The notes beneath the pieces were generated by a model, which was not told the DNA's origin, did not search any database, and saw only the letters and a list, made by a program, of their open reading frames with translations. A DNA stretch of 45,245 nucleotides, taken from a virus. The DNA is taken from IMG/VR virus record IMGVR_UViG_3300028176_000007, positions 1 to 45,245 of that record. One strand, given 5' to 3'. Positions 1 through 45,245 of this stretch are shown here, piece by piece. Position 1 is the first letter of the stretch, and every line of letters begins with the position of its first letter. Both the position numbers and the translations under genes were made by a program.

Positions 1-1643
1 TTCTCTTTCTGAAACTCGTTTAATTCATTCTGAATATCTAACTGATATTGATTTAATTCGGTTTGTCTTAACGTAATCCACTTGTCGAGATTCGTTTTAT
101 ACTGCTGGACTTCTTTATTTATGTTTTGTGAATATCCCTCTAAGTCAGACGAATATTTCTGCAACGTATCTCTGTAAAGGCTTATCGAAGCGTTTAGTGT
201 TTGAACTTCGTTTTGGATACTCAAATCCGTAATCTTACTTGCCTGATTGTTTAATCTTTCCTGATCGAACTCGGCATTTTTAATCGCAGTCTGAACCGTT
301 GAACGGTAGACCTCTAATTCTTTGTTAAACTTGTTTTGTGCGTTGCTAATGTCTTGGTTAAACTGCGATATTAAAGCGTTCTGCTTTGAAATCTCTACCT
401 GTGCTTTATCGAGGTCTTCGTCTGTCGCTATGTAAGTTGTGGCGCTTGACGAATTAAAAGAACTCGCCGGTTGTGTGTAGGTCGGGGCTGTTCCGAGACT
501 TCCTACTGTCGTTGCGCTAAAGACTCCCAAAACCGCATCGGTATAAGAGTAAGACGGTAAACTTGGGGGAGTGGGCGCTACCGCTCCAAGGGCAAAATTA
601 GCGGGTGCTGTTGATAAAGTAATTGTCGGTTTTGTATAAGTTGGAGCCGTACCTAAACTTCCAATCGTGGTAGAAGTATAAGTCCCCAAAACTGCGTCAG
701 AATAAGAATAATCGGGAGCAGTCGGCGTTGTGGGGGGCGTTGAAGATATAGTCAAATCTGACGGCGCACTTGTTAATGTGATTGTAGGCTTCGTATAAGT
801 TGGAGATGTGCCTAAACTTCCTATTGTAGTAGAAGTATAAGTTCCTAAAACCGCATCAGTGTAAGTGTATGACGAATCAGCCGGCGCTGTCGGAGCAGTG
901 GGGGCTGAATAGCTTAAAGCATTTAGAGCGTCCTTGCCTGCGTTAATCTGACTCATACATCCCTGTATGACTGCGTATAAAACTACCGCCTGATCTAACT
1001 CCATCGGAAAGTTTGATATTGTAGAATCACCATAGGCTACCGTAGGGTAAGCCATTGCTACAATCGTTCCGCCTCCGGGTAAGACGTAACCCTTAGAGTT
1101 CTCAATGTAAAAAGACGGATCAGTAGTTGTGGCTTCATAAATCGAACCGTTAGACGGCACAACAAACAGGGTACAACTTGTACCCCCTGATGGGGCTACG
1201 GTTGTTGTTTTAACGCCTTGAGTAAAAGCACTTCCTGCGGTTGTAATCTCAACTGAAGTTACAACTCCTGCGTTTACACCTGTTACGGTACAAGTTCCAG
1301 CCGTTCCCTGACTTAAAGTTAAGACATCGTTTAGAGCATAACCCGAACCTCCCGAAACTATCGCTACGGTAGAAATCGCACCTGTGGCTAAGGCTTGAGT
1401 CTTTAGCCCTGCGTCAATTCTTGAAGCTCTGTAACCACCTTTATGCGCTCTTACAACTCTGTGCGAACTTACAGTAACTCCTGATCCCGCATCGGATAAA
1501 TTAGCGCAATACTCGTCTATCTTTTCGGGGCGTATCAAGTCAACAAGATACTTCGCTCCCGCCGTTAGATTCTCCGTTAATCCGGTAGTCTCTGTGTATG
1601 CCGAACCAAGATATAGTTGAACCCTTGCTTGAAATGTAGCCAT
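1..1643 (-). CDS. Virion structural protein with coiled-coil tail, N-terminal 547 codons (gene continues at 45,245-44,789)
   Basis: An uninterrupted minus-strand frame runs from ATG at 1643 to the edge of the window; joined to 45,245-44,789 it makes a 699-residue protein. Residues 1-80 are a small alpha/beta region (MATFQARVQLYLGSAYTE start). Residues about 95-190 are Gly/Thr-rich with GSGYALNDVL-type beta repeats. Residues about 250-395 hold three 53-residue Pro/Thr/Ser repeats (SYxYxDAVLGxxxxTTxGSLGT). The rest is Gln/Asn-rich coiled coil. It lies directly after the capsid and its small partner and before the adaptor and tail genes, so it is a virion component, perhaps an appendage or head-tail connector part; the family was not recognised. 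The start is the only ATG near the terminator hairpin upstream, with GAGAGAG just before it. Function is inference from position. Confidence 0.85.
   Translation of the reverse strand, partial: MATFQARVQLYLGSAYTETTGLTENLTAGAKYLVDLIRPEKIDEYCANLSDAGSGVTVSSHRVVRAHKGGYRASRIDAGLKTQALATGAISTVAIVSGGSGYALNDVLTLSQGTAGTCTVTGVNAGVVTSVEITTAGSAFTQGVKTTTVAPSGGTSCTLFVVPSNGSIYEATTTDPSFYIENSKGYVLPGGGTIVAMAYPTVAYGDSTISNFPMELDQAVVLYAVIQGCMSQINAGKDALNALSYSAPTAPTAPADSSYTYTDAVLGTYTSTTIGSLGTSPTYTKPTITLTSAPSDLTISSTPPTTPTAPDYSYSDAVLGTYTSTTIGSLGTAPTYTKPTITLSTAPANFALGAVAPTPPSLPSYSYTDAVLGVFSATTVGSLGTAPTYTQPASSFNSSSATTYIATDEDLDKAQVEISKQNALISQFNQDISNAQNKFNKELEVYRSTVQTAIKNAEFDQERLNNQASKITDLSIQNEVQTLNASISLYRDTLQKYSSDLEGYSQNINKEVQQYKTNLDKWITLRQTELNQYQLDIQNELNEFQKE
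19..121 (-). repeat. 103-bp exact direct repeat, copy A (copy B at 45,126-45,228)
   Basis: Positions 19-121 and 45,126-45,228 are identical, while the bases on both sides differ by scattered substitutions. Across the circular junction the two copies lie 138 bp apart, which is 46 codons in frame, so they are a tandem coiled-coil repeat inside one gene (shared peptide NKEVQQYKTNLDKWITLRQ). This is not a terminal redundancy of the contig, because the flanks diverge. Confidence 0.85.
470..895 (-). repeat. Three tandem 159-bp (53-codon) repeats inside the virion gene
   Basis: The motif CCNAAAACNGC recurs at 526, 685 and 844, exactly 159 bp apart each time, and surrounding residues repeat as SYxYTDAVLGxY(T/S)xTTxGSLGTxPTYTxP. 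Linkers between units are Pro-rich. The spacing is a multiple of three and the copies have diverged mainly at third positions, which points to selection on a modular protein spacer. Confidence 0.85.
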
Positions 1644-1656
1644 AACTCTCTCTCTT

Positions 1657-1680
1657 AAAAGTGGGGGCATTTCTGCCCCC
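1657..1680 (-). terminator. Rho-independent terminator behind the capsid genes
   Basis: On the minus strand a 7-bp stem GGGGGCA/TGCCCCC with a GAAA tetraloop (1663-1680) is followed by ACTTTT. It sits between the small capsid partner gene (stop at 1687) and the long virion gene (start at 1643). It probably lets most transcripts stop after the highly expressed capsid genes and only part read on into the tail genes. Confidence 0.75.
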
Positions 1681-1686
1681 GTTATC

Positions 1687-2154
1687 TTACTGGATTATAG
1701 TAAACGACACCGTAGCAGCGTCCTGTAACCCTGCTGTCATATCCACGTTTATAATGTAATACGGATAAGACGGAATTAATACAAGATTCAAGGTTGTGGA
1801 ATTAGTAACCTCTGTGAATGTACCGGAGAGTCCGGGGAATACATGAGTTACCTGTGTTGCGCCTGCGTCAATATCTCCAGATAAGGCTTTTACCAATACG
1901 CATCCTGTTCCTGCGTCTGCCGTAGCAAGAGAACAAGTATCGGTATAGCCTCCCCAAATATCAACAGCAGAAGCACCTGCGGCAGTCAGGTCTTCGTTAG
2001 CGTAGACAATCAAAGAGAATGGTTTTGATGTATCTAACGCTTTAGAAGTTCTAACTGTCATTAAGTCGGCATCGTCCGTTCCGGCTACCGTACAGGTAGA
2101 AACGAGTTTGCCATTTACGGTTTTGTCAGTCCAAGCTGATTGTGTTAAGCTCAT
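1687..2154 (-). CDS. Small beta-rich virion protein, candidate capsid decoration protein
   Basis: 155 residues, rich in Thr, Ser, Val and Ala with alternating hydrophobic residues that suggest a beta-sandwich. It contains no transmembrane segment or catalytic motif. It lies 10 bp after the major capsid gene, the usual place of head decoration or stabilisation proteins, and is followed by a strong terminator as expected for an abundant product. No family was recognised from sequence; the decoration role is inferred from position and size. The start ATG at 2154 has GGAGAC just upstream. The 146-residue protein at 44,349 has a similar composition, but I cannot show homology. Confidence 0.75.
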   Translation of the reverse strand: MSLTQSAWTDKTVNGKLVSTCTVAGTDDADLMTVRTSKALDTSKPFSLIVYANEDLTAAGASAVDIWGGYTDTCSLATADAGTGCVLVKALSGDIDAGATQVTHVFPGLSGTFTEVTNSTTLNLVLIPSYPYYIINVDMTAGLQDAATVSFTIIQ

Positions 2155-2164
2155 AACCGTCTCC

Positions 2165-3493
2165 TTATGTTAAGCTGATTAGTGCGTGTGTCTTGATGTG
2201 TGTTAAACCAAGACCTGCATCAGAGAATAATAAATCCTTACGGCCATCATAAGCGTTATCAGTCTTGATGTTAGTTTTGTATTCTGTCGGACGATATTCC
2301 ATATATTTAACATATCTATCGTCAACAACTACCATCTTGTTAGCGTATTCATATTTCAATGAATCTGATTTTGTAAGTTTAAGGTCACCGTTAGGGGTGG
2401 TCAATGCACGAACATTAAGTCCGAAACTGTCCCTGCCCTGCGGAGCGAATTGAACTGTCCAGTTATCGTTGATTCCTTTGCCTCTTGCGTAGGTCAGTTT
2501 TGACCAGAACGAATAAGCACTGATTCCCGATACCGCATAGAGTTCGCCGTTCGGAGGATAATACTGGAATAACTTCTCCGACATATCGACAAATTCATCG
2601 TAAGTTAAAGATGCTTTTGCCAACGACCAGATATTCTGGAATTGACCGCTTGAAGCACCGTATTTGTTGATTGCGGTGATAATACCCATTGTTGATCTTA
2701 CTACCTTACCTGTATCGCCTGTTAGAGCATCGTGGTAAGAGAATGTGTCGCCTGCTGTAAGATTTGAGCCTGCGGGATTTTCGCCTTTTAGGAAAGCGCC
2801 GTCAATGTTAAGTTTATGAGCTTTTGTGTATTCGGCAACGAGTCTCATAAATTCGTTGTTGTCGCCACGAAGAGCCGCATAAAGAATTTCACCCTCTAAC
2901 TGAATGGATGTTTTGAACTGCTGGCACTGTCCGAAGACTACTGCGAGTTCGGATGCGATTGCGTCCGGTGCTTCGCTGCCGTCTTCCTGTGCATTTGAGT
3001 ATTCAACCAAGACGTCATTATCTACGATACTGATTGCGGTTGTTCCGAAGTTTTTAACTTTTATGCTTGAAGACGAAGTGTCGTCTGTTAATAGAACACG
3101 GCCTTTCAAAGTCGTTAGGGTTGTGTCCCATACTTCATAAGCTTTGTGAACAAATGAAGCGTCTATTGTGGTTGTCGAGCCGTAACCTGTGATGTTATCG
3201 ACATCGAGTTCATTTGATTCTGCGGATGCTCCGCTTGAAGCTGCGGCGATTGTTTCTGTTTCGCCGTTGATTATCATATAACGTCTCATGTATGTATTTT
3301 CATACTGAAACTGTTTGAACACGGGGTCTTTTAACCCGCCCATTCTGTTCTTTAATGCAAGCCATAGAAACGGCGTTTCATCTTTGAACAGCTCTGAGAA
3401 TTGCTCTGGTTGAATGTAAAACTGCCGGCGATCTCCGCCCATTACAGCCGACATCCCGCCAGTTGCGAGCGTTTTTACTGTTGCGTCTGCCAT
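2165..3493 (-). CDS. Major capsid protein
   Basis: 442 residues. The position after a scaffold-like protein and portal, the length, and the general pattern (N-terminal region with a QFYIQPEQFSELFKDETPFL segment, a central Ser/Thr-rich insertion around residues 85-150, and a C-terminal region ending THIKTHALISL) fit an HK97-fold major capsid protein. The 'TPFLWLAL' segment near the start resembles those of DUF5309/SU10-like capsid proteins, but I assign the subfamily only tentatively. The Ser/Thr-rich insertion may be a surface-exposed domain. ATG at 3493 has GAGGAATA upstream. The gene is 15 bp downstream of the scaffold gene. Confidence 0.85.
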   Translation of the reverse strand: MADATVKTLATGGMSAVMGGDRRQFYIQPEQFSELFKDETPFLWLALKNRMGGLKDPVFKQFQYENTYMRRYMIINGETETIAAASSGASAESNELDVDNITGYGSTTTIDASFVHKAYEVWDTTLTTLKGRVLLTDDTSSSSIKVKNFGTTAISIVDNDVLVEYSNAQEDGSEAPDAIASELAVVFGQCQQFKTSIQLEGEILYAALRGDNNEFMRLVAEYTKAHKLNIDGAFLKGENPAGSNLTAGDTFSYHDALTGDTGKVVRSTMGIITAINKYGASSGQFQNIWSLAKASLTYDEFVDMSEKLFQYYPPNGELYAVSGISAYSFWSKLTYARGKGINDNWTVQFAPQGRDSFGLNVRALTTPNGDLKLTKSDSLKYEYANKMVVVDDRYVKYMEYRPTEYKTNIKTDNAYDGRKDLLFSDAGLGLTHIKTHALISLT

Positions 3494-3508
3494 ATTATTC
3501 CTCTAAAA

Positions 3509-4414
3509 TTATAGTCTGAATTTTTGTGCTGTTTTTAATACTTCTTTTCCGAAATCAAAATCATCCGGGGGAGCCTGTGAACCCATCACTCCCGGAGGTG
3601 CTACATATTGCGCCTGTCGTTGACCGTTACGATTAAATTGGTCAACCTTTGCCTGCGCCTGCGGATTTAACTTGCCTTTCTTAAAGTGATGGAAGTCTAC
3701 AACATCTTTCAAGAACTCCTGATCGTTCTTTGGCGTTGTAAATTCTGTCCATATTTCTTTGGCTTCACTAACGTCAACTCCGCCTACTCTTTGAATTTCT
3801 CCCAACATCTTTGCCTGATATTCCAACTCCGCTTGGGACTTTAATTGAACCTCTTTTTCAGACTCAATTTGTCCCTTGAAAGTCATTAATTCGTTCTCCC
3901 GGTATAAATCATAGGCGTCTTTCTGGGCGTAGTAGTCTTCCTTTTCACGCTCAAATTTATATGATACACTATCGGGGTTTGTTACAGCCTCGGTAGGATC
4001 ATAGTCCTTTGGTCGGGTTGGGAATACGGGTCTTGTAGGTATTGGTTTCGGTTCAGGTTTTACCTCTTGAGGTTTCTGAACTCCTTTAACCATCTCCCGC
4101 AATTCTTTTAGTTCCCGTTCTTTTTTACTATCCCTTGCTTGGAAAAATTTGTATGACTTGGGGTTGTCGGTGTCTCTTAATTTTATCGGAGTCCCGTCAG
4201 GGTGGCTGCCGATAACTTCATCAAGATTTAACTCAACTCTTTCCCCGTCTACAATTATAAATTCATTTTGAACTTCTTGTACTGCTGGTTGCACTACATC
4301 TTGTGGTGCGGTTTCCGGTACGTTTACCGCTTCTGACTTTGAACCTTGCTGTGTTAATACGCTTGAAAAGTCTAAACTTTCCGCATTAACTTGCCCTGTT
4401 TGGGTGTCTTCCAT
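3509..4414 (-). CDS. Probable capsid scaffolding protein
   Basis: 301 residues, highly charged and without hydrophobic core: an acidic, Gln/Pro-rich N-terminus (about 1-100), a Pro-rich hinge (PEVKPEPKPIPTRPVFPTRP region about 115-135), then a Glu/Lys/Gln helical stretch likely to be coiled coil (about 145-210) and a basic, Gln/Pro-rich C-terminus. This composition and the place immediately before the major capsid gene are typical of scaffold proteins, which direct prohead assembly and leave before packaging. ATG at 4414 has a good AAGGAGAACACA site. No protease motif is visible in it. Confidence 0.75.
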   Translation of the reverse strand: MEDTQTGQVNAESLDFSSVLTQQGSKSEAVNVPETAPQDVVQPAVQEVQNEFIIVDGERVELNLDEVIGSHPDGTPIKLRDTDNPKSYKFFQARDSKKERELKELREMVKGVQKPQEVKPEPKPIPTRPVFPTRPKDYDPTEAVTNPDSVSYKFEREKEDYYAQKDAYDLYRENELMTFKGQIESEKEVQLKSQAELEYQAKMLGEIQRVGGVDVSEAKEIWTEFTTPKNDQEFLKDVVDFHHFKKGKLNPQAQAKVDQFNRNGQRQAQYVAPPGVMGSQAPPDDFDFGKEVLKTAQKFRL

Positions 4415-4451
4415 TGTGTTCTCCTTTTTGTGGGTGCTTTCGCTTGCCCGT

Positions 4452-5450
4452 TTATGATTCTGTTACTGTTACAAATCCGTGTGCGCTTAAATTACCGTGA
4501 ACTCTCGCAGGCCCATTGTTGACACAAGTTATTAACGCAGTTCCCATTACATAGTTGCCAACATACTGAATCATTCCAGCCACGCAATTATCGTCAATCG
4601 CCGTTAGGCATCCACGCCCTAAGTCTCCGATAACATTATTCTTGAAGACAGTATTGTCGGCTGCTGTTCCGTTTTGTCCCGTTGAACAAGTGTCGTCTAT
4701 CAGTACGCCAGCCGTTGTTCCGTGAATATAATTGCCCTCAATTCTATTAGAGTCAAAGTTCGTTCCCTGAACGTGAAATCCTACTGCTGCGATTACGTTT
4801 CCGTTCCCTGTCCAGTGATTATCAACTATTACGTTACCGCCACTGGCCCCCGAAAATCTTAATCCACCCGTAGATGCGTGAGTCGATGTTTGGAACGTAC
4901 ATCCTTTGATCGTCGATCTGAATAGATTAACAAAATCGGCGCAATAATAATTTCCGCCGGAAATAAACTGAAGATTGTATAACCCCAATCCTCTCGCCGT
5001 TCCAGCTATTCCATCCGCACCGTCTGCCCCGATTCTCGCAATACCGGAACCGTTACCGTTAGAAACAGCCCCTACGCCGATAATATCACAAAAACTTGGG
5101 AGCGCCGCTACTGCGGCATAAGCCGTTCCCGTGCCCTGAACATAAATTCTATTCTTTAGGTTATGATTAGTTAAAGTCGCGCCACCCCACGAAGCGAGTC
5201 TTGCCACCTCCGAAAGAGTAATCGCTTGGTTTACTTCCGCTACAGCCGTTTCCCAAGTTAGTCCATCGTTGGCGTCGTCCCCCTCAATATTATTAACGTA
5301 ATAGTCTATCCCGCTAATGTTATAGGGGACTAAATGAATTTGATCGTTCTCATCCGTCATCAAAAAACTATAAGCATTTGTCGGGTTGACGTCCTCAATG
5401 CTTGCGTTTGGAAGATGATTTAGATTGCTTAATAATTGTCCTCTGTTCAT
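4452..5450 (-). CDS. Parallel beta-helix (pectate-lyase-like) protein inside the head module
   Basis: 332 residues. Residues 1-45 form a short N-terminal region (MNRGQLLSNLNHLPN), then a 'YYVNNxxGDDANDGLTWETAVAEVNQAI' segment typical of the entry of right-handed beta-helix proteins, followed from about residue 120 by short repeated turns such as 'IxGCTFQTS', 'IVDNHWTGNG', 'NRIEGNYIHGTT', 'NTVFKNNVIGD'. These N-rich rungs define a parallel beta-helix. Such folds usually occur in tailspikes or in sugar-binding fibres. Its place between portal and scaffold is unusual; it may be a head-attached fibre or a carbohydrate-binding decoration. It starts 2 bp after nothing else overlaps; the portal stop is at 5453. 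No catalytic residues can be assigned. Confidence 0.8.
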   Translation of the reverse strand: MNRGQLLSNLNHLPNASIEDVNPTNAYSFLMTDENDQIHLVPYNISGIDYYVNNIEGDDANDGLTWETAVAEVNQAITLSEVARLASWGGATLTNHNLKNRIYVQGTGTAYAAVAALPSFCDIIGVGAVSNGNGSGIARIGADGADGIAGTARGLGLYNLQFISGGNYYCADFVNLFRSTIKGCTFQTSTHASTGGLRFSGASGGNVIVDNHWTGNGNVIAAVGFHVQGTNFDSNRIEGNYIHGTTAGVLIDDTCSTGQNGTAADNTVFKNNVIGDLGRGCLTAIDDNCVAGMIQYVGNYVMGTALITCVNNGPARVHGNLSAHGFVTVTES

Positions 5451-5452
5451 TT

Positions 5453-7645
5453 TTATGCCTCAACTTTTTTTGATTGTTTTTTTACTTCATCTTGAATCCT
5501 CATTGTCCCTAAATGGGCGCTTGCTTTTAGTTCTGCGCTTATGGGCGCAAGGTCGGCTTTGAATTTCTCGGTAGCTACTCTTTGGTTTAAGTTGGAGATT
5601 TCTCTCTGGCTTGTCTGTGCGTCGCCCTCAAGTTCCTTTATGCGTCCCTGTAACTGCTGAATCATCTGCTGTGCCTGATTGATAATGTTTTCGCCTTCGA
5701 TAATTTCATCCACGTCAGGCTCATCCATATCCCTTATGATCCAAGTCGGGTTCTTGAGAAGCCCTATTTCATACATACGCATTTTTTCTTCACGTCTCTG
5801 GAATCTGTTTATCGGAGCCATTGATCCGCTTACTACTTGAATGTCAAACTTCGTGGCAAGAGTATCGTTCAGAATTTCCAAGATTTCGCCGTCTTCGTTT
5901 TTTACGGGTTGGTTTAAGGTTACTTCTTTATCTTTCCCCCCGTGATTAGGTTTTACTATTCTAAAGATTTTCTGCTGATCGTAAACCAAAGGAATCATTT
6001 CAGAAATAACTTTTCCTAATTTATTCAACCCGCTTTCTAAAACTCTTTTCTTTGAAGCGGTTCTTCTCTGCATCATTTCGTCTATCTGGAAAGTTCCCTT
6101 AGCTGTTTGAGGGGCTTGAGAAGCGTCCCCGTCCTGAAAACTATAAGCGCCGATTACTCTTTGAATCTGTCTTATTAAATTCTCTCTCTGCTGGTATAAA
6201 GCACTTGACATTTGAGTCAACTGAATAACAAAGGGAACTTTCTCTACATCCATATCCATATCGTAGACGTTGAATCCCGCCTTGCCTCCGGTCTTCTCTA
6301 AATCTTTTTTAAGTGTTCCGCCTTTTTGAACGAATAACTTTACGTTTGTAATGTTCTGATTGTAAGTAATAATTAAATTGTCAATCTTGTTTAACAGCTC
6401 TTCCAAAGACTTAGTTAGAGCTATATCTCCCATAGGGAAAGGATTTCTTGAGTGATGAAGCATTACTAAAATTATGGGATCGCTTTCGATCTCCATTACA
6501 TAGTTAGCAATTACTTTATTGCCTATCGAGAAAACTCTTTTAATTCTATCCACAAACGGAGAGTTGTATTTCAGTAGTCCCTGTCTCAATAAGTCGCCTT
6601 TGCTAACTACTTGTAATTGTCTTGTTGTGTTCGGAATCGTATAAGGATTTCTTGCGTCTTCTACGCCTGAGTTTAATACCGGCTGTTGGGTCTGCGGGTC
6701 TAATACCATATGATAGGTATTCCCGTAAGTCCTGATAATGTTAAAGTAAAACTCTACGTCTGAATTTTTTATGAAGTGCTGTTCTTTCCCCATCTGGACT
6801 AAAATCACCGCAGGCTCTTCTGCGAAAGCTATGTATTCATCCTTTGTCATTATTTTCTCAAATCCACTTTGAGGATCGAGAACGTGAAATCTTTGGGCTT
6901 TTATTTTAGTATATCTGTCAATGACTCTGTAGCGTTTTTCAAAGTTTTCCTCTCTGAGCTGGCCTATCGCCTGATCCTGCGGAGTGTGTCTGTCGTGAGC
7001 CGGTAAGTCGGAGTCTTCCAAAGGGGAAATGTTTTCAACATCAATCTGCGGGTACATTACTTTTATGGCTTCTTGGGACAGATGCTTAACGATTAACTTA
7101 GTAGTTGAGTCGCTTCCGAATGGACACTTAGATGATGGAGTTAAATAAACATCTAACGGGTCTTCGGAGATAACCTTAATCTCTCCATTTCCATTATCTG
7201 CGAAAGGATCAATATATGCAATCCAGCATCCCATTCCTATGTCTTCAAAATCAGTGACAACCTGTTTGTTGTGGTCGTCCCCATTTGAAATATACCAGAT
7301 GTATGACATTAAATCAGCCACAGCAGAGGCGGTTTTGGTGTCGCTTCTTTCCCTGCCCACTGCGTAGAATCTCGGAGAGTTTTCTGTCAACTGCGCTACC
7401 ACAAGGCCAATCGTAGGGATTAGCTCATTGGTAATGGGAGATACCTGTCCTCGTTCCTCGTTGACTTTTTCATCGGCCTCGCTCCACATTGCGCCCATCT
7501 TAAAGGCTCTGTCGGAAGCACACCGGTTAGCCCAAGAACTTCGATAAGAACTTTTATAATTCCTGTAAGCATCTTCGGAGATTTTAAGTTCTTCAGCACT
7601 CTTGTCTTCGGCCTGTTGTTCTTCAATTACTTTTTCATCTTCCAT
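5453..7645 (-). CDS. Portal protein (P22-like)
   Basis: 730 residues, close to the size of the P22 portal (725). It shows the usual order: charged N-terminal helix, a wing region with GCWIAYIDPFADNGNGEI and DPLDVYLTPSSK, a stem region with the hydrophilic helix around 'LEELLNKIDNLIITYNQ', the 'APQTAKGTFQIDEMMQRR' segment found in P22-type portals, and a long coiled-coil C-terminal barrel (about 650-725). It forms the dodecameric DNA gate at the capsid vertex, docks the terminase and anchors the adaptor. ATG at 7645 overlaps the stop of the zinc-ribbon gene. Confidence 0.88.
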   Translation of the reverse strand: MEDEKVIEEQQAEDKSAEELKISEDAYRNYKSSYRSSWANRCASDRAFKMGAMWSEADEKVNEERGQVSPITNELIPTIGLVVAQLTENSPRFYAVGRERSDTKTASAVADLMSYIWYISNGDDHNKQVVTDFEDIGMGCWIAYIDPFADNGNGEIKVISEDPLDVYLTPSSKCPFGSDSTTKLIVKHLSQEAIKVMYPQIDVENISPLEDSDLPAHDRHTPQDQAIGQLREENFEKRYRVIDRYTKIKAQRFHVLDPQSGFEKIMTKDEYIAFAEEPAVILVQMGKEQHFIKNSDVEFYFNIIRTYGNTYHMVLDPQTQQPVLNSGVEDARNPYTIPNTTRQLQVVSKGDLLRQGLLKYNSPFVDRIKRVFSIGNKVIANYVMEIESDPIILVMLHHSRNPFPMGDIALTKSLEELLNKIDNLIITYNQNITNVKLFVQKGGTLKKDLEKTGGKAGFNVYDMDMDVEKVPFVIQLTQMSSALYQQRENLIRQIQRVIGAYSFQDGDASQAPQTAKGTFQIDEMMQRRTASKKRVLESGLNKLGKVISEMIPLVYDQQKIFRIVKPNHGGKDKEVTLNQPVKNEDGEILEILNDTLATKFDIQVVSGSMAPINRFQRREEKMRMYEIGLLKNPTWIIRDMDEPDVDEIIEGENIINQAQQMIQQLQGRIKELEGDAQTSQREISNLNQRVATEKFKADLAPISAELKASAHLGTMRIQDEVKKQSKKVEA

Positions 7646-7944
7646 TAGCTTCTCAACTTTGAATAAAAACCTGATGTTCCGCCTTTTTGTAAAATTCTAT
7701 GCGTACTTCCATTGACTACATAGTCAGAGTTAGCAAACCAAACGCTATCTAAGGGAGTCGTGGAGTAAACTCTTTTTAACTCTCCGCCGCATTTACAGAA
7801 TCTTTTTTCGTTAAGTTTTTCCTGTAAGGCGTCCTTATCCATTACCACTACGGTCTTGTGAGGTAAATCCGCCGTGCTTATAAATACTTCCTCTACGTTC
7901 CCGCATTGGGAACACTTAAAGTCATAGGTCAATTTGACATCCAC
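7645..7944 (-). CDS. Small zinc-ribbon protein (FmdB-like)
   Basis: 99 residues. An N-terminal CSQCG and a later FCKCGG make a two-knuckle zinc ribbon, with the sequence 'YDFKCSQCGNVEEVF' typical of FmdB-like putative regulatory ribbons found in many phages between terminase and portal. ATG at 7944 lies inside the end of the terminase gene (16 bp overlap). Role unknown; the position suggests that it assists packaging or head assembly or binds nucleic acid. The zinc-binding assignment rests on the two Cys pairs only. Confidence 0.75.
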   Translation of the reverse strand: MDVKLTYDFKCSQCGNVEEVFISTADLPHKTVVVMDKDALQEKLNEKRFCKCGGELKRVYSTTPLDSVWFANSDYVVNGSTHRILQKGGTSGFYSKLRS

Positions 7945-9476
7945 GTTGTTTGCAATTTTGTTCCCCAGAAGTCTCTATCGAGTAAATTTGCTTCATTTCT
8001 TATCTGGTGATCTGGGGCATACATTCTACGGGTTGCGTAATCAAACCCATCAAGAGTATCTTCGTGGTTGCCTTTTGGATACATAAAAAGTTCTCCCGTA
8101 AAAGCACCCATTCCCTCTTTCATTATCCAAACTCTCTTCTGGTAGAAATATCCGTGCAGTCTTTCAAGCCGTTTATTTTTTTCGTCTCTTGGTTTGAACC
8201 CGTCTGTCTGTTCAAATCCGGCACAGTAAAGATTTCTTTTATTAAGTTCAGCTTTAACCATTTCTCTAAGGGCTTCTTGATAATTGGTGGTTTCTATTCC
8301 ACCTCTTAATGGTTTTATAAGTTCTATATAATCGGCAATCTTAATTGCCGTTTCCATTGGAGTAATCCTATCTCTAAAAAATGGAAGACAATAAATTTGT
8401 TCATCGGTGCTGTAAGCGATTGGAAAGATTACTGTATAGTCTGCGGTCTGTTTTTGGCTTGAAGCAGGGTCAATCCCGATAAAAGTATTTACAGGAATTT
8501 TCTTGTCAACCTTAACCCCGTTTTCCTCTGTGATTTTCAGATACGCCTCTTTGCCGATAAACTCTAATTTTCCATCATAATAATTAAAATACTCCGGTCG
8601 GAATAATTGGTCTTCTCTTCCTTTAACCTGACATCTAAACTCTGAATAATATTTATATACCATCCCTCGTTTTTTGTGAGACTCAAACATTGCACGGCAT
8701 CTATCTTCGGGGTAAATATCTCCCCAAAGTAAATTCTTGAAATCATCATCGTGCAGTTCGTATTTTTTGACCACCCATTCATCGGTCTGCTTAATGTCTT
8801 CTTCCATTAAATCGTCATCGTTACCCATCAACCTTTCGACAATACATCCTTGAGCTACGGGAGTGCCTATTACAACGCATCTTCCGGTTCGTGGGTCTAA
8901 TCCTGCAAGCCCGCCCCAAAACTTATCAAAGTTATCAAGCATGGCGTCTTTAGTCTTTGTGTTGTCTTCACTATCTGGGTCGTCAAGAATGTAAAGCGTT
9001 ATACGGGTGTCTCCTTCAAGAATACCTCGTATCATCTGCCCCGTGCCTGCGGTAATTATCGAAACTCTATAAGCGCCTATTCTTGTCCTTACATAATCTT
9101 CTCTCCATGCTTCGGCTACCCCCTCGCCGCAATATCCGTATAAGTCTATAAAACTTTTTTCAGACTCAAGAATTTCTTTTATCTTGCTAAGTTTTCTTTT
9201 TGCCTCCCGTAAAGTCTTGCTCTGGATTACGATTACTTTATCACCTTCGTCATATATCGCATGGTGCAAGGCAAGTATTCTTATCAAAGAACTCTTTGCG
9301 GAACCTCTCGGAGCCTCAATGCAGATTTTTTTATTCTCTCTGTCATTTAAGACTTCCGCAAGTTCATAATGAAATTGAGGCGTAGAAGCCCAAAAGGTTG
9401 AAGGACTTATTTCTCTGCCAAAACCTATTAGGTCGCTTCTAAATCTTATTATTTTCTTTTCTTGTTCTTGTGTCAT
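7929..9476 (-). CDS. terL: Terminase large subunit
   Basis: 515 residues. N-terminal ATPase: Walker A 'IEAPRGSAKSSLIRI' near residue 55, Walker B 'ITLYILDDPDSED' near residue 160. C-terminal RNase-H-like nuclease: 'FIGIDPASSQKQTADYTV' near residue 335, a second acidic site near 'GGIETTNYQEA' and a third around 'NHEDTLDGFDYA' (residue 475). It translocates DNA into the prohead and cuts it. ATG at 9476 lies 12 bp after the previous stop and has no good Shine-Dalgarno site, so translation may be coupled to the upstream gene. Confidence 0.95.
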   Translation of the reverse strand: MTQEQEKKIIRFRSDLIGFGREISPSTFWASTPQFHYELAEVLNDRENKKICIEAPRGSAKSSLIRILALHHAIYDEGDKVIVIQSKTLREAKRKLSKIKEILESEKSFIDLYGYCGEGVAEAWREDYVRTRIGAYRVSIITAGTGQMIRGILEGDTRITLYILDDPDSEDNTKTKDAMLDNFDKFWGGLAGLDPRTGRCVVIGTPVAQGCIVERLMGNDDDLMEEDIKQTDEWVVKKYELHDDDFKNLLWGDIYPEDRCRAMFESHKKRGMVYKYYSEFRCQVKGREDQLFRPEYFNYYDGKLEFIGKEAYLKITEENGVKVDKKIPVNTFIGIDPASSQKQTADYTVIFPIAYSTDEQIYCLPFFRDRITPMETAIKIADYIELIKPLRGGIETTNYQEALREMVKAELNKRNLYCAGFEQTDGFKPRDEKNKRLERLHGYFYQKRVWIMKEGMGAFTGELFMYPKGNHEDTLDGFDYATRRMYAPDHQIRNEANLLDRDFWGTKLQTTWMSN

Positions 9477-9488
9477 ATAATAAAAAAG

Positions 9489-9674
9489 CTACACTCGATT
9501 TCTCAAATTCAGTAGCAGTTTCTCCTGCTTCGTTTCCTTTAATACATACTTTACGGCATCAGTCTTGGTCAGGTAGTCAACATTTATGACTCCCTGCCCG
9601 CAACTGATTGTTACCGTATTCCCCATTGACGTCTTAATTATTATCTTATCGGGATAGCCCTTAATAAGCTCCAT
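9489..9674 (-). CDS. Hypothetical 61-residue protein
   Basis: 61 residues (MELIKGYPDKIIIKTSMGN start), beta-rich N-terminal half and a basic helical C-terminus. Its ATG overlaps the stop of the 56-codon gene upstream (TAATG at 9676-9672), which indicates translational coupling. No family recognised. Confidence 0.65.
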   Translation of the reverse strand: MELIKGYPDKIIIKTSMGNTVTISCGQGVINVDYLTKTDAVKYVLKETKQEKLLLNLRNRV

Positions 9675-9844
9675 TAATTAACCACCGCCTTCCTCGCCTG
9701 ATTGTAACTCTCAAGCATCCGCTGGCTCCTGTCCCAAGCCTCCCTCGAAATTATCACAAAGTCCTTGTCAAGTCCGAATCCCCGAACCTGCATCTCCTCG
9801 TATGCCTTGCGGAATCTTGCGTAAAGAGTCCGTAGCTTGTCCAT
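9674..9844 (-). CDS. Hypothetical 56-residue protein
   Basis: ATG at 9844 follows GGGAGTGAGTG and opens a frame of 56 codons (MDKLRTLYARFRKAYEEMQV start) ending in TAATG with the next gene. The product is a highly charged, Arg/Lys/Glu-rich helical protein with no recognised family. The ribosome site, coupling and colinearity with the packaging operon support it as a real gene. Confidence 0.7.
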   Translation of the reverse strand: MDKLRTLYARFRKAYEEMQVRGFGLDKDFVIISREAWDRSQRMLESYNQARKAVVN

Positions 9845-9920
9845 CACTCACTCCCTCTTGGTTGTTGGTTACGAGGCCCCATCACGAAACCTCAAAAAAT
9901 TTTTTCAAAAATTTATAAAA

Positions 9921-10268
9921 CTACAAAAGTGTTTTCTCGGTGTTTTCCGACACTTTGTTAGGAATTTCATCGAAAATCGCACTATTCATTTTCTCGGTAA
10001 ATCTCTCAATAGCCTCTTTTCGCTTGATTTCGACACTTTCAAAAGTCTCCGTTTCCCCTATATGGAAACACTTACCATTGGCTAATGTTACGACTATGTG
10101 ATCCCCAGCGTTCTCTAAACCAGTTATTGTGTCCTCGAACTCTAAAAAATTGTTGTGCAATTTACGAGGGTCTCTCATATCAACGCCCACCCCTTCGTTT
10201 TCGGGTGCATGGGGGTCGTTTTTCGTTGAAAACTCGCCCAGTAATCCAGGTTGAAGTTCCTCTCTCAT
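9921..10268 (-). CDS. Hypothetical 115-residue protein
   Basis: 115 residues, acidic, with an N-terminal Pro/Glu-rich half (MREELQPGLLGEFSTKNDPH start) and a beta segment 'DHIVVTLANGKCFHIGE' followed by a charged C-terminal helix. The ATG overlaps the stop of the HNH gene (ATGA at 10,268-10,265). It lies in the packaging operon between the HNH gene and the large terminase. Not recognised. Confidence 0.6.
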   Translation of the reverse strand: MREELQPGLLGEFSTKNDPHAPENEGVGVDMRDPRKLHNNFLEFEDTITGLENAGDHIVVTLANGKCFHIGETETFESVEIKRKEAIERFTEKMNSAIFDEIPNKVSENTEKTLL

Positions 10269-10732
10269 ATATGCTTGTACCCCTTAATCCTGCTTTCTGC
10301 CTGCGCTGTGTGAAATATAGCCCTGTGATAGTCATTAGTGCATATAACTAAGTTATCGTGTGCGTTGTTAGATGGATCATTATCTATGTGATGTAGACAT
10401 TCATTAGCCTTTAGCCCTCTACCTAAGGCGGCTAGCACAATATTGCGCTGTTCTACCCGATCTCTGCCTCTCTCACGACCATATGTTGCCGTTATTCTAT
10501 CCCTGTAGTTCTTCTGGTGTCTAGCGTTTAATGTCATTTTCTCTTCTTTTGTGTACTTACTCTGTCCTTTGCCCTGTCTCATCTTTTGCGGACACCCTAT
10601 CTTCTGCCTGTATTTATATAGTGTCATTCGAGAACAAGCTAGCCGAGCCGCTATCTGTTGTTCGGACAGTCCCTCGTTTTCAAGTGAGTCTAATTGTGCC
10701 GCCGATAACGTAATTTTTGATCTATTCCTCAT
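10265..10732 (-). CDS. HNH endonuclease with N-terminal helix-turn-helix
   Basis: 155 residues. Residues about 8-45 form a resolvase-like helix-turn-helix ('LSEQQIAARLACSRMTLYKYRQKIG'), and residues about 105-145 hold an HNH_3-type nuclease core 'ECLHHIDNDPSNNAHDNLVICTNDYHRAIFH'. Such proteins are either free-standing homing endonucleases or packaging-associated nucleases. It overlaps the end of the small terminase gene by 11 bp. HNH proteins next to terminase are needed for DNA cutting in some phages, so both a selfish and a packaging role are possible. Confidence 0.82.
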   Translation of the reverse strand: MRNRSKITLSAAQLDSLENEGLSEQQIAARLACSRMTLYKYRQKIGCPQKMRQGKGQSKYTKEEKMTLNARHQKNYRDRITATYGRERGRDRVEQRNIVLAALGRGLKANECLHHIDNDPSNNAHDNLVICTNDYHRAIFHTAQAESRIKGYKHI

Positions 10733-11312
10733 TTCCCGCCCCTACTTGACTATCAACTATATCTACATCGCTTGTTGTAGCCTCTCTAATGGCCTCGCTT
10801 GTTGTTACTTCCAGCGTTTTAACTACTTTTTGAGCCGGCAGCCCATCTTTCCCTATCTTGCTGAAGTCTGTTGTTTCAGTAGTCCGAGCCGTGATGCCGT
10901 GCTTTTGCGTTAAATTGGCTGCGCTCTCGTACTTCTCAACGATTTTAAGCAATAAATTGCCGTCTTTCTTCTCCTTAGCTATCTCAATGGTCTGTTTCAG
11001 CATATCTTTTGCCGTTTCCTCGTTCAGATCCGCTTTAGAGTAGAATGACATTAACTGCTGATTAACTAATTTCTGTGTTATTTCTTGGCTCAACTCGTTC
11101 CTAACTCTCACATGGCTTAATTTATCATACTTTTTGTAGGTTTTTAGACATATCTCTTTTATATCGTTATTCGATAATCTTTTATCGTTATTCCTAATAA
11201 TAGTCTTAACCGTTTCTCCGACAAGTTTGATGTACCGGAGCTTTTGGATTTTATGCTTTTCTCTTCTGTCCTGGTATTTGTCAAGTTTCTTTTCAAAATC
11301 GATCTTGCTCAT
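10722..11312 (-). CDS. Putative terminase small subunit
   Basis: 196 residues, mostly helical. A charged N-terminal region (residues 1-55) contains a possible DNA-binding helix pair around 'RLSNNDIKEICLKTYKKYDKL'; a long central helix (about 75-125) could form the oligomer core; the C-terminal part is Thr/Ser/Ala-rich. It is assigned from its place as first gene of the packaging operon, two genes before the large subunit, and from size, not from a recognised motif. ATG at 11,312 has AAAGGGAT upstream. Confidence 0.55.
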   Translation of the reverse strand: MSKIDFEKKLDKYQDRREKHKIQKLRYIKLVGETVKTIIRNNDKRLSNNDIKEICLKTYKKYDKLSHVRVRNELSQEITQKLVNQQLMSFYSKADLNEETAKDMLKQTIEIAKEKKDGNLLLKIVEKYESAANLTQKHGITARTTETTDFSKIGKDGLPAQKVVKTLEVTTSEAIREATTSDVDIVDSQVGAGNEE

Positions 11313-11454
11313 ATCCCTTTATCTTTTATAGTTTGGTTGGTAGTCCTGATATGCCTTAAAACGTCAAGGCGTGCTCTTGGCGGCGTTATCTTGGTCTGTT
11401 TGATAGATAGTGCGGTATTTTGGGATCGTGTCTTATAGGGGTTTATATGAAGAG

Positions 11455-11481
11455 ATAAATAAGGGGCTATTGTTTAGCCCC
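11455..11481 (-). terminator. Rho-independent terminator after the 139-residue gene
   Basis: Minus-strand stem GGGGCTA/TAGCCCC (11,463-11,481) with a 5-nt loop, followed by TTATTTAT. It ends the transcript of the gene at 11,499-11,918 and separates it from the packaging operon, whose own promoter must lie between 11,313 and about 11,455 (no clear consensus found there). Confidence 0.65.
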
Positions 11482-11498
11482 CAAAACAGTGTCTGCTT

Positions 11499-11918
11499 TT
11501 ATTTAGAGAATCGAGCCCCATTCATAAAGTCTGCAAGTCTTTGTGCTGATTTGTTATCTTTACAATTTGGTGCGTATGGTTCATTATTCTTAAATACTTT
11601 ATTGTCTTTCGCTGTAAAATTGCCTTGCTTAAAATTTTCGTGCTGATACAAAACAGAATGATTGTCTATCCTTACTATTTTAACAATGCAATCATCTAAT
11701 AGACTTCCTCCGCCCCAGCTTCTTTTATTATTGATTAAAAGGGGTATTTTCTTTGTTCCGGTTGATCTTCCGATATATCCGCAAATATCGTTTTCTTCGT
11801 CCCATGATTCCCCGTTTTTGCCGTACCATATCCGCACCCGAACGTCTTTGTGCATTAAATAGTTTATAACCGTTTGTACTCTTTTGGGCGTGCCTGGATT
11901 GAAAAAAGTGTTTTCCAT
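11499..11918 (-). CDS. Hypothetical 139-residue protein
   Basis: 139 residues, rich in Asn, Lys and aromatic residues, beta-type pattern, no transmembrane segment. A central glycine run 'SWGGGSLLDD' is notable. It is transcribed divergently from the plus-strand block, as a single gene closed by its own terminator. ATG at 11,918 has GAGGTGTCAAG upstream. No family was recognised. Its isolation and proximity to the ribozyme block suggest an accessory gene. Confidence 0.6.
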   Translation of the reverse strand: MENTFFNPGTPKRVQTVINYLMHKDVRVRIWYGKNGESWDEENDICGYIGRSTGTKKIPLLINNKRSWGGGSLLDDCIVKIVRIDNHSVLYQHENFKQGNFTAKDNKVFKNNEPYAPNCKDNKSAQRLADFMNGARFSK

Positions 11919-11956
11919 CTTGACACCTCGTTTTATTGTTGCCTATAAGGTATCTA

Positions 11957-11986
11957 ATTTTATGCCAATTCGATTTTAGGCCAATT
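11957..11986. promoter_or_regulatory. Pair of 14-bp direct repeats upstream of the 139-residue gene
   Basis: ATTTTATGCCAATT (11,957-11,970) and ATTTTAGGCCAATT (11,973-11,986) differ by one base and lie 16 bp apart, 39 bp upstream of the gene start. They look like two adjacent binding sites for a regulator in the divergent control region. No regulator can be named. Confidence 0.45.
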
Positions 11987-12011
11987 TCTTAATTTTGCCC
12001 ATAGTTTAGAT

Positions 12012-12024
12012 GGTAAATTTTACC
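12012..12024. promoter_or_regulatory. 13-bp inverted repeat, possible operator
   Basis: GGTAAA-T-TTTACC is a perfect 6-bp inverted repeat with a one-base centre, in the divergent intergenic region between the minus-strand gene at 11,918 and the plus-strand block at 12,214. A further GTTACC lies 6 bp away. Candidate operator only. Confidence 0.35.
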
Positions 12025-12151
12025 TTGTTACCTGTAGAACTTACTTATTATACATAATAAATATTATTTAGATTCCCGATTTAATACAACTTAGTACTTA
12101 TTTTGACTCATTCCGGTACAAAATCTCGCTTTATTTGTCTGTTTTAGACTT

Positions 12152-12182
12152 TTGATAGTTTGGCCCGCTTATTGAGTATATA
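12152..12182 (+). promoter_or_regulatory. Possible promoter for the plus-strand block
   Basis: TTGATA (12,152-12,157) and TATATA (12,177-12,182) with a 19-bp gap, longer than the 17 bp of the other promoters here. It lies 32 bp upstream of the first plus-strand gene. Weak match, listed because some promoter must be in this gap. Confidence 0.3.
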
Positions 12183-12213
12183 TAAGCAACAACAACATAA
12201 ATGAGGCTATAAA

Positions 12214-12732
12214 ATGAAACAAGTAACTATTAATTTATATGAATTTTCAGAACTAAGTGAAAAGGCTAAAAAACGAGCCATTGAAGAACTTTCAGACCTA
12301 AATATAGACCATGATTGGCATCAGTTCACTTGTGAGGATGCCGAAACAATAGGGTTGAAGATAACAGGGTTTGATATTTACCGGAAAAACATAACCGGTG
12401 AATTTATTTTATCCGCTTGCGAAGTTGCTCAAAATATCTTTAATAATCACGGCGAAACGTGCGAAACGTATAAAACTGCGCAAAATTTTATGGATGAATG
12501 GCAACCGATATACAATAACTATATGGATGAAAAACACGAAAATTATGAGAGCCGCGAAAGTGAAGAAGAGATGCAAAAATTAGAGGATGATTTTTTATCC
12601 TCTCTTTTAGAAGATTATTTTGTAATGTTAGAAAGCGATTATGAATACCGAACGAGCGAAGAGGCTATTATCGAGTCTATTGAGTCCAACGAGTATACAT
12701 TTGAAGAGAACGGAACTATGAGGAACTTTTAA
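12214..12732 (+). CDS. Phage protein of the family often annotated as 'antitoxin of toxin-antitoxin stability system'
   Basis: 172 residues, very acidic. The start 'INLYEFSELSEKAKKRAIEEL' and 'AETIGLKITGFDI' match a widespread family of small phage proteins that databases often label as antitoxin, without proof of that role. A long Glu/Asp-rich middle follows (about 85-150). It is the first gene of the only plus-strand block. ATG at 12,214 has GAGGCTATAAA upstream. No toxin partner is visible next to it. Confidence 0.65.
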   Translation: MKQVTINLYEFSELSEKAKKRAIEELSDLNIDHDWHQFTCEDAETIGLKITGFDIYRKNITGEFILSACEVAQNIFNNHGETCETYKTAQNFMDEWQPIYNNYMDEKHENYESRESEEEMQKLEDDFLSSLLEDYFVMLESDYEYRTSEEAIIESIESNEYTFEENGTMRNF

Positions 12733-12733
12733 T

Positions 12734-12862
12734 ATGAAACACTACATCTTCAAAATAGGAAACTATATCACTTTTAACATTGAGGCCGCAAACCTTAAAG
12801 AGGCCTATCAGAAACTAAAGAAATTAGGTTTTGATAAAAGCGGAGTAAAAAGAGTAAAATAA
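12734..12862 (+). CDS. Hypothetical 42-residue protein
   Basis: ATG at 12,734, one base after the previous stop, opens 42 codons (MKHYIFKIGNYITFNIEAAN start). The product is basic, with a beta segment and an amphipathic helix of the form 'LKEAYQKLKKLGFDK'. This 'IEAANLKEAYQKLKKLG' pattern is common in small phage proteins of unknown role. The tight spacing supports it as a real gene; not recognised further. Confidence 0.6.
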   Translation: MKHYIFKIGNYITFNIEAANLKEAYQKLKKLGFDKSGVKRVK

Positions 12863-12865
12863 TAC

Positions 12866-12894
12866 TTGCAATTAACCAAGCATATATATATAAT
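12866..12894 (+). promoter_or_regulatory. Sigma70-like promoter, plus strand
   Basis: TTGCAA (12,866-12,871), 17-bp spacer, TATAAT (12,889-12,894), 35 bp upstream of the gene at 12,929. It has the same build as the TTGCAT-17-TATATT and TTGCTA-17-TATATT promoters at 27,890 and 14,550. Confidence 0.65.
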
Positions 12895-12928
12895 AGTAAT
12901 AGTAATTTAACTAACCGGAGGAAACAAA

Positions 12929-13468
12929 ATGGAACAAATTAAGAAACAAGTCAGCCATGCTTTTGGGAAAGACGTTTATCTTGTTGGAGAGGATAAAGAT
13001 GGAATTAAATATTGGCTTGAAGCTCCAAAATGGGTTTGTGACTGGTATTGGGGTTTTGGTTGTATAGAAACATATCAGAGAAACAGAGTCCCTTCTGATG
13101 CCAACGATATCGACTCCCATCAGCATTTTAGTGGCTTCGTGGGGCAACAAGAAAAATATGATTTTGAAAAACGAGCTTTTGTTAAATCCGACTATGTTCA
13201 CAATATTTATGATAATTCGTTTTTTACTAAATTAACTTTTGACAAAAAACAAGGGTGGGAGCTTTCAGAATTATTCAGTCAGTTCTATCTATTGCAGAAA
13301 ATGGCTGGATATTGCCATAAGAAGCCCATACCGGGGTCGAACTTGACAACAGTTGAACGTGTTGATAATTCAGAATCAATAGCCGGATGGTATAACGAAA
13401 TAAATACTGTTATGATTCCCAAAATTACTGCCGAAATTATAAAAATATTAACACCTGATAAGGTTTAA
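12929..13468 (+). CDS. Hypothetical 179-residue protein
   Basis: 179 residues, rich in Trp, Tyr and Phe in the first half ('WVCDWYWGFGCIETYQRN'), no transmembrane segment. Has an excellent ribosome site (ACCGGAGGAAACAAA before ATG at 12,929) and its own promoter. This looks like a globular cytoplasmic protein common to some phages, but I cannot name a family or role. It is followed by a small three-way-junction RNA fold and a 56-codon gene. Confidence 0.7.
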   Translation: MEQIKKQVSHAFGKDVYLVGEDKDGIKYWLEAPKWVCDWYWGFGCIETYQRNRVPSDANDIDSHQHFSGFVGQQEKYDFEKRAFVKSDYVHNIYDNSFFTKLTFDKKQGWELSELFSQFYLLQKMAGYCHKKPIPGSNLTTVERVDNSESIAGWYNEINTVMIPKITAEIIKILTPDKV

Positions 13469-13474
13469 CTTCCA

Positions 13475-13521
13475 CCCCTTGCAAGCTGCAGGGCTTAACT
13501 GATTCGCTATCAGACAAGGGG
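13475..13521 (+). other. Compact three-way-junction fold between two genes
   Basis: CCCCTTG (13,475-13,481) pairs with CAAGGGG (13,515-13,521). Inside are two hairpins: AAGC/GCTT (13,483-13,496) and CTGAT/ATCAG (13,499-13,513). The shape resembles a self-cleaving ribozyme junction, but the hammerhead core bases are absent. It lies 6 bp after the stop at 13,468, so it would be on the same transcript as the true hammerhead 210 bp downstream. Confidence 0.45.
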
Positions 13522-13556
13522 ACAAAGATTTTTTAACTAACAAGGGAGTAAATAAG

Positions 13557-13727
13557 ATGAAAAGCAAGTCTTTAACAAATTGGATCAAAGAGAATCGGCG
13601 ACAAATTGACGAAGCAATTAGAAGAGCCGTCCCTAACGCACGCATTGATGACGCCGAAAGACGTTTATGGATTCTTAACGATGAGGGGCTATATCGTTGG
13701 GCGAAGTCTGAAAGAGTAAATATCTAA
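13557..13727 (+). CDS. Hypothetical 56-residue protein
   Basis: ATG at 13,557 follows AAGGGAGTAAATAAG and opens 56 codons, 'MKSKSLTNWIKENRRQID...DDAERRLWILNDEGLYRWAKS'. Small basic helical phage proteins with this 'ERRLWILNDEGLYRWA' ending recur in other phages, without known role. Its stop is only 2 bp before the hammerhead ribozyme, so the ribozyme trims the 3' end of its messenger. Confidence 0.7.
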   Translation: MKSKSLTNWIKENRRQIDEAIRRAVPNARIDDAERRLWILNDEGLYRWAKSERVNI

Positions 13728-13729
13728 AA

Positions 13730-13783
13730 GTCTAACTGAAGAGGGCTAACTGCCCGAAATACGCCGGGGGGCGTATATTAGAC
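13730..13783 (+). ncRNA. Type I hammerhead ribozyme
   Basis: Stem I: GTCTAA (13,730-13,735) with TTAGAC (13,778-13,783). Core CUGAAGA (13,736-13,742) fits CUGANGA. Stem II: GGGC/GCCC (13,743-13,755) with loop TAACT. Core GAAA (13,756-13,759). Stem III: ATACGCC/GGCGTAT (13,759-13,776) with a GGGG loop. The cleavage base H17 is A13777 after U16.1 (13,776). Every conserved base of the hammerhead catalytic core is present and stem I is open, so it is type I. Self-cleavage is expected after 13,777. It lies just after a small gene and 13 bp before a Shine-Dalgarno-like AGGAG, at the start of a gene-free stretch. The fold is read directly from the sequence; activity is inference from the known motif. 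Confidence 0.9.
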
Positions 13784-13798
13784 AAAACGAGGAGAAAA

Positions 13799-13843
13799 AT
13801 GAGAGAAAAATATTTTTTGTTTAGGTGCGAACAAAACCAGTGA
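13799..13843 (+). CDS. Possible 14-codon leader ORF after the ribozyme
   Basis: ATG at 13,799 follows CGAGGAGAAAA and opens 14 codons (MREKYFLFRCEQNQ). After ribozyme cleavage the RNA would start 21 nt before this ATG. The frame contains an AT-rich hairpin TTTTGTT/AACAAAA (13,815-13,836). It may be a leader peptide, a remnant, or not translated. Confidence 0.3.
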   Translation: MREKYFLFRCEQNQ

Positions 13844-14036
13844 GCAAAGGTCGGGGATCATTAACGCTGCACGAAAGTATTTATGCGTCATTGATTTTTG
13901 GGAGTTCTGTAAAATAACAGGGGCGTATTGATTTTTGAGAAGTAGAGAAATGATAGTGATAGGCAGAAGTGTCGAGCCTCTGCCTACCATGAATTTTTAG
14001 GGGCAAAGCACAGCCATGCCCCTATGAATTTTTGGA
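13815..14036 (+). ncRNA. Candidate structured RNA: repeated hairpins each followed by a TGAATTTTTG-like motif
   Basis: No gene fits in 13,844-14,121. The motif ATTGATTTTTG occurs at 13,890 and 13,927, and ATGAATTTTT at 13,989 and 14,024. Each follows a hairpin: a 7-of-9-bp stem around 13,858-13,893, CTGT/ACAG at 13,907-13,920, AGGCAGA/TCTGCCT at 13,961-13,985 and AGGGGCA/TGCCCCT at 13,999-14,023. The first pair is 37 bp apart, the last 35 bp. This hairpin-plus-tail module lies directly behind the hammerhead ribozyme on the same strand. No known RNA family was recognised. From 14,037 to 14,121 nothing else is evident. Confidence 0.5.
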
Positions 14037-14121
14037 CTACTGAATGACCAGCAATTTTTCCTCGCCGATTAGGGGTCTTAGGATCATGCGCCATTCCAAC
14101 CAAAATGTCAAATAACTGCTA

Positions 14122-14295
14122 TTATTTTTTTACTACTAATTTTTTCTTAGGCTTATATGATTTTTTGTCAGGAATAACCCGTAGCGATTTTTTAACGTGA
14201 ACCATTTCGGCGCTGTCCAGAACAGAAATATCCTCGGAGATAATATATAGCATATCTCTGAGGTTTTCGTGGGTGTCTTTATGGTTAAATCTCAA
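14122..14295 (-). CDS. Hypothetical 57-residue basic protein
   Basis: Small basic protein ending KSYKPKKKLVVKK. I place the start at TTG 14,295, which overlaps the stop of the preceding gene as TTGA, an arrangement used several times in this genome; a TTG at 14,307 is the alternative. The lysine-rich tail suggests binding to nucleic acid or membrane surface. Last gene of the leftward early transcript before the convergent non-coding region. No family recognised. Confidence 0.5.
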   Translation of the reverse strand: MRFNHKDTHENLRDMLYIISEDISVLDSAEMVHVKKSLRVIPDKKSYKPKKKLVVKK

Positions 14296-14525
14296 GTTGA
14301 ATCCCAATCTTTATCAGCGTTTTTCACGGGGAACTCTTCAGCACAGATTTTGCAGATTCCGGTAGAACAACGGCTCCCGCAAACGAAACATTTATGCTGA
14401 TGAGACCTGCTTAATGCCGTTGTTTCGTTTGTTTCTTTAGCTCTATCATAACGATGAGAAAAAGAGACACAATCTAAATGATTGAGCTTGCTGAGTTCTT
14501 TAATTGTATGATTCGGCAATTCCAC
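14292..14525 (-). CDS. Small zinc-finger protein
   Basis: 77 residues with CFVCGSRCSTGICKIC (about 46-61), a compact four-cysteine zinc knuckle with extra Cys. It starts at GTG 14,525 after AGGAATTGT. The N-terminal half is helical and charged. A promoter of the TTGCTA-17-TATATT type lies just upstream, so this gene and the next form their own small unit. Role unknown, possibly an adaptor for a host protein. Confidence 0.6.
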   Translation of the reverse strand: MELPNHTIKELSKLNHLDCVSFSHRYDRAKETNETTALSRSHQHKCFVCGSRCSTGICKICAEEFPVKNADKDWDST

Positions 14526-14549
14526 ACAATTCCTAAAAATGGTTGCGTA

Positions 14550-14578
14550 AATATACAGAAAAATCTAATCAATAGCAA
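14550..14578 (-). promoter_or_regulatory. Sigma70-like promoter for the 14.1-14.5 kb genes
   Basis: Minus strand TTGCTA (14,578-14,573), 17-bp spacer, TATATT (14,555-14,550), 25 bp upstream of the GTG at 14,525. Also readable as the Bacteroidota type TTTG-N20-TATATTT, so it does not decide the host class. Confidence 0.6.
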
Positions 14579-14584
14579 ACAAAA

Positions 14585-14614
14585 TCTTCGCAGTAAACGA
14601 ATTATTTTCGCAGT
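14585..14614. promoter_or_regulatory. Two direct repeats 20 bp apart upstream of the promoter
   Basis: The repeats T(C/T)TTCGCAGT lie at 14,585-14,594 and 14,605-14,614, two helical turns apart and directly upstream of the -35 box of the leftward promoter. Such phasing suits a bound activator or repressor dimer. The RHH protein encoded next door (14,683-14,949) is the obvious candidate, by proximity only. The rest of 14,615-14,682 holds an imperfect AGCCC/GGGCT stem and no gene. Confidence 0.4.
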
Positions 14615-14682
14615 GTCTTAATGTGGGACTATTTGTTGCCTTTATTCCCCATTAGCCCCTGTTTAGGGCTTAATGACGGGAA

Positions 14683-14949
14683 CTAACATCGTAAATCGCT
14701 CTTATCCCAATCGGGGGGTAGCGTCTGATCTCTTAACGTCTGCTCAAGAAAGTGGTCTACCAAAATGTCCTTAATTATCTTCGAGTCCGCCTGTCCGAGT
14801 TCCTTAGATAGCCCCTCGATATGTTTTGAGAGTTCCGCATCTGCCCTGAACTGGAATGTCTTACCCTTATGTATTACATCTTTTTGTATTACATAATTGC
14901 TGCGGGCCTTATGTCTCCCGTAATAGCACGTAAATTCATCATTTTTCAC
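14683..14949 (-). CDS. Ribbon-helix-helix DNA-binding protein
   Basis: 88 residues. 'KTFQFRADAELSKHIEGLSKELGQADSKIIKDILVDHFLEQ' (about 29-70) has the beta strand followed by two helices of the CopG/Arc ribbon-helix-helix fold. GTG at 14,949 follows AGGAGTTAAAAGCT. These proteins act as dimeric repressors. It is the first gene downstream of the attC-like array and is the only clear transcription-factor candidate of the leftward early region. Confidence 0.7.
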   Translation of the reverse strand: MKNDEFTCYYGRHKARSNYVIQKDVIHKGKTFQFRADAELSKHIEGLSKELGQADSKIIKDILVDHFLEQTLRDQTLPPDWDKSDLRC

Positions 14950-14987
14950 AGCTTTTAACTCCTATTTCTAATTCGGCTTAAATAGTA

Positions 14988-15037
14988 GTTATACCGACTC
15001 GCTTCCGCTCGTCGGTATAACAATCGGGGCGCATGAG
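14988..15037. repeat. GC-rich palindrome E1 at the edge of the cassette array
   Basis: GTTATACCGAC (14,988-14,998) pairs perfectly with GTCGGTATAAC (15,011-15,021). On the minus strand the hairpin tip has tandem G.A pairs and a GGAA tetraloop. Positions 15,011-15,037 form an inverted repeat with 15,305-15,331 (26 of 27 bases), which brackets the 48-codon gene between them. Box sequences GTTATAC/GTATAAC resemble the R boxes of integron attC sites. Confidence 0.7.
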
Positions 15038-15044
15038 CGAAAAA

Positions 15045-15191
15045 TTATCGGCGTTCTCTTTCGTTTAAAAAACAATATAACCAGAGAAGAAACGCTGTTG
15101 TCCAGCCAATTAATGCGGAAAAGTTTTTTTCTGTTGCCGAAATAATGATACACCCAAAACTTAATAATAGTCCCAATAGATTGATTAACAT
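15045..15191 (-). CDS. 48-residue two-helix membrane protein, paralog A
   Basis: ATG at 15,191 follows GAGGCGAGAT. The product (MLINLLGLLLSFGCIIISAT start) has two hydrophobic segments (about 2-18 and 26-42) separated by a short polar loop and ends NERERR. It is paralogous to the equally long protein at 15,374-15,520: shared GL..GC...SA......G W....L.W pattern, and shared sequence before the start and after the stop. It is bracketed by a 27-bp inverted repeat. Function unknown; small membrane proteins of this type are common among integron cassettes and phages. Confidence 0.7.
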   Translation of the reverse strand: MLINLLGLLLSFGCIIISATEKNFSALIGWTTAFLLWLYCFLNERERR

Positions 15192-15255
15192 ATCTCGCCT
15201 CAATTTTTCTTCATATCTAATTAATTAATTGAATCCAAACTTGTACTCTTGACGC

Positions 15256-15371
15256 TTCGCTCACGGTATAACCGGCGCATGGAGTTGGACGGCTACGCCG
15301 TCACCTCATGCGCCCCGATTGCTATACCGACCGCCTCGGCGGTCGGTATAGCGCACGGGCGCGTGAGCGAA
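15256..15371. repeat. attC-like element E2 (nested palindromes)
   Basis: Outer stem TTCGCTCACG/CGTGAGCGAA (15,256-15,265 and 15,362-15,371) encloses two hairpins. The first, 15,266-15,327, has R box GTATAAC, arm GGCGCATG (15,274-15,281), inner stem GACGGC-TAC-GCCGTC, arm CATGCGCC and R box GCTATAC. Its left arm carries extra unpaired bases (G at 15,282 and T/G near 15,285-15,287), as integron attC sites do. The second is a 15-bp perfect stem at 15,321-15,352 sharing the R box. Read from the sequence; the attC identity is inference. Confidence 0.65.
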
Positions 15372-15373
15372 AA

Positions 15374-15520
15374 TTATTTGGCGCTCTTCTCAATTCTTAT
15401 GATTATTAACCACAAAATAGCCGAACAACTCCATCCCATAAAACCGTCCCAATTTTGTTCAAGAGCCGACATTGTAGCACAGCCCACACAAACAATTAAT
15501 CCAGCTAAGCTTAGTCTCAT
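15374..15520 (-). CDS. 48-residue two-helix membrane protein, paralog B
   Basis: Start chosen at ATG 15,520 (MRLSLAGLIVCVGCATMSAL start) because GAGGCG precedes it at the same spacing as in paralog A and gives the same length; ATG 15,532 is the alternative. Two hydrophobic segments (about 3-18 and 27-42) and a charged tail EKSAK. A perfect 16-bp inverted repeat (15,353-15,368 with 15,633-15,648) brackets the gene. The similarity to paralog A extends into both flanks, so the whole unit was duplicated. Confidence 0.7.
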   Translation of the reverse strand: MRLSLAGLIVCVGCATMSALEQNWDGFMGWSCSAILWLIIIRIEKSAK

Positions 15521-15593
15521 AAAGCGCCTCATAATTTTCTCAAGTTAGTTAATTACAAAAATCTGAATCCTGAACAATGTCGCCTTCGGCGGC

Positions 15594-15655
15594 GGTATAG
15601 CAAGCGCGTCGAGACCAGCGGGCAAGCCCGCGGCTCACGCGCCCGTGCGTTAGGC
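15594..15655. repeat. attC-like element E3 with canonical GTTAGGC box
   Basis: Plus-strand order: GGTATAGC, then arm GCGCGTCGAGACC (15,604-15,616), hairpin GCGGGC-AA-GCCCGC (15,618-15,631), arm GGCTCACGCGC (15,632-15,642), spacer CCGTGC, and GTTAGGC (15,649-15,655). The arms pair over 11 bp with two unpaired bases, C 15,610 and A 15,614, both on the left arm. R-L-hairpin-L-R order, extrahelical bases on one arm and a terminal GTTAGGC are the defining marks of integron attC sites. The stop codon of the next gene lies inside GTTAGGC. Confidence 0.7.
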
Positions 15656-15955
15656 ACACAAAGAATAAACAGTATAGACCGTTGTATTCCATTTATCTCT
15701 TGGCAATCTTGCAAATCCAAATCTATTGTAAATTCTTGGAAATTTTCCCTCGGCAACATCATTAAATTTTACATAGGAATATTTCTTTGATAGTCTATGA
15801 ACAACATATTTATTTCTGCCAAAACTGCTATCAGCAGTAATTATATCGCCAACCTTAATTTCATAATTGCTATTTGTAACCTTTGTGTGCCTAACCAGTC
15901 GTTCAAGCGGAATTGCGTTACCATCCGCCAATTTTGTTTCAGTTGTATTATCCAT
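15650..15955 (-). CDS. Hypothetical 101-residue cassette protein
   Basis: ATG at 15,955 follows AGGAGAACTGAT (the frame is open further upstream but without a site). The protein has a beta-barrel-like core: 'YEIKVGDIITADSSFGRNKYVVHRLSKKYSYVKF', about residues 30-65, and resembles small SH3-like folds. No family assigned. Its stop TAA is embedded in the attC-like box GCCTAAC, as often seen in gene cassettes. Base composition is lower in GC than the flanking palindromes. From 15,956 to 16,024 is the next element, ending in GTTATAA (16,014-16,020). Confidence 0.65.
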   Translation of the reverse strand: MDNTTETKLADGNAIPLERLVRHTKVTNSNYEIKVGDIITADSSFGRNKYVVHRLSKKYSYVKFNDVAEGKFPRIYNRFGFARLPRDKWNTTVYTVYSLCA

Positions 15956-16024
15956 ATCAGTTCTCCTAAATAAATTTGTGTTACGCAATCCGCTTAACTC
16001 CAAGTCGTTATAAAGAATTTCGGC

Positions 16025-16258
16025 TTACCACCAAGCCGTATTTTCTTTTCTCCATTTTATAAAGTTTCTGCCCTGCACTATTGTTAAACATATTCCTATA
16101 ACTATAATGCTCCAAGTGCCATACATAATTCCCACCATTGTGGTAAATACTTCTGCTATTACTACCATTAGCACTCCGCCAAGTTTTTTATTGCCCATAA
16201 TCCACAAGCCACCGAGTAACAAGGTTGTTGCTAAAAATTGTACTATAAAATCAAACAT
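16025..16258 (-). CDS. 77-residue membrane protein (PnuC-like small protein)
   Basis: Three hydrophobic segments (about 4-20, 26-45, 47-62) and a basic tail 'GRNFIKWRKENTAWW'. The arrangement resembles the small membrane proteins of phages and cassettes sometimes called nicotinamide-mononucleotide-transporter-like; assignment is weak. ATG at 16,258 follows AGGAGAACACA. The gene is bracketed by GTTATAAAG (16,014-16,022) and CTTTATAAC (16,284-16,292), the 5' box of the cassette and the first box of the following attC-like site. Confidence 0.65.
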   Translation of the reverse strand: MFDFIVQFLATTLLLGGLWIMGNKKLGGVLMVVIAEVFTTMVGIMYGTWSIIVIGICLTIVQGRNFIKWRKENTAWW

Positions 16259-16285
16259 TGTGTTCTCCTATGCCCGCCAAAATCT

Positions 16286-16480
16286 TTATAACTCACTAAT
16301 CAAAGCGAATTACTTTAGTATTGGCTTATTTTTAGTTTGTGATAAATATTTAGTTTCTATTTTTGTTAATCGTTCCAGTTCAAGTATTCTAAGTTTTCTT
16401 AAATACTTTGGTGTTAAAAATATTTTTTCTGTTTTGTCCGTTGTTGTCTCCGTAATCGCTTTATCAGCTAAATGTTATGC
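16286..16480. repeat. attC-like stem E5/E6 with a long loop
   Basis: TTATAAC (16,286-16,292) opens it and GTTATGC (16,474-16,480) closes it. Between them CTAATCAAAGCGAATTAC (16,295-16,312) pairs with GTAATCGCTTTATCAG (16,452-16,467), leaving one C and one A unpaired on the left arm, the same arm and order as in E3. The loop of about 140 nt contains an open frame of 43 codons (16,441-16,310) that lacks an ATG, GTG or TTG start. Confidence 0.55.
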
Positions 16481-16678
16481 TTATTGCGGGCTATCATTCT
16501 TCATTACTTTACTAACAAGAATTTTTGCCATAGCAACAGATTGGTTTATTAGCTTATCTACCTTTGTATCACTCATGTCATAAATCCAATAATTTCTAAG
16601 CCCATTATTAATATCAGCAACTAATATTTGTGTCGCCACCTCTACAACTTTGTCTTCAAATCTTTCTTTTGTTTCCAT
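16481..16678 (-). CDS. Hypothetical 65-residue cassette protein
   Basis: ATG at 16,678 follows AGGAGAGGCACA. Helical acidic protein (METKERFEDKVVEVATQILV start), of a type common in phages and cassettes and without known function. It is bracketed by GTTATGCTTATTGCGGGC (16,474-16,491) and GCCCGCAAAAGCATAAC (16,703-16,719), an inverted repeat with a single-base gap. The 7-bp ends GTTATGC and GCATAAC are what integron cassettes show, where the first bases of the cassette complement the first box of its own attC site. Confidence 0.65.
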   Translation of the reverse strand: METKERFEDKVVEVATQILVADINNGLRNYWIYDMSDTKVDKLINQSVAMAKILVSKVMKNDSPQ

Positions 16679-16698
16679 TGTGCCTCTCCTTTTTTAAA

Positions 16699-16852
16699 GT
16701 CCGCCCGCAAAAGCATAACCAGCAATTCGTGCGGACAAAATTATTTAATTAGTTCAGCTACTGCTTCGTCTTGTATCTCTTGCAACTACGTTCTCCGTGT
16801 GCCTGTCGGCAACGGAGAACTAACGCCTGAAGCCGATGCTGGAGTGTTAACT
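16699..16852. repeat. attC-like element E7
   Basis: Starts with GCATAAC (16,713-16,719) and ends with GTTAACT (16,846-16,852). CCAGCAATTCG, from 16,719, pairs with CGATGCTGG (16,833-16,841), leaving two extra bases on the left arm. The loop contains a second strong hairpin, GTTCTCCGT/ACGGAGAAC (16,790-16,820) with an inner TGCC/GGCA stem, and GTCCGC/GCGGAC (16,699-16,736). A 14-codon frame with a GGAG site (TTG near 16,785, minus) is present but probably meaningless. Confidence 0.55.
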
Positions 16853-17057
16853 AACATGTGAACCAACCGCTATCGAGCCAAGTAGGGTTTTTATAAATAT
16901 TAATCACCCTCATCTCTATTCCACTTCCACAATCCAGCCGTGATCTTAACTCGTCAACTTTTACTTTCATTCCTTTTCTAAGTCGGGGACTAAAATCAGA
17001 TTCTACTATTAAAAAAATTGGTTTAGGTAATTTGATATTCGTCTCTTTCATCTTCAC
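16851..17057 (-). CDS. Hypothetical 68-residue cassette protein
   Basis: ATG at 17,057 follows AAGAGGTGAAG. Basic N-terminus and beta-type core, ending 'IYKNPTWLDSGWFTC'. Small proteins with a 'KNPxWLDxGWF' ending occur in phages and environmental sequences without known role. The stop TAG overlaps the last box of element E7. From 17,058 to 17,148 (element E8) there are GC-rich partial palindromes (GGCGC-T-GCGCC at 17,113-17,123, GCCGT/ACGGC) and no gene. Confidence 0.6.
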   Translation of the reverse strand: MKMKETNIKLPKPIFLIVESDFSPRLRKGMKVKVDELRSRLDCGSGIEMRVINIYKNPTWLDSGWFTC

Positions 17058-17148
17058 CTCTTTATGTTATGTGTTAAAAATCCTGTCACGCCGTCAACAC
17101 ACCGCACGGCTTAGGCGCTGCGCCACTGTTCACCGGACACGCCTCCGC

Positions 17149-17580
17149 TCAATCTTTCAGCTCTGACAACTTCTTCTTAAAATACTCGATTTTCTCAAGC
17201 ATAACTAATCTCGACATCTTTTTGCCTTGATTAGAAACCTTTAGATGCTCAAGTTCCTGCAAGATGCCAGCCCCGTATTTCTCCTCAAGTTTAACGGCGT
17301 AGACTCGTATGTTCCCGTCTTTCCAACAATTACACTTTTGACATTGAGCGTTGTTGTTCCTTTCGTCAAATGCCGTTCCGATGTAGCTCCTCTCGATATA
17401 GTGCCCACACTGGATATTAGATTTGTCCCCTTTTGTCCCACAGGTTATGCAAGTCCAATTATCACGCTCCCTGACATAATCAGAGACAGCCTTAAAGAGT
17501 TCTTTCTTTAGTTTACCGTAAGCAGCTAACTTAATCTTCTCTTTCTTCGTGCTACTGCCTAACTTCGGGACTTTGCTCAT
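17149..17580 (-). CDS. ninG: NinG-like recombination endonuclease
   Basis: 143 residues with the NinG/Rap signature: 'RDNWTCITCGTKGDKSNIQCGHYIERSYIGTAFDERNNNAQCQKCNCWKDGNIRVYAVKLEEKYG' (about 39-103). The four Cys (CITC, CQKC) and GHY motif bind zinc at an HNH-like nuclease core. In lambda, NinG (Rap) cuts recombination intermediates such as Holliday junctions and D-loops, which fits its company with RecT, exonuclease, NinB and SSB. ATG at 17,580 abuts the previous stop. Confidence 0.88.
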   Translation of the reverse strand: MSKVPKLGSSTKKEKIKLAAYGKLKKELFKAVSDYVRERDNWTCITCGTKGDKSNIQCGHYIERSYIGTAFDERNNNAQCQKCNCWKDGNIRVYAVKLEEKYGAGILQELEHLKVSNQGKKMSRLVMLEKIEYFKKKLSELKD

Positions 17581-17738
17581 TACTTGACCTCACAAATTGT
17601 GATTTCAACTTTTTTGCACCCGCCGTTCTTTGGCTTTAATGGTTTATAAAACGGGCACTTGAGATATTTTATTCTTGTACTCTGCTTGCAGACCTCTTTG
17701 CATGTCTGACATTTCGGGTGGATGGGTTCAGGCTTCAT
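17580..17738 (-). CDS. Cys-rich small protein
   Basis: Start placed at ATG 17,738 after GGGAGAGAG, giving 52 residues (MKPEPIHPKCQTCKEVCKQS start); the frame is also open from ATG 17,765 with a larger overlap of the upstream gene. It has CQTC, C, C and C residues spaced like a zinc-binding module. Role unknown; its stop abuts the ninG start, so the two are probably translated together. Confidence 0.55.
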   Translation of the reverse strand: MKPEPIHPKCQTCKEVCKQSTRIKYLKCPFYKPLKPKNGGCKKVEITICEVK

Positions 17739-17961
17739 CTCTCTCTCCCGCTCTCGATTGTCCATCCGTTATATTTTTCTCTCTCGCCTGCTTAACGGCG
17801 ACAAGGGCATTAAACAAAGTTACCATTTCAGTGTCATCAAATACGTCCATTCTCTGTCTGATTTCTTCAAGCGGTTCGCTTTTCTCTTTTAGCGTTTCCT
17901 CTGCGGTCATTTTCTGCTCTTTGCGGTAATTGTCAAGTCCTTCAAAAGTTTCTGAGGTCAT
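17728..17961 (-). CDS. Hypothetical 77-residue acidic protein
   Basis: Start at ATG 17,961 because it overlaps the preceding stop (ATGA) and follows AAGGTGACGA; an upstream in-frame ATG at 18,051 lies deep in the previous gene. Helical, Glu/Lys-rich (MTSETFEGLDNYRKEQKMTA start), no family recognised. Part of a run of overlapping small genes between the exported protein and ninG. Confidence 0.6.
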   Translation of the reverse strand: MTSETFEGLDNYRKEQKMTAEETLKEKSEPLEEIRQRMDVFDDTEMVTLFNALVAVKQAREKNITDGQSRAGERDEA

Positions 17962-18254
17962 TTCGTCACCTTTTCTGTGCTGTTGTTTAGTTGGAAAAAC
18001 CGCAGGTTGCTTCTTAGTGTGTCTGTATAAAATCTGCCCGTATAAGTCCATGCGTTCTCAATCTTTTTTACGGTTACTTCCACTTTGCAGGCATCCCCAA
18101 ACTTGTCCCGAAATATCTTCTCAAGTTCGGCGGCTCTCTGTAATGTGATTGAGTTATAGGTTACGGTGAATGTAACTTCAAACTCCTGGGGCTTCTTGTC
18201 CGTTGAAGCCGTTAGTAATACTGCCAGAAAAAATAATGCAATTAGCTTTTTCAT
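17958..18254 (-). CDS. Small exported protein
   Basis: 98 residues with a Sec signal peptide: MKKLIALFFLAVLLTAS (about 1-18), followed by a beta/alpha domain of about 78 residues that contains 'YNSITLQRAAELEKIFRDKFGDACKVEVTVKK'. No lipobox Cys at the cleavage site. ATG at 18,254 follows AGGAGGCAGT. An exported protein in an early replication operon is unusual and could act on the host envelope, for example in superinfection exclusion; that is inference. Own promoter candidate at 18,296-18,324. Confidence 0.65.
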   Translation of the reverse strand: MKKLIALFFLAVLLTASTDKKPQEFEVTFTVTYNSITLQRAAELEKIFRDKFGDACKVEVTVKKIENAWTYTGRFYTDTLRSNLRFFQLNNSTEKVTK

Positions 18255-18295
18255 ACTGCCTCCTAATTCTTATAAACGTCTCCTTTTTCTACTGC

Positions 18296-18324
18296 AAGGT
18301 ATATATAATTATAATCATTGTCAA
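18296..18324 (-). promoter_or_regulatory. Leftward early promoter candidate
   Basis: Minus strand TTGACA (18,324-18,319) with TACCTT at 17 bp (or TATACC at 15 bp). The preceding AAAGATTTCCC is the same as at the promoter near 24,500, which suggests one class of early promoters. Intergenic gap between the helicase stop and the exported-protein gene. Confidence 0.5.
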
Positions 18325-18333
18325 GGGAAATCT

Positions 18334-19629
18334 TTATAAAATAAACTCCGGCAGATAATTCTGAAATTGTGTTCTCTCTTTTACGAAAGTTAAATCAATC
18401 TTACCCACCGCACCGTTTCTATTCTTCGCCACAATTAATTTAGCAAGATTTTTTGTGTCTTTGCCCGTCTCGTCCGTTGATTGTCCGTAAACTTCCGGTC
18501 TGTGAATAAACAGAACGACATCAGCATCTTGTTCGATTGCGCCAGACTCCCTTAAATCCGATAATTGAGGCTCCTTGCTTGTTCTATCTTCGACTTTGCG
18601 GTTTAGTTGTGATAAAGCCAAAACAGGAATATCTAATTCCCTCGCTACGTTTTTTAGAGATTGGGATATTTCCGAAATCTCTCTTTCCCGCCCCTCTTTG
18701 CTTACGCCTTTCATTAATTGCAAATAATCAACAACTAAAAGCCTAATGTTTTTTTCTGCTTTTAATCTTTTTGCTTTAGACCTAAATTCGATTGTAGACA
18801 GGGCTGGGGTATCGTCAATAAAAAGTGGGAGATTATTCTTTGATGCAGCCCTCATAATTATAGACATCTGAGACTCTTGGAAATGACCGCTTAATAAGTC
18901 CATAACAGAAATTTCCGACTCTTGGGAGATCATACGGGTGGATAATTGAGTTGCGCTCATTTCTAACGAATTAAACCCTACGGCATAATCGTCTGAAATA
19001 TTTTTAGCGATATTCAGGGCAAGGGCTGTTTTCCCCATTGCTGGTCTGCCCGCAAGAATAATTAATTCTCCGTTCTTAAAGCCCCCGATTAAGTTGTCTA
19101 AATCAAGAAAGTTAGTCCTTACTAAAAAATTATTCGCCCCCTTTGATTTTATGCTATGTAATAGCTCTAACGTGGTTTGATTAATAAACGACAACGGAAG
19201 AAAATTCTTCTTAAATGCGCCCTGAGTAATGTTAAATATTTTCCTCTCGATTTCTTCAATAGTCTCAAAAGAGTCCGACCGATTATTTAGAGTTTGTAGT
19301 TCAATCCCCAACTTATACAATTCTCTAAGCATAAATCTGTCATAGATAACCTGTTTAACTCTATCAATGTCGCAGAACTCCATTCCATAGTGGTCTATTG
19401 AATCGACCTCTATCTGGTGTCTCTCGGCGTAATCCCTAACGCTTAACTCATTTATATCCTCATTCTTTTTGTAAAGTTCTGAAATAATGTTAAAAACTCG
19501 GCGATTCTCTCCGTCAAAGAAATGCTCCGGTTTGAGTAGTTCTAAACTACTCCCCGCCTCAACTGATCCTTTGGTCAAAATAGTCTGTAATAAAAGTTTC
19601 TCTTTATCAACGGCATTAGGCAAATTCAT
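18334..19629 (-). CDS. dnaB: Replicative DNA helicase (DnaB family)
   Basis: 431 residues from ATG 19,629 (MNLPNAVDKEKLLLQTILTK start), which follows GGAGAAAATTT; the open frame begins earlier, inside the initiator gene. N-terminal domain about 1-110 binds primase or loader; RecA-like ATPase with Walker A 'GRPAMGKTALALN', Walker B 'IRLLVVDYLQLMK', motif 'LALSQLNRKVEDR' and the arginine-finger region 'RESGAIEQDADVVLFIHR'. It unwinds DNA ahead of the fork as a hexamer. It overlaps the initiator/loader gene, which presumably recruits it to the origin. Confidence 0.95.
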   Translation of the reverse strand: MNLPNAVDKEKLLLQTILTKGSVEAGSSLELLKPEHFFDGENRRVFNIISELYKKNEDINELSVRDYAERHQIEVDSIDHYGMEFCDIDRVKQVIYDRFMLRELYKLGIELQTLNNRSDSFETIEEIERKIFNITQGAFKKNFLPLSFINQTTLELLHSIKSKGANNFLVRTNFLDLDNLIGGFKNGELIILAGRPAMGKTALALNIAKNISDDYAVGFNSLEMSATQLSTRMISQESEISVMDLLSGHFQESQMSIIMRAASKNNLPLFIDDTPALSTIEFRSKAKRLKAEKNIRLLVVDYLQLMKGVSKEGREREISEISQSLKNVARELDIPVLALSQLNRKVEDRTSKEPQLSDLRESGAIEQDADVVLFIHRPEVYGQSTDETGKDTKNLAKLIVAKNRNGAVGKIDLTFVKERTQFQNYLPEFIL

Positions 19630-20326
19630 AAATTTTCTCCATTGCGTTAAATTTGTATTTCGCAAAAACGTCTCTCGTTTCATCCGGTGTTAATCCTTTA
19701 CATAAAGCAAGAAGTTCTTTGTGAGTAAGTTTGTCTTTTTTTTGCGTTTTATAGTTTCGCTCAATTTGCCCTTTATGCCAATTTTCAGCTTTAAGCCTCC
19801 AGTTGGTTATAGGCATCCCCGATCCAGTAACCCACCCCTGAGATTCATAATGATTATAAAAAGACTCCGCCTCATCTTTTGGATAGCCCTTATTTGAGAA
19901 ATACTCTAAAACTCTATCTTTCTTATTATTAATATCTTTATTTCTATTTTCATTTTCATTTTCCATATGTACCTTCATACGGGTTACACTTGTATCTACA
20001 CTTGTAGGTACATATGTAGATTCATGTGTAGTCTCATATCGTTTCTTTATGTTATTTCTTCTCGATTCACTGAAATTCTTGCGTTTTATGGCTTCTTCTT
20101 CCATTCTCGACTGATAGTAAAAACCAGCCTCGTCTTTCTTAAACTTAGACCAGACAGGGGAGCCGTTATCTCCTAAAATCTTCTTCATATAAAACTCTGG
20201 TAAATGTCCAGATTGATGCTGAGTGCATAATAAATGTATGTATTTCCCCTTATCCTCAAAAGAAAACAATTCAGTTCCAGTAAGGAAATCTGACGTATAG
20301 AATAAAACCGCCGGGTCTTTGCCCAT
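19616..20326 (-). CDS. Replication initiator / helicase loader
   Basis: 236 residues. The N-terminal 75 residues ('PAVLFYTSDFLTGTELFSFEDKGKYIHLLC') match the DUF1376-type winged-helix start of phage initiators. Residues about 95-115 contain a repeated tetrapeptide tract THE/TYV/TSV/TSV encoded by the iterons, followed by an ENENENRNKD tract. The C-terminal part 'AESFYNHYESQGWVTGSGMPITNWRLKAENW' is found in DnaA/DnaC-like phage replication proteins. It probably binds its own internal iterons and loads DnaB, as lambda O and P do. ATG at 20,326 follows AAGGAGCAAATAAG. Confidence 0.8.
   Translation of the reverse strand: MGKDPAVLFYTSDFLTGTELFSFEDKGKYIHLLCTQHQSGHLPEFYMKKILGDNGSPVWSKFKKDEAGFYYQSRMEEEAIKRKNFSESRRNNIKKRYETTHESTYVPTSVDTSVTRMKVHMENENENRNKDINNKKDRVLEYFSNKGYPKDEAESFYNHYESQGWVTGSGMPITNWRLKAENWHKGQIERNYKTQKKDKLTHKELLALCKGLTPDETRDVFAKYKFNAMEKIYEFA
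19911..20031. other. Probable replication origin inside the initiator gene
   Basis: Four tandem 12-bp iterons at 19,984-20,031, read on the minus strand as CTACACATGAAT, CTACATATGTAC, CTACAAGTGTAG, ATACAAGTGTAA. They are followed in the direction of transcription by a very A-rich tract on that strand (19,911-19,966) suitable as an unwinding element. This order, inside an initiator gene just before the helicase gene, copies the layout of the lambda origin. The iterons keep the reading frame (12 bp, four codons). Confidence 0.7.
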
Positions 20327-20327
20327 C

Positions 20328-20528
20328 TTATTTGCTCCTTAATGTTTCTAATAGTCTGTCGTTTTTTTGCAAAAGTTTATCGGGGAAACGGATATAATAA
20401 TCCAAAAAATCTTTGTGTTGTTTACAAAGGGGGTCTTTCCCCAATCTTCTTATCATCGGGTCTGCCTCATCTACAATCGGCTCTGCAGATGCCCGATCAC
20501 ACAGGTAACAATATGTTTTTTTAGCCAA
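20328..20528 (-). CDS. Small zinc-binding protein
   Basis: 66 residues with CYLC near the N-terminus and a later C-x2-H (LCKQH), likely one zinc site. It starts at TTG 20,528 after AGGTGGGCAGAAA, inside the end of the HNH gene. Located between an HNH nuclease and the initiator; function unknown. Confidence 0.6.
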   Translation of the reverse strand: MAKKTYCYLCDRASAEPIVDEADPMIRRLGKDPLCKQHKDFLDYYIRFPDKLLQKNDRLLETLRSK

Positions 20529-20817
20529 TTTCTGCCCACCTCTTAGAAATTTTATAATCAGTTCTTAGCTTCGGTATTTGGATTTCGGGTTGTTCATATA
20601 TCTTTTCGTGGAATTTTTCGTGGCAAGACTTACACAAGGTTATTAAATATTCATCTGGGTAATCCCATATTTCTTTCCCTTGAATATATTTCTTGTGATG
20701 AGCGACTAATTCACTCTCTGAATCCATACATAATTGGCAAGTAAACTTATCTCGTTCAAAGATTTTTAATCGTTTTTTCTGCCATTTCGGGCTAAGTAGT
20801 TTCTGTTTATAATCCAT
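20521..20817 (-). CDS. HNH endonuclease
   Basis: 98 residues with a complete HNH core: 'RDKFTCQLCMDSESELVAHHKKYIQGKEIWDYPDEYLITLCKSCHEKFHEKIY' (about 22-75): two CxxC zinc pairs, the HH pair and the final H. This compact form is typical of phage HNH nucleases. ATG at 20,817 follows GGGGAGCT and lies directly behind the intrinsic terminator at 20,831, so expression may depend on read-through. Confidence 0.85.
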   Translation of the reverse strand: MDYKQKLLSPKWQKKRLKIFERDKFTCQLCMDSESELVAHHKKYIQGKEIWDYPDEYLITLCKSCHEKFHEKIYEQPEIQIPKLRTDYKISKRWAEIG

Positions 20818-20830
20818 AGCTCCCCTAAAT

Positions 20831-20940
20831 AAAAAACCCTCTACCGAACCTAACCTCGCCCGGTTAGATCCAAATAAAGGGTCTTGTCTGAGATAAACTC
20901 AAACGCTTTTTCGTTGGGGCGACAACGCTCAATTTTTGAA
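20831..20940 (-). ncRNA. Candidate small RNA or transcription attenuator
   Basis: From the promoter at 20,947-20,975 a transcript of about 110 nt would form three hairpins: CGTTG/CAACG, GTTTGAG/CTCAGAC, and a terminator whose outer stem ACCCT/AGGGT (20,836-20,840 with 20,878-20,882) and inner stem CTAACC/GGTTAG are followed by TTTTTT (20,836-20,831). No frame of use is visible in it. It is either a free small RNA or a leader that controls the HNH gene starting at 20,817. Confidence 0.55.
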
Positions 20941-20946
20941 TGGCGG

Positions 20947-20975
20947 AATATACCACTTTATTTCCTTTATGTCAA
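20947..20975 (-). promoter_or_regulatory. Strong sigma70-like promoter
   Basis: Minus strand TTGACA (20,975-20,970), 17-bp spacer, TATATT (20,952-20,947), the best promoter match in the window. It fires into the hairpin-rich leader at 20,831-20,940. Confidence 0.75.
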
Positions 20976-20993
20976 GTAAAATCGTAAATATTT

Positions 20994-21044
20994 CTAAATT
21001 ATTTTCTCTCTAAGGTAGTCGAGTATTCTGTCTCGGTTAGTCAT
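20994..21044 (-). CDS. 16-codon ORF with consensus ribosome site
   Basis: AAAGGAGGAACA before ATG 21,044, then MTNRDRILDYLREKII and stop. The site is the best Shine-Dalgarno match in this operon. The peptide looks like the first helix of a winged-helix protein, so it may be a truncated gene or a true micropeptide. It ends 19 bp before the promoter at 20,975. Confidence 0.4.
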   Translation of the reverse strand: MTNRDRILDYLREKII

Positions 21045-21213
21045 TGTTCCTCCTTTGACTAATATTCTTGGGATGGTGGCGTCTTCTCAGCGCAAGCTGG
21101 AATCGAGACAACTTGAGGAGCTTTAACCCGACATATTTCTTATAGAAGCAAACGAAGGCCTCTATCTCGGCATCTTCCCGTTTTTGTCTTTGCGCTATTG
21201 TGTAGGTTTCCAT
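21037..21213 (-). CDS. Hypothetical 58-residue basic protein
   Basis: ATG at 21,213 after GGAGAAATA, 58 codons (METYTIAQRQKREDAEIEAF start), ending RRRHHPKNISQRRNND. Helical, strongly basic in the second half, so nucleic-acid binding is plausible. It lies right after ssb and overlaps the start of the 16-codon ORF. No family recognised. Confidence 0.6.
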   Translation of the reverse strand: METYTIAQRQKREDAEIEAFVCFYKKYVGLKLLKLSRFQLALRRRHHPKNISQRRNND

Positions 21214-21255
21214 TATTTCTCCAATAAAAGGGGCGGTTAAGCCCCGTTAATAAAT

Positions 21256-21681
21256 TTAGAACGGGAGATCCGGCTCGCCCGTCTGCGGAGCGTTATCGTA
21301 TTGCCCTGATCGAACCGGTGGCGGTGTTTGCGAACTTTGCGAACTATGTTCCGGCTTATCCAAAAGGATTACTTGGTTGGTGACAACGTCAGTCGAGTAT
21401 CTTTTTATGCCCTCTTTGTCAGTATACTCGGATTTCTTTAACCGCCCGTCAACATAAACCTTTGCCCCCTTTTTCGGTCCGTTCTTATAAAAATCAGGCA
21501 AGTCCCAAGATTGGCGGTTGTGCCAAGTGGTTTCGTTTACCCAGTTGCCGTCTTTGCCTTTATAGCTATTTGTTGTGGCTATCGAGAAACTTGTTACGGC
21601 CTTGTTGCTGGTTGTAAATCGGGTTTCTGAATCATTGCCAAGATTACCGATTAGTTCAATTCTGTTTAATGAGAAAGACAT
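21256..21681 (-). CDS. ssb: Single-stranded DNA-binding protein
   Basis: 141 residues from ATG 21,681 (MSFSLNRIELIGNLGNDSET start), chosen because it has GGAG at the right distance and gives the normal SSB start. OB fold about 1-105 with the usual 'IGNLGxDxExRxT', 'FSIATTNSYKGKDGNWVNETTWHN' and 'GAKVYVDGRLKKSEYTDKEG' motifs. The Ser/Gln/Pro-rich linker ends in EPDLPF, the acidic tip that binds partner proteins. It coats single-stranded DNA in replication and recombination. It follows ninB with an overlap-like spacing. Confidence 0.93.
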   Translation of the reverse strand: MSFSLNRIELIGNLGNDSETRFTTSNKAVTSFSIATTNSYKGKDGNWVNETTWHNRQSWDLPDFYKNGPKKGAKVYVDGRLKKSEYTDKEGIKRYSTDVVTNQVILLDKPEHSSQSSQTPPPVRSGQYDNAPQTGEPDLPF

Positions 21682-21683
21682 TT

Positions 21684-22097
21684 CTACTCCTCTTTTTGGT
21701 TGTCTGTTACTTCGTTTGGTAATGGAATTATGCAACTTAATCTCTCGGCTGCGAACCGCCTTATGTCCTCAAGATACTTTTCAAATTCATCTGTCTTTAG
21801 TTTTGTGGAACTCATTACGATAGATTTGTCTAAGACCTGTTTGTGGGGCAGGAACATTTCCTTAAAATATTCGTGAAGTTCATCGGCGGTGTGTCCGGTA
21901 TGGTCTGCAATCAAGCCCAAACAGACAGACCAATAATAGCGATTCTGGTTGTTTGACCGATTAGGCTTATCCTCATCTACAATAACGTAAACCCTATCCT
22001 TGCCCTTGAAGTTCTGTAACTCTGCCTTGAACTGGTCGGGGTTGCTCAAGATCAGCTTTCCGGCATCGGTTACGCTTGCGTAGTGCTTGAATCTCAT
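21684..22097 (-). CDS. ninB: NinB-like recombination protein
   Basis: 137 residues. 'RSNNQNRYYWSVCLGLIADHTGHTADELHEYFKEMFLP' (about 47-85) and the SST/EFEKYLEDIRRFAAERL end are characteristic of the NinB (lambda Orf) family, which binds single-stranded DNA and helps recombinase loading. Sits between the exonuclease and SSB, consistent with that role. Overlaps the exonuclease stop (ATGA). Confidence 0.85.
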   Translation of the reverse strand: MRFKHYASVTDAGKLILSNPDQFKAELQNFKGKDRVYVIVDEDKPNRSNNQNRYYWSVCLGLIADHTGHTADELHEYFKEMFLPHKQVLDKSIVMSSTKLKTDEFEKYLEDIRRFAAERLSCIIPLPNEVTDNQKEE

Positions 22098-22681
22098 TTC
22101 AGCCTCTTAATCCGTTGTTCAACTATTTTCTGTGATTCAATTAGAACCTTTTTTATCTGCTCAATCGTTTCATCGTCTCTCGTTACCCTTTCAACGATAA
22201 GATTCATCTTTGGATGGAATATTATGAAGTCGCAATATAATCTTTCTGAGGCTAACATTCCACCCTGCATTTGATACATATATTCTTTTGGTATCTTTCT
22301 CGTAAGAGCGAAGTCGATTAAGGTTGAGAACTTCAAGCACTTTATCTCTATCAGCCCGTCATTGTCAACTAACCCATCGGGGCTATAACCGAACCATTCG
22401 TTATACTCGATAAATCCCACCTCTTGAACATCGTTAAAGGTTTCCATTTGGTATTTGTCTCTCGCATAAGGCTCTAATTCAGTCCCACGTTTCATGTAAT
22501 CATTGACAAACGATTCGGGGGCTTCACCAGTCAATCTTTCAAAGACTACCTTATTAATGGCATCGTTATATCCTTTCGTTGAGGGAGTCATAAATAAATC
22601 TGACAAAGTAGAGCAAGTAAACTTCCCTAATCTTACAGCGTGCCATTCGGGACTATGTTGTTCAAAAGTGTGTATCTTCAT
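22094..22681 (-). CDS. YqaJ-type viral recombination exonuclease
   Basis: 195 residues. 'EWHAVRLGKFTCSTLSDLF' at the start, 'RGTELEPYARDKYQ', then 'GYSPDGLVDNDGLIEIKC' with the D-(E/D)-x-K metal-binding core of lambda exonuclease, and 'YMYQMQGGMLAS'. It resects 5' strands at ends to give 3' tails for the RecT partner. ATG overlaps the recT stop. Together with RecT and SSB it forms a full Red-like single-strand annealing system. Confidence 0.92.
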   Translation of the reverse strand: MKIHTFEQHSPEWHAVRLGKFTCSTLSDLFMTPSTKGYNDAINKVVFERLTGEAPESFVNDYMKRGTELEPYARDKYQMETFNDVQEVGFIEYNEWFGYSPDGLVDNDGLIEIKCLKFSTLIDFALTRKIPKEYMYQMQGGMLASERLYCDFIIFHPKMNLIVERVTRDDETIEQIKKVLIESQKIVEQRIKRLK

Positions 22682-23460
22682 TTCAATGAGTCCAACTTGT
22701 TCTTAATAATATCGTAAGCAACCTTTTCGTTTAACCCCTTTGCCATAAACTCCGATTTAATCGCAACGGATTTCTTTTTTAATTCGTCGTAGTTCTCAAA
22801 TTCAGAAACAGCTATTTTGAGATTACTGATTAATTCGGGGTCTTGTTCTGGGATAGACCCCGTATGGTCTAATGGCTCTACAATTTCACCCTTTGGCACG
22901 TAGTCATATTCTGATTGCAATACAGTAATCCCAAAGGCTTTTTTTAGTGCGTGCGTCTCTGCCACTTTTACTATCATTGCGGCGGGGTCGGATTTCCAAG
23001 TGTTATATCCTTTGTCGTATGTACTAAAGTCCGCCCATTCAATGGTCGGGAATTCTGCACCCTTAGGCTTTACTATCGCATAAGCACCCAGAATTTTGCC
23101 CCTGTCCTTAAAGTTTGGTTTATGGTCTATTGCGCCTTTTGTAACGTCCATATCGAAATCGTCGTTGGAATAAACAGCAAATGAAGTCATGCCATTCCAC
23201 AAGGGACTTTCCTGCGCCCTTTTTAAGAACCCATCTCTGCCAGCAAAAGACAATAAATTCCCCCTTGTGTCCTTGTAGCACCATATTTCTTTATTTAAAG
23301 GGTTAAGATTTACGCTCTTGCAAATACTTAGGAAAAAAGCAAGCTCTGTGTCTGTCGTTCCTTTTGCTACAGTGTTTTTTACTATTGCGATTGCCTCTGG
23401 CGAGAATCCCGTAAGGGTCGATATTTTCTCGGCATTTATTTGCACTATTTCGTTTCCCAT
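22678..23460 (-). CDS. recT: RecT/Bet-family single-strand annealing protein
   Basis: 260 residues. 'TDTELAFFLSICKSVNLNPLNKEIWCYKD', 'LLSFAGRDGFLKRAQESPLWNGM', and 'SDPAAMIVKVAETHALKKAFG' are the diagnostic blocks of the RecT/Bet family. The C-terminal 60 residues are an acidic helical extension. It anneals complementary single strands made by the exonuclease; both genes overlap by 4 bp. Confidence 0.92.
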   Translation of the reverse strand: MGNEIVQINAEKISTLTGFSPEAIAIVKNTVAKGTTDTELAFFLSICKSVNLNPLNKEIWCYKDTRGNLLSFAGRDGFLKRAQESPLWNGMTSFAVYSNDDFDMDVTKGAIDHKPNFKDRGKILGAYAIVKPKGAEFPTIEWADFSTYDKGYNTWKSDPAAMIVKVAETHALKKAFGITVLQSEYDYVPKGEIVEPLDHTGSIPEQDPELISNLKIAVSEFENYDELKKKSVAIKSEFMAKGLNEKVAYDIIKNKLDSLK

Positions 23461-23741
23461 TATTCTTCCTCCAATAATAAAAATTTGTCAATCACTCTCT
23501 CAATCATTAAAAGAGTTCCCCTGTCTGCGGAGTCCATTACGCAGTCCAAAACATCTTCAAATACTTTGTTCATTGCTTGTGCATTACGCTGATTCTGGAG
23601 TATCTCGATTTTGTTGTTTATCTCCTTGAACTTCTCGTCCAAGAACAACTCTTCAGCATCCTCTACCGTTGTATCAATAGTTATCCTTGTGGGGATATTA
23701 CACTGCTTGAACGGGGTATAGATTTGTTGTAGTGCGTTCAT
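23460..23741 (-). CDS. Hypothetical 93-residue acidic protein
   Basis: Acidic helical protein without known domain; central helix 'EKFKEINNKIEILQNQRNAQAM' could be coiled coil. Stop abuts the recT start and ATG overlaps the next gene's stop (ATGA), so it belongs to the recombination operon. Possibly a partner of RecT or a small inhibitor of a host nuclease; both are guesses. Confidence 0.6.
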   Translation of the reverse strand: MNALQQIYTPFKQCNIPTRITIDTTVEDAEELFLDEKFKEINNKIEILQNQRNAQAMNKVFEDVLDCVMDSADRGTLLMIERVIDKFLLLEEE

Positions 23742-24145
23742 TTTGCCTCCCTCAAGTCGTCTATTAATTGTCTAATAAGATGAATGGAAACTTTTACGTC
23801 ATCAATGATTATTGCATCGGCTTTAATGTCAGATAAAGCACCCTCAAGGTTTAATAAGAAAGTAAGGTTGACCCAAGTTTCCGAACCCGCCCCGCCATTC
23901 CCGTTCTGGTTCTCGATATAGACTCTAAGCTCGCCCTTGTTAGCGGTGAAGATTAAGGACTTTTCGTGATATACTATTTTCTCTACTTCCGGCTCGCAGT
24001 GATCGTGGCAGGCTGGACAAATACCGTAATCAATATCGTGCCCGTTCATTTCCTGACCGCAGCAATTACTGAAAACTTCTTTTTTGCCCAACACTTTCTC
24101 GTTGTGGGCTTTCATCCCGGCGATTATTTCTTGCTCAGTTTTCAT
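23738..24145 (-). CDS. Zinc-finger protein, 135 residues
   Basis: N-terminal zinc-binding part 'NCCGQEMNGHDIDYGICPACHDHCEP' (about 27-52), with CC, CPAC and CEP cysteines plus histidines, followed by a beta-rich C-terminal domain with a GNGGAGSETW turn. Single gene in a tightly overlapping operon. Could be a DNA- or protein-binding early regulator; not recognised. Confidence 0.6.
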   Translation of the reverse strand: MKTEQEIIAGMKAHNEKVLGKKEVFSNCCGQEMNGHDIDYGICPACHDHCEPEVEKIVYHEKSLIFTANKGELRVYIENQNGNGGAGSETWVNLTFLLNLEGALSDIKADAIIIDDVKVSIHLIRQLIDDLREAK

Positions 24146-24248
24146 CTTTTAACTCCTTTATTAATTCCTTTAAGTGTGGGTATAAAATCCACCCCGTAAC
24201 GATAAGCAGAACTGCTAACCCGATTTGCACTATCTCTGTGTTGCTCAT
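24135..24248 (-). CDS. 37-residue single-pass membrane protein
   Basis: ATG at 24,248 overlaps the previous stop (ATGA). MSNTEIVQIGLAVLLIVTGW starts a single transmembrane segment (about 6-23), followed by an amphipathic charged tail 'HLKELIKELKDEN'. The gene overlaps the start of the zinc-finger gene at 24,145. Role unknown, a typical early phage membrane micropeptide. Confidence 0.6.
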   Translation of the reverse strand: MSNTEIVQIGLAVLLIVTGWILYPHLKELIKELKDEN

Positions 24249-24337
24249 AAGAGTTTCCTTACGGACAATAAAGCCTTGAACACTCCGATAACCGAAACAA
24301 CTAACAGGCAGACCATTATGGTGTCTTGGAGAGTCAA
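24245..24337 (-). CDS. 30-residue membrane micropeptide, TTG start
   Basis: TTG at 24,337 overlaps the previous stop as TTGA and follows AAGGAG with 8 bp between. 30 codons, mostly one hydrophobic helix (about 5-22, VCLLVVSVIGVF), then KALLSVRKLL. Overlap with both neighbours supports translation. Role unknown. Confidence 0.5.
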   Translation of the reverse strand: MTLQDTIMVCLLVVSVIGVFKALLSVRKLL

Positions 24338-24456
24338 CTTTTATTCTCCTTGTCTTGTTCTTTCTTCAAATGCTTCTGGACAAACTCTGACTTATTCTTC
24401 AGCTTCTTCCAGACGGAGAGTAATTCTTTCGGTAGGTAAACTAAAACTTTTGGCAT
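24334..24456 (-). CDS. 40-residue basic protein, RHH-like
   Basis: ATG at 24,456 after AGGAGACATT, first gene of the leftward early operon. 'VLVYLPKELLSVWKKLKNKSEFVQKHLKKE' has the strand-helix-helix pattern of small ribbon-helix-helix proteins (about 3-32). Possibly an early transcription regulator; low certainty because of the short length. Confidence 0.55.
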   Translation of the reverse strand: MPKVLVYLPKELLSVWKKLKNKSEFVQKHLKKEQDKENKS

Positions 24457-24480
24457 AATGTCTCCTAAATTGTTGAGTGC

Positions 24481-24509
24481 AATCTAAGGAAGTATATACA
24501 GAAAGTCAA
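24481..24509 (-). promoter_or_regulatory. Main leftward early promoter
   Basis: Minus strand TTGACT (24,509-24,504), 17-bp spacer, TAGATT (24,486-24,481), 25 bp upstream of the first early gene. It shares AAAGATTTCCCTTGAC with the promoter at 18,324. This starts the recombination and replication operon. Confidence 0.7.
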
Positions 24510-24600
24510 GGGAAATCTTTAGGGGATGAAAATATTTTTCGGTTTATTTTTCTTGTAGTTGGTAAAGCATTAATATATGAAAACGGGTTTAATTAAACTG

Positions 24601-24620
24601 CGCAATATGTTGCGTTTTTT
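24601..24620 (+). terminator. Plus-strand intrinsic terminator with no gene in front of it
   Basis: CGCAA-TATG-TTGCG followed by TTTTTT on the plus strand. No plus-strand gene lies upstream within 11 kb, so it either ends an unseen antisense or small RNA that starts just upstream, or protects the early promoter region from leftover read-through. Confidence 0.45.
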
Positions 24621-24804
24621 GTGCCTGTTTCTGTGTCATGCATATATTTCTGAGTTATTTGTGCATGATAGTGCAGATGTGATATTCCAAGTTATATTCT
24701 CATTATAGAAAATTATTCAAATAACAGCCCGTATGCTGGAAAATTATACCATATAGGGTATGAATGTTGCCTGTTGGCTACATATGTTACCTTTACGGGT
24801 ATAA
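24621..24804. promoter_or_regulatory. Gene-free control region between lysis-end and early operon
   Basis: No frame of use. It contains inverted repeats TCATGCA/TGCATGA (24,636-24,642 and 24,662-24,668) and AATTATACC/GGTATAATT (24,742-24,750 and 24,798-24,806), plus CTACATATGTTAC (24,778-24,790), which matches the 12-bp origin iteron almost exactly. Likely operator sites for the early promoter and perhaps a second initiator-binding site. Confidence 0.4.
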
Positions 24805-24984
24805 TTATACAAACCACCCTGTAAGGTCATCGTAATACTCAAACTCGTCCTCAAGAACGTCTATGTCGGTCATGCAATCGACACAGCAATATTCATCGGG
24901 AGGGAAAAAGAAAGCCCCAAGATGTCCGCAGTGATCGCACTCGGCATCGGGGATAAAGTTAATGTCGCCCGGTAGGTCTGTCAT
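24805..24984 (-). CDS. 59-residue acidic zinc-binding protein
   Basis: ATG at 24,984 lies 3 bp after the phosphoesterase stop. MTDLPGDINFIPDAECDHCG start, then 'YCCVDCMTD': two CxxC pairs with histidines form a zinc ribbon; the tail is very acidic (VLEDEFEYYDD). Last gene of the leftward train that starts with the lysozyme. Acidic zinc proteins of this size often mimic DNA or bind host polymerase, but nothing specific can be said. Confidence 0.65.
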   Translation of the reverse strand: MTDLPGDINFIPDAECDHCGHLGAFFFPPDEYCCVDCMTDIDVLEDEFEYYDDLTGWFV

Positions 24985-24987
24985 AAA

Positions 24988-25833
24988 TTATCCAAGTTTG
25001 GTTATATGGATTGAATTAGTGTCAAGTTTACCTTTTGATTCGTAACCCGTAATATATCCTATTGCTGGCGGGCTGCCGGCCATTTTCCCGTCAAAGACAT
25101 AATCAAAACTTGGTTTAGATATATCTATCAAGCAGGGTATCTGTATTATTAATCGGTTGTTCACCCAAACCATACCAGCGGAATGATTGTGGGCCTGCAT
25201 TAAAACATCATAGTCCTTTATACCCAGAAAATGTTCCCATTTATGTTTTATAATCTTATCAATATCTTGGGCTGTTTTTGTAATGTCAATGTTAGACTTT
25301 TCAACGTGAGCGAATACGCAGTTCTTCCATTGATGAATATAATTAACCTCTCTCGCATCTGTCTTCTGATTCAAGATTGTAAGATTTGGAATTGTGGAGA
25401 GTAATTCCTCGACTATGTAATAGTGAGTAAATTGCAATGCTTGATTTGGGACGTTATCATACATCCACTTAATAAATCGTTTGTCGTGATTTGTAAGGAG
25501 CATATTGACTTTAGGAAATTGGGCGCAGGTCTCTTTAAGCACTCTGAAAGCATCTCTGAATTCTATCGCCGGATTAAGGGTAGTTGTTTTTCTCCAATGA
25601 CTCCAAGACATCATATCGAACTCGTCCCCAAGTATGAACAACTCGTCTGCGTCGAGATTGTCATTAATTGTCTTTTCATAAAGTTTTTTGTGGTGATAGG
25701 GGAAGTGAGTGTCTGCGATAAACAACTTTTTGCCAGTTGTTCTCTTAGGGGGCTTAATCGTTTCCGAAAAATTGATACCGAAGAAATCAGAGAATTCATT
25801 TAACCCGACTTTAGTTAATCTTCTTTGGTGCAT
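24988..25833 (-). CDS. Calcineurin-like metallophosphoesterase
   Basis: 281 residues. The five metal-site blocks are present in order: 'FIADTHFPYHHKK' (D-x-H), 'LFILGDEFD' (GDxxD), 'MLLTNHDKRF' (NHD), 'CVFAHVEK' (H) and 'VLMQAHNHSAG' (GHxH-like). Such phage enzymes act on nucleic acid or nucleotides; the specific substrate is unknown. ATG at 25,833 has AAAGGAGCAAT and lies inside the end of the upstream gene. Confidence 0.87.
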   Translation of the reverse strand: MHQRRLTKVGLNEFSDFFGINFSETIKPPKRTTGKKLFIADTHFPYHHKKLYEKTINDNLDADELFILGDEFDMMSWSHWRKTTTLNPAIEFRDAFRVLKETCAQFPKVNMLLTNHDKRFIKWMYDNVPNQALQFTHYYIVEELLSTIPNLTILNQKTDAREVNYIHQWKNCVFAHVEKSNIDITKTAQDIDKIIKHKWEHFLGIKDYDVLMQAHNHSAGMVWVNNRLIIQIPCLIDISKPSFDYVFDGKMAGSPPAIGYITGYESKGKLDTNSIHITKLG

Positions 25834-26191
25834 ATTGCTCCTTTATATAGTTGCCAATACAATGTCTGCTAATAGCTATCCCGTATAAATCCAACATTAA
25901 TTTCTTTCCCCTCTTTGTGCCACAATCAAATCGCTTGTCTTTCTTTATTATCGCTCTTATTTTGTCTGCGTCTTCCCGCCGATGCCCGTTGTTGATCTTT
26001 AATTCTTTGTATAGCCTTAATTCTTTCATCTTCTTTGTTGACAGAACATAGTCCCAATACTTGCATATTATTGGATCGGTTGTTGCCTTTCTTGCACGTT
26101 TCTTGTCCCCATAGATAAACATAGCAAGTTCTATTTTTGTTAGAACTTTCTTGCTGTCTATCCACTCTTTTATTTCCTTGTCGAGAATCAT
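25811..26191 (-). CDS. Hypothetical 126-residue basic protein
   Basis: Lys/Arg-rich, helical, with 'LTKIELAMFIYGDKKRARKATTDPIICKYWDYVL' in the first half that could be a helix-turn-helix, and a basic C-terminus. ATGA overlap with the upstream gene. Likely a nucleic-acid-binding protein; no family recognised. Confidence 0.55.
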   Translation of the reverse strand: MILDKEIKEWIDSKKVLTKIELAMFIYGDKKRARKATTDPIICKYWDYVLSTKKMKELRLYKELKINNGHRREDADKIRAIIKKDKRFDCGTKRGKKLMLDLYGIAISRHCIGNYIKEQYAPKKIN

Positions 26192-26466
26192 AATTCTTTC
26201 GATGGTTTCTGATAACGTCTTAATCTTGGTCTGGGTAGTGTTACGTTTTTAAGTTGTGCCAGGTAATCTTCGGCGTGAGAGGCGTAAAATAGTGATTCGT
26301 CAAAGTTCTTTATGTCGCCCGTGCCGAAAAATACAAACTCGTATTCCTTTAGGGCTTCTAACAGCTTCTTGGGGCATTTAATATAGACAAACTTTGTGCT
26401 ATCCCAATTTATCTTCTCGTAAACATCCTTAGACTTAGCACTATTTTTTATCTGGGAGAGCTTCAT
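26188..26466 (-). CDS. Hypothetical 92-residue protein
   Basis: 'VYIKCPKKLLEALKEYEFVFFGTGDIKNFDESLFYASHAEDYLAQLKN' forms the core; basic Arg/Pro-rich C-terminus (LPRPRLRRYQKP). No known family. ATGA overlap at its start and at its end; translation clearly coupled to both neighbours. Confidence 0.55.
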   Translation of the reverse strand: MKLSQIKNSAKSKDVYEKINWDSTKFVYIKCPKKLLEALKEYEFVFFGTGDIKNFDESLFYASHAEDYLAQLKNVTLPRPRLRRYQKPSKEL

Positions 26467-26777
26467 AGTTCCGCTATCTCGTCAGGCTTCTCAAACATTA
26501 CTTGGTTGCTGTCTGCTTGTGGAGGTATTTCAGGTAGATGTCTCTCTTCGATTCCGGCATCCACCTTTTCAAGTCCTGTAGCATGTCCATTATTATAATC
26601 GTGTTCGTCAAATGTGGATTGTCGTTTATTTCTCTCTGTAAACTCTTCCTCGACTTTGGTTCTGTATTCTCTGAGGATGGCAAGGCAACGCTCATATTCA
26701 TCAGCTCCCATTTCGTTTAATGCGTCTAAAATTTTCCAAGTGTAGATCTTCGATATGTCTTCTTTGGGTGCGTTCAA
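26463..26777 (-). CDS. Hypothetical 104-residue acidic protein, TTG start
   Basis: TTG at 26,777 overlaps the previous stop (TTGA) after GGAG and 8 bp. Glu/Asp-rich helical N-terminal half ('MGADEYERCLAILREYRTKVEEEFTERNKR') and an acidic tail. No family recognised. Confidence 0.55.
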   Translation of the reverse strand: MNAPKEDISKIYTWKILDALNEMGADEYERCLAILREYRTKVEEEFTERNKRQSTFDEHDYNNGHATGLEKVDAGIEERHLPEIPPQADSNQVMFEKPDEIAEL

Positions 26778-26956
26778 TATCCAAACTCCGACAATTTGTT
26801 GTCAATCTCACGGATGTTTATTTCTTTATAGATATTATTCTTGCTCTTAATCTTTATACGTTCTTTTGCCCAGAACAACTCTTGTATGTCGCTCATTTTG
26901 TTTCGGTATTGAGAGAGAACTATCCTTAATTGTTTTGTGTATTTTTGGGGATTCAA
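26774..26956 (-). CDS. Hypothetical 60-residue basic protein, TTG start
   Basis: TTG at 26,956 overlaps the stop of the membrane peptide upstream (TTGA) with GGGGAG 8 bp before it. Highly basic helical protein (KERIKIKSKNNIYKE). An internal ATG at 26,896 is the other possible start. No family recognised. Confidence 0.5.
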   Translation of the reverse strand: MNPQKYTKQLRIVLSQYRNKMSDIQELFWAKERIKIKSKNNIYKEINIREIDNKLSEFGY

Positions 26957-27078
26957 TCTTTCTTCTCCCCAAAGTGAAATCCGGTTTCGTCCTCAAACCC
27001 AAAGGGGGCTGTGTGTATCAAGCGCCCGATAAAAAGGAGCATAATTACCGCTACGATTATTAAGATTAGCCAGATCAT
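26953..27078 (-). CDS. 41-residue single-pass membrane protein
   Basis: ATG at 27,078 overlaps the stop of the upstream gene (ATGA). One N-terminal hydrophobic helix (about 2-18, MIWLILIIVAVIMLLFIG), then a charged tail FEDETGFHFGEKKD. It lies two genes after the lysozyme, so it may be a small holin or antiholin; not certain. Confidence 0.6.
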   Translation of the reverse strand: MIWLILIIVAVIMLLFIGRLIHTAPFGFEDETGFHFGEKKD

Positions 27079-27284
27079 CTTACGTCCCCTACGTCTTTTA
27101 GCAACATAGTTTGTTTCGCACGCTCTTTAATCTCTTTTTTCTGCTCCGATGTCAAGGTAAATTCTTCCGAGTTACCTTGTAAATGATTGTCTATAATTGT
27201 AGCCGATTGACTACTTTTATTGCCAAAGATTTTAGCCCACTTCTCGTCTGTTACGTTCATTGTGGTCTGAGTGTTGCGGATCAT
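27075..27284 (-). CDS. Hypothetical 69-residue protein
   Basis: Charged, helical C-terminal half (LTSEQKKEIKERAKQTMLLKD), Ser/Thr-rich first half. ATGA overlap with the lysozyme gene. Not recognised; part of the lysozyme transcript. Confidence 0.55.
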   Translation of the reverse strand: MIRNTQTTMNVTDEKWAKIFGNKSSQSATIIDNHLQGNSEEFTLTSEQKKEIKERAKQTMLLKDVGDVR

Positions 27285-27805
27285 ACAATGGCCCTGTTTA
27301 ATCTATTGAGCCACCCCTTACCAAAGACGTTAAAATCGGGTAGGCTTTTATAATATGCTTCTGCTTGACGTAAGTAAGATAAGTAGAAATTAGGGTGAAC
27401 AATCGGGGGGAGATTGACGGCTCTTAGTGTCCCGCTCCCAAAGTTGCCGTCTTCGTCAATGTGAACGGTTGATAAATCGTTAAAGGTCTTTTGCAGTAAT
27501 TTGACGGCTCTCTTTTTGCTTATGTTTACCGAGAGATCAAAAAGCCTAATAGCCAAAGGCTCAAAAAAGATTTCATCGTATTTATCGTTCCAGAATTCGG
27601 TATAATAGAAAGCCTTTAATACTTCGTCAACCTCTTCGGGCTTGCTGTCAATTAAGGTCTGATAGACTTCTGGAAACCACTTAGAACTAACTCCGTAAAT
27701 TGTAGCGCCACCCTTATCTTTGGGATTGTCCACAAACCCACCCTCGTTCTCTTTCGTGAACGCAAAGGCTCTTAAATATTGTCTTGACATAACGATCTTA
27801 TTCAT
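27281..27805 (-). CDS. Endolysin, GH108-type muramidase
   Basis: 174 residues. 'FTKENEGGFVDNPKDKGGATIYGVS' (about 18-42) is the GH108 signature with the catalytic Glu in ENEGG. The C-terminal 60 residues ('AVKLLQKTFNDLSTVHIDEDGNFGSGTLRAV') look like the peptidoglycan-binding type-3 domain that accompanies GH108. It cuts the cell-wall glycan at lysis. No signal peptide, so a holin is needed. ATG at 27,805 chosen because it overlaps the stop of the 26-codon membrane ORF; a longer frame from a TTG at 27,835 is open. Confidence 0.9.
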   Translation of the reverse strand: MNKIVMSRQYLRAFAFTKENEGGFVDNPKDKGGATIYGVSSKWFPEVYQTLIDSKPEEVDEVLKAFYYTEFWNDKYDEIFFEPLAIRLFDLSVNISKKRAVKLLQKTFNDLSTVHIDEDGNFGSGTLRAVNLPPIVHPNFYLSYLRQAEAYYKSLPDFNVFGKGWLNRLNRAIV

Positions 27806-27882
27806 ATCCTGCCTGCTAAAATTCTGATTAGACAAATAATCATTAATGCAACTACAATTATATTGACAATGTGTTTTCTCAT
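27802..27882 (-). CDS. 26-residue membrane micropeptide before the endolysin
   Basis: ATG at 27,882 begins 8 bp after the -10 box at 27,890, so the transcript would be nearly leaderless. MRKHIVNIIVVALMIICLIR is almost entirely one transmembrane helix with basic ends. Its stop overlaps the endolysin start (ATGA). The promoter, helix and coupling make it a candidate pinholin or lysis regulator; function not shown. Confidence 0.5.
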   Translation of the reverse strand: MRKHIVNIIVVALMIICLIRILAGRI

Positions 27883-27889
27883 TGATTGC

Positions 27890-27918
27890 AATATAAGTAT
27901 AAATTTGATTTGATGCAA
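27890..27918 (-). promoter_or_regulatory. Sigma70-like promoter in front of the endolysin
   Basis: Minus strand TTGCAT (27,918-27,913), 17-bp spacer, TATATT (27,895-27,890). It would allow endolysin expression separate from the long late transcript. Confidence 0.65.
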
Positions 27919-27936
27919 GGAAAAATTTAGATTATT

Positions 27937-28416
27937 TTATAGTTCAAAACTTATGCCATAACCTACATAAAGGTCGAGTTGTTTGCTGATTGTTCCAAGC
28001 CCTAAACCAGCCTGCACTCCGAAGTGGAATTTATCCCAAAAGGTTTTGGGTACAATATATTGCTCTTTTACCGTTACCGTCTTATAAACAAACTTATCTT
28101 TAATGTTCATATCTACGCTAAAGTAATTCAGAGGGGGAAAGTAATACTTAACCTTGACGGTGGATGAATCCTTAGTCAGCAAGGTATCTGCTGTCGCTAC
28201 AATTTGAGGCTCATTATTAATATAGATGGTGTCAATCTTGGCTTGAATTCTGGTAAGGTAGACTGGTCTATCCTTATACTCTATGTGGGTTACATAGGTC
28301 GTGTCGGAGCTTATGAGGGTGGGTTTGTTATATTTGGAGTCCCCGCAATACTTGAGGACTCCCACAATTAACGATCCCAATAAAAGAGCGTAGACTAAAT
28401 GATAAGGTTTAAGCAT
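27937..28416 (-). CDS. Membrane-anchored protein with beta-barrel-like end (DUF6808-like)
   Basis: 159 residues from ATG 28,416 (MLKPYHLVYALLLGSLIVGV start), which overlaps the stop of the upstream holin-like gene; the open frame begins earlier. One N-terminal transmembrane helix, a periplasmic part with many Thr/Tyr/Lys beta strands, and the ending 'FGVQAGLGLGTISKQLDLYVGYGISFEL' with a terminal aromatic/hydrophobic pattern of outer-membrane strands. Proteins of this plan in Bacteroidota phages are grouped under DUF6808; I suggest a spanin-like role in lysis, unproven. Confidence 0.65.
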   Translation of the reverse strand: MLKPYHLVYALLLGSLIVGVLKYCGDSKYNKPTLISSDTTYVTHIEYKDRPVYLTRIQAKIDTIYINNEPQIVATADTLLTKDSSTVKVKYYFPPLNYFSVDMNIKDKFVYKTVTVKEQYIVPKTFWDKFHFGVQAGLGLGTISKQLDLYVGYGISFEL

Positions 28417-28660
28417 TTGGCTTATCCTTTTTAACCCAAGCGTCCAAAGTGCCGAGACCGAGCAAACCAGCAATCAGGAAAGCCCAATTAATCGGGATGT
28501 CCTCCAGCTTTAAGTTAATGATTGAGGTCTTCATATAGCTGAATAAATAAGCCGCAACAACGAAGAAAGAAATTAATCTTTTCATTGAAGCCTTTCCAGA
28601 CGTATCTGGTTCAGAGAAGAACGACTTTAGCCATTCGATCTGATCCGAAATCCATTTCAT
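28409..28660 (-). CDS. Holin-like membrane protein
   Basis: 83 residues with a charged N-terminal part (about 1-27) and two hydrophobic segments (about 28-43 and 56-72, 'WAFLIAGLLGLGTLDAW'), then a short charged tail DKPNA. It is of typical holin size and position beside the lysozyme and other membrane proteins. Follows AAAAGGAATAGTT. Assignment by topology and context. Confidence 0.6.
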   Translation of the reverse strand: MKWISDQIEWLKSFFSEPDTSGKASMKRLISFFVVAAYLFSYMKTSIINLKLEDIPINWAFLIAGLLGLGTLDAWVKKDKPNA

Positions 28661-28662
28661 AA

Positions 28663-28839
28663 CTATTCCTTTTTAAGTTTCTTGATTGTGATTATTATCG
28701 TTGAAGTAATAGTAACTATCAACAAGACAATTTTTAAGACTATCTCAATGTCTGTTAGTTGAACGGTTGCCAAAACGCCTGTGTTAAATCCGAGCATTGC
28801 CCAGACAGCTCCGAATGTCTCTTTAATTTGATTCTGCAT
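28663..28839 (-). CDS. Small membrane protein, possible holin or antiholin
   Basis: 58 residues from ATG 28,839 (MQNQIKETFGAVWAMLGFNT start), after AGGGGCAAGACA; the frame also opens from 28,875. Two hydrophobic segments (about 10-24 and 31-52) and a KKLKKE tail. Directly upstream of the other holin-like gene, as in paired holin-antiholin systems. Confidence 0.6.
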   Translation of the reverse strand: MQNQIKETFGAVWAMLGFNTGVLATVQLTDIEIVLKIVLLIVTITSTIIITIKKLKKE

Positions 28840-28859
28840 TGTCTTGCCCCTGTTAGTTT

Positions 28860-29036
28860 TTATCGTATTGTCCATAATACATCTAACTCCTTCTCGATGT
28901 ATTGGAGCTTTGTTTCCACTCTTGAAATAAACGATACTACATAAATGAGAACCGCAAGCAGGGTTAGAATATTAGCCCCCAACCAAACCACCATTTTCTT
29001 GCGAGTAATTACAACCTCGTTCTTCTTAACGGTCAT
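28860..29036 (-). CDS. 58-residue membrane protein with coiled-coil tail
   Basis: ATG at 29,036 overlaps the previous stop (ATGA). Basic N-terminus, one transmembrane helix (about 16-36, VVWLGANILTLLAVLIYVVS), and a heptad-like tail 'RVETKLQYIEKELDVL'. This topology resembles small lysis-module membrane proteins such as XhlA-like ones. Not recognised by family. Confidence 0.65.
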   Translation of the reverse strand: MTVKKNEVVITRKKMVVWLGANILTLLAVLIYVVSFISRVETKLQYIEKELDVLWTIR

Positions 29037-29545
29037 AAAGCCTCAATCGTTTTTAGTAACACTTCTTTTGATATGTCCTCTTCGACATAAATCCAGACTT
29101 CTTTTTTGTGGTCTTTCGCCCACTTGATTAATTTCTGATACTTACCCTCGTTCTTATCAACCGAGATCCAACAGATTACAAATCTATCCCCGTAAAACAA
29201 GTTCAATATTTTCCATTTGAGTAATTGGCTGAAAATCAAAAAAGTAGAGTAAGTAGTTAAAGCAATCGGGTTTCCTTTAACTTTGAAAATATTACGAAAG
29301 GTTTCGCCTATCACTGCATCGGGGAAGTCTGCAAAGTTCTGACTATCTGCCGTAGGTGTAGAGTAAGGCTCGTCAAAGTAATCCGAATTCAGACTCATTG
29401 ACTCAGCTAAAGCCTCTCGGTTAGACTTATAGAACTTAAACCCGTCCCTATCGCCCGCAAACAAAATACCCTTGAACTTGCTCAAGATCGCTTCCTGAAC
29501 GTGCGGATCAGAATAAAGCATTTCGTTTGGTATGCAGATGTTCAT
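29033..29545 (-). CDS. Hypothetical 170-residue protein
   Basis: Alpha/beta pattern: 'FKGILFAGDRDGFKFY' near the start and 'GDRFVICWISVDKNEGKYQKLIKWAKDHKKEVWIYVEED' at the end, which suggests a Rossmann-like or nucleotide-binding fold. No signal peptide. Overlaps the HExxH gene by 4 bp. Not recognised. Confidence 0.55.
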   Translation of the reverse strand: MNICIPNEMLYSDPHVQEAILSKFKGILFAGDRDGFKFYKSNREALAESMSLNSDYFDEPYSTPTADSQNFADFPDAVIGETFRNIFKVKGNPIALTTYSTFLIFSQLLKWKILNLFYGDRFVICWISVDKNEGKYQKLIKWAKDHKKEVWIYVEEDISKEVLLKTIEAL

Positions 29546-29859
29546 AATAATCCTTTCAATCTATTTGCTTCAATTTCAATAGGTTTATCATCGTGCTTAA
29601 TCCAAAATCTTGTATAATCACGAATAGCTATTAGATAATATCTTGTCCATCCGTAAAAATAACCTTGTAGATAATGAGCGTATTCGTGTTTAACTACATC
29701 CTCAGTATCAGGAGTTGAGATTACTTTCGTGTCCTTATAAAATACATATCTAACAAAGGCTATTGAACCTAAGCATAAACCCTGTCCGAATAATGGAAAC
29801 CACGTTGACATATAACAGGTCATTATCGGATAGTCTTTATATTTTACACTACGCTTCAA
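29542..29859 (-). CDS. HExxH putative zinc metalloprotein
   Basis: 105 residues. 'DVVKHEYAHYLQGYFYG' holds a HExxH zinc site (HEYAH, about residues 58-62), and 'PIEIEANRLKGLL' near the C-terminus supplies the third acidic ligand expected in such enzymes. Aromatic and hydrophobic residues are frequent, but there is no clear signal peptide. It may cut peptide bonds in cell wall or host protein, close to the lysis genes. TTG start at 29,859 with GGGAG 9 bp upstream. Confidence 0.65.
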   Translation of the reverse strand: MKRSVKYKDYPIMTCYMSTWFPLFGQGLCLGSIAFVRYVFYKDTKVISTPDTEDVVKHEYAHYLQGYFYGWTRYYLIAIRDYTRFWIKHDDKPIEIEANRLKGLL

Positions 29860-30076
29860 TTACTATATCTCCCTCAACATCAAAGACATCTCCGTTAGCG
29901 TTGTATTCTTTAATCTTGTAAGTCCCTGCTGGAAGATTTGACTTGATCGAAAAACCCTCGCTGTTTAAGAAAGGGACTGTCTCAAACGTGCCATCGTGAA
30001 ACCAAAGGAACCCGATTATACTCTCATCTGAGCGTGTGAATGTTACCGTATTGCCGTCTATTACTATTTGTTCCAT
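29849..30076 (-). CDS. Small beta-sandwich-like protein
   Basis: 75 residues with about seven short strands (MEQIVIDGNTVTFTRSDESI start; 'LPAGTYKIKEYNANGDV'), like a single Ig-like or carbohydrate-binding fold. Lies between fibre genes and lysis genes; may be a fibre accessory. Not recognised. ATG at 30,076 follows GGGAGAATGAA. Confidence 0.55.
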   Translation of the reverse strand: MEQIVIDGNTVTFTRSDESIIGFLWFHDGTFETVPFLNSEGFSIKSNLPAGTYKIKEYNANGDVFDVEGDIVIEA

Positions 30077-30088
30077 TTCATTCTCCCA

Positions 30089-32380
30089 TTATTTCGCAGG
30101 ATAATTGCCATACGCTTGATTGCCTGCTCTCGTTACATTTGTGCCGCTTAAATTGTTTCCTAACCCCGAATAGTCGTAAAAGAACTGTCCGTCTGTCGTC
30201 CCTCTCCACTTAGGGCTAAATACCTTAATCCCACCAGTCCAAGTGTTAGGTAGCCCACCTTTGTAGGCTTGATACAGAGTAGTTGCGTTTACGTTTGATG
30301 TTGCTATGTCGGTGAATTTGAAGATAGAGCTCTCTCCGATCGCACCACTTATATATCTACTCGCCGCACTACCATAACCGATTATCAAAGATTGTGTCGT
30401 CCATTTTACGCTGCCGATTGATAATGTGCTGCTTGTTCCTTTTGACGTTCCATTCAACCACAGCGTACAATTTCCAACTCTATCAACGGTAAGAGTATAT
30501 AAAGCCCAAGTATTTAATGACAAAGATTTTGCAAAGCTATTCCCATCAATCGGATATGTTCCATCACGAAAATCAGAAATTACAGAATTATTATCCGTTG
30601 AACTTCTAATCATCAATTCGGGGTAACTTGTCGGTGCACCCAGTCCAATGATTACCGTGCCCCCCGCCCCAAAATCTATAATGTTTGCGTAAACATTCAT
30701 CATATAATCCCACGCCTTAGTCAGGCTCGCATCGTCAAGGTAAATGACATCAGCTTGATTAGCGTATAGCTTTATCGGTTGCCCAACTTCATTAGCAGTA
30801 GCCTGAAAGTTCCAGACTAACTTTGTGTAAGTAGCAGGCACACAAGATATGCCAGTCCAAGTCTTTGTCTGTCCTCCGAGTGATGCGGTGAGGGAGGGGA
30901 GAGTGATTTCTTTAATGGCGACATTATCTAAATAATAAGTGCCAGTATAAACTCCTCCCGCTTTTATTTGCCACAAAAGATTTGCTGTTGCAGAGGTCGC
31001 TGTTGATAGATAATCATAGGTAATATGATTCCACGAATTTATAGTTAATGTTATTCCTGTCCCAATTATATCTGTTACCCCACCTTGTCGAACTATCTTG
31101 AAAGTTGATGTCGCTGCTGTCGGGTAAATATCAAAACTTACTCGATAAGTTTTTCCCGCAGTGAATGAAATAGAACCCCCCGAACTAAAATTGTCCGTTT
31201 CCGCAGATAAGACAAGTTTGCTCATATAACTTCCATTCGTTGGAGTTACCGAACCATCGATGCCTGAAGATGTAAGAGTCCCTTGATAAACAGAAAGGCC
31301 AGTAGTTGCATTAGCCTCTGTCGCTGATTGGCTTATTGCGTTTGCTGTTGTATATAACTCACTCCCAAGAATCCCCGTTCCCCTTGCCCACATCTCATAG
31401 GTGTACTTCTCTCCTGCTACTAATGGAACGAATGTACTTGCGGGTAGTGAGGTAAAATTAGTTGTTGCATCACCTGCGGCAGTTGAGGTCAAGGCTAAAC
31501 TTGCAACTCCTGTACGAAAGTAAGTAGTGTTTCTTGCTACTGAATGATTACCATTATCAGTCCAGTCGCCTTTGGTTACTTCAAATAGATTATTATTTGT
31601 ATTGAGGATACGCAGAAACGAATTAAGATCTAAACTTCCCTCTCCGTACTGACAGACTATATTTGAGATTCTGTCGTTAGCGTCTAAATCCAGTGCGAAA
31701 TAATTTGAATATATATTATTATTATCAGTGACAGGATTAGTGCCAGTGCCACCAGAAATGCTTACTAAAGTTTCGGTAGTAAATGCACCGCCCGTTATAT
31801 AAAAATAAAATTGCCCATTTGTGTTCCGAGTTACTTTAGCGTGATACCAAGTATTATTAGCAAAATATCCTGTAGCTGACCTCGCTAAAACAGAAACACC
31901 AACACGTCCTAATCTTAGTGCTTCATCCGCTTGTGGAAAATATGAATATCCAGTTCCCACCACACTTGCAACAGTTGACATAAAATCAATTTCCATTGCA
32001 TTCGCATCTGCCCCCTTATACCAGTCAAACTCCCATTGCCCGTATGCTTGGTTACAGGGAACACTGATGACTCCGGCAGTTCCGCACTTTAGACTATACT
32101 GATTAGTGCTTAATGGATTTGCTACTGCGTTATCAACAGTATAAGCTCCACTGGCTACGGTCCACCCCGTATAATCCCCATCAGAGAAGTTGTCCTGTAA
32201 TGCGTAATCACCCGTTAGCCTTAATGCAGGGGTTACTGAAGCGTACTGAGTAGTTCCGTTAAGTAGCACGGAAGAGCCACGAACCGTTTCATCGTTAAAA
32301 ACTTTTTCATATTTAGTATTCTCAAACTGCCCGAAAGTTTGAATACTAAACAGTATGAGTAATAAAAATATTCTTTTCAT
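30089..32380 (-). CDS. Tail fibre/adhesin with LamG/CBM-like domains and a signal peptide
   Basis: 763 residues. Residues 1-17 (MKRIFLLLILFSIQTFG) are a Sec signal peptide with Gln after the likely cleavage site. The rest is a chain of beta-sandwich modules: 'SLALTSTAAGDATTNFTSLP', 'DGSVTPTNGSYMSKLVLSAETDNFSSGGSISFTAGKTYRVSFDIYPTA' and a C-terminal LamG-like 'LNTWALYTLTVDRVGNCTLWLNGTSKGTSSTLSIG'. Such modules bind sugars, so it probably recognises the cell surface. A signal peptide on a phage fibre is unusual. Confidence 0.75.
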   Translation of the reverse strand: MKRIFLLLILFSIQTFGQFENTKYEKVFNDETVRGSSVLLNGTTQYASVTPALRLTGDYALQDNFSDGDYTGWTVASGAYTVDNAVANPLSTNQYSLKCGTAGVISVPCNQAYGQWEFDWYKGADANAMEIDFMSTVASVVGTGYSYFPQADEALRLGRVGVSVLARSATGYFANNTWYHAKVTRNTNGQFYFYITGGAFTTETLVSISGGTGTNPVTDNNNIYSNYFALDLDANDRISNIVCQYGEGSLDLNSFLRILNTNNNLFEVTKGDWTDNGNHSVARNTTYFRTGVASLALTSTAAGDATTNFTSLPASTFVPLVAGEKYTYEMWARGTGILGSELYTTANAISQSATEANATTGLSVYQGTLTSSGIDGSVTPTNGSYMSKLVLSAETDNFSSGGSISFTAGKTYRVSFDIYPTAATSTFKIVRQGGVTDIIGTGITLTINSWNHITYDYLSTATSATANLLWQIKAGGVYTGTYYLDNVAIKEITLPSLTASLGGQTKTWTGISCVPATYTKLVWNFQATANEVGQPIKLYANQADVIYLDDASLTKAWDYMMNVYANIIDFGAGGTVIIGLGAPTSYPELMIRSSTDNNSVISDFRDGTYPIDGNSFAKSLSLNTWALYTLTVDRVGNCTLWLNGTSKGTSSTLSIGSVKWTTQSLIIGYGSAASRYISGAIGESSIFKFTDIATSNVNATTLYQAYKGGLPNTWTGGIKVFSPKWRGTTDGQFFYDYSGLGNNLSGTNVTRAGNQAYGNYPAK

Positions 32381-33276
32381 TAGAAGTTTACTCCCTCAAA
32401 TGCGATTTTAACCGTAAGTAACCCATTAACTCCATTGGTCGCCTTGCGAATGACTAAAACATATTCGGGTCTTGGAACTGTTATTAAGAACCGTCTGATT
32501 GTATTTGCCGCAACTATAATGGTCTGATTATCAGCTTCGGGATAAGTGCTATAAACATCCCTCAATCCGTTAGCGTAAATACTCCATACGTTCCTTGTTG
32601 CCACTGATTTAGTCTTTATGCTTAAAGTATCAGCCTTATCAGTTCGTCCTGTGATAACAACATAGCAAGCCACATATTTTGAATTAGGATTCCAGATTGC
32701 CGAATCAACGTGCGCCCCGCCCGTGCGGGCAAGACTATCTAATGCTGTAACCTTTGGCAGATATGGTGTGGTCAATAATTCACCGCTTGAGCCACCGGAG
32801 ACAGTAACCGCTCCTGTAACGCTGCCCGCTACGTCAACTTTCCCCGCAGAAGTTCTCGGAAGGACATCTCCTGCGTTTAGCATTGTGGTAAGCAGAAAGA
32901 CCGTCTGTGAGTCGTCCCCTGTTGTGTAAACTACTTTATAGTAAGGAGCATCCACGCCGACTGTCTTGGTAAACAGAGTGTCGTTTGCGGTGTAGCTAAA
33001 CGAATAGGTCTTAACCGCATTTGCCGTTGTGATTGTAGAAGTTTTGCCAAACAGAATTTTTAGTCCGTTTGTGGCTGAACTCTTATCAGACCTTACGGTT
33101 ACGCTTAGTGAGTTATAGCCCCTTAAAAGCTCAACCGTCCCTGTGTAGACAGCATTAGAGTCCAAAGTAGTAGACGTAGAGTTCTTGGAACTCATTGTGT
33201 TCTGATTGATGTTCTGCGCTTTTATCTGGACTATGAATAAAAGTAAGATTGTGAATAAATATAATAGACGTTTCAT
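32380..33276 (-). CDS. Beta-rich virion-associated protein with signal peptide
   Basis: 298 residues. N-terminal signal peptide (MKRLLYLFTILLLFIVQIKA, then QN). Thr/Ser/Val-rich body with repeated strands, including 'GTVELLRGYNSLSVTVRSDKSS' and a C-terminal 'EYVLVIRKATNGVNGLLTVKIAFEGVNF'. Likely a fibre base or adhesin subunit; its stop overlaps the start of the next fibre gene. ATG at 33,276 follows AAGGAGCAACAA. Confidence 0.65.
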   Translation of the reverse strand: MKRLLYLFTILLLFIVQIKAQNINQNTMSSKNSTSTTLDSNAVYTGTVELLRGYNSLSVTVRSDKSSATNGLKILFGKTSTITTANAVKTYSFSYTANDTLFTKTVGVDAPYYKVVYTTGDDSQTVFLLTTMLNAGDVLPRTSAGKVDVAGSVTGAVTVSGGSSGELLTTPYLPKVTALDSLARTGGAHVDSAIWNPNSKYVACYVVITGRTDKADTLSIKTKSVATRNVWSIYANGLRDVYSTYPEADNQTIIVAANTIRRFLITVPRPEYVLVIRKATNGVNGLLTVKIAFEGVNF

Positions 33277-33300
33277 TTGTTGCTCCTTAGTGGTAAATAA

Positions 33301-36300
33301 TTATTTTTGTCGTTCAATTTCATTTAATAATTTTTGAAGCGCATCTTTGCTCATGTTCTGTAAATATTTCGCCTTTTCTTCTTTGTCCATTTTCTCGAAT
33401 AAATACGCCTTGTCTGATACTGGAAGTCTTTGGAACATATAGGAGTCCCAAGCTGTTTTCTTCGCAAATAGATTCTTTAATCCCTTGATGGTGATCTGTT
33501 CGTCCTGTAATAATTCAACGGCTTTATCTTTAGCCTCATTATTTCTCCCAAGTTTTATTAAATCCTTTATGTCTTTTTTCTTCTGGTAAATTTCTTTTTG
33601 TGATAATGGTTTTAATGGTTTCCCTGTTCTTTTCTCATATAAATCTTTAATCTCATTTTGTATTGGAGAATTACTAATATATTTAGGTGCTGGCGTTATT
33701 CCATAAAGACTTTGTAGAGCCTCGCCCTTAGTGTCTCCCGACCTCAACCTCTGTTGATAATTTCTAACACTAAATGGGATAAATTGTTCCCCTGTATATG
33801 TGGCGATTTGACCCAACTGTTTAACCAATGGGTCTTCGGGGTTTCTAATTTCAAACCCATAATAATCTTCGTTTTGCATCATATTTATTAGACTATTTAT
33901 CATCGGGTGTGTTTTATGCAGGGCGGTTTTTACTAAATCTTGTTTTACTGCATAAACATCTTTCATATATGTCGGAAGTGCGACTCTTTCATCAGTCCCG
34001 TCTTCCATTTTTTTGCCCGTTTTAGGATAAAAATAATCCTTTAATTCTTGGGGCGCTTCTCCATTATATAAATAATGGATCATCCCGCCAATAGTTCCCG
34101 CGACTATGGGTAGTGAGACAGTATATGCCATTCTTGGGGTCATCCTTGTTTCTTTTCCTGTTGCAAGATTTTTCCCTTGTTTCAAGAAATCAATCGCCCC
34201 ACCGCCAAGCTCCCGAATGTCTCCTATATTCCAACCAAGTGATCTTACTGATGCCATCCCTAAATCTTTCACTGTTTTGTTCCAAAACAGATTATCGTAA
34301 ACTAATTGTCCCATTCTATTATCAACACTGTCCCACGCTTCTTGCAATCTTTGTTTCAACAAATCATCAGTCCATCCTTTTCTTATAGCTTCTTCGTTTA
34401 TGTTTTTTGCTAAATCAGAAAACACTCCAAGTTTTTGTCGTGGGACTAAATATTCCATTAAAGGTTTTGCTAACGATTCTACAAGAGCAAATGGAGATCG
34501 GACAAGCGCCCCCGGCACATTGCCTCCCCGCCAAGCCTTCCAGAAACTTTCTACCGAACTATTCTTATAAAAAGAATCCATTTTAACCCGCCCGCCAGCT
34601 TTTAACAAATCATCAACCAATAAAGTTAGTTCTGGATTTCTGCCATAATAAGACTCTAATAATTTATTTCCTTTTATTAAATTTGTTATTGGTGATGCGG
34701 GGGCAGATAAAACATTTTTTAATGCTTTTATCGGTTTGCCCTCTGAAAATTGTTGCACGCCTAATGCGACTCTTGAAGTTGCCGCGTCAATAGACGTAAA
34801 TGCAAAGTGGAACGCACTAAGTCCTAATTGGACTTGATTCATTAGATTGCCACTTTGTCTCAATAACTCATAGCCCACTTTCCCCTTTAATCCGGGGCTT
34901 AAAAAATTATTTAATATTGTTCCGGCTTGTTCTGGCATCCAATATTCGCCTCTCTGGATGAACCCCTTTTCGCTCTCGGAGAACTGCATTACTCTGGCTA
35001 TTTTATCATTAACTTTTATATATCCCTTTGGTGCTTTGTCCCCACTTTTAACAAATTGGACTAATTCATTCTCCTTAAATTTGCCCCATATATCTTTTGC
35101 CATAACGTATCTATTCATATCATTGACTCTTGCCAATACATTATCAACTGGATTTGTGCTTTTTAGTTTTAAGCCTAAATCAAGACCCTCTTTTATTGTG
35201 GGAATTTTTCTCTCTTTTAGAAATCCCTTAGACCCCTCTAACGGTCTTTTAGAATACGCTTTCGCAAACACATCTGCCGCCGATTCAGGATCGTCCCACA
35301 AGTGGGGAAAATAATTTTCAATGTATGCTTCGCTTCCGTTTCGTCTGACGACTTCGTTCCAAGTATTATCTAACAAACTGCGCATACTTAAAGCAAATGT
35401 TTTCTCTTCGGGAGTTCCTACTAATCTGCCCTTCTCGATTCCGTCCATATAATTGATGTTTTGTTCGTCTGTCTTTTCGCCGAAGACTTCTTGAGCTTTT
35501 TTGAATGACTGAAAGGCAACTTCTCTTTTTTGTGCGAACCGAGCATTTTCTTCCCGTATAATAGATGCCGTCTTCTGTGCGTTTTCACCCCTTGTTGTCG
35601 GTGCAAAAACTTTTTTTATTGCATCCGCCCCCTCGATTACTCCCTTAACTGCTTTCTGGAATGTGGGGATGACATCTTGTTCTACAAATTGAGATAATCC
35701 CGGAACAATATTAGAGTTTAATGGCTCGCCTCTAAACGTTTGTTCTCTCGCCGTTGACTCCCCGTTGCGAAGTTCATTTACTCTTTTATCATAATCTTCA
35801 AAACTGATATTGCCTTTGTTGTAGTCTTCGTTTAATTTCTTTTCTTCGGCTACTCTAAAGTTCTCAACGTCTTTCATCGAAACACTTTTTACTTCTTGCC
35901 CGACTTCTTGGCGTGGTGTAGCGCTATTGCTATCGCCTGTTTTCTCTGGTAACCCGCCTTGATTAGTTCCTTGATATTCTGGCTTACTACTTTCTGGGAC
36001 GTTCCTTTGATTAATGGCATTTTCTGTCTTCCCTGCTTTTACCAAATCCTTTTGTGTTGCCCCCCCAATTCTTATTGTGGGTTTTGTTATGTCTTCATTG
36101 AGAACTTTTATGGGGGCAACTTTCTCTGGCAGACTCTTTGCAATAGCATTAAAACTTAATAAAGTCGCACCAAGTCTATTAACTTCATTTATACTCTGCG
36201 TAAGTTCGTTCTGCCCTTGTTCCGTAAGCAATGGTTCAAATATCTGAAATTCAGGTCGCCCCGTAGAGAGCAATCCCTGAACTGCTTGAGTAATAATTTT

Positions 36301-36783
36301 ATGTTGTGTTTCTGGATTAACTACCTTATCAAATAATTTAGTCCCTTGTGTTACAGCCTCTGATGGTAAATTTAATACTGCATCAAAATTCAGCCCAGCC
36401 TGTTCGCCAAAGACACTTTTAACTCCTGTTGAAATCCCAGAAAAAAGCTGTGGTATTCCTGTTGCCGCAAAGATTCCCTGCACAATTCCCTGCCCCATAT
36501 CCAATACGCCCGATATTGGGTTAGTCTGCAATTTATCTACGCCTGCGTCCCAGAGTTTACCCGGTGTTTCGTAAATATTTTTTAATTCCTCTAACCCAGA
36601 ATATAAAACATCGGGAACCACAATTTTCCTTTGAGGTGCAACTTGACTTTCTACCTGAGCTTTATTTCTCGCAAGTATTTTTGGGTCTATCTGGTCTTGA
36701 TTCTCACTTGGAGTATAAGGTATAGAATCAAACCAACTTCTTGCGTCAGGGGAAGACTTTTTTTTCTTCTTACCGCCTATCAT
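33301..36783 (-). CDS. Large internal virion / DNA-ejection protein
   Basis: 1160 residues, the largest product. Basic start (MIGGKKKKKSSPDARSW), then amphipathic and Gly/Ala helices (about 80-220), a long charged coiled region, and several hydrophobic stretches around 800-880 (YTVSLPIVAGTIGGMIHYLY). The C-terminal 'YGITPAPKYISNSPIQNEIKDLYEKRTGKPLKPLSQKEI' segment resembles large-polyvalent-protein-associated domains found in phage ejected proteins. With the two genes upstream it corresponds to the three ejection proteins of podoviruses. Assigned by size and position. Confidence 0.7.
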   Translation of the reverse strand: MIGGKKKKKSSPDARSWFDSIPYTPSENQDQIDPKILARNKAQVESQVAPQRKIVVPDVLYSGLEELKNIYETPGKLWDAGVDKLQTNPISGVLDMGQGIVQGIFAATGIPQLFSGISTGVKSVFGEQAGLNFDAVLNLPSEAVTQGTKLFDKVVNPETQHKIITQAVQGLLSTGRPEFQIFEPLLTEQGQNELTQSINEVNRLGATLLSFNAIAKSLPEKVAPIKVLNEDITKPTIRIGGATQKDLVKAGKTENAINQRNVPESSKPEYQGTNQGGLPEKTGDSNSATPRQEVGQEVKSVSMKDVENFRVAEEKKLNEDYNKGNISFEDYDKRVNELRNGESTAREQTFRGEPLNSNIVPGLSQFVEQDVIPTFQKAVKGVIEGADAIKKVFAPTTRGENAQKTASIIREENARFAQKREVAFQSFKKAQEVFGEKTDEQNINYMDGIEKGRLVGTPEEKTFALSMRSLLDNTWNEVVRRNGSEAYIENYFPHLWDDPESAADVFAKAYSKRPLEGSKGFLKERKIPTIKEGLDLGLKLKSTNPVDNVLARVNDMNRYVMAKDIWGKFKENELVQFVKSGDKAPKGYIKVNDKIARVMQFSESEKGFIQRGEYWMPEQAGTILNNFLSPGLKGKVGYELLRQSGNLMNQVQLGLSAFHFAFTSIDAATSRVALGVQQFSEGKPIKALKNVLSAPASPITNLIKGNKLLESYYGRNPELTLLVDDLLKAGGRVKMDSFYKNSSVESFWKAWRGGNVPGALVRSPFALVESLAKPLMEYLVPRQKLGVFSDLAKNINEEAIRKGWTDDLLKQRLQEAWDSVDNRMGQLVYDNLFWNKTVKDLGMASVRSLGWNIGDIRELGGGAIDFLKQGKNLATGKETRMTPRMAYTVSLPIVAGTIGGMIHYLYNGEAPQELKDYFYPKTGKKMEDGTDERVALPTYMKDVYAVKQDLVKTALHKTHPMINSLINMMQNEDYYGFEIRNPEDPLVKQLGQIATYTGEQFIPFSVRNYQQRLRSGDTKGEALQSLYGITPAPKYISNSPIQNEIKDLYEKRTGKPLKPLSQKEIYQKKKDIKDLIKLGRNNEAKDKAVELLQDEQITIKGLKNLFAKKTAWDSYMFQRLPVSDKAYLFEKMDKEEKAKYLQNMSKDALQKLLNEIERQK

Positions 36784-37616
36784 TTGCCCAACAATTTATT
36801 TATAATTAATTGTGCGTCATTTGAATTTGTCTTTGCTTCTTGTCTGCTTAATATGAATCCCGAATATTCCTGCAAATTGTTCAAGTCAGTATCCGATAAT
36901 TCCAATCCAAATTCTTTGTTGTGTTTCTTTATCTCTTGATTTAATTCATCTATAGTTAGCGCCCTGCCATATTTTTTCTCAATCTCCGAAACGTATTTTT
37001 CAAGTTTTGGGCCAAGCAAGTCGCTTCTTAGTTTCTTGTCGCCAACGTCATTATTTAGATATAATTTTGTCTTTTTCCCCTCTTTCACAAAAACATTCCC
37101 TCTCGCATCAATTCTTGTTGCTTCGGTTGGTTCTGTCGGCGCAGAGTCCACAACCGGTTCATATACGAACTCTTTTGACGGATCGGTAGAAAATTTATCT
37201 CTTAATTTTTTTACACGCTTTCCGTCAACGACTGTCTCTGCTATAAATTCATATCGGTCTTTGCCGAAAGAATCTCCTTTTTGTGTGGATGTATTCTCTG
37301 TGAAGGTTGGAGTTTCCCCTGGTTTGCTGGTATAAAATCCCTTTTCAGAAAAATGATATGTTGGTTCTTTAGATTTTTCTGTCGCTAAATCTGCCCGTTG
37401 TTTTGCAATATCGGCGTTAAATCCTTGTATCTCTAATTGTTTCTGTTGCAAGGATTGTGAGAAGCTATTCTGCCGTTCTTCCATCGCCATCTTTTCGTTG
37501 AATTGTCTCTGCTTTTCGTTGAGTTTTTTCTTTGCCATAAATCCCTGTAAGAATCCCTCGCCTAAACCCGTAAGCCCCGCAAGAACGGGATTAAATTTGT
37601 TCCCTAAGTCTGCCAT
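36780..37616 (-). CDS. Ejection-type internal virion protein, coiled-coil
   Basis: 278 residues from ATG 37,616 (MADLGNKFNPVLAGLTGLGE start), after GGAGGATAAT; an upstream in-frame start at 37,628 overlaps the previous gene. A glycine-rich N-terminal stretch (about 8-25) that could insert in membrane, then long Gln/Lys/Glu coiled coil (about 30-85) and a charged C-terminus. Central gene of the three-gene ejection cluster. Confidence 0.65.
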   Translation of the reverse strand: MADLGNKFNPVLAGLTGLGEGFLQGFMAKKKLNEKQRQFNEKMAMEERQNSFSQSLQQKQLEIQGFNADIAKQRADLATEKSKEPTYHFSEKGFYTSKPGETPTFTENTSTQKGDSFGKDRYEFIAETVVDGKRVKKLRDKFSTDPSKEFVYEPVVDSAPTEPTEATRIDARGNVFVKEGKKTKLYLNNDVGDKKLRSDLLGPKLEKYVSEIEKKYGRALTIDELNQEIKKHNKEFGLELSDTDLNNLQEYSGFILSRQEAKTNSNDAQLIINKLLGK

Positions 37617-37617
37617 A

Positions 37618-38382
37618 TTATCCTCCATAGCTCCAATTACCGCTTGAATCTTTACGCCAGTTGCCTGTTCCGTAACCGCTTGATTGAGAATTTTTGTTCA
37701 TATTAGCGTTCGCCGTAGCAATCGCACCCGAAGCAATAAGAGAAGTTCCTCCCGTAAATGGTGCGGCCACTATCCCCGCAATCTGCCCCAACGTAGAAGC
37801 GAAACCACCCCAATCAAACTTCTTGGAATCTTGATATTGCTGTTGCTGTAATTGATAACCCTGTTGGTATTGAGCGTTCTGCAATCCCATTCCTAAAAGA
37901 CTGTTTGAAGCGCCTAAGTTTGCCTGAAACAAATCTTTGGTAGATTGCCCCGCATAGTCGGTGATTCTGCCCTCTGTCGCCCGTCTCTGCTCGTTAGCTA
38001 TGGTAGAACTACCCGACATACTCAAGCCCATTGCCCTGTTTAATCCTAAAAGAGAGTTAAGAGAAGACTGCGAAGACAGAACTCCTTTCAGTTTGGAATA
38101 ATAATCGGTGTAGTATTTAGAGTTCGGGTTTGACAATAAAGCCTGCTGGTCGTTTACGGCTTGTCCTGCTTTCTGTGCGTTAATCTCCGCACCCTTTATG
38201 GTGTTGCTCATAATCGGATACCACCCCTTTCCAGAACCCTCTCCTGTGTAATACTTATCTCCGTCTCGTATGTTCTGCGTCCAGTCTGCGATAGCCCCAT
38301 TAGCGTAATAAGTCGGCTTTCCATAGGCTTGACTTGTTTGAGTTGAATATGTGCCTACTTGATTATTATAATCAGTTGCCAT
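37618..38382 (-). CDS. Ejection-type internal virion protein, Gln-rich
   Basis: 254 residues. Gln/Ser/Asn-rich with 'QYQQGYQLQQQQYQDSKKFDWGG' (about 170-192) followed by a Gly/Ala-rich hydrophobic segment (about 195-225, GQIAGIVAAPFTGGTSLIASGAIATA) that could cross a membrane. This is typical of the smaller podovirus ejection proteins (P22 gp7/gp20-like). First gene of the ejection cluster, downstream of the fibre gene. Assigned by composition and position. Confidence 0.65.
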   Translation of the reverse strand: MATDYNNQVGTYSTQTSQAYGKPTYYANGAIADWTQNIRDGDKYYTGEGSGKGWYPIMSNTIKGAEINAQKAGQAVNDQQALLSNPNSKYYTDYYSKLKGVLSSQSSLNSLLGLNRAMGLSMSGSSTIANEQRRATEGRITDYAGQSTKDLFQANLGASNSLLGMGLQNAQYQQGYQLQQQQYQDSKKFDWGGFASTLGQIAGIVAAPFTGGTSLIASGAIATANANMNKNSQSSGYGTGNWRKDSSGNWSYGG

Positions 38383-38423
38383 CTTATACCTCGTTATTCT
38401 TTATTTTTTTTAGCGTCAATTAC

Positions 38424-41189
38424 TTAGTTAGAAACTTTTGTGATGTTTACGTTTACATAGGTTACATTAACGACATTTGAAGCGCCACCGAAACAACCAA
38501 GGTCAATAGTATTCGTAGCCGATAGAGCAACAAGAGCCGTTCCTGAAACATTGTAAGTTACTAAAGCAGTCGCCGTAACTTTCTGCCTCATTTTATTCAA
38601 AGGGCTTCCCGCAACATTTACCGTCCAATAATAATCTCCGTCATCTTCTGCGTTAAAACTTACAGAGTATTCAACCCGATACGTCCCGTCCTTTCCTGTG
38701 TCGATAGTAAGGTTATCGTTTGCCATTGATCCGATAACTCCCGAATAAGCCCCTACGGTTGCGTTTGTCCATTTGACATAATTAGTATTATCCGTTGTAA
38801 TTGTTGACGCCCCGGTATTATCATAAAGCTCTCCGTAGGCGTAGGCAACTTTCGTGTTCATTTGGGTTTGGATTGCTGATGTTACTCCTTTTACATAAGA
38901 CAATTCCGTAAGGCTTGGGTAAGTTCCAGTCGATAAAGTTCCAAGAGTATTTGTACCACTCCAATATGCGATTTGATTTGCCGTCCCCGTCCCTAAAGCA
39001 AAAGTCCCATTTGCATCCGGGAGATAAATAACTCTACTTGAAGACAGGGTAACATCACCCGAAATAGCGACATATTTATTTCCCGCAACTCCGTCATAAA
39101 AATATGCTGTCCCGATATAAGAACCGGGATAACCTATCTGCAAACCCTCTCTAAAATAATTGGCAGAGCCAGTGAATACATTTATTGTGTCTCGCCTCGC
39201 CACCGTAGTCGGCAATCTATAATTTGAAATCGTCCCGCTTAATTTACCCGCATCTATTGAAGCCAACCAAGTAGGATTTGAATAAGAACCTCCATCAATT
39301 AATAAAGTCCCGCTTGTATTCGGGAGAGTGGCATATCTCGAAGCGGTTAAATCGGCAGAGGAGATATGTTGAGTATAAGATGAATTTGCCCCATAGTAAT
39401 AAGTTGCCCCGCTAATCGAGTTAGCAGTTCCTACATAAGAGTTGTTTGAATTATAAGTATTACTAAAATAACTATTAGCACTTCCGTCCCTCGATACGAT
39501 AGTAGAAGCAGTTGCAACACTCGTATATGCTAATCCATTTTTTAATGTCTTTGAATTCGTTCCATCCCAAAGAGGAATATAACCATCGGTATTTGTTGCT
39601 GGAGAGATCGTTCCTCCTAATCCTGCTAAAGTATAGGTTGGAATGTTCAAAGTATTACTTGAAAATGTGGCCGATCCGCTTGAGCCTGTTGTTGTAAAAG
39701 TTGCTATCCTATTTGTATAGGCCGTATTCCAATTCGTAGAATCAGCAACAAGTTTGCTCGATCTTGCATACGCTAAATTGTATTGTCCAAGTTTGGCTAA
39801 TGTAAAAGCAACTGTATTTGAATCTAAAATAGCTTTATTAGAATGCGTGTGAGTATTTGTGTAAGCCGTACCCCAATTCGTTTGCTCTGTCGTTGTAGGG
39901 ATAACGTAACCCGCACTCAGGCTTAATGTTGCAGCACCTCCGATAACCTGTCGGGTATTGTCAAATTGCAGCCCCGTGATTGACTCGGTTAAATTGCCTG
40001 TGGTTAAAGCCGCTTGCTTACCGTTAAAGGTGTCCCAATCGGTTGTACTCAAGAATCCGGGTTGACTCGTTGAGGCTTTTTGTCCGTTAGTATAATCAAG
40101 CGAGATGTTTCCACTCGCAGAGTTAAAATCGTTTGTTGTAAAACTTGCAGCCCCTTTTGTCGTAGCATCCGCTACCGCATCGGCGATACTGAAAGCACCC
40201 GAACCATTATTATATGATAAAGGAGAACTTGCACTCAAGGAAGTAAGCGTTATTTTTGAAAGTATATCATATTGAGTTGCATATCCGGTGATTGCGAGTG
40301 AATCGGCCTTACCCACAAAGGAAAGCGAATCTTTCCCCGAAGATTTCAGGCGAGTGCCGTCAAAGAAAATATATTTTCCAGTCGTGAATGTAGTTGCGTT
40401 AGTTCCACCCCCCGCAATAGAGGTTAAGGCTAAAGTGCCTGAAACTATTGGAGCCGTCAAGGTTATGTTCCCGGTTACAGCCCCAGAAGCGAACTCGGTA
40501 TAATATCCGAATGAGCTATTAAAAATCCTCACCGATCCGTTGACCGAACTATTCCCGAAATTTACTATCCCGTAATCAAACCAATTCACGTTCCCCGCAA
40601 ATCTATTAGCCCCATAAAAATAAGTATCCTTCCGAAATGAAACCGAATCACGGAAACTATTTTTATTCGTGAATGAATTGCTCTTTGCGAGATATGGTAT
40701 TTTAGTCGTGTCAATAACGGGCATCCATTTGAACGCTGCTAAAGTGGAGTCGTAAACCAAAGACTTAATCCCCGTCCCACTCGGAGCGTCAATAAATAAA
40801 GTCGAGTCAGCACTGAACTGATAAGGTATCTTCTTTGCCCCACCGCCCATTAAATTAACCGCATACCTCGCCGTGTCTTGAGCGATTGTACCGAAATTCG
40901 CCCAAGTATATTCGTTGGCAACCGAATCCCAAGCAAAGATATAATGATGATGCGGTTCTACAAGGCTTACGTTCTTGTCGTTTAGTTTCGCAAACTTCCC
41001 GTCTTTTAGCGAAAATTTATTATCCTGAAATTGTAACGTGCTATCCGTCCCAAGAACTATGGATGTTGTGTCGGGCTTTAACCCGATTTTTAATCTTGAC
41101 TTAGTTAGCCAATAGGTACTCGGCGTAACTACCTGTGCGGAAAGATTAACGCAATATAATAAAATAAACAATAAAATCAAATTTTTCAT
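38424..41189 (-). CDS. Long tail fibre with signal peptide
   Basis: 921 residues. Residues 1-17 form a Sec signal peptide (MKNLILLFILLYCVNLSA, then Q). The body is a repetitive Ser/Thr/Asn-rich beta fibre with recurring 'SFTNKNSFRDSVSFRKD' and 'TWNTAYTN...THSNKAILDSN' units and a C-terminal domain ending 'GGASNVVNVTYVNVNITKVSN'. Adjacent to tail-hub genes, so it is probably the receptor-binding fibre. The export signal is odd for a virion protein assembled in the cytoplasm. Confidence 0.75.
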   Translation of the reverse strand: MKNLILLFILLYCVNLSAQVVTPSTYWLTKSRLKIGLKPDTTSIVLGTDSTLQFQDNKFSLKDGKFAKLNDKNVSLVEPHHHYIFAWDSVANEYTWANFGTIAQDTARYAVNLMGGGAKKIPYQFSADSTLFIDAPSGTGIKSLVYDSTLAAFKWMPVIDTTKIPYLAKSNSFTNKNSFRDSVSFRKDTYFYGANRFAGNVNWFDYGIVNFGNSSVNGSVRIFNSSFGYYTEFASGAVTGNITLTAPIVSGTLALTSIAGGGTNATTFTTGKYIFFDGTRLKSSGKDSLSFVGKADSLAITGYATQYDILSKITLTSLSASSPLSYNNGSGAFSIADAVADATTKGAASFTTNDFNSASGNISLDYTNGQKASTSQPGFLSTTDWDTFNGKQAALTTGNLTESITGLQFDNTRQVIGGAATLSLSAGYVIPTTTEQTNWGTAYTNTHTHSNKAILDSNTVAFTLAKLGQYNLAYARSSKLVADSTNWNTAYTNRIATFTTTGSSGSATFSSNTLNIPTYTLAGLGGTISPATNTDGYIPLWDGTNSKTLKNGLAYTSVATASTIVSRDGSANSYFSNTYNSNNSYVGTANSISGATYYYGANSSYTQHISSADLTASRYATLPNTSGTLLIDGGSYSNPTWLASIDAGKLSGTISNYRLPTTVARRDTINVFTGSANYFREGLQIGYPGSYIGTAYFYDGVAGNKYVAISGDVTLSSSRVIYLPDANGTFALGTGTANQIAYWSGTNTLGTLSTGTYPSLTELSYVKGVTSAIQTQMNTKVAYAYGELYDNTGASTITTDNTNYVKWTNATVGAYSGVIGSMANDNLTIDTGKDGTYRVEYSVSFNAEDDGDYYWTVNVAGSPLNKMRQKVTATALVTYNVSGTALVALSATNTIDLGCFGGASNVVNVTYVNVNITKVSN

Positions 41190-41791
41190 ACAGCTTCCTT
41201 AACTGCTTCTAATAATACTACGCCAGCTCCGGTTGAACCCGTGCCTGCAAGGACTATGTTTATGTCTGTGTTTGAAGCGTATTCCTTAAAAAACGGATAG
41301 TCAAAAGTATTCGCCTGCGTAATGTCGATAACATTATTTGCCAGCAAAGTGCTTCCGTCTGTAAAAGAAATCGTATTATCCGCACCGAATCCCGTTGTAA
41401 TCGTGCCGAAGATATTCTTTAGTGTGTAACCCGAAGGTATCGTCCCTAACACAATCGTATCTGGAACGTCCGCAGACGTTATCGCATATTTGGCAACGTA
41501 CAATAACGTGCTTTGATTAACCACTTGGAAGTCGGGGCGCTGTTTGCCTTTCGGTTGTAAAATATTAATACAGGTCGTGTACCACCCGTATTTCCCCTTA
41601 ACCTCAAGATAGGTGCGCCTGTCGTCTCCCTCCATTACTCTTATGTCTCCACCTTTACCCGCCGAACCAAATCCCTCCGGTAATTGCGGTTGATTAACTG
41701 AATTTGAAAGAGCGTTCATATCCCTTGCAATTTCAGCTAAGACTTTATCAATCTTTGCGTCTCCGGTTCTGTATGTTTTTACGCTTTTCAT
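41186..41791 (-). CDS. Tail protein with N-terminal helix and C-terminal beta domain
   Basis: 201 residues. Charged helical N-terminus 'GDAKIDKVLAEIARDMNALSNSVN' (coiled coil about 8-35), a middle strand 'LEVKGKYGWYTTCINILQPKG', then a C-terminal beta-sandwich like a small carbohydrate-binding or trimerisation domain. It lies between the hub and the long fibre, so it may attach the fibre to the tail. Overlaps the next start (ATGA). Confidence 0.55.
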   Translation of the reverse strand: MKSVKTYRTGDAKIDKVLAEIARDMNALSNSVNQPQLPEGFGSAGKGGDIRVMEGDDRRTYLEVKGKYGWYTTCINILQPKGKQRPDFQVVNQSTLLYVAKYAITSADVPDTIVLGTIPSGYTLKNIFGTITTGFGADNTISFTDGSTLLANNVIDITQANTFDYPFFKEYASNTDINIVLAGTGSTGAGVVLLEAVKEAV

Positions 41792-43707
41792 AATTCCGCT
41801 AATCTTCTAAAAAGTATCTCAACCGAATAAACAATATTATTATAAGCCGTAGCTTCGGTTATCTTAAACTGAAATAATTTCCCCTGAACTATTGCCGTGA
41901 AAGAAGCCAACGAACCAGCCCTGTCTTTATCATAAGTCAACGCAGGGGCAGCAGTCAAGGCCGTCTTTTCGGAATTTAGTTCATAAAACTTTTTTAATCT
42001 AAACGGTTGCCCGAAATCAAATATCTTTGAGGTCCAGTAAAAGGCTCTCTTTGTAGCGCCCCCACCCAAAGGCTCAACTAAATTCGTTCCGTCTGAAACA
42101 TAGACCTCTCCATTCTTACCGCTAAACGCACCAAAACCTGTTGTCGAAACCCCGCATACGGTAAACCCCGCAGTCGCACCCCATTTGTCCCATCTTCTTC
42201 TCCCAACGTGGAAAGCCCATACTTTGCTTTTACCGTTTGATGCCGCATAGTCGGGGGTTATAAATAAAACATAATTTTTTAATGCGTGGAAAACTACTAT
42301 CGGAGTTAGGAATTGACTGCCCGAAGTGTAGTTCTTTGAAAAACCACTCCAGTCATAAGTAGAAGTAACTGCGGTTCTAACCGCATCCCCTATCGGGATT
42401 ATCTTCTCACCATCGTGCCAATAAGAATTTTTATAATCGTTCCAGAACATCCCGTAGTCAGTTATCACAATGCTTCTCTGCGAAAGACACCCTATTCCCT
42501 CTGTTATATCTTCGATATACATTCCATCAGGATTTATCCTATAAATATGGTTCTCGTCAAAAGCCCATATCTTCCCGTTGAAAGCCTTTAATGCTGTGGG
42601 AACGGTGGGGAGTCTTAAAAGATCATTCGTCCAGTCGAACATATCATATCTATACTGCTTCGACCTGAACATAATCATTGAAGCATCGGGGAGTCCTGTT
42701 TTCTCACATCCCGCTACAAAGTGAAAAGCATTAAGGTCTGTATTTAGCGTATAGTAAACATCTGAACTTTTTAGTGTTTCAGGCATACCCGATTGTTCTT
42801 CGTAGCTTGAAAGAACATCTGTATTGTTGTCTGCGTAGGTGATTGTTTTGTCTCCGCCAGAATCAGCCCAAGACTGATTAGCCGAAGCCCTGTCAACGTA
42901 AGCCACGGCAGTCGTAGCGTCAAAAGCCTGTTGCAATCTCCACAAAGTCGTGGGCAATCCAGTAGAAGAATCGGCTTCTCTCCGATATAATTTTACACCC
43001 GTTACCCTTGAGTTTAACGAAGCTACTGTCTTTAGAGTAATCGTTACCGTAACATAATCATAGTCTTCCCCAGCTATTGCAATGGAATAACTCTGATAAC
43101 CACTTCCCATAGGACTCTCTTGGAATCCATCGTAAATAAACGATACATTATAGTGGTAAATTTTTGTCGCATCAAACGGAGTCGTGCCGGCGTGTTTTGT
43201 AAAGCCAATCGTATAATCAGTTGTCTGGACTGGAATACTAATAACCGCACTTAAAGATTTCCACCCCAAAATGCTTCCCGCTCCAAATTGCTTGTAATCG
43301 CAATACCCCGTCCAATTAGGAGCTACCGGAGTCGGGTTAGACGTAGATGTTACATTAGCAACGTGAACTTCCTCGTTGTGGCTTACCATTGAAGTCGCTA
43401 TACAGGCTACGGGAGTTATACCCTCTGCCTTAGTGCCGTAGAAATCTTTTACCACCTGTATATTAGCCGCTGTTACATTGACTAAGTTCCAAGTATTATC
43501 CTGTCGCTTAATCCACTCGAATAATCTGCTTGCCGTAGCGTAGGTGTTAGATGTTGTCGCCGAAGCGGGAATTGCCATTAGCTTTCCCTCTGCGGCATCG
43601 CCATCAATATTATCTGAATCGACTGCGGCGTTATCTGGAATATCCTCTGCATCAGCACGGCTGATAATCCCGCCAAAATCCGTTATAGCAAATCTTTCTT
43701 TTGACAT
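41788..43707 (-). CDS. Tail hub/nozzle protein, beta-propeller-like
   Basis: 639 residues. 'DNAAVDSDNIDGDAAEGKLMAIPASA' at the start and multiple WD-like beta units ('VWAFHVGRRRWDKWGATAGFTVCGVS', 'YRINPDGMYIEDITEGIGC') suggest the beta-propeller hub that lies under the adaptor in podovirus tails (T7 gp12/P22 gp10-type). Size and order (portal-adaptor-hub) agree. Family assigned by context rather than by a named motif. Confidence 0.65.
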   Translation of the reverse strand: MSKERFAITDFGGIISRADAEDIPDNAAVDSDNIDGDAAEGKLMAIPASATTSNTYATASRLFEWIKRQDNTWNLVNVTAANIQVVKDFYGTKAEGITPVACIATSMVSHNEEVHVANVTSTSNPTPVAPNWTGYCDYKQFGAGSILGWKSLSAVISIPVQTTDYTIGFTKHAGTTPFDATKIYHYNVSFIYDGFQESPMGSGYQSYSIAIAGEDYDYVTVTITLKTVASLNSRVTGVKLYRREADSSTGLPTTLWRLQQAFDATTAVAYVDRASANQSWADSGGDKTITYADNNTDVLSSYEEQSGMPETLKSSDVYYTLNTDLNAFHFVAGCEKTGLPDASMIMFRSKQYRYDMFDWTNDLLRLPTVPTALKAFNGKIWAFDENHIYRINPDGMYIEDITEGIGCLSQRSIVITDYGMFWNDYKNSYWHDGEKIIPIGDAVRTAVTSTYDWSGFSKNYTSGSQFLTPIVVFHALKNYVLFITPDYAASNGKSKVWAFHVGRRRWDKWGATAGFTVCGVSTTGFGAFSGKNGEVYVSDGTNLVEPLGGGATKRAFYWTSKIFDFGQPFRLKKFYELNSEKTALTAAPALTYDKDRAGSLASFTAIVQGKLFQFKITEATAYNNIVYSVEILFRRLAEL

Positions 43708-44348
43708 TAGAATTGGTCTGCCTTAGTTTTAGAATCCAACAAACTCTTTTCAATGTTAGCTAATTTCTTAGCCTTGATTACATACTCTTTATACTTAGCT
43801 TCGTTGTATTGAACCGAGTTAAAATCTTTTACCTGTGCCGTTGAACCATCGGAGAAAGTCTTGGCTATCACAGGGAAGCGTGAATAGAGTCTTGCAAGTT
43901 CTCCGTGTATTAATCCATCGTGCAACTGATCTGGAATTGCCGGACTCGCAGATAATGTCCCTGAAACCAAAGTCGCCGGAACGTAACTATAATAAAATCT
44001 TATTGTCGAAATCCCGCTCGGAATCTCTGTTATTGTCTGTCCGTAATAATCATAAAACGTAATTGTTCCGTTTGGCTTTATGTCCATTTTCAGAGTATCT
44101 TCGCCCTCTAAAAATTTACTATTGGCGTCAAGAAAATCTACTCTTAATATTTTGTCCAAATCGGAGAACTCTGTCAACAACGTATAAGTAACCGTTGCCG
44201 CTACGATAGTCAGGTCGCCGGACTTTTTTAAGATTTCTGTTTCAATGCAGAAGTCTTTTTGAATTTCGTTCAAGTCTTCTACTATCTCAGCTATCTTGAC
44301 TTGGGGAAACTCTCTTTGTATTCTTTCGCAGATTCTTTGTAGTATCAT
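43707..44348 (-). CDS. Head-tail adaptor protein
   Basis: 213 residues, mostly helical: 'RICERIQREFPQVKIAEIVEDLNEIQKDFCIETEIL' (about 5-40), beta insertion, then C-terminal helices with 'LIHGELARLYSRFPVIAKTF'. This arrangement is found in T7 gp11/P22 gp4-type adaptors that bind the portal. Followed by the hub gene with stop and start overlapping by one base. Role inferred from pattern and order. Confidence 0.7.
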   Translation of the reverse strand: MILQRICERIQREFPQVKIAEIVEDLNEIQKDFCIETEILKKSGDLTIVAATVTYTLLTEFSDLDKILRVDFLDANSKFLEGEDTLKMDIKPNGTITFYDYYGQTITEIPSGISTIRFYYSYVPATLVSGTLSASPAIPDQLHDGLIHGELARLYSRFPVIAKTFSDGSTAQVKDFNSVQYNEAKYKEYVIKAKKLANIEKSLLDSKTKADQF

Positions 44349-44789
44349 TTATGCCGTCCAAAAATATTCTACTGCTATCGACCCACTCGAAGAAGCAATC
44401 GTGTATGTTTGCGATATTGCCGCATCAGAGAATGGTATTATTATTGCTTGACCGGGGCCAAGATGCGTAATTACTGCCGCACCGATTACAATTTCAACAG
44501 AGGAGGAAGTTGCAGCACCAAGAGCCGTGCCGTTTAGAGTAAATCCCGTGTTCTTAAAATAAACAAACTTTGCGCTAGTTACTTCTATCGTAGACACGCT
44601 GTCAGCGTCAACATAAGTTGGAACTCCCGCAGTAAAACCTATAGTCGATCCCCAAGTAACCGTTGTGCTTCCGCTTCCGGCTACCGTACGCCCAACGTCT
44701 TTTGCTATTACATCGGTGCTATTCATTTCTGCGTTTGTCGCCGTGTAAATCGGCGTTGCGCTAACTGAAAATTCTACTCTGCTTGCCAT
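44349..44789 (-). CDS. Small beta-rich virion protein
   Basis: 146 residues, Ala/Ser/Thr/Val-rich with repeated strands and a C-terminal 'EYFWTA'. Pattern of a beta-sandwich; 'HLGPGQAIIIPFSDAAISQTYTI' recalls cupin-like or fibre-base folds. Between the coiled-coil virion protein and the adaptor. Function not recognised; probably minor head or tail component. ATG at 44,789 overlaps the previous stop by one base. Confidence 0.6.
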   Translation of the reverse strand: MASRVEFSVSATPIYTATNAEMNSTDVIAKDVGRTVAGSGSTTVTWGSTIGFTAGVPTYVDADSVSTIEVTSAKFVYFKNTGFTLNGTALGAATSSSVEIVIGAAVITHLGPGQAIIIPFSDAAISQTYTIASSSGSIAVEYFWTA

Positions 44790-45245
44790 TATATTCGCCC
44801 TCTTAAATAATCCTCAAATTCTTTCTTAGCACCCTGTAAAATAATATTGTAGTGATTTATCTGTGCCGTGTATTTCTGCTGGTCTAAATTATACTTGGTC
44901 GAAGCGTTCTGCACTTCGGATGAATAAGATTGTAACTGCCCAAGATATTTTTCCAATTTATCTTTATATAAAGCTATTGAAGCATTTAATGTCTGCGCTT
45001 CATTTTGAAGATTTAAGTCAGTAGTCTTGTTAGCGCTTAACATTAGGCGTTCTTGGTCTAACTCGGATTGTCTGATTGCTTTCTTAACCGTTGATTGATA
45101 TTCAGCGTCCTCTTTCTGGAAATCATTTAATTCATTCTGAATATCTAACTGATATTGATTTAATTCGGTTTGTCTTAACGTAATCCACTTGTCGAGATTC
45201 GTTTTATACTGCTGGACTTCTTTATTTACGGATAATTGGAACAAC
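44789..45245 (-). CDS. C-terminal 152 codons of the virion protein that starts at 1643
   Basis: Frame continues from position 1 with the codon A-A (positions 2,1) plus G (45,245), giving Lys then 'LFQLSVNKEVQQYKTNLDK'. Nothing here looks like a genuine start: a TTG at 45,244 exists but has no ribosome site. The region is coiled coil with an 'EYQSTVKKAIRQSELDQERL' module that repeats one in the first part of the gene ('VYRSTVQTAIKNAEFDQERL'). The joined reading frame is exactly 700 codons with stop. Confidence 0.85.
   Translation of the reverse strand, partial: LFQLSVNKEVQQYKTNLDKWITLRQTELNQYQLDIQNELNDFQKEDAEYQSTVKKAIRQSELDQERLMLSANKTTDLNLQNEAQTLNASIALYKDKLEKYLGQLQSYSSEVQNASTKYNLDQQKYTAQINHYNIILQGAKKEFEDYLRGRI
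45126..45228 (-). repeat. 103-bp exact direct repeat, copy B
   Basis: Identical to positions 19-121; see copy A. In the circle they are adjacent, 138 bp apart, in the same reading frame. Short enough to be resolved by normal reads, so the circle closure can be trusted moderately. Confidence 0.85.

Follow-up and report, generated by a model that had tools for sequence, protein, structure and literature searches.

Analysis of sequence and predicted fold confirmed a complete type I hammerhead ribozyme at positions 13730-13783 of the window, a complete IMG/VR record 45,245 bases long. This record comes from a tailed phage that encodes a P22-like portal, a terminase, an SU10-type capsid protein, DnaB, RecT and YqaJ. 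The element is probably an active ribozyme that acts in cis as an intercistronic mRNA processing site. We infer that the RNA does cleave itself and that separation of the messages is what selection maintains. The processing role is supported by the structure, a family of relatives with covariation, a layout of stop codon, hammerhead and start codon, arrays on one strand and a conserved genome position. An adenine at H17, a short stem I and a downstream open reading frame (ORF) of 14 codons, which leaves little to separate, are counted against it.

Sequence and fold of the hammerhead

On the plus strand, the motif reads GTCTAA, CTGAAGA, GGGC, TAACT, GCCC, GAA, ATACGCC, GGGG, GGCGTAT, A and TTAGAC in this order (Table 1). 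By the criteria of Perreault 2011 (PMC3088659), a hammerhead has 13 core positions, without exception, and three core-adjacent pairs. All 13 core positions (C3 U4 G5 A6 N7 G8 A9 G12 A13 A14 A15 U16 H17) were present in the window, and so were the three pairs, U13778-A13735 (1.1-2.1), G13743-C13755 (10.1-11.1) and A13759-U13776 (15.1-16.1). Adenine is a permitted base at H17 and is rarer in the group among the matches listed.

The MFE fold of the motif alone was exactly the hammerhead (-21.2 kcal/mol, z -3.4), and the hammerhead fold was kept when about 70 nt of natural sequence was added at either end (191 nt in all). Both alone and in context, helices II and III were closed by loops and helix I was open; therefore, the ribozyme is of type I. 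Its helix I is very short (6 bp). The UNANU loop II and the As flanking stem I are present in the window and conserved in the group, and these As may make a tertiary contact with loop II. The original prediction of a complete type I hammerhead in a phage was borne out by the full set of core bases, three perfect stems, the MFE fold and the match to a covariance model of its relatives (R1, described below).

Table 1. Features of the hammerhead and of its surroundings in the window
Feature	Position	Strand	Basis
Large terminase subunit	7929..9476	-	PHROG 38, PF17289
Upstream genes, 172, 42 and 179 codons	12214..13468	+	open reading frames
56-codon gene	13557..13727	+	open reading frame
A on the other side of stem I	13729	+	group conservation 90%
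Type I hammerhead ribozyme, whole	13730..13783	+	sequence, fold, covariance model R1
Stem I, 5' arm GUCUAA	13730..13735	+	perfect pairing with 13778-13783 (sequence, fold)
Core CUGAAGA (C3-A9, N7=A)	13736..13742	+	sequence
Stem II GGGC/GCCC with pentaloop UAACU (group consensus loop UNANU)	13743..13755	+	fold, group alignment
Core GAA (G12 A13 A14)	13756..13758	+	sequence
A15.1, first base of stem III	13759	+	sequence
Stem III AUACGCC/GGCGUAU with GGGG loop, including pair A15.1-U16.1	13759..13776	+	sequence, fold
H17=A; predicted self-cleavage between 13777 and 13778	13777..13777	+	position by homology
Stem I, 3' arm UUAGAC; start of predicted 5'-OH product	13778..13783	+	sequence, fold
AA adjoining stem I	13784..13785	+	group conservation 82% and 76%
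Shine-Dalgarno-like AGGAG	13790..13794	+	sequence
ATG and 14-codon ORF	13799..13843	+	ATG 21 nt past the cut

Relatives and covariation

Relatives were searched with a pattern consisting of the core, CTAA/TTAG and free stems II and III, with adenine at H17 (A17 pattern). It matched 30 viral loci, 27 of which had hammerheads; L015, L016 and L017 matched without stems and were regarded as chance. The A17 pattern matched the bacterial/archaeal genome collection only twice (L040 and L041), and both matches failed the stem descriptor; all A17 hammerheads seen were thus in viral contigs. The version of the pattern with H17=C matched at least 120 stretches. With the window included, the group has at least 221 hammerheads (at least 189 distinct) in at least 134 loci, at least 133 of them besides the window. 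Shuffled copies of the 134 loci gave no hammerheads with the descriptor. The agreement of the core and of CTAA/TTAG among these relatives is by construction, because the pattern itself contained both. It did not contain the loop, the flanks, the outer stem I pairs or the inner pairs of stems II and III.

R1 was built from 18 hammerheads of other viral contigs (A17 loci), with the window left out. It matched the window hammerhead with 65.3 bits (E=2.6e-15). Among the R1 relatives, 99.3% of cells were paired and both sides had changed in 9 of the 16 pairs. Double-changed cells numbered 55, versus 15 in shuffles, and slid controls collapsed. At the fixed positions of the loop II consensus, U-N-A-N-U, conservation was 99, 87 and 89% among the matches listed. 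No second credible match was found when the window was scanned with R1; the next best, at 19556 (9.7 bits, E=1.9), was regarded as chance. A retrozyme or another viroid-like circular RNA needs two ribozymes on the same strand, and the 45 kb record has one; such an element was therefore rejected.

The genome position of the hammerhead is also shared. In the window it lies on the strand opposite the terminase gene, 4.25 kb 5' of it. All eight loci with distant terminase homologues (L157, L102, L065, L063, L122, L030, L125 and L005) have the hammerhead on the opposite strand as well, 1.7-4.6 kb 5' of the terminase. With the window added, the terminases form three lineages with about 26% identity between them; the eight loci account for two of these. 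That the placement is the same despite about 26% terminase identity argues for function. Close relatives were not found in viral_contigs through the 179-codon gene or the terminase, and neither the region nor the ribozyme had a match in phages by distant BLAST.

Chance and the Rfam cut-offs

The window had a single occurrence of the core pattern, and 100 shuffles had none. A general descriptor (the exact core with stems I, II and III of at least 4, 3 and 4 pairs) is expected to match by chance 0.0005 times per window of the same size and composition. A simulation of 4.13 Gb yielded 22 matches, none of which had three stems as long as those of the window. The motif had been claimed to be very unlikely by chance, and this estimate held.

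A significant Rfam match to a type I hammerhead had also been predicted, and this failed: nothing in the window scored above threshold. RF00163 (Hammerhead_1) had no match in the window, either at its gathering score or at E<=10. The best sub-threshold Rfam match near the site was to RAGATH-1-hammerhead (RF03152), with 19.1 bits versus the 56.3 required, and RF03152 was likewise the best sub-threshold match in two relatives. Among the matches listed, 3 of the 77 tested descriptor-confirmed relatives passed an Rfam cut-off, all with Hammerhead_1. These three siblings scored 36.1-36.2 bits versus a cut-off of 34 for RF00163, which is a database threshold and no structural feature. The window has no Rfam match above threshold because the cut-offs miss nearly the whole group. 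The miss is a weakness of the library and not of the candidate.

The missing Rfam match would also fit a chance resemblance without activity. However, with so few loose matches expected per window and none as good in the simulated sequence, and with the R1 match and the agreement of loop, flanks, gene layout and genome position, such a resemblance is extremely improbable.

Gene-boundary layout across the group

Among the matches listed, the hammerheads occupied a narrow place between genes. Of 170 copies with a Shine-Dalgarno-preceded start codon within 150 nt, 143 had the first such start 20-44 nt past the cut, and in 161 the ORF after the hammerhead had at least 40 codons. The median distance from cut to start was 32 nt; in the two controls, which were measured from ordinary stop codons and from random positions, it was 216 and 251 nt. 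Upstream genes were considered if they had at least 60 codons (159 cases). Their stop fell within stem I or the first bases of the core in 77 cases, and in 45 more it ended 6-9 nt before the core, which makes 122 of 159 in all. The commonest placement was the UAA of CUAA within stem I. The setting behind a small gene had been put forward as new, but a stop codon, a hammerhead and a Shine-Dalgarno start turned out to be the usual arrangement of the group, seen in well over a hundred phage contigs.

The stops within stem I suggest that cleavage might be coupled to translation termination. A ribosome terminating in or beside stem I would then cover its 5' arm and delay folding until upstream translation stops. 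The stop placements just given (77 of 159 and 45 more) are consistent with such regulated cleavage. However, the tight packing of phage genes would give the same placement, and the stop in the window lies 2 nt outside the motif. We regard regulation of this kind as improbable.

In loci with two or more copies among the matches listed, all copies were on the same strand (42 of 42 loci), with a median gap of 487 nt, which is about one gene; the maximum was 14 copies per contig. Such hammerheads would apparently divide long messages into pieces of one gene each. A T7-like viral contig of 18.8 kb (L160) had 11 hammerheads on one strand, and two T7-like contigs of 39.8 kb each (G010 and G031) had 13 and 14, again on one strand. 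In L160, the hammerheads border the RNA polymerase gene and a large number of small genes. In 69 hammerhead loci, the commonest identifiable upstream neighbour was an anti-restriction/zincin-like family (PHROG 7245; Pfam MPTase-PolyVal, partly ArdcN), which stood directly upstream in 8.

Cultured phages carry the group as well. The Pelagibacter phages HTVC019P (L162), HTVC131P (L164) and Ran (L165) and the Flavobacterium phage elemoC (L163) have one group hammerhead each, in all four cases without annotation as a ribozyme. The pelagiphage copies lie shortly before a MarR-like gene, an integrase and an RNA polymerase. In elemoC, an annotated antisense ORF overlaps the hammerhead.

The hammerhead in its operon

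The window fits the group layout. The stop of the 56-codon gene (TAA, 13725-13727) ends 2 nt before stem I, exactly as the original prediction had it, and the ATG follows at 21 nt from the cut. An AGGAG had been placed 13 bp further on; this distance is correct from the cut, but from the end of the motif it is only 6 nt. The 172-, 42-, 179- and 56-codon genes are likely one operon. Two of them, with 172 and 179 codons, match PHROG families of unknown function; for the 56-codon gene, PHROG, Pfam and the phages gave no match. Just ahead of the 56-codon gene, a branched RNA structure is predicted at 13466-13562; by this prediction its outer helix, ACUUCC with GGGAGU, would hide the ribosome-binding site of that gene. 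A scan of the region for sigma-70 promoters and terminators gave nothing above shuffled expectation.

Beyond the 14-codon ORF, minus-strand genes converge on the operon. Between the converging operons, at 13850-14060, there are hairpins spaced by repeated (A)TGA(A)TTTTT stretches, and the fold of 13778-14100 is moderately more stable than shuffled expectation (z -2.2). The hammerhead had been thought to separate the upstream message from this structured region. Its place behind a gene stood. The relevant partner on the downstream side is probably the ribosome-binding site with the start codon, at 13790-13801, and not the more distant structured region.

Processing at this site would proceed as follows. 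Once the polymerase has passed 13783, stems I-III would form and the RNA would cut itself between A13777 and U13778. The upstream message, with its four genes, would carry the folded ribozyme core at its 3' end, terminated by a 2',3'-cyclic phosphate. The downstream product would begin with 5'-OH-UUAGACAAAACGAGGAGAAAAAUG, a short, open, A-rich leader with its own ribosome-binding site. As the downstream gene is seemingly reduced to 14 codons, cleavage may matter mainly for the 3' end of the upstream message.

An active hammerhead might even serve for 3'-end formation only, trimming and capping the upstream operon with a stable folded core while the downstream piece is waste. Apart from the 14-codon ORF, the hammerhead is indeed the last feature of the plus-strand operon before the converging minus-strand genes, and the folded core of type I hammerheads remains on the upstream product. 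However, 161 of the 170 relatives among the matches listed have a gene of at least 40 codons at a fixed short distance, and the window, too, keeps its AGGAG-ATG with the ATG at 21 nt. We consider this explanation unlikely.

The 14-codon ORF is unusually short, one of the shortest of the 170 among the matches listed. This raises another explanation, that the group processes messages but the downstream gene of this phage has decayed and left a cleavage-competent relic without present use. Every core and paired position is intact in the window, which would be unexpected after long neutral drift, and a relic seems quite unlikely. Intercistronic processing by an active hammerhead is still our preferred reading of the element.

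Significance of the group

The fixed anatomy, a stop codon, a ribozyme, 20-44 nt and a start codon, recurs across many phages among the matches listed. It is accompanied by arrays confined to one strand and by copies in Pelagibacter and Flavobacterium phages that are in culture, and intercistronic processing can thus be put to a direct test in laboratory infections. At the present Rfam cut-offs, most such ribozymes in phage genomes are missed. It is possible, but we put it forward only tentatively, that this large type I group overlooked by Rfam serves tailed phages in general as a message-processing system made of RNA only, a counterpart of the T7 RNase III sites. Its ribozymes would follow a stop codon and precede a ribosome-binding site, with as many as 14 of them per contig among the matches listed, and the upstream stop in stem I would tie cleavage to translation termination.

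Comparison with known systems

Phage hammerheads, and the idea that they process phage messages, have been known since 2011; in that report, tandem phage hammerheads were active in vitro and one set was active in E. coli (Perreault 2011, PMC3088659). The element in the window is another example of them. The role of hammerheads in prokaryotes was still an open question in a 2017 review (PMC6155905). As in the prophage and phage clusters described in the 2011 report (PMC3088659), the hammerheads of our group flank single genes or short gene blocks, and processing of long transcripts was proposed there. Some of those clusters lie beside anti-restriction, MarR and integrase genes, and the pelagiphage copies likewise adjoin MarR and integrase genes. 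The passages of that report consulted here do not contain the precise layout of stop codon, hammerhead and Shine-Dalgarno sequence, T7-like arrays of 10-14 copies or the four cultured-phage copies. We found no description of the stop/hammerhead/start layout in the open-access literature, which was the scope of our search (subscription papers and preprints lay outside it). Within that literature, the size of the group below the Rfam cut-offs, the fixed gene-boundary anatomy, the T7-like arrays of 10-14 copies and the cultured hosts seem to be new.

Among the Rfam models, Hammerhead_1 (RF00163, clan CL00010) shares with the window the core, the topology with an open helix I and the predicted cleavage site. 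In contrast to that family, the window and 74 of its 77 siblings among the matches listed fall below the cut-off, and they combine a 6-bp helix I with the UNANU loop and the flanking As. The extra 5' hairpin of the RAGATH-1-hammerhead model (RF03152) was not found in the window.

Phage T7 has RNase III processing sites between its early genes. Like these sites, the hammerheads would cut between co-transcribed phage genes, and some of the richest hammerhead arrays were in T7-like contigs. Unlike at the RNase III sites, the RNA would cut itself with no host enzyme, leaving 5'-OH and 2',3'-cyclic phosphate ends.
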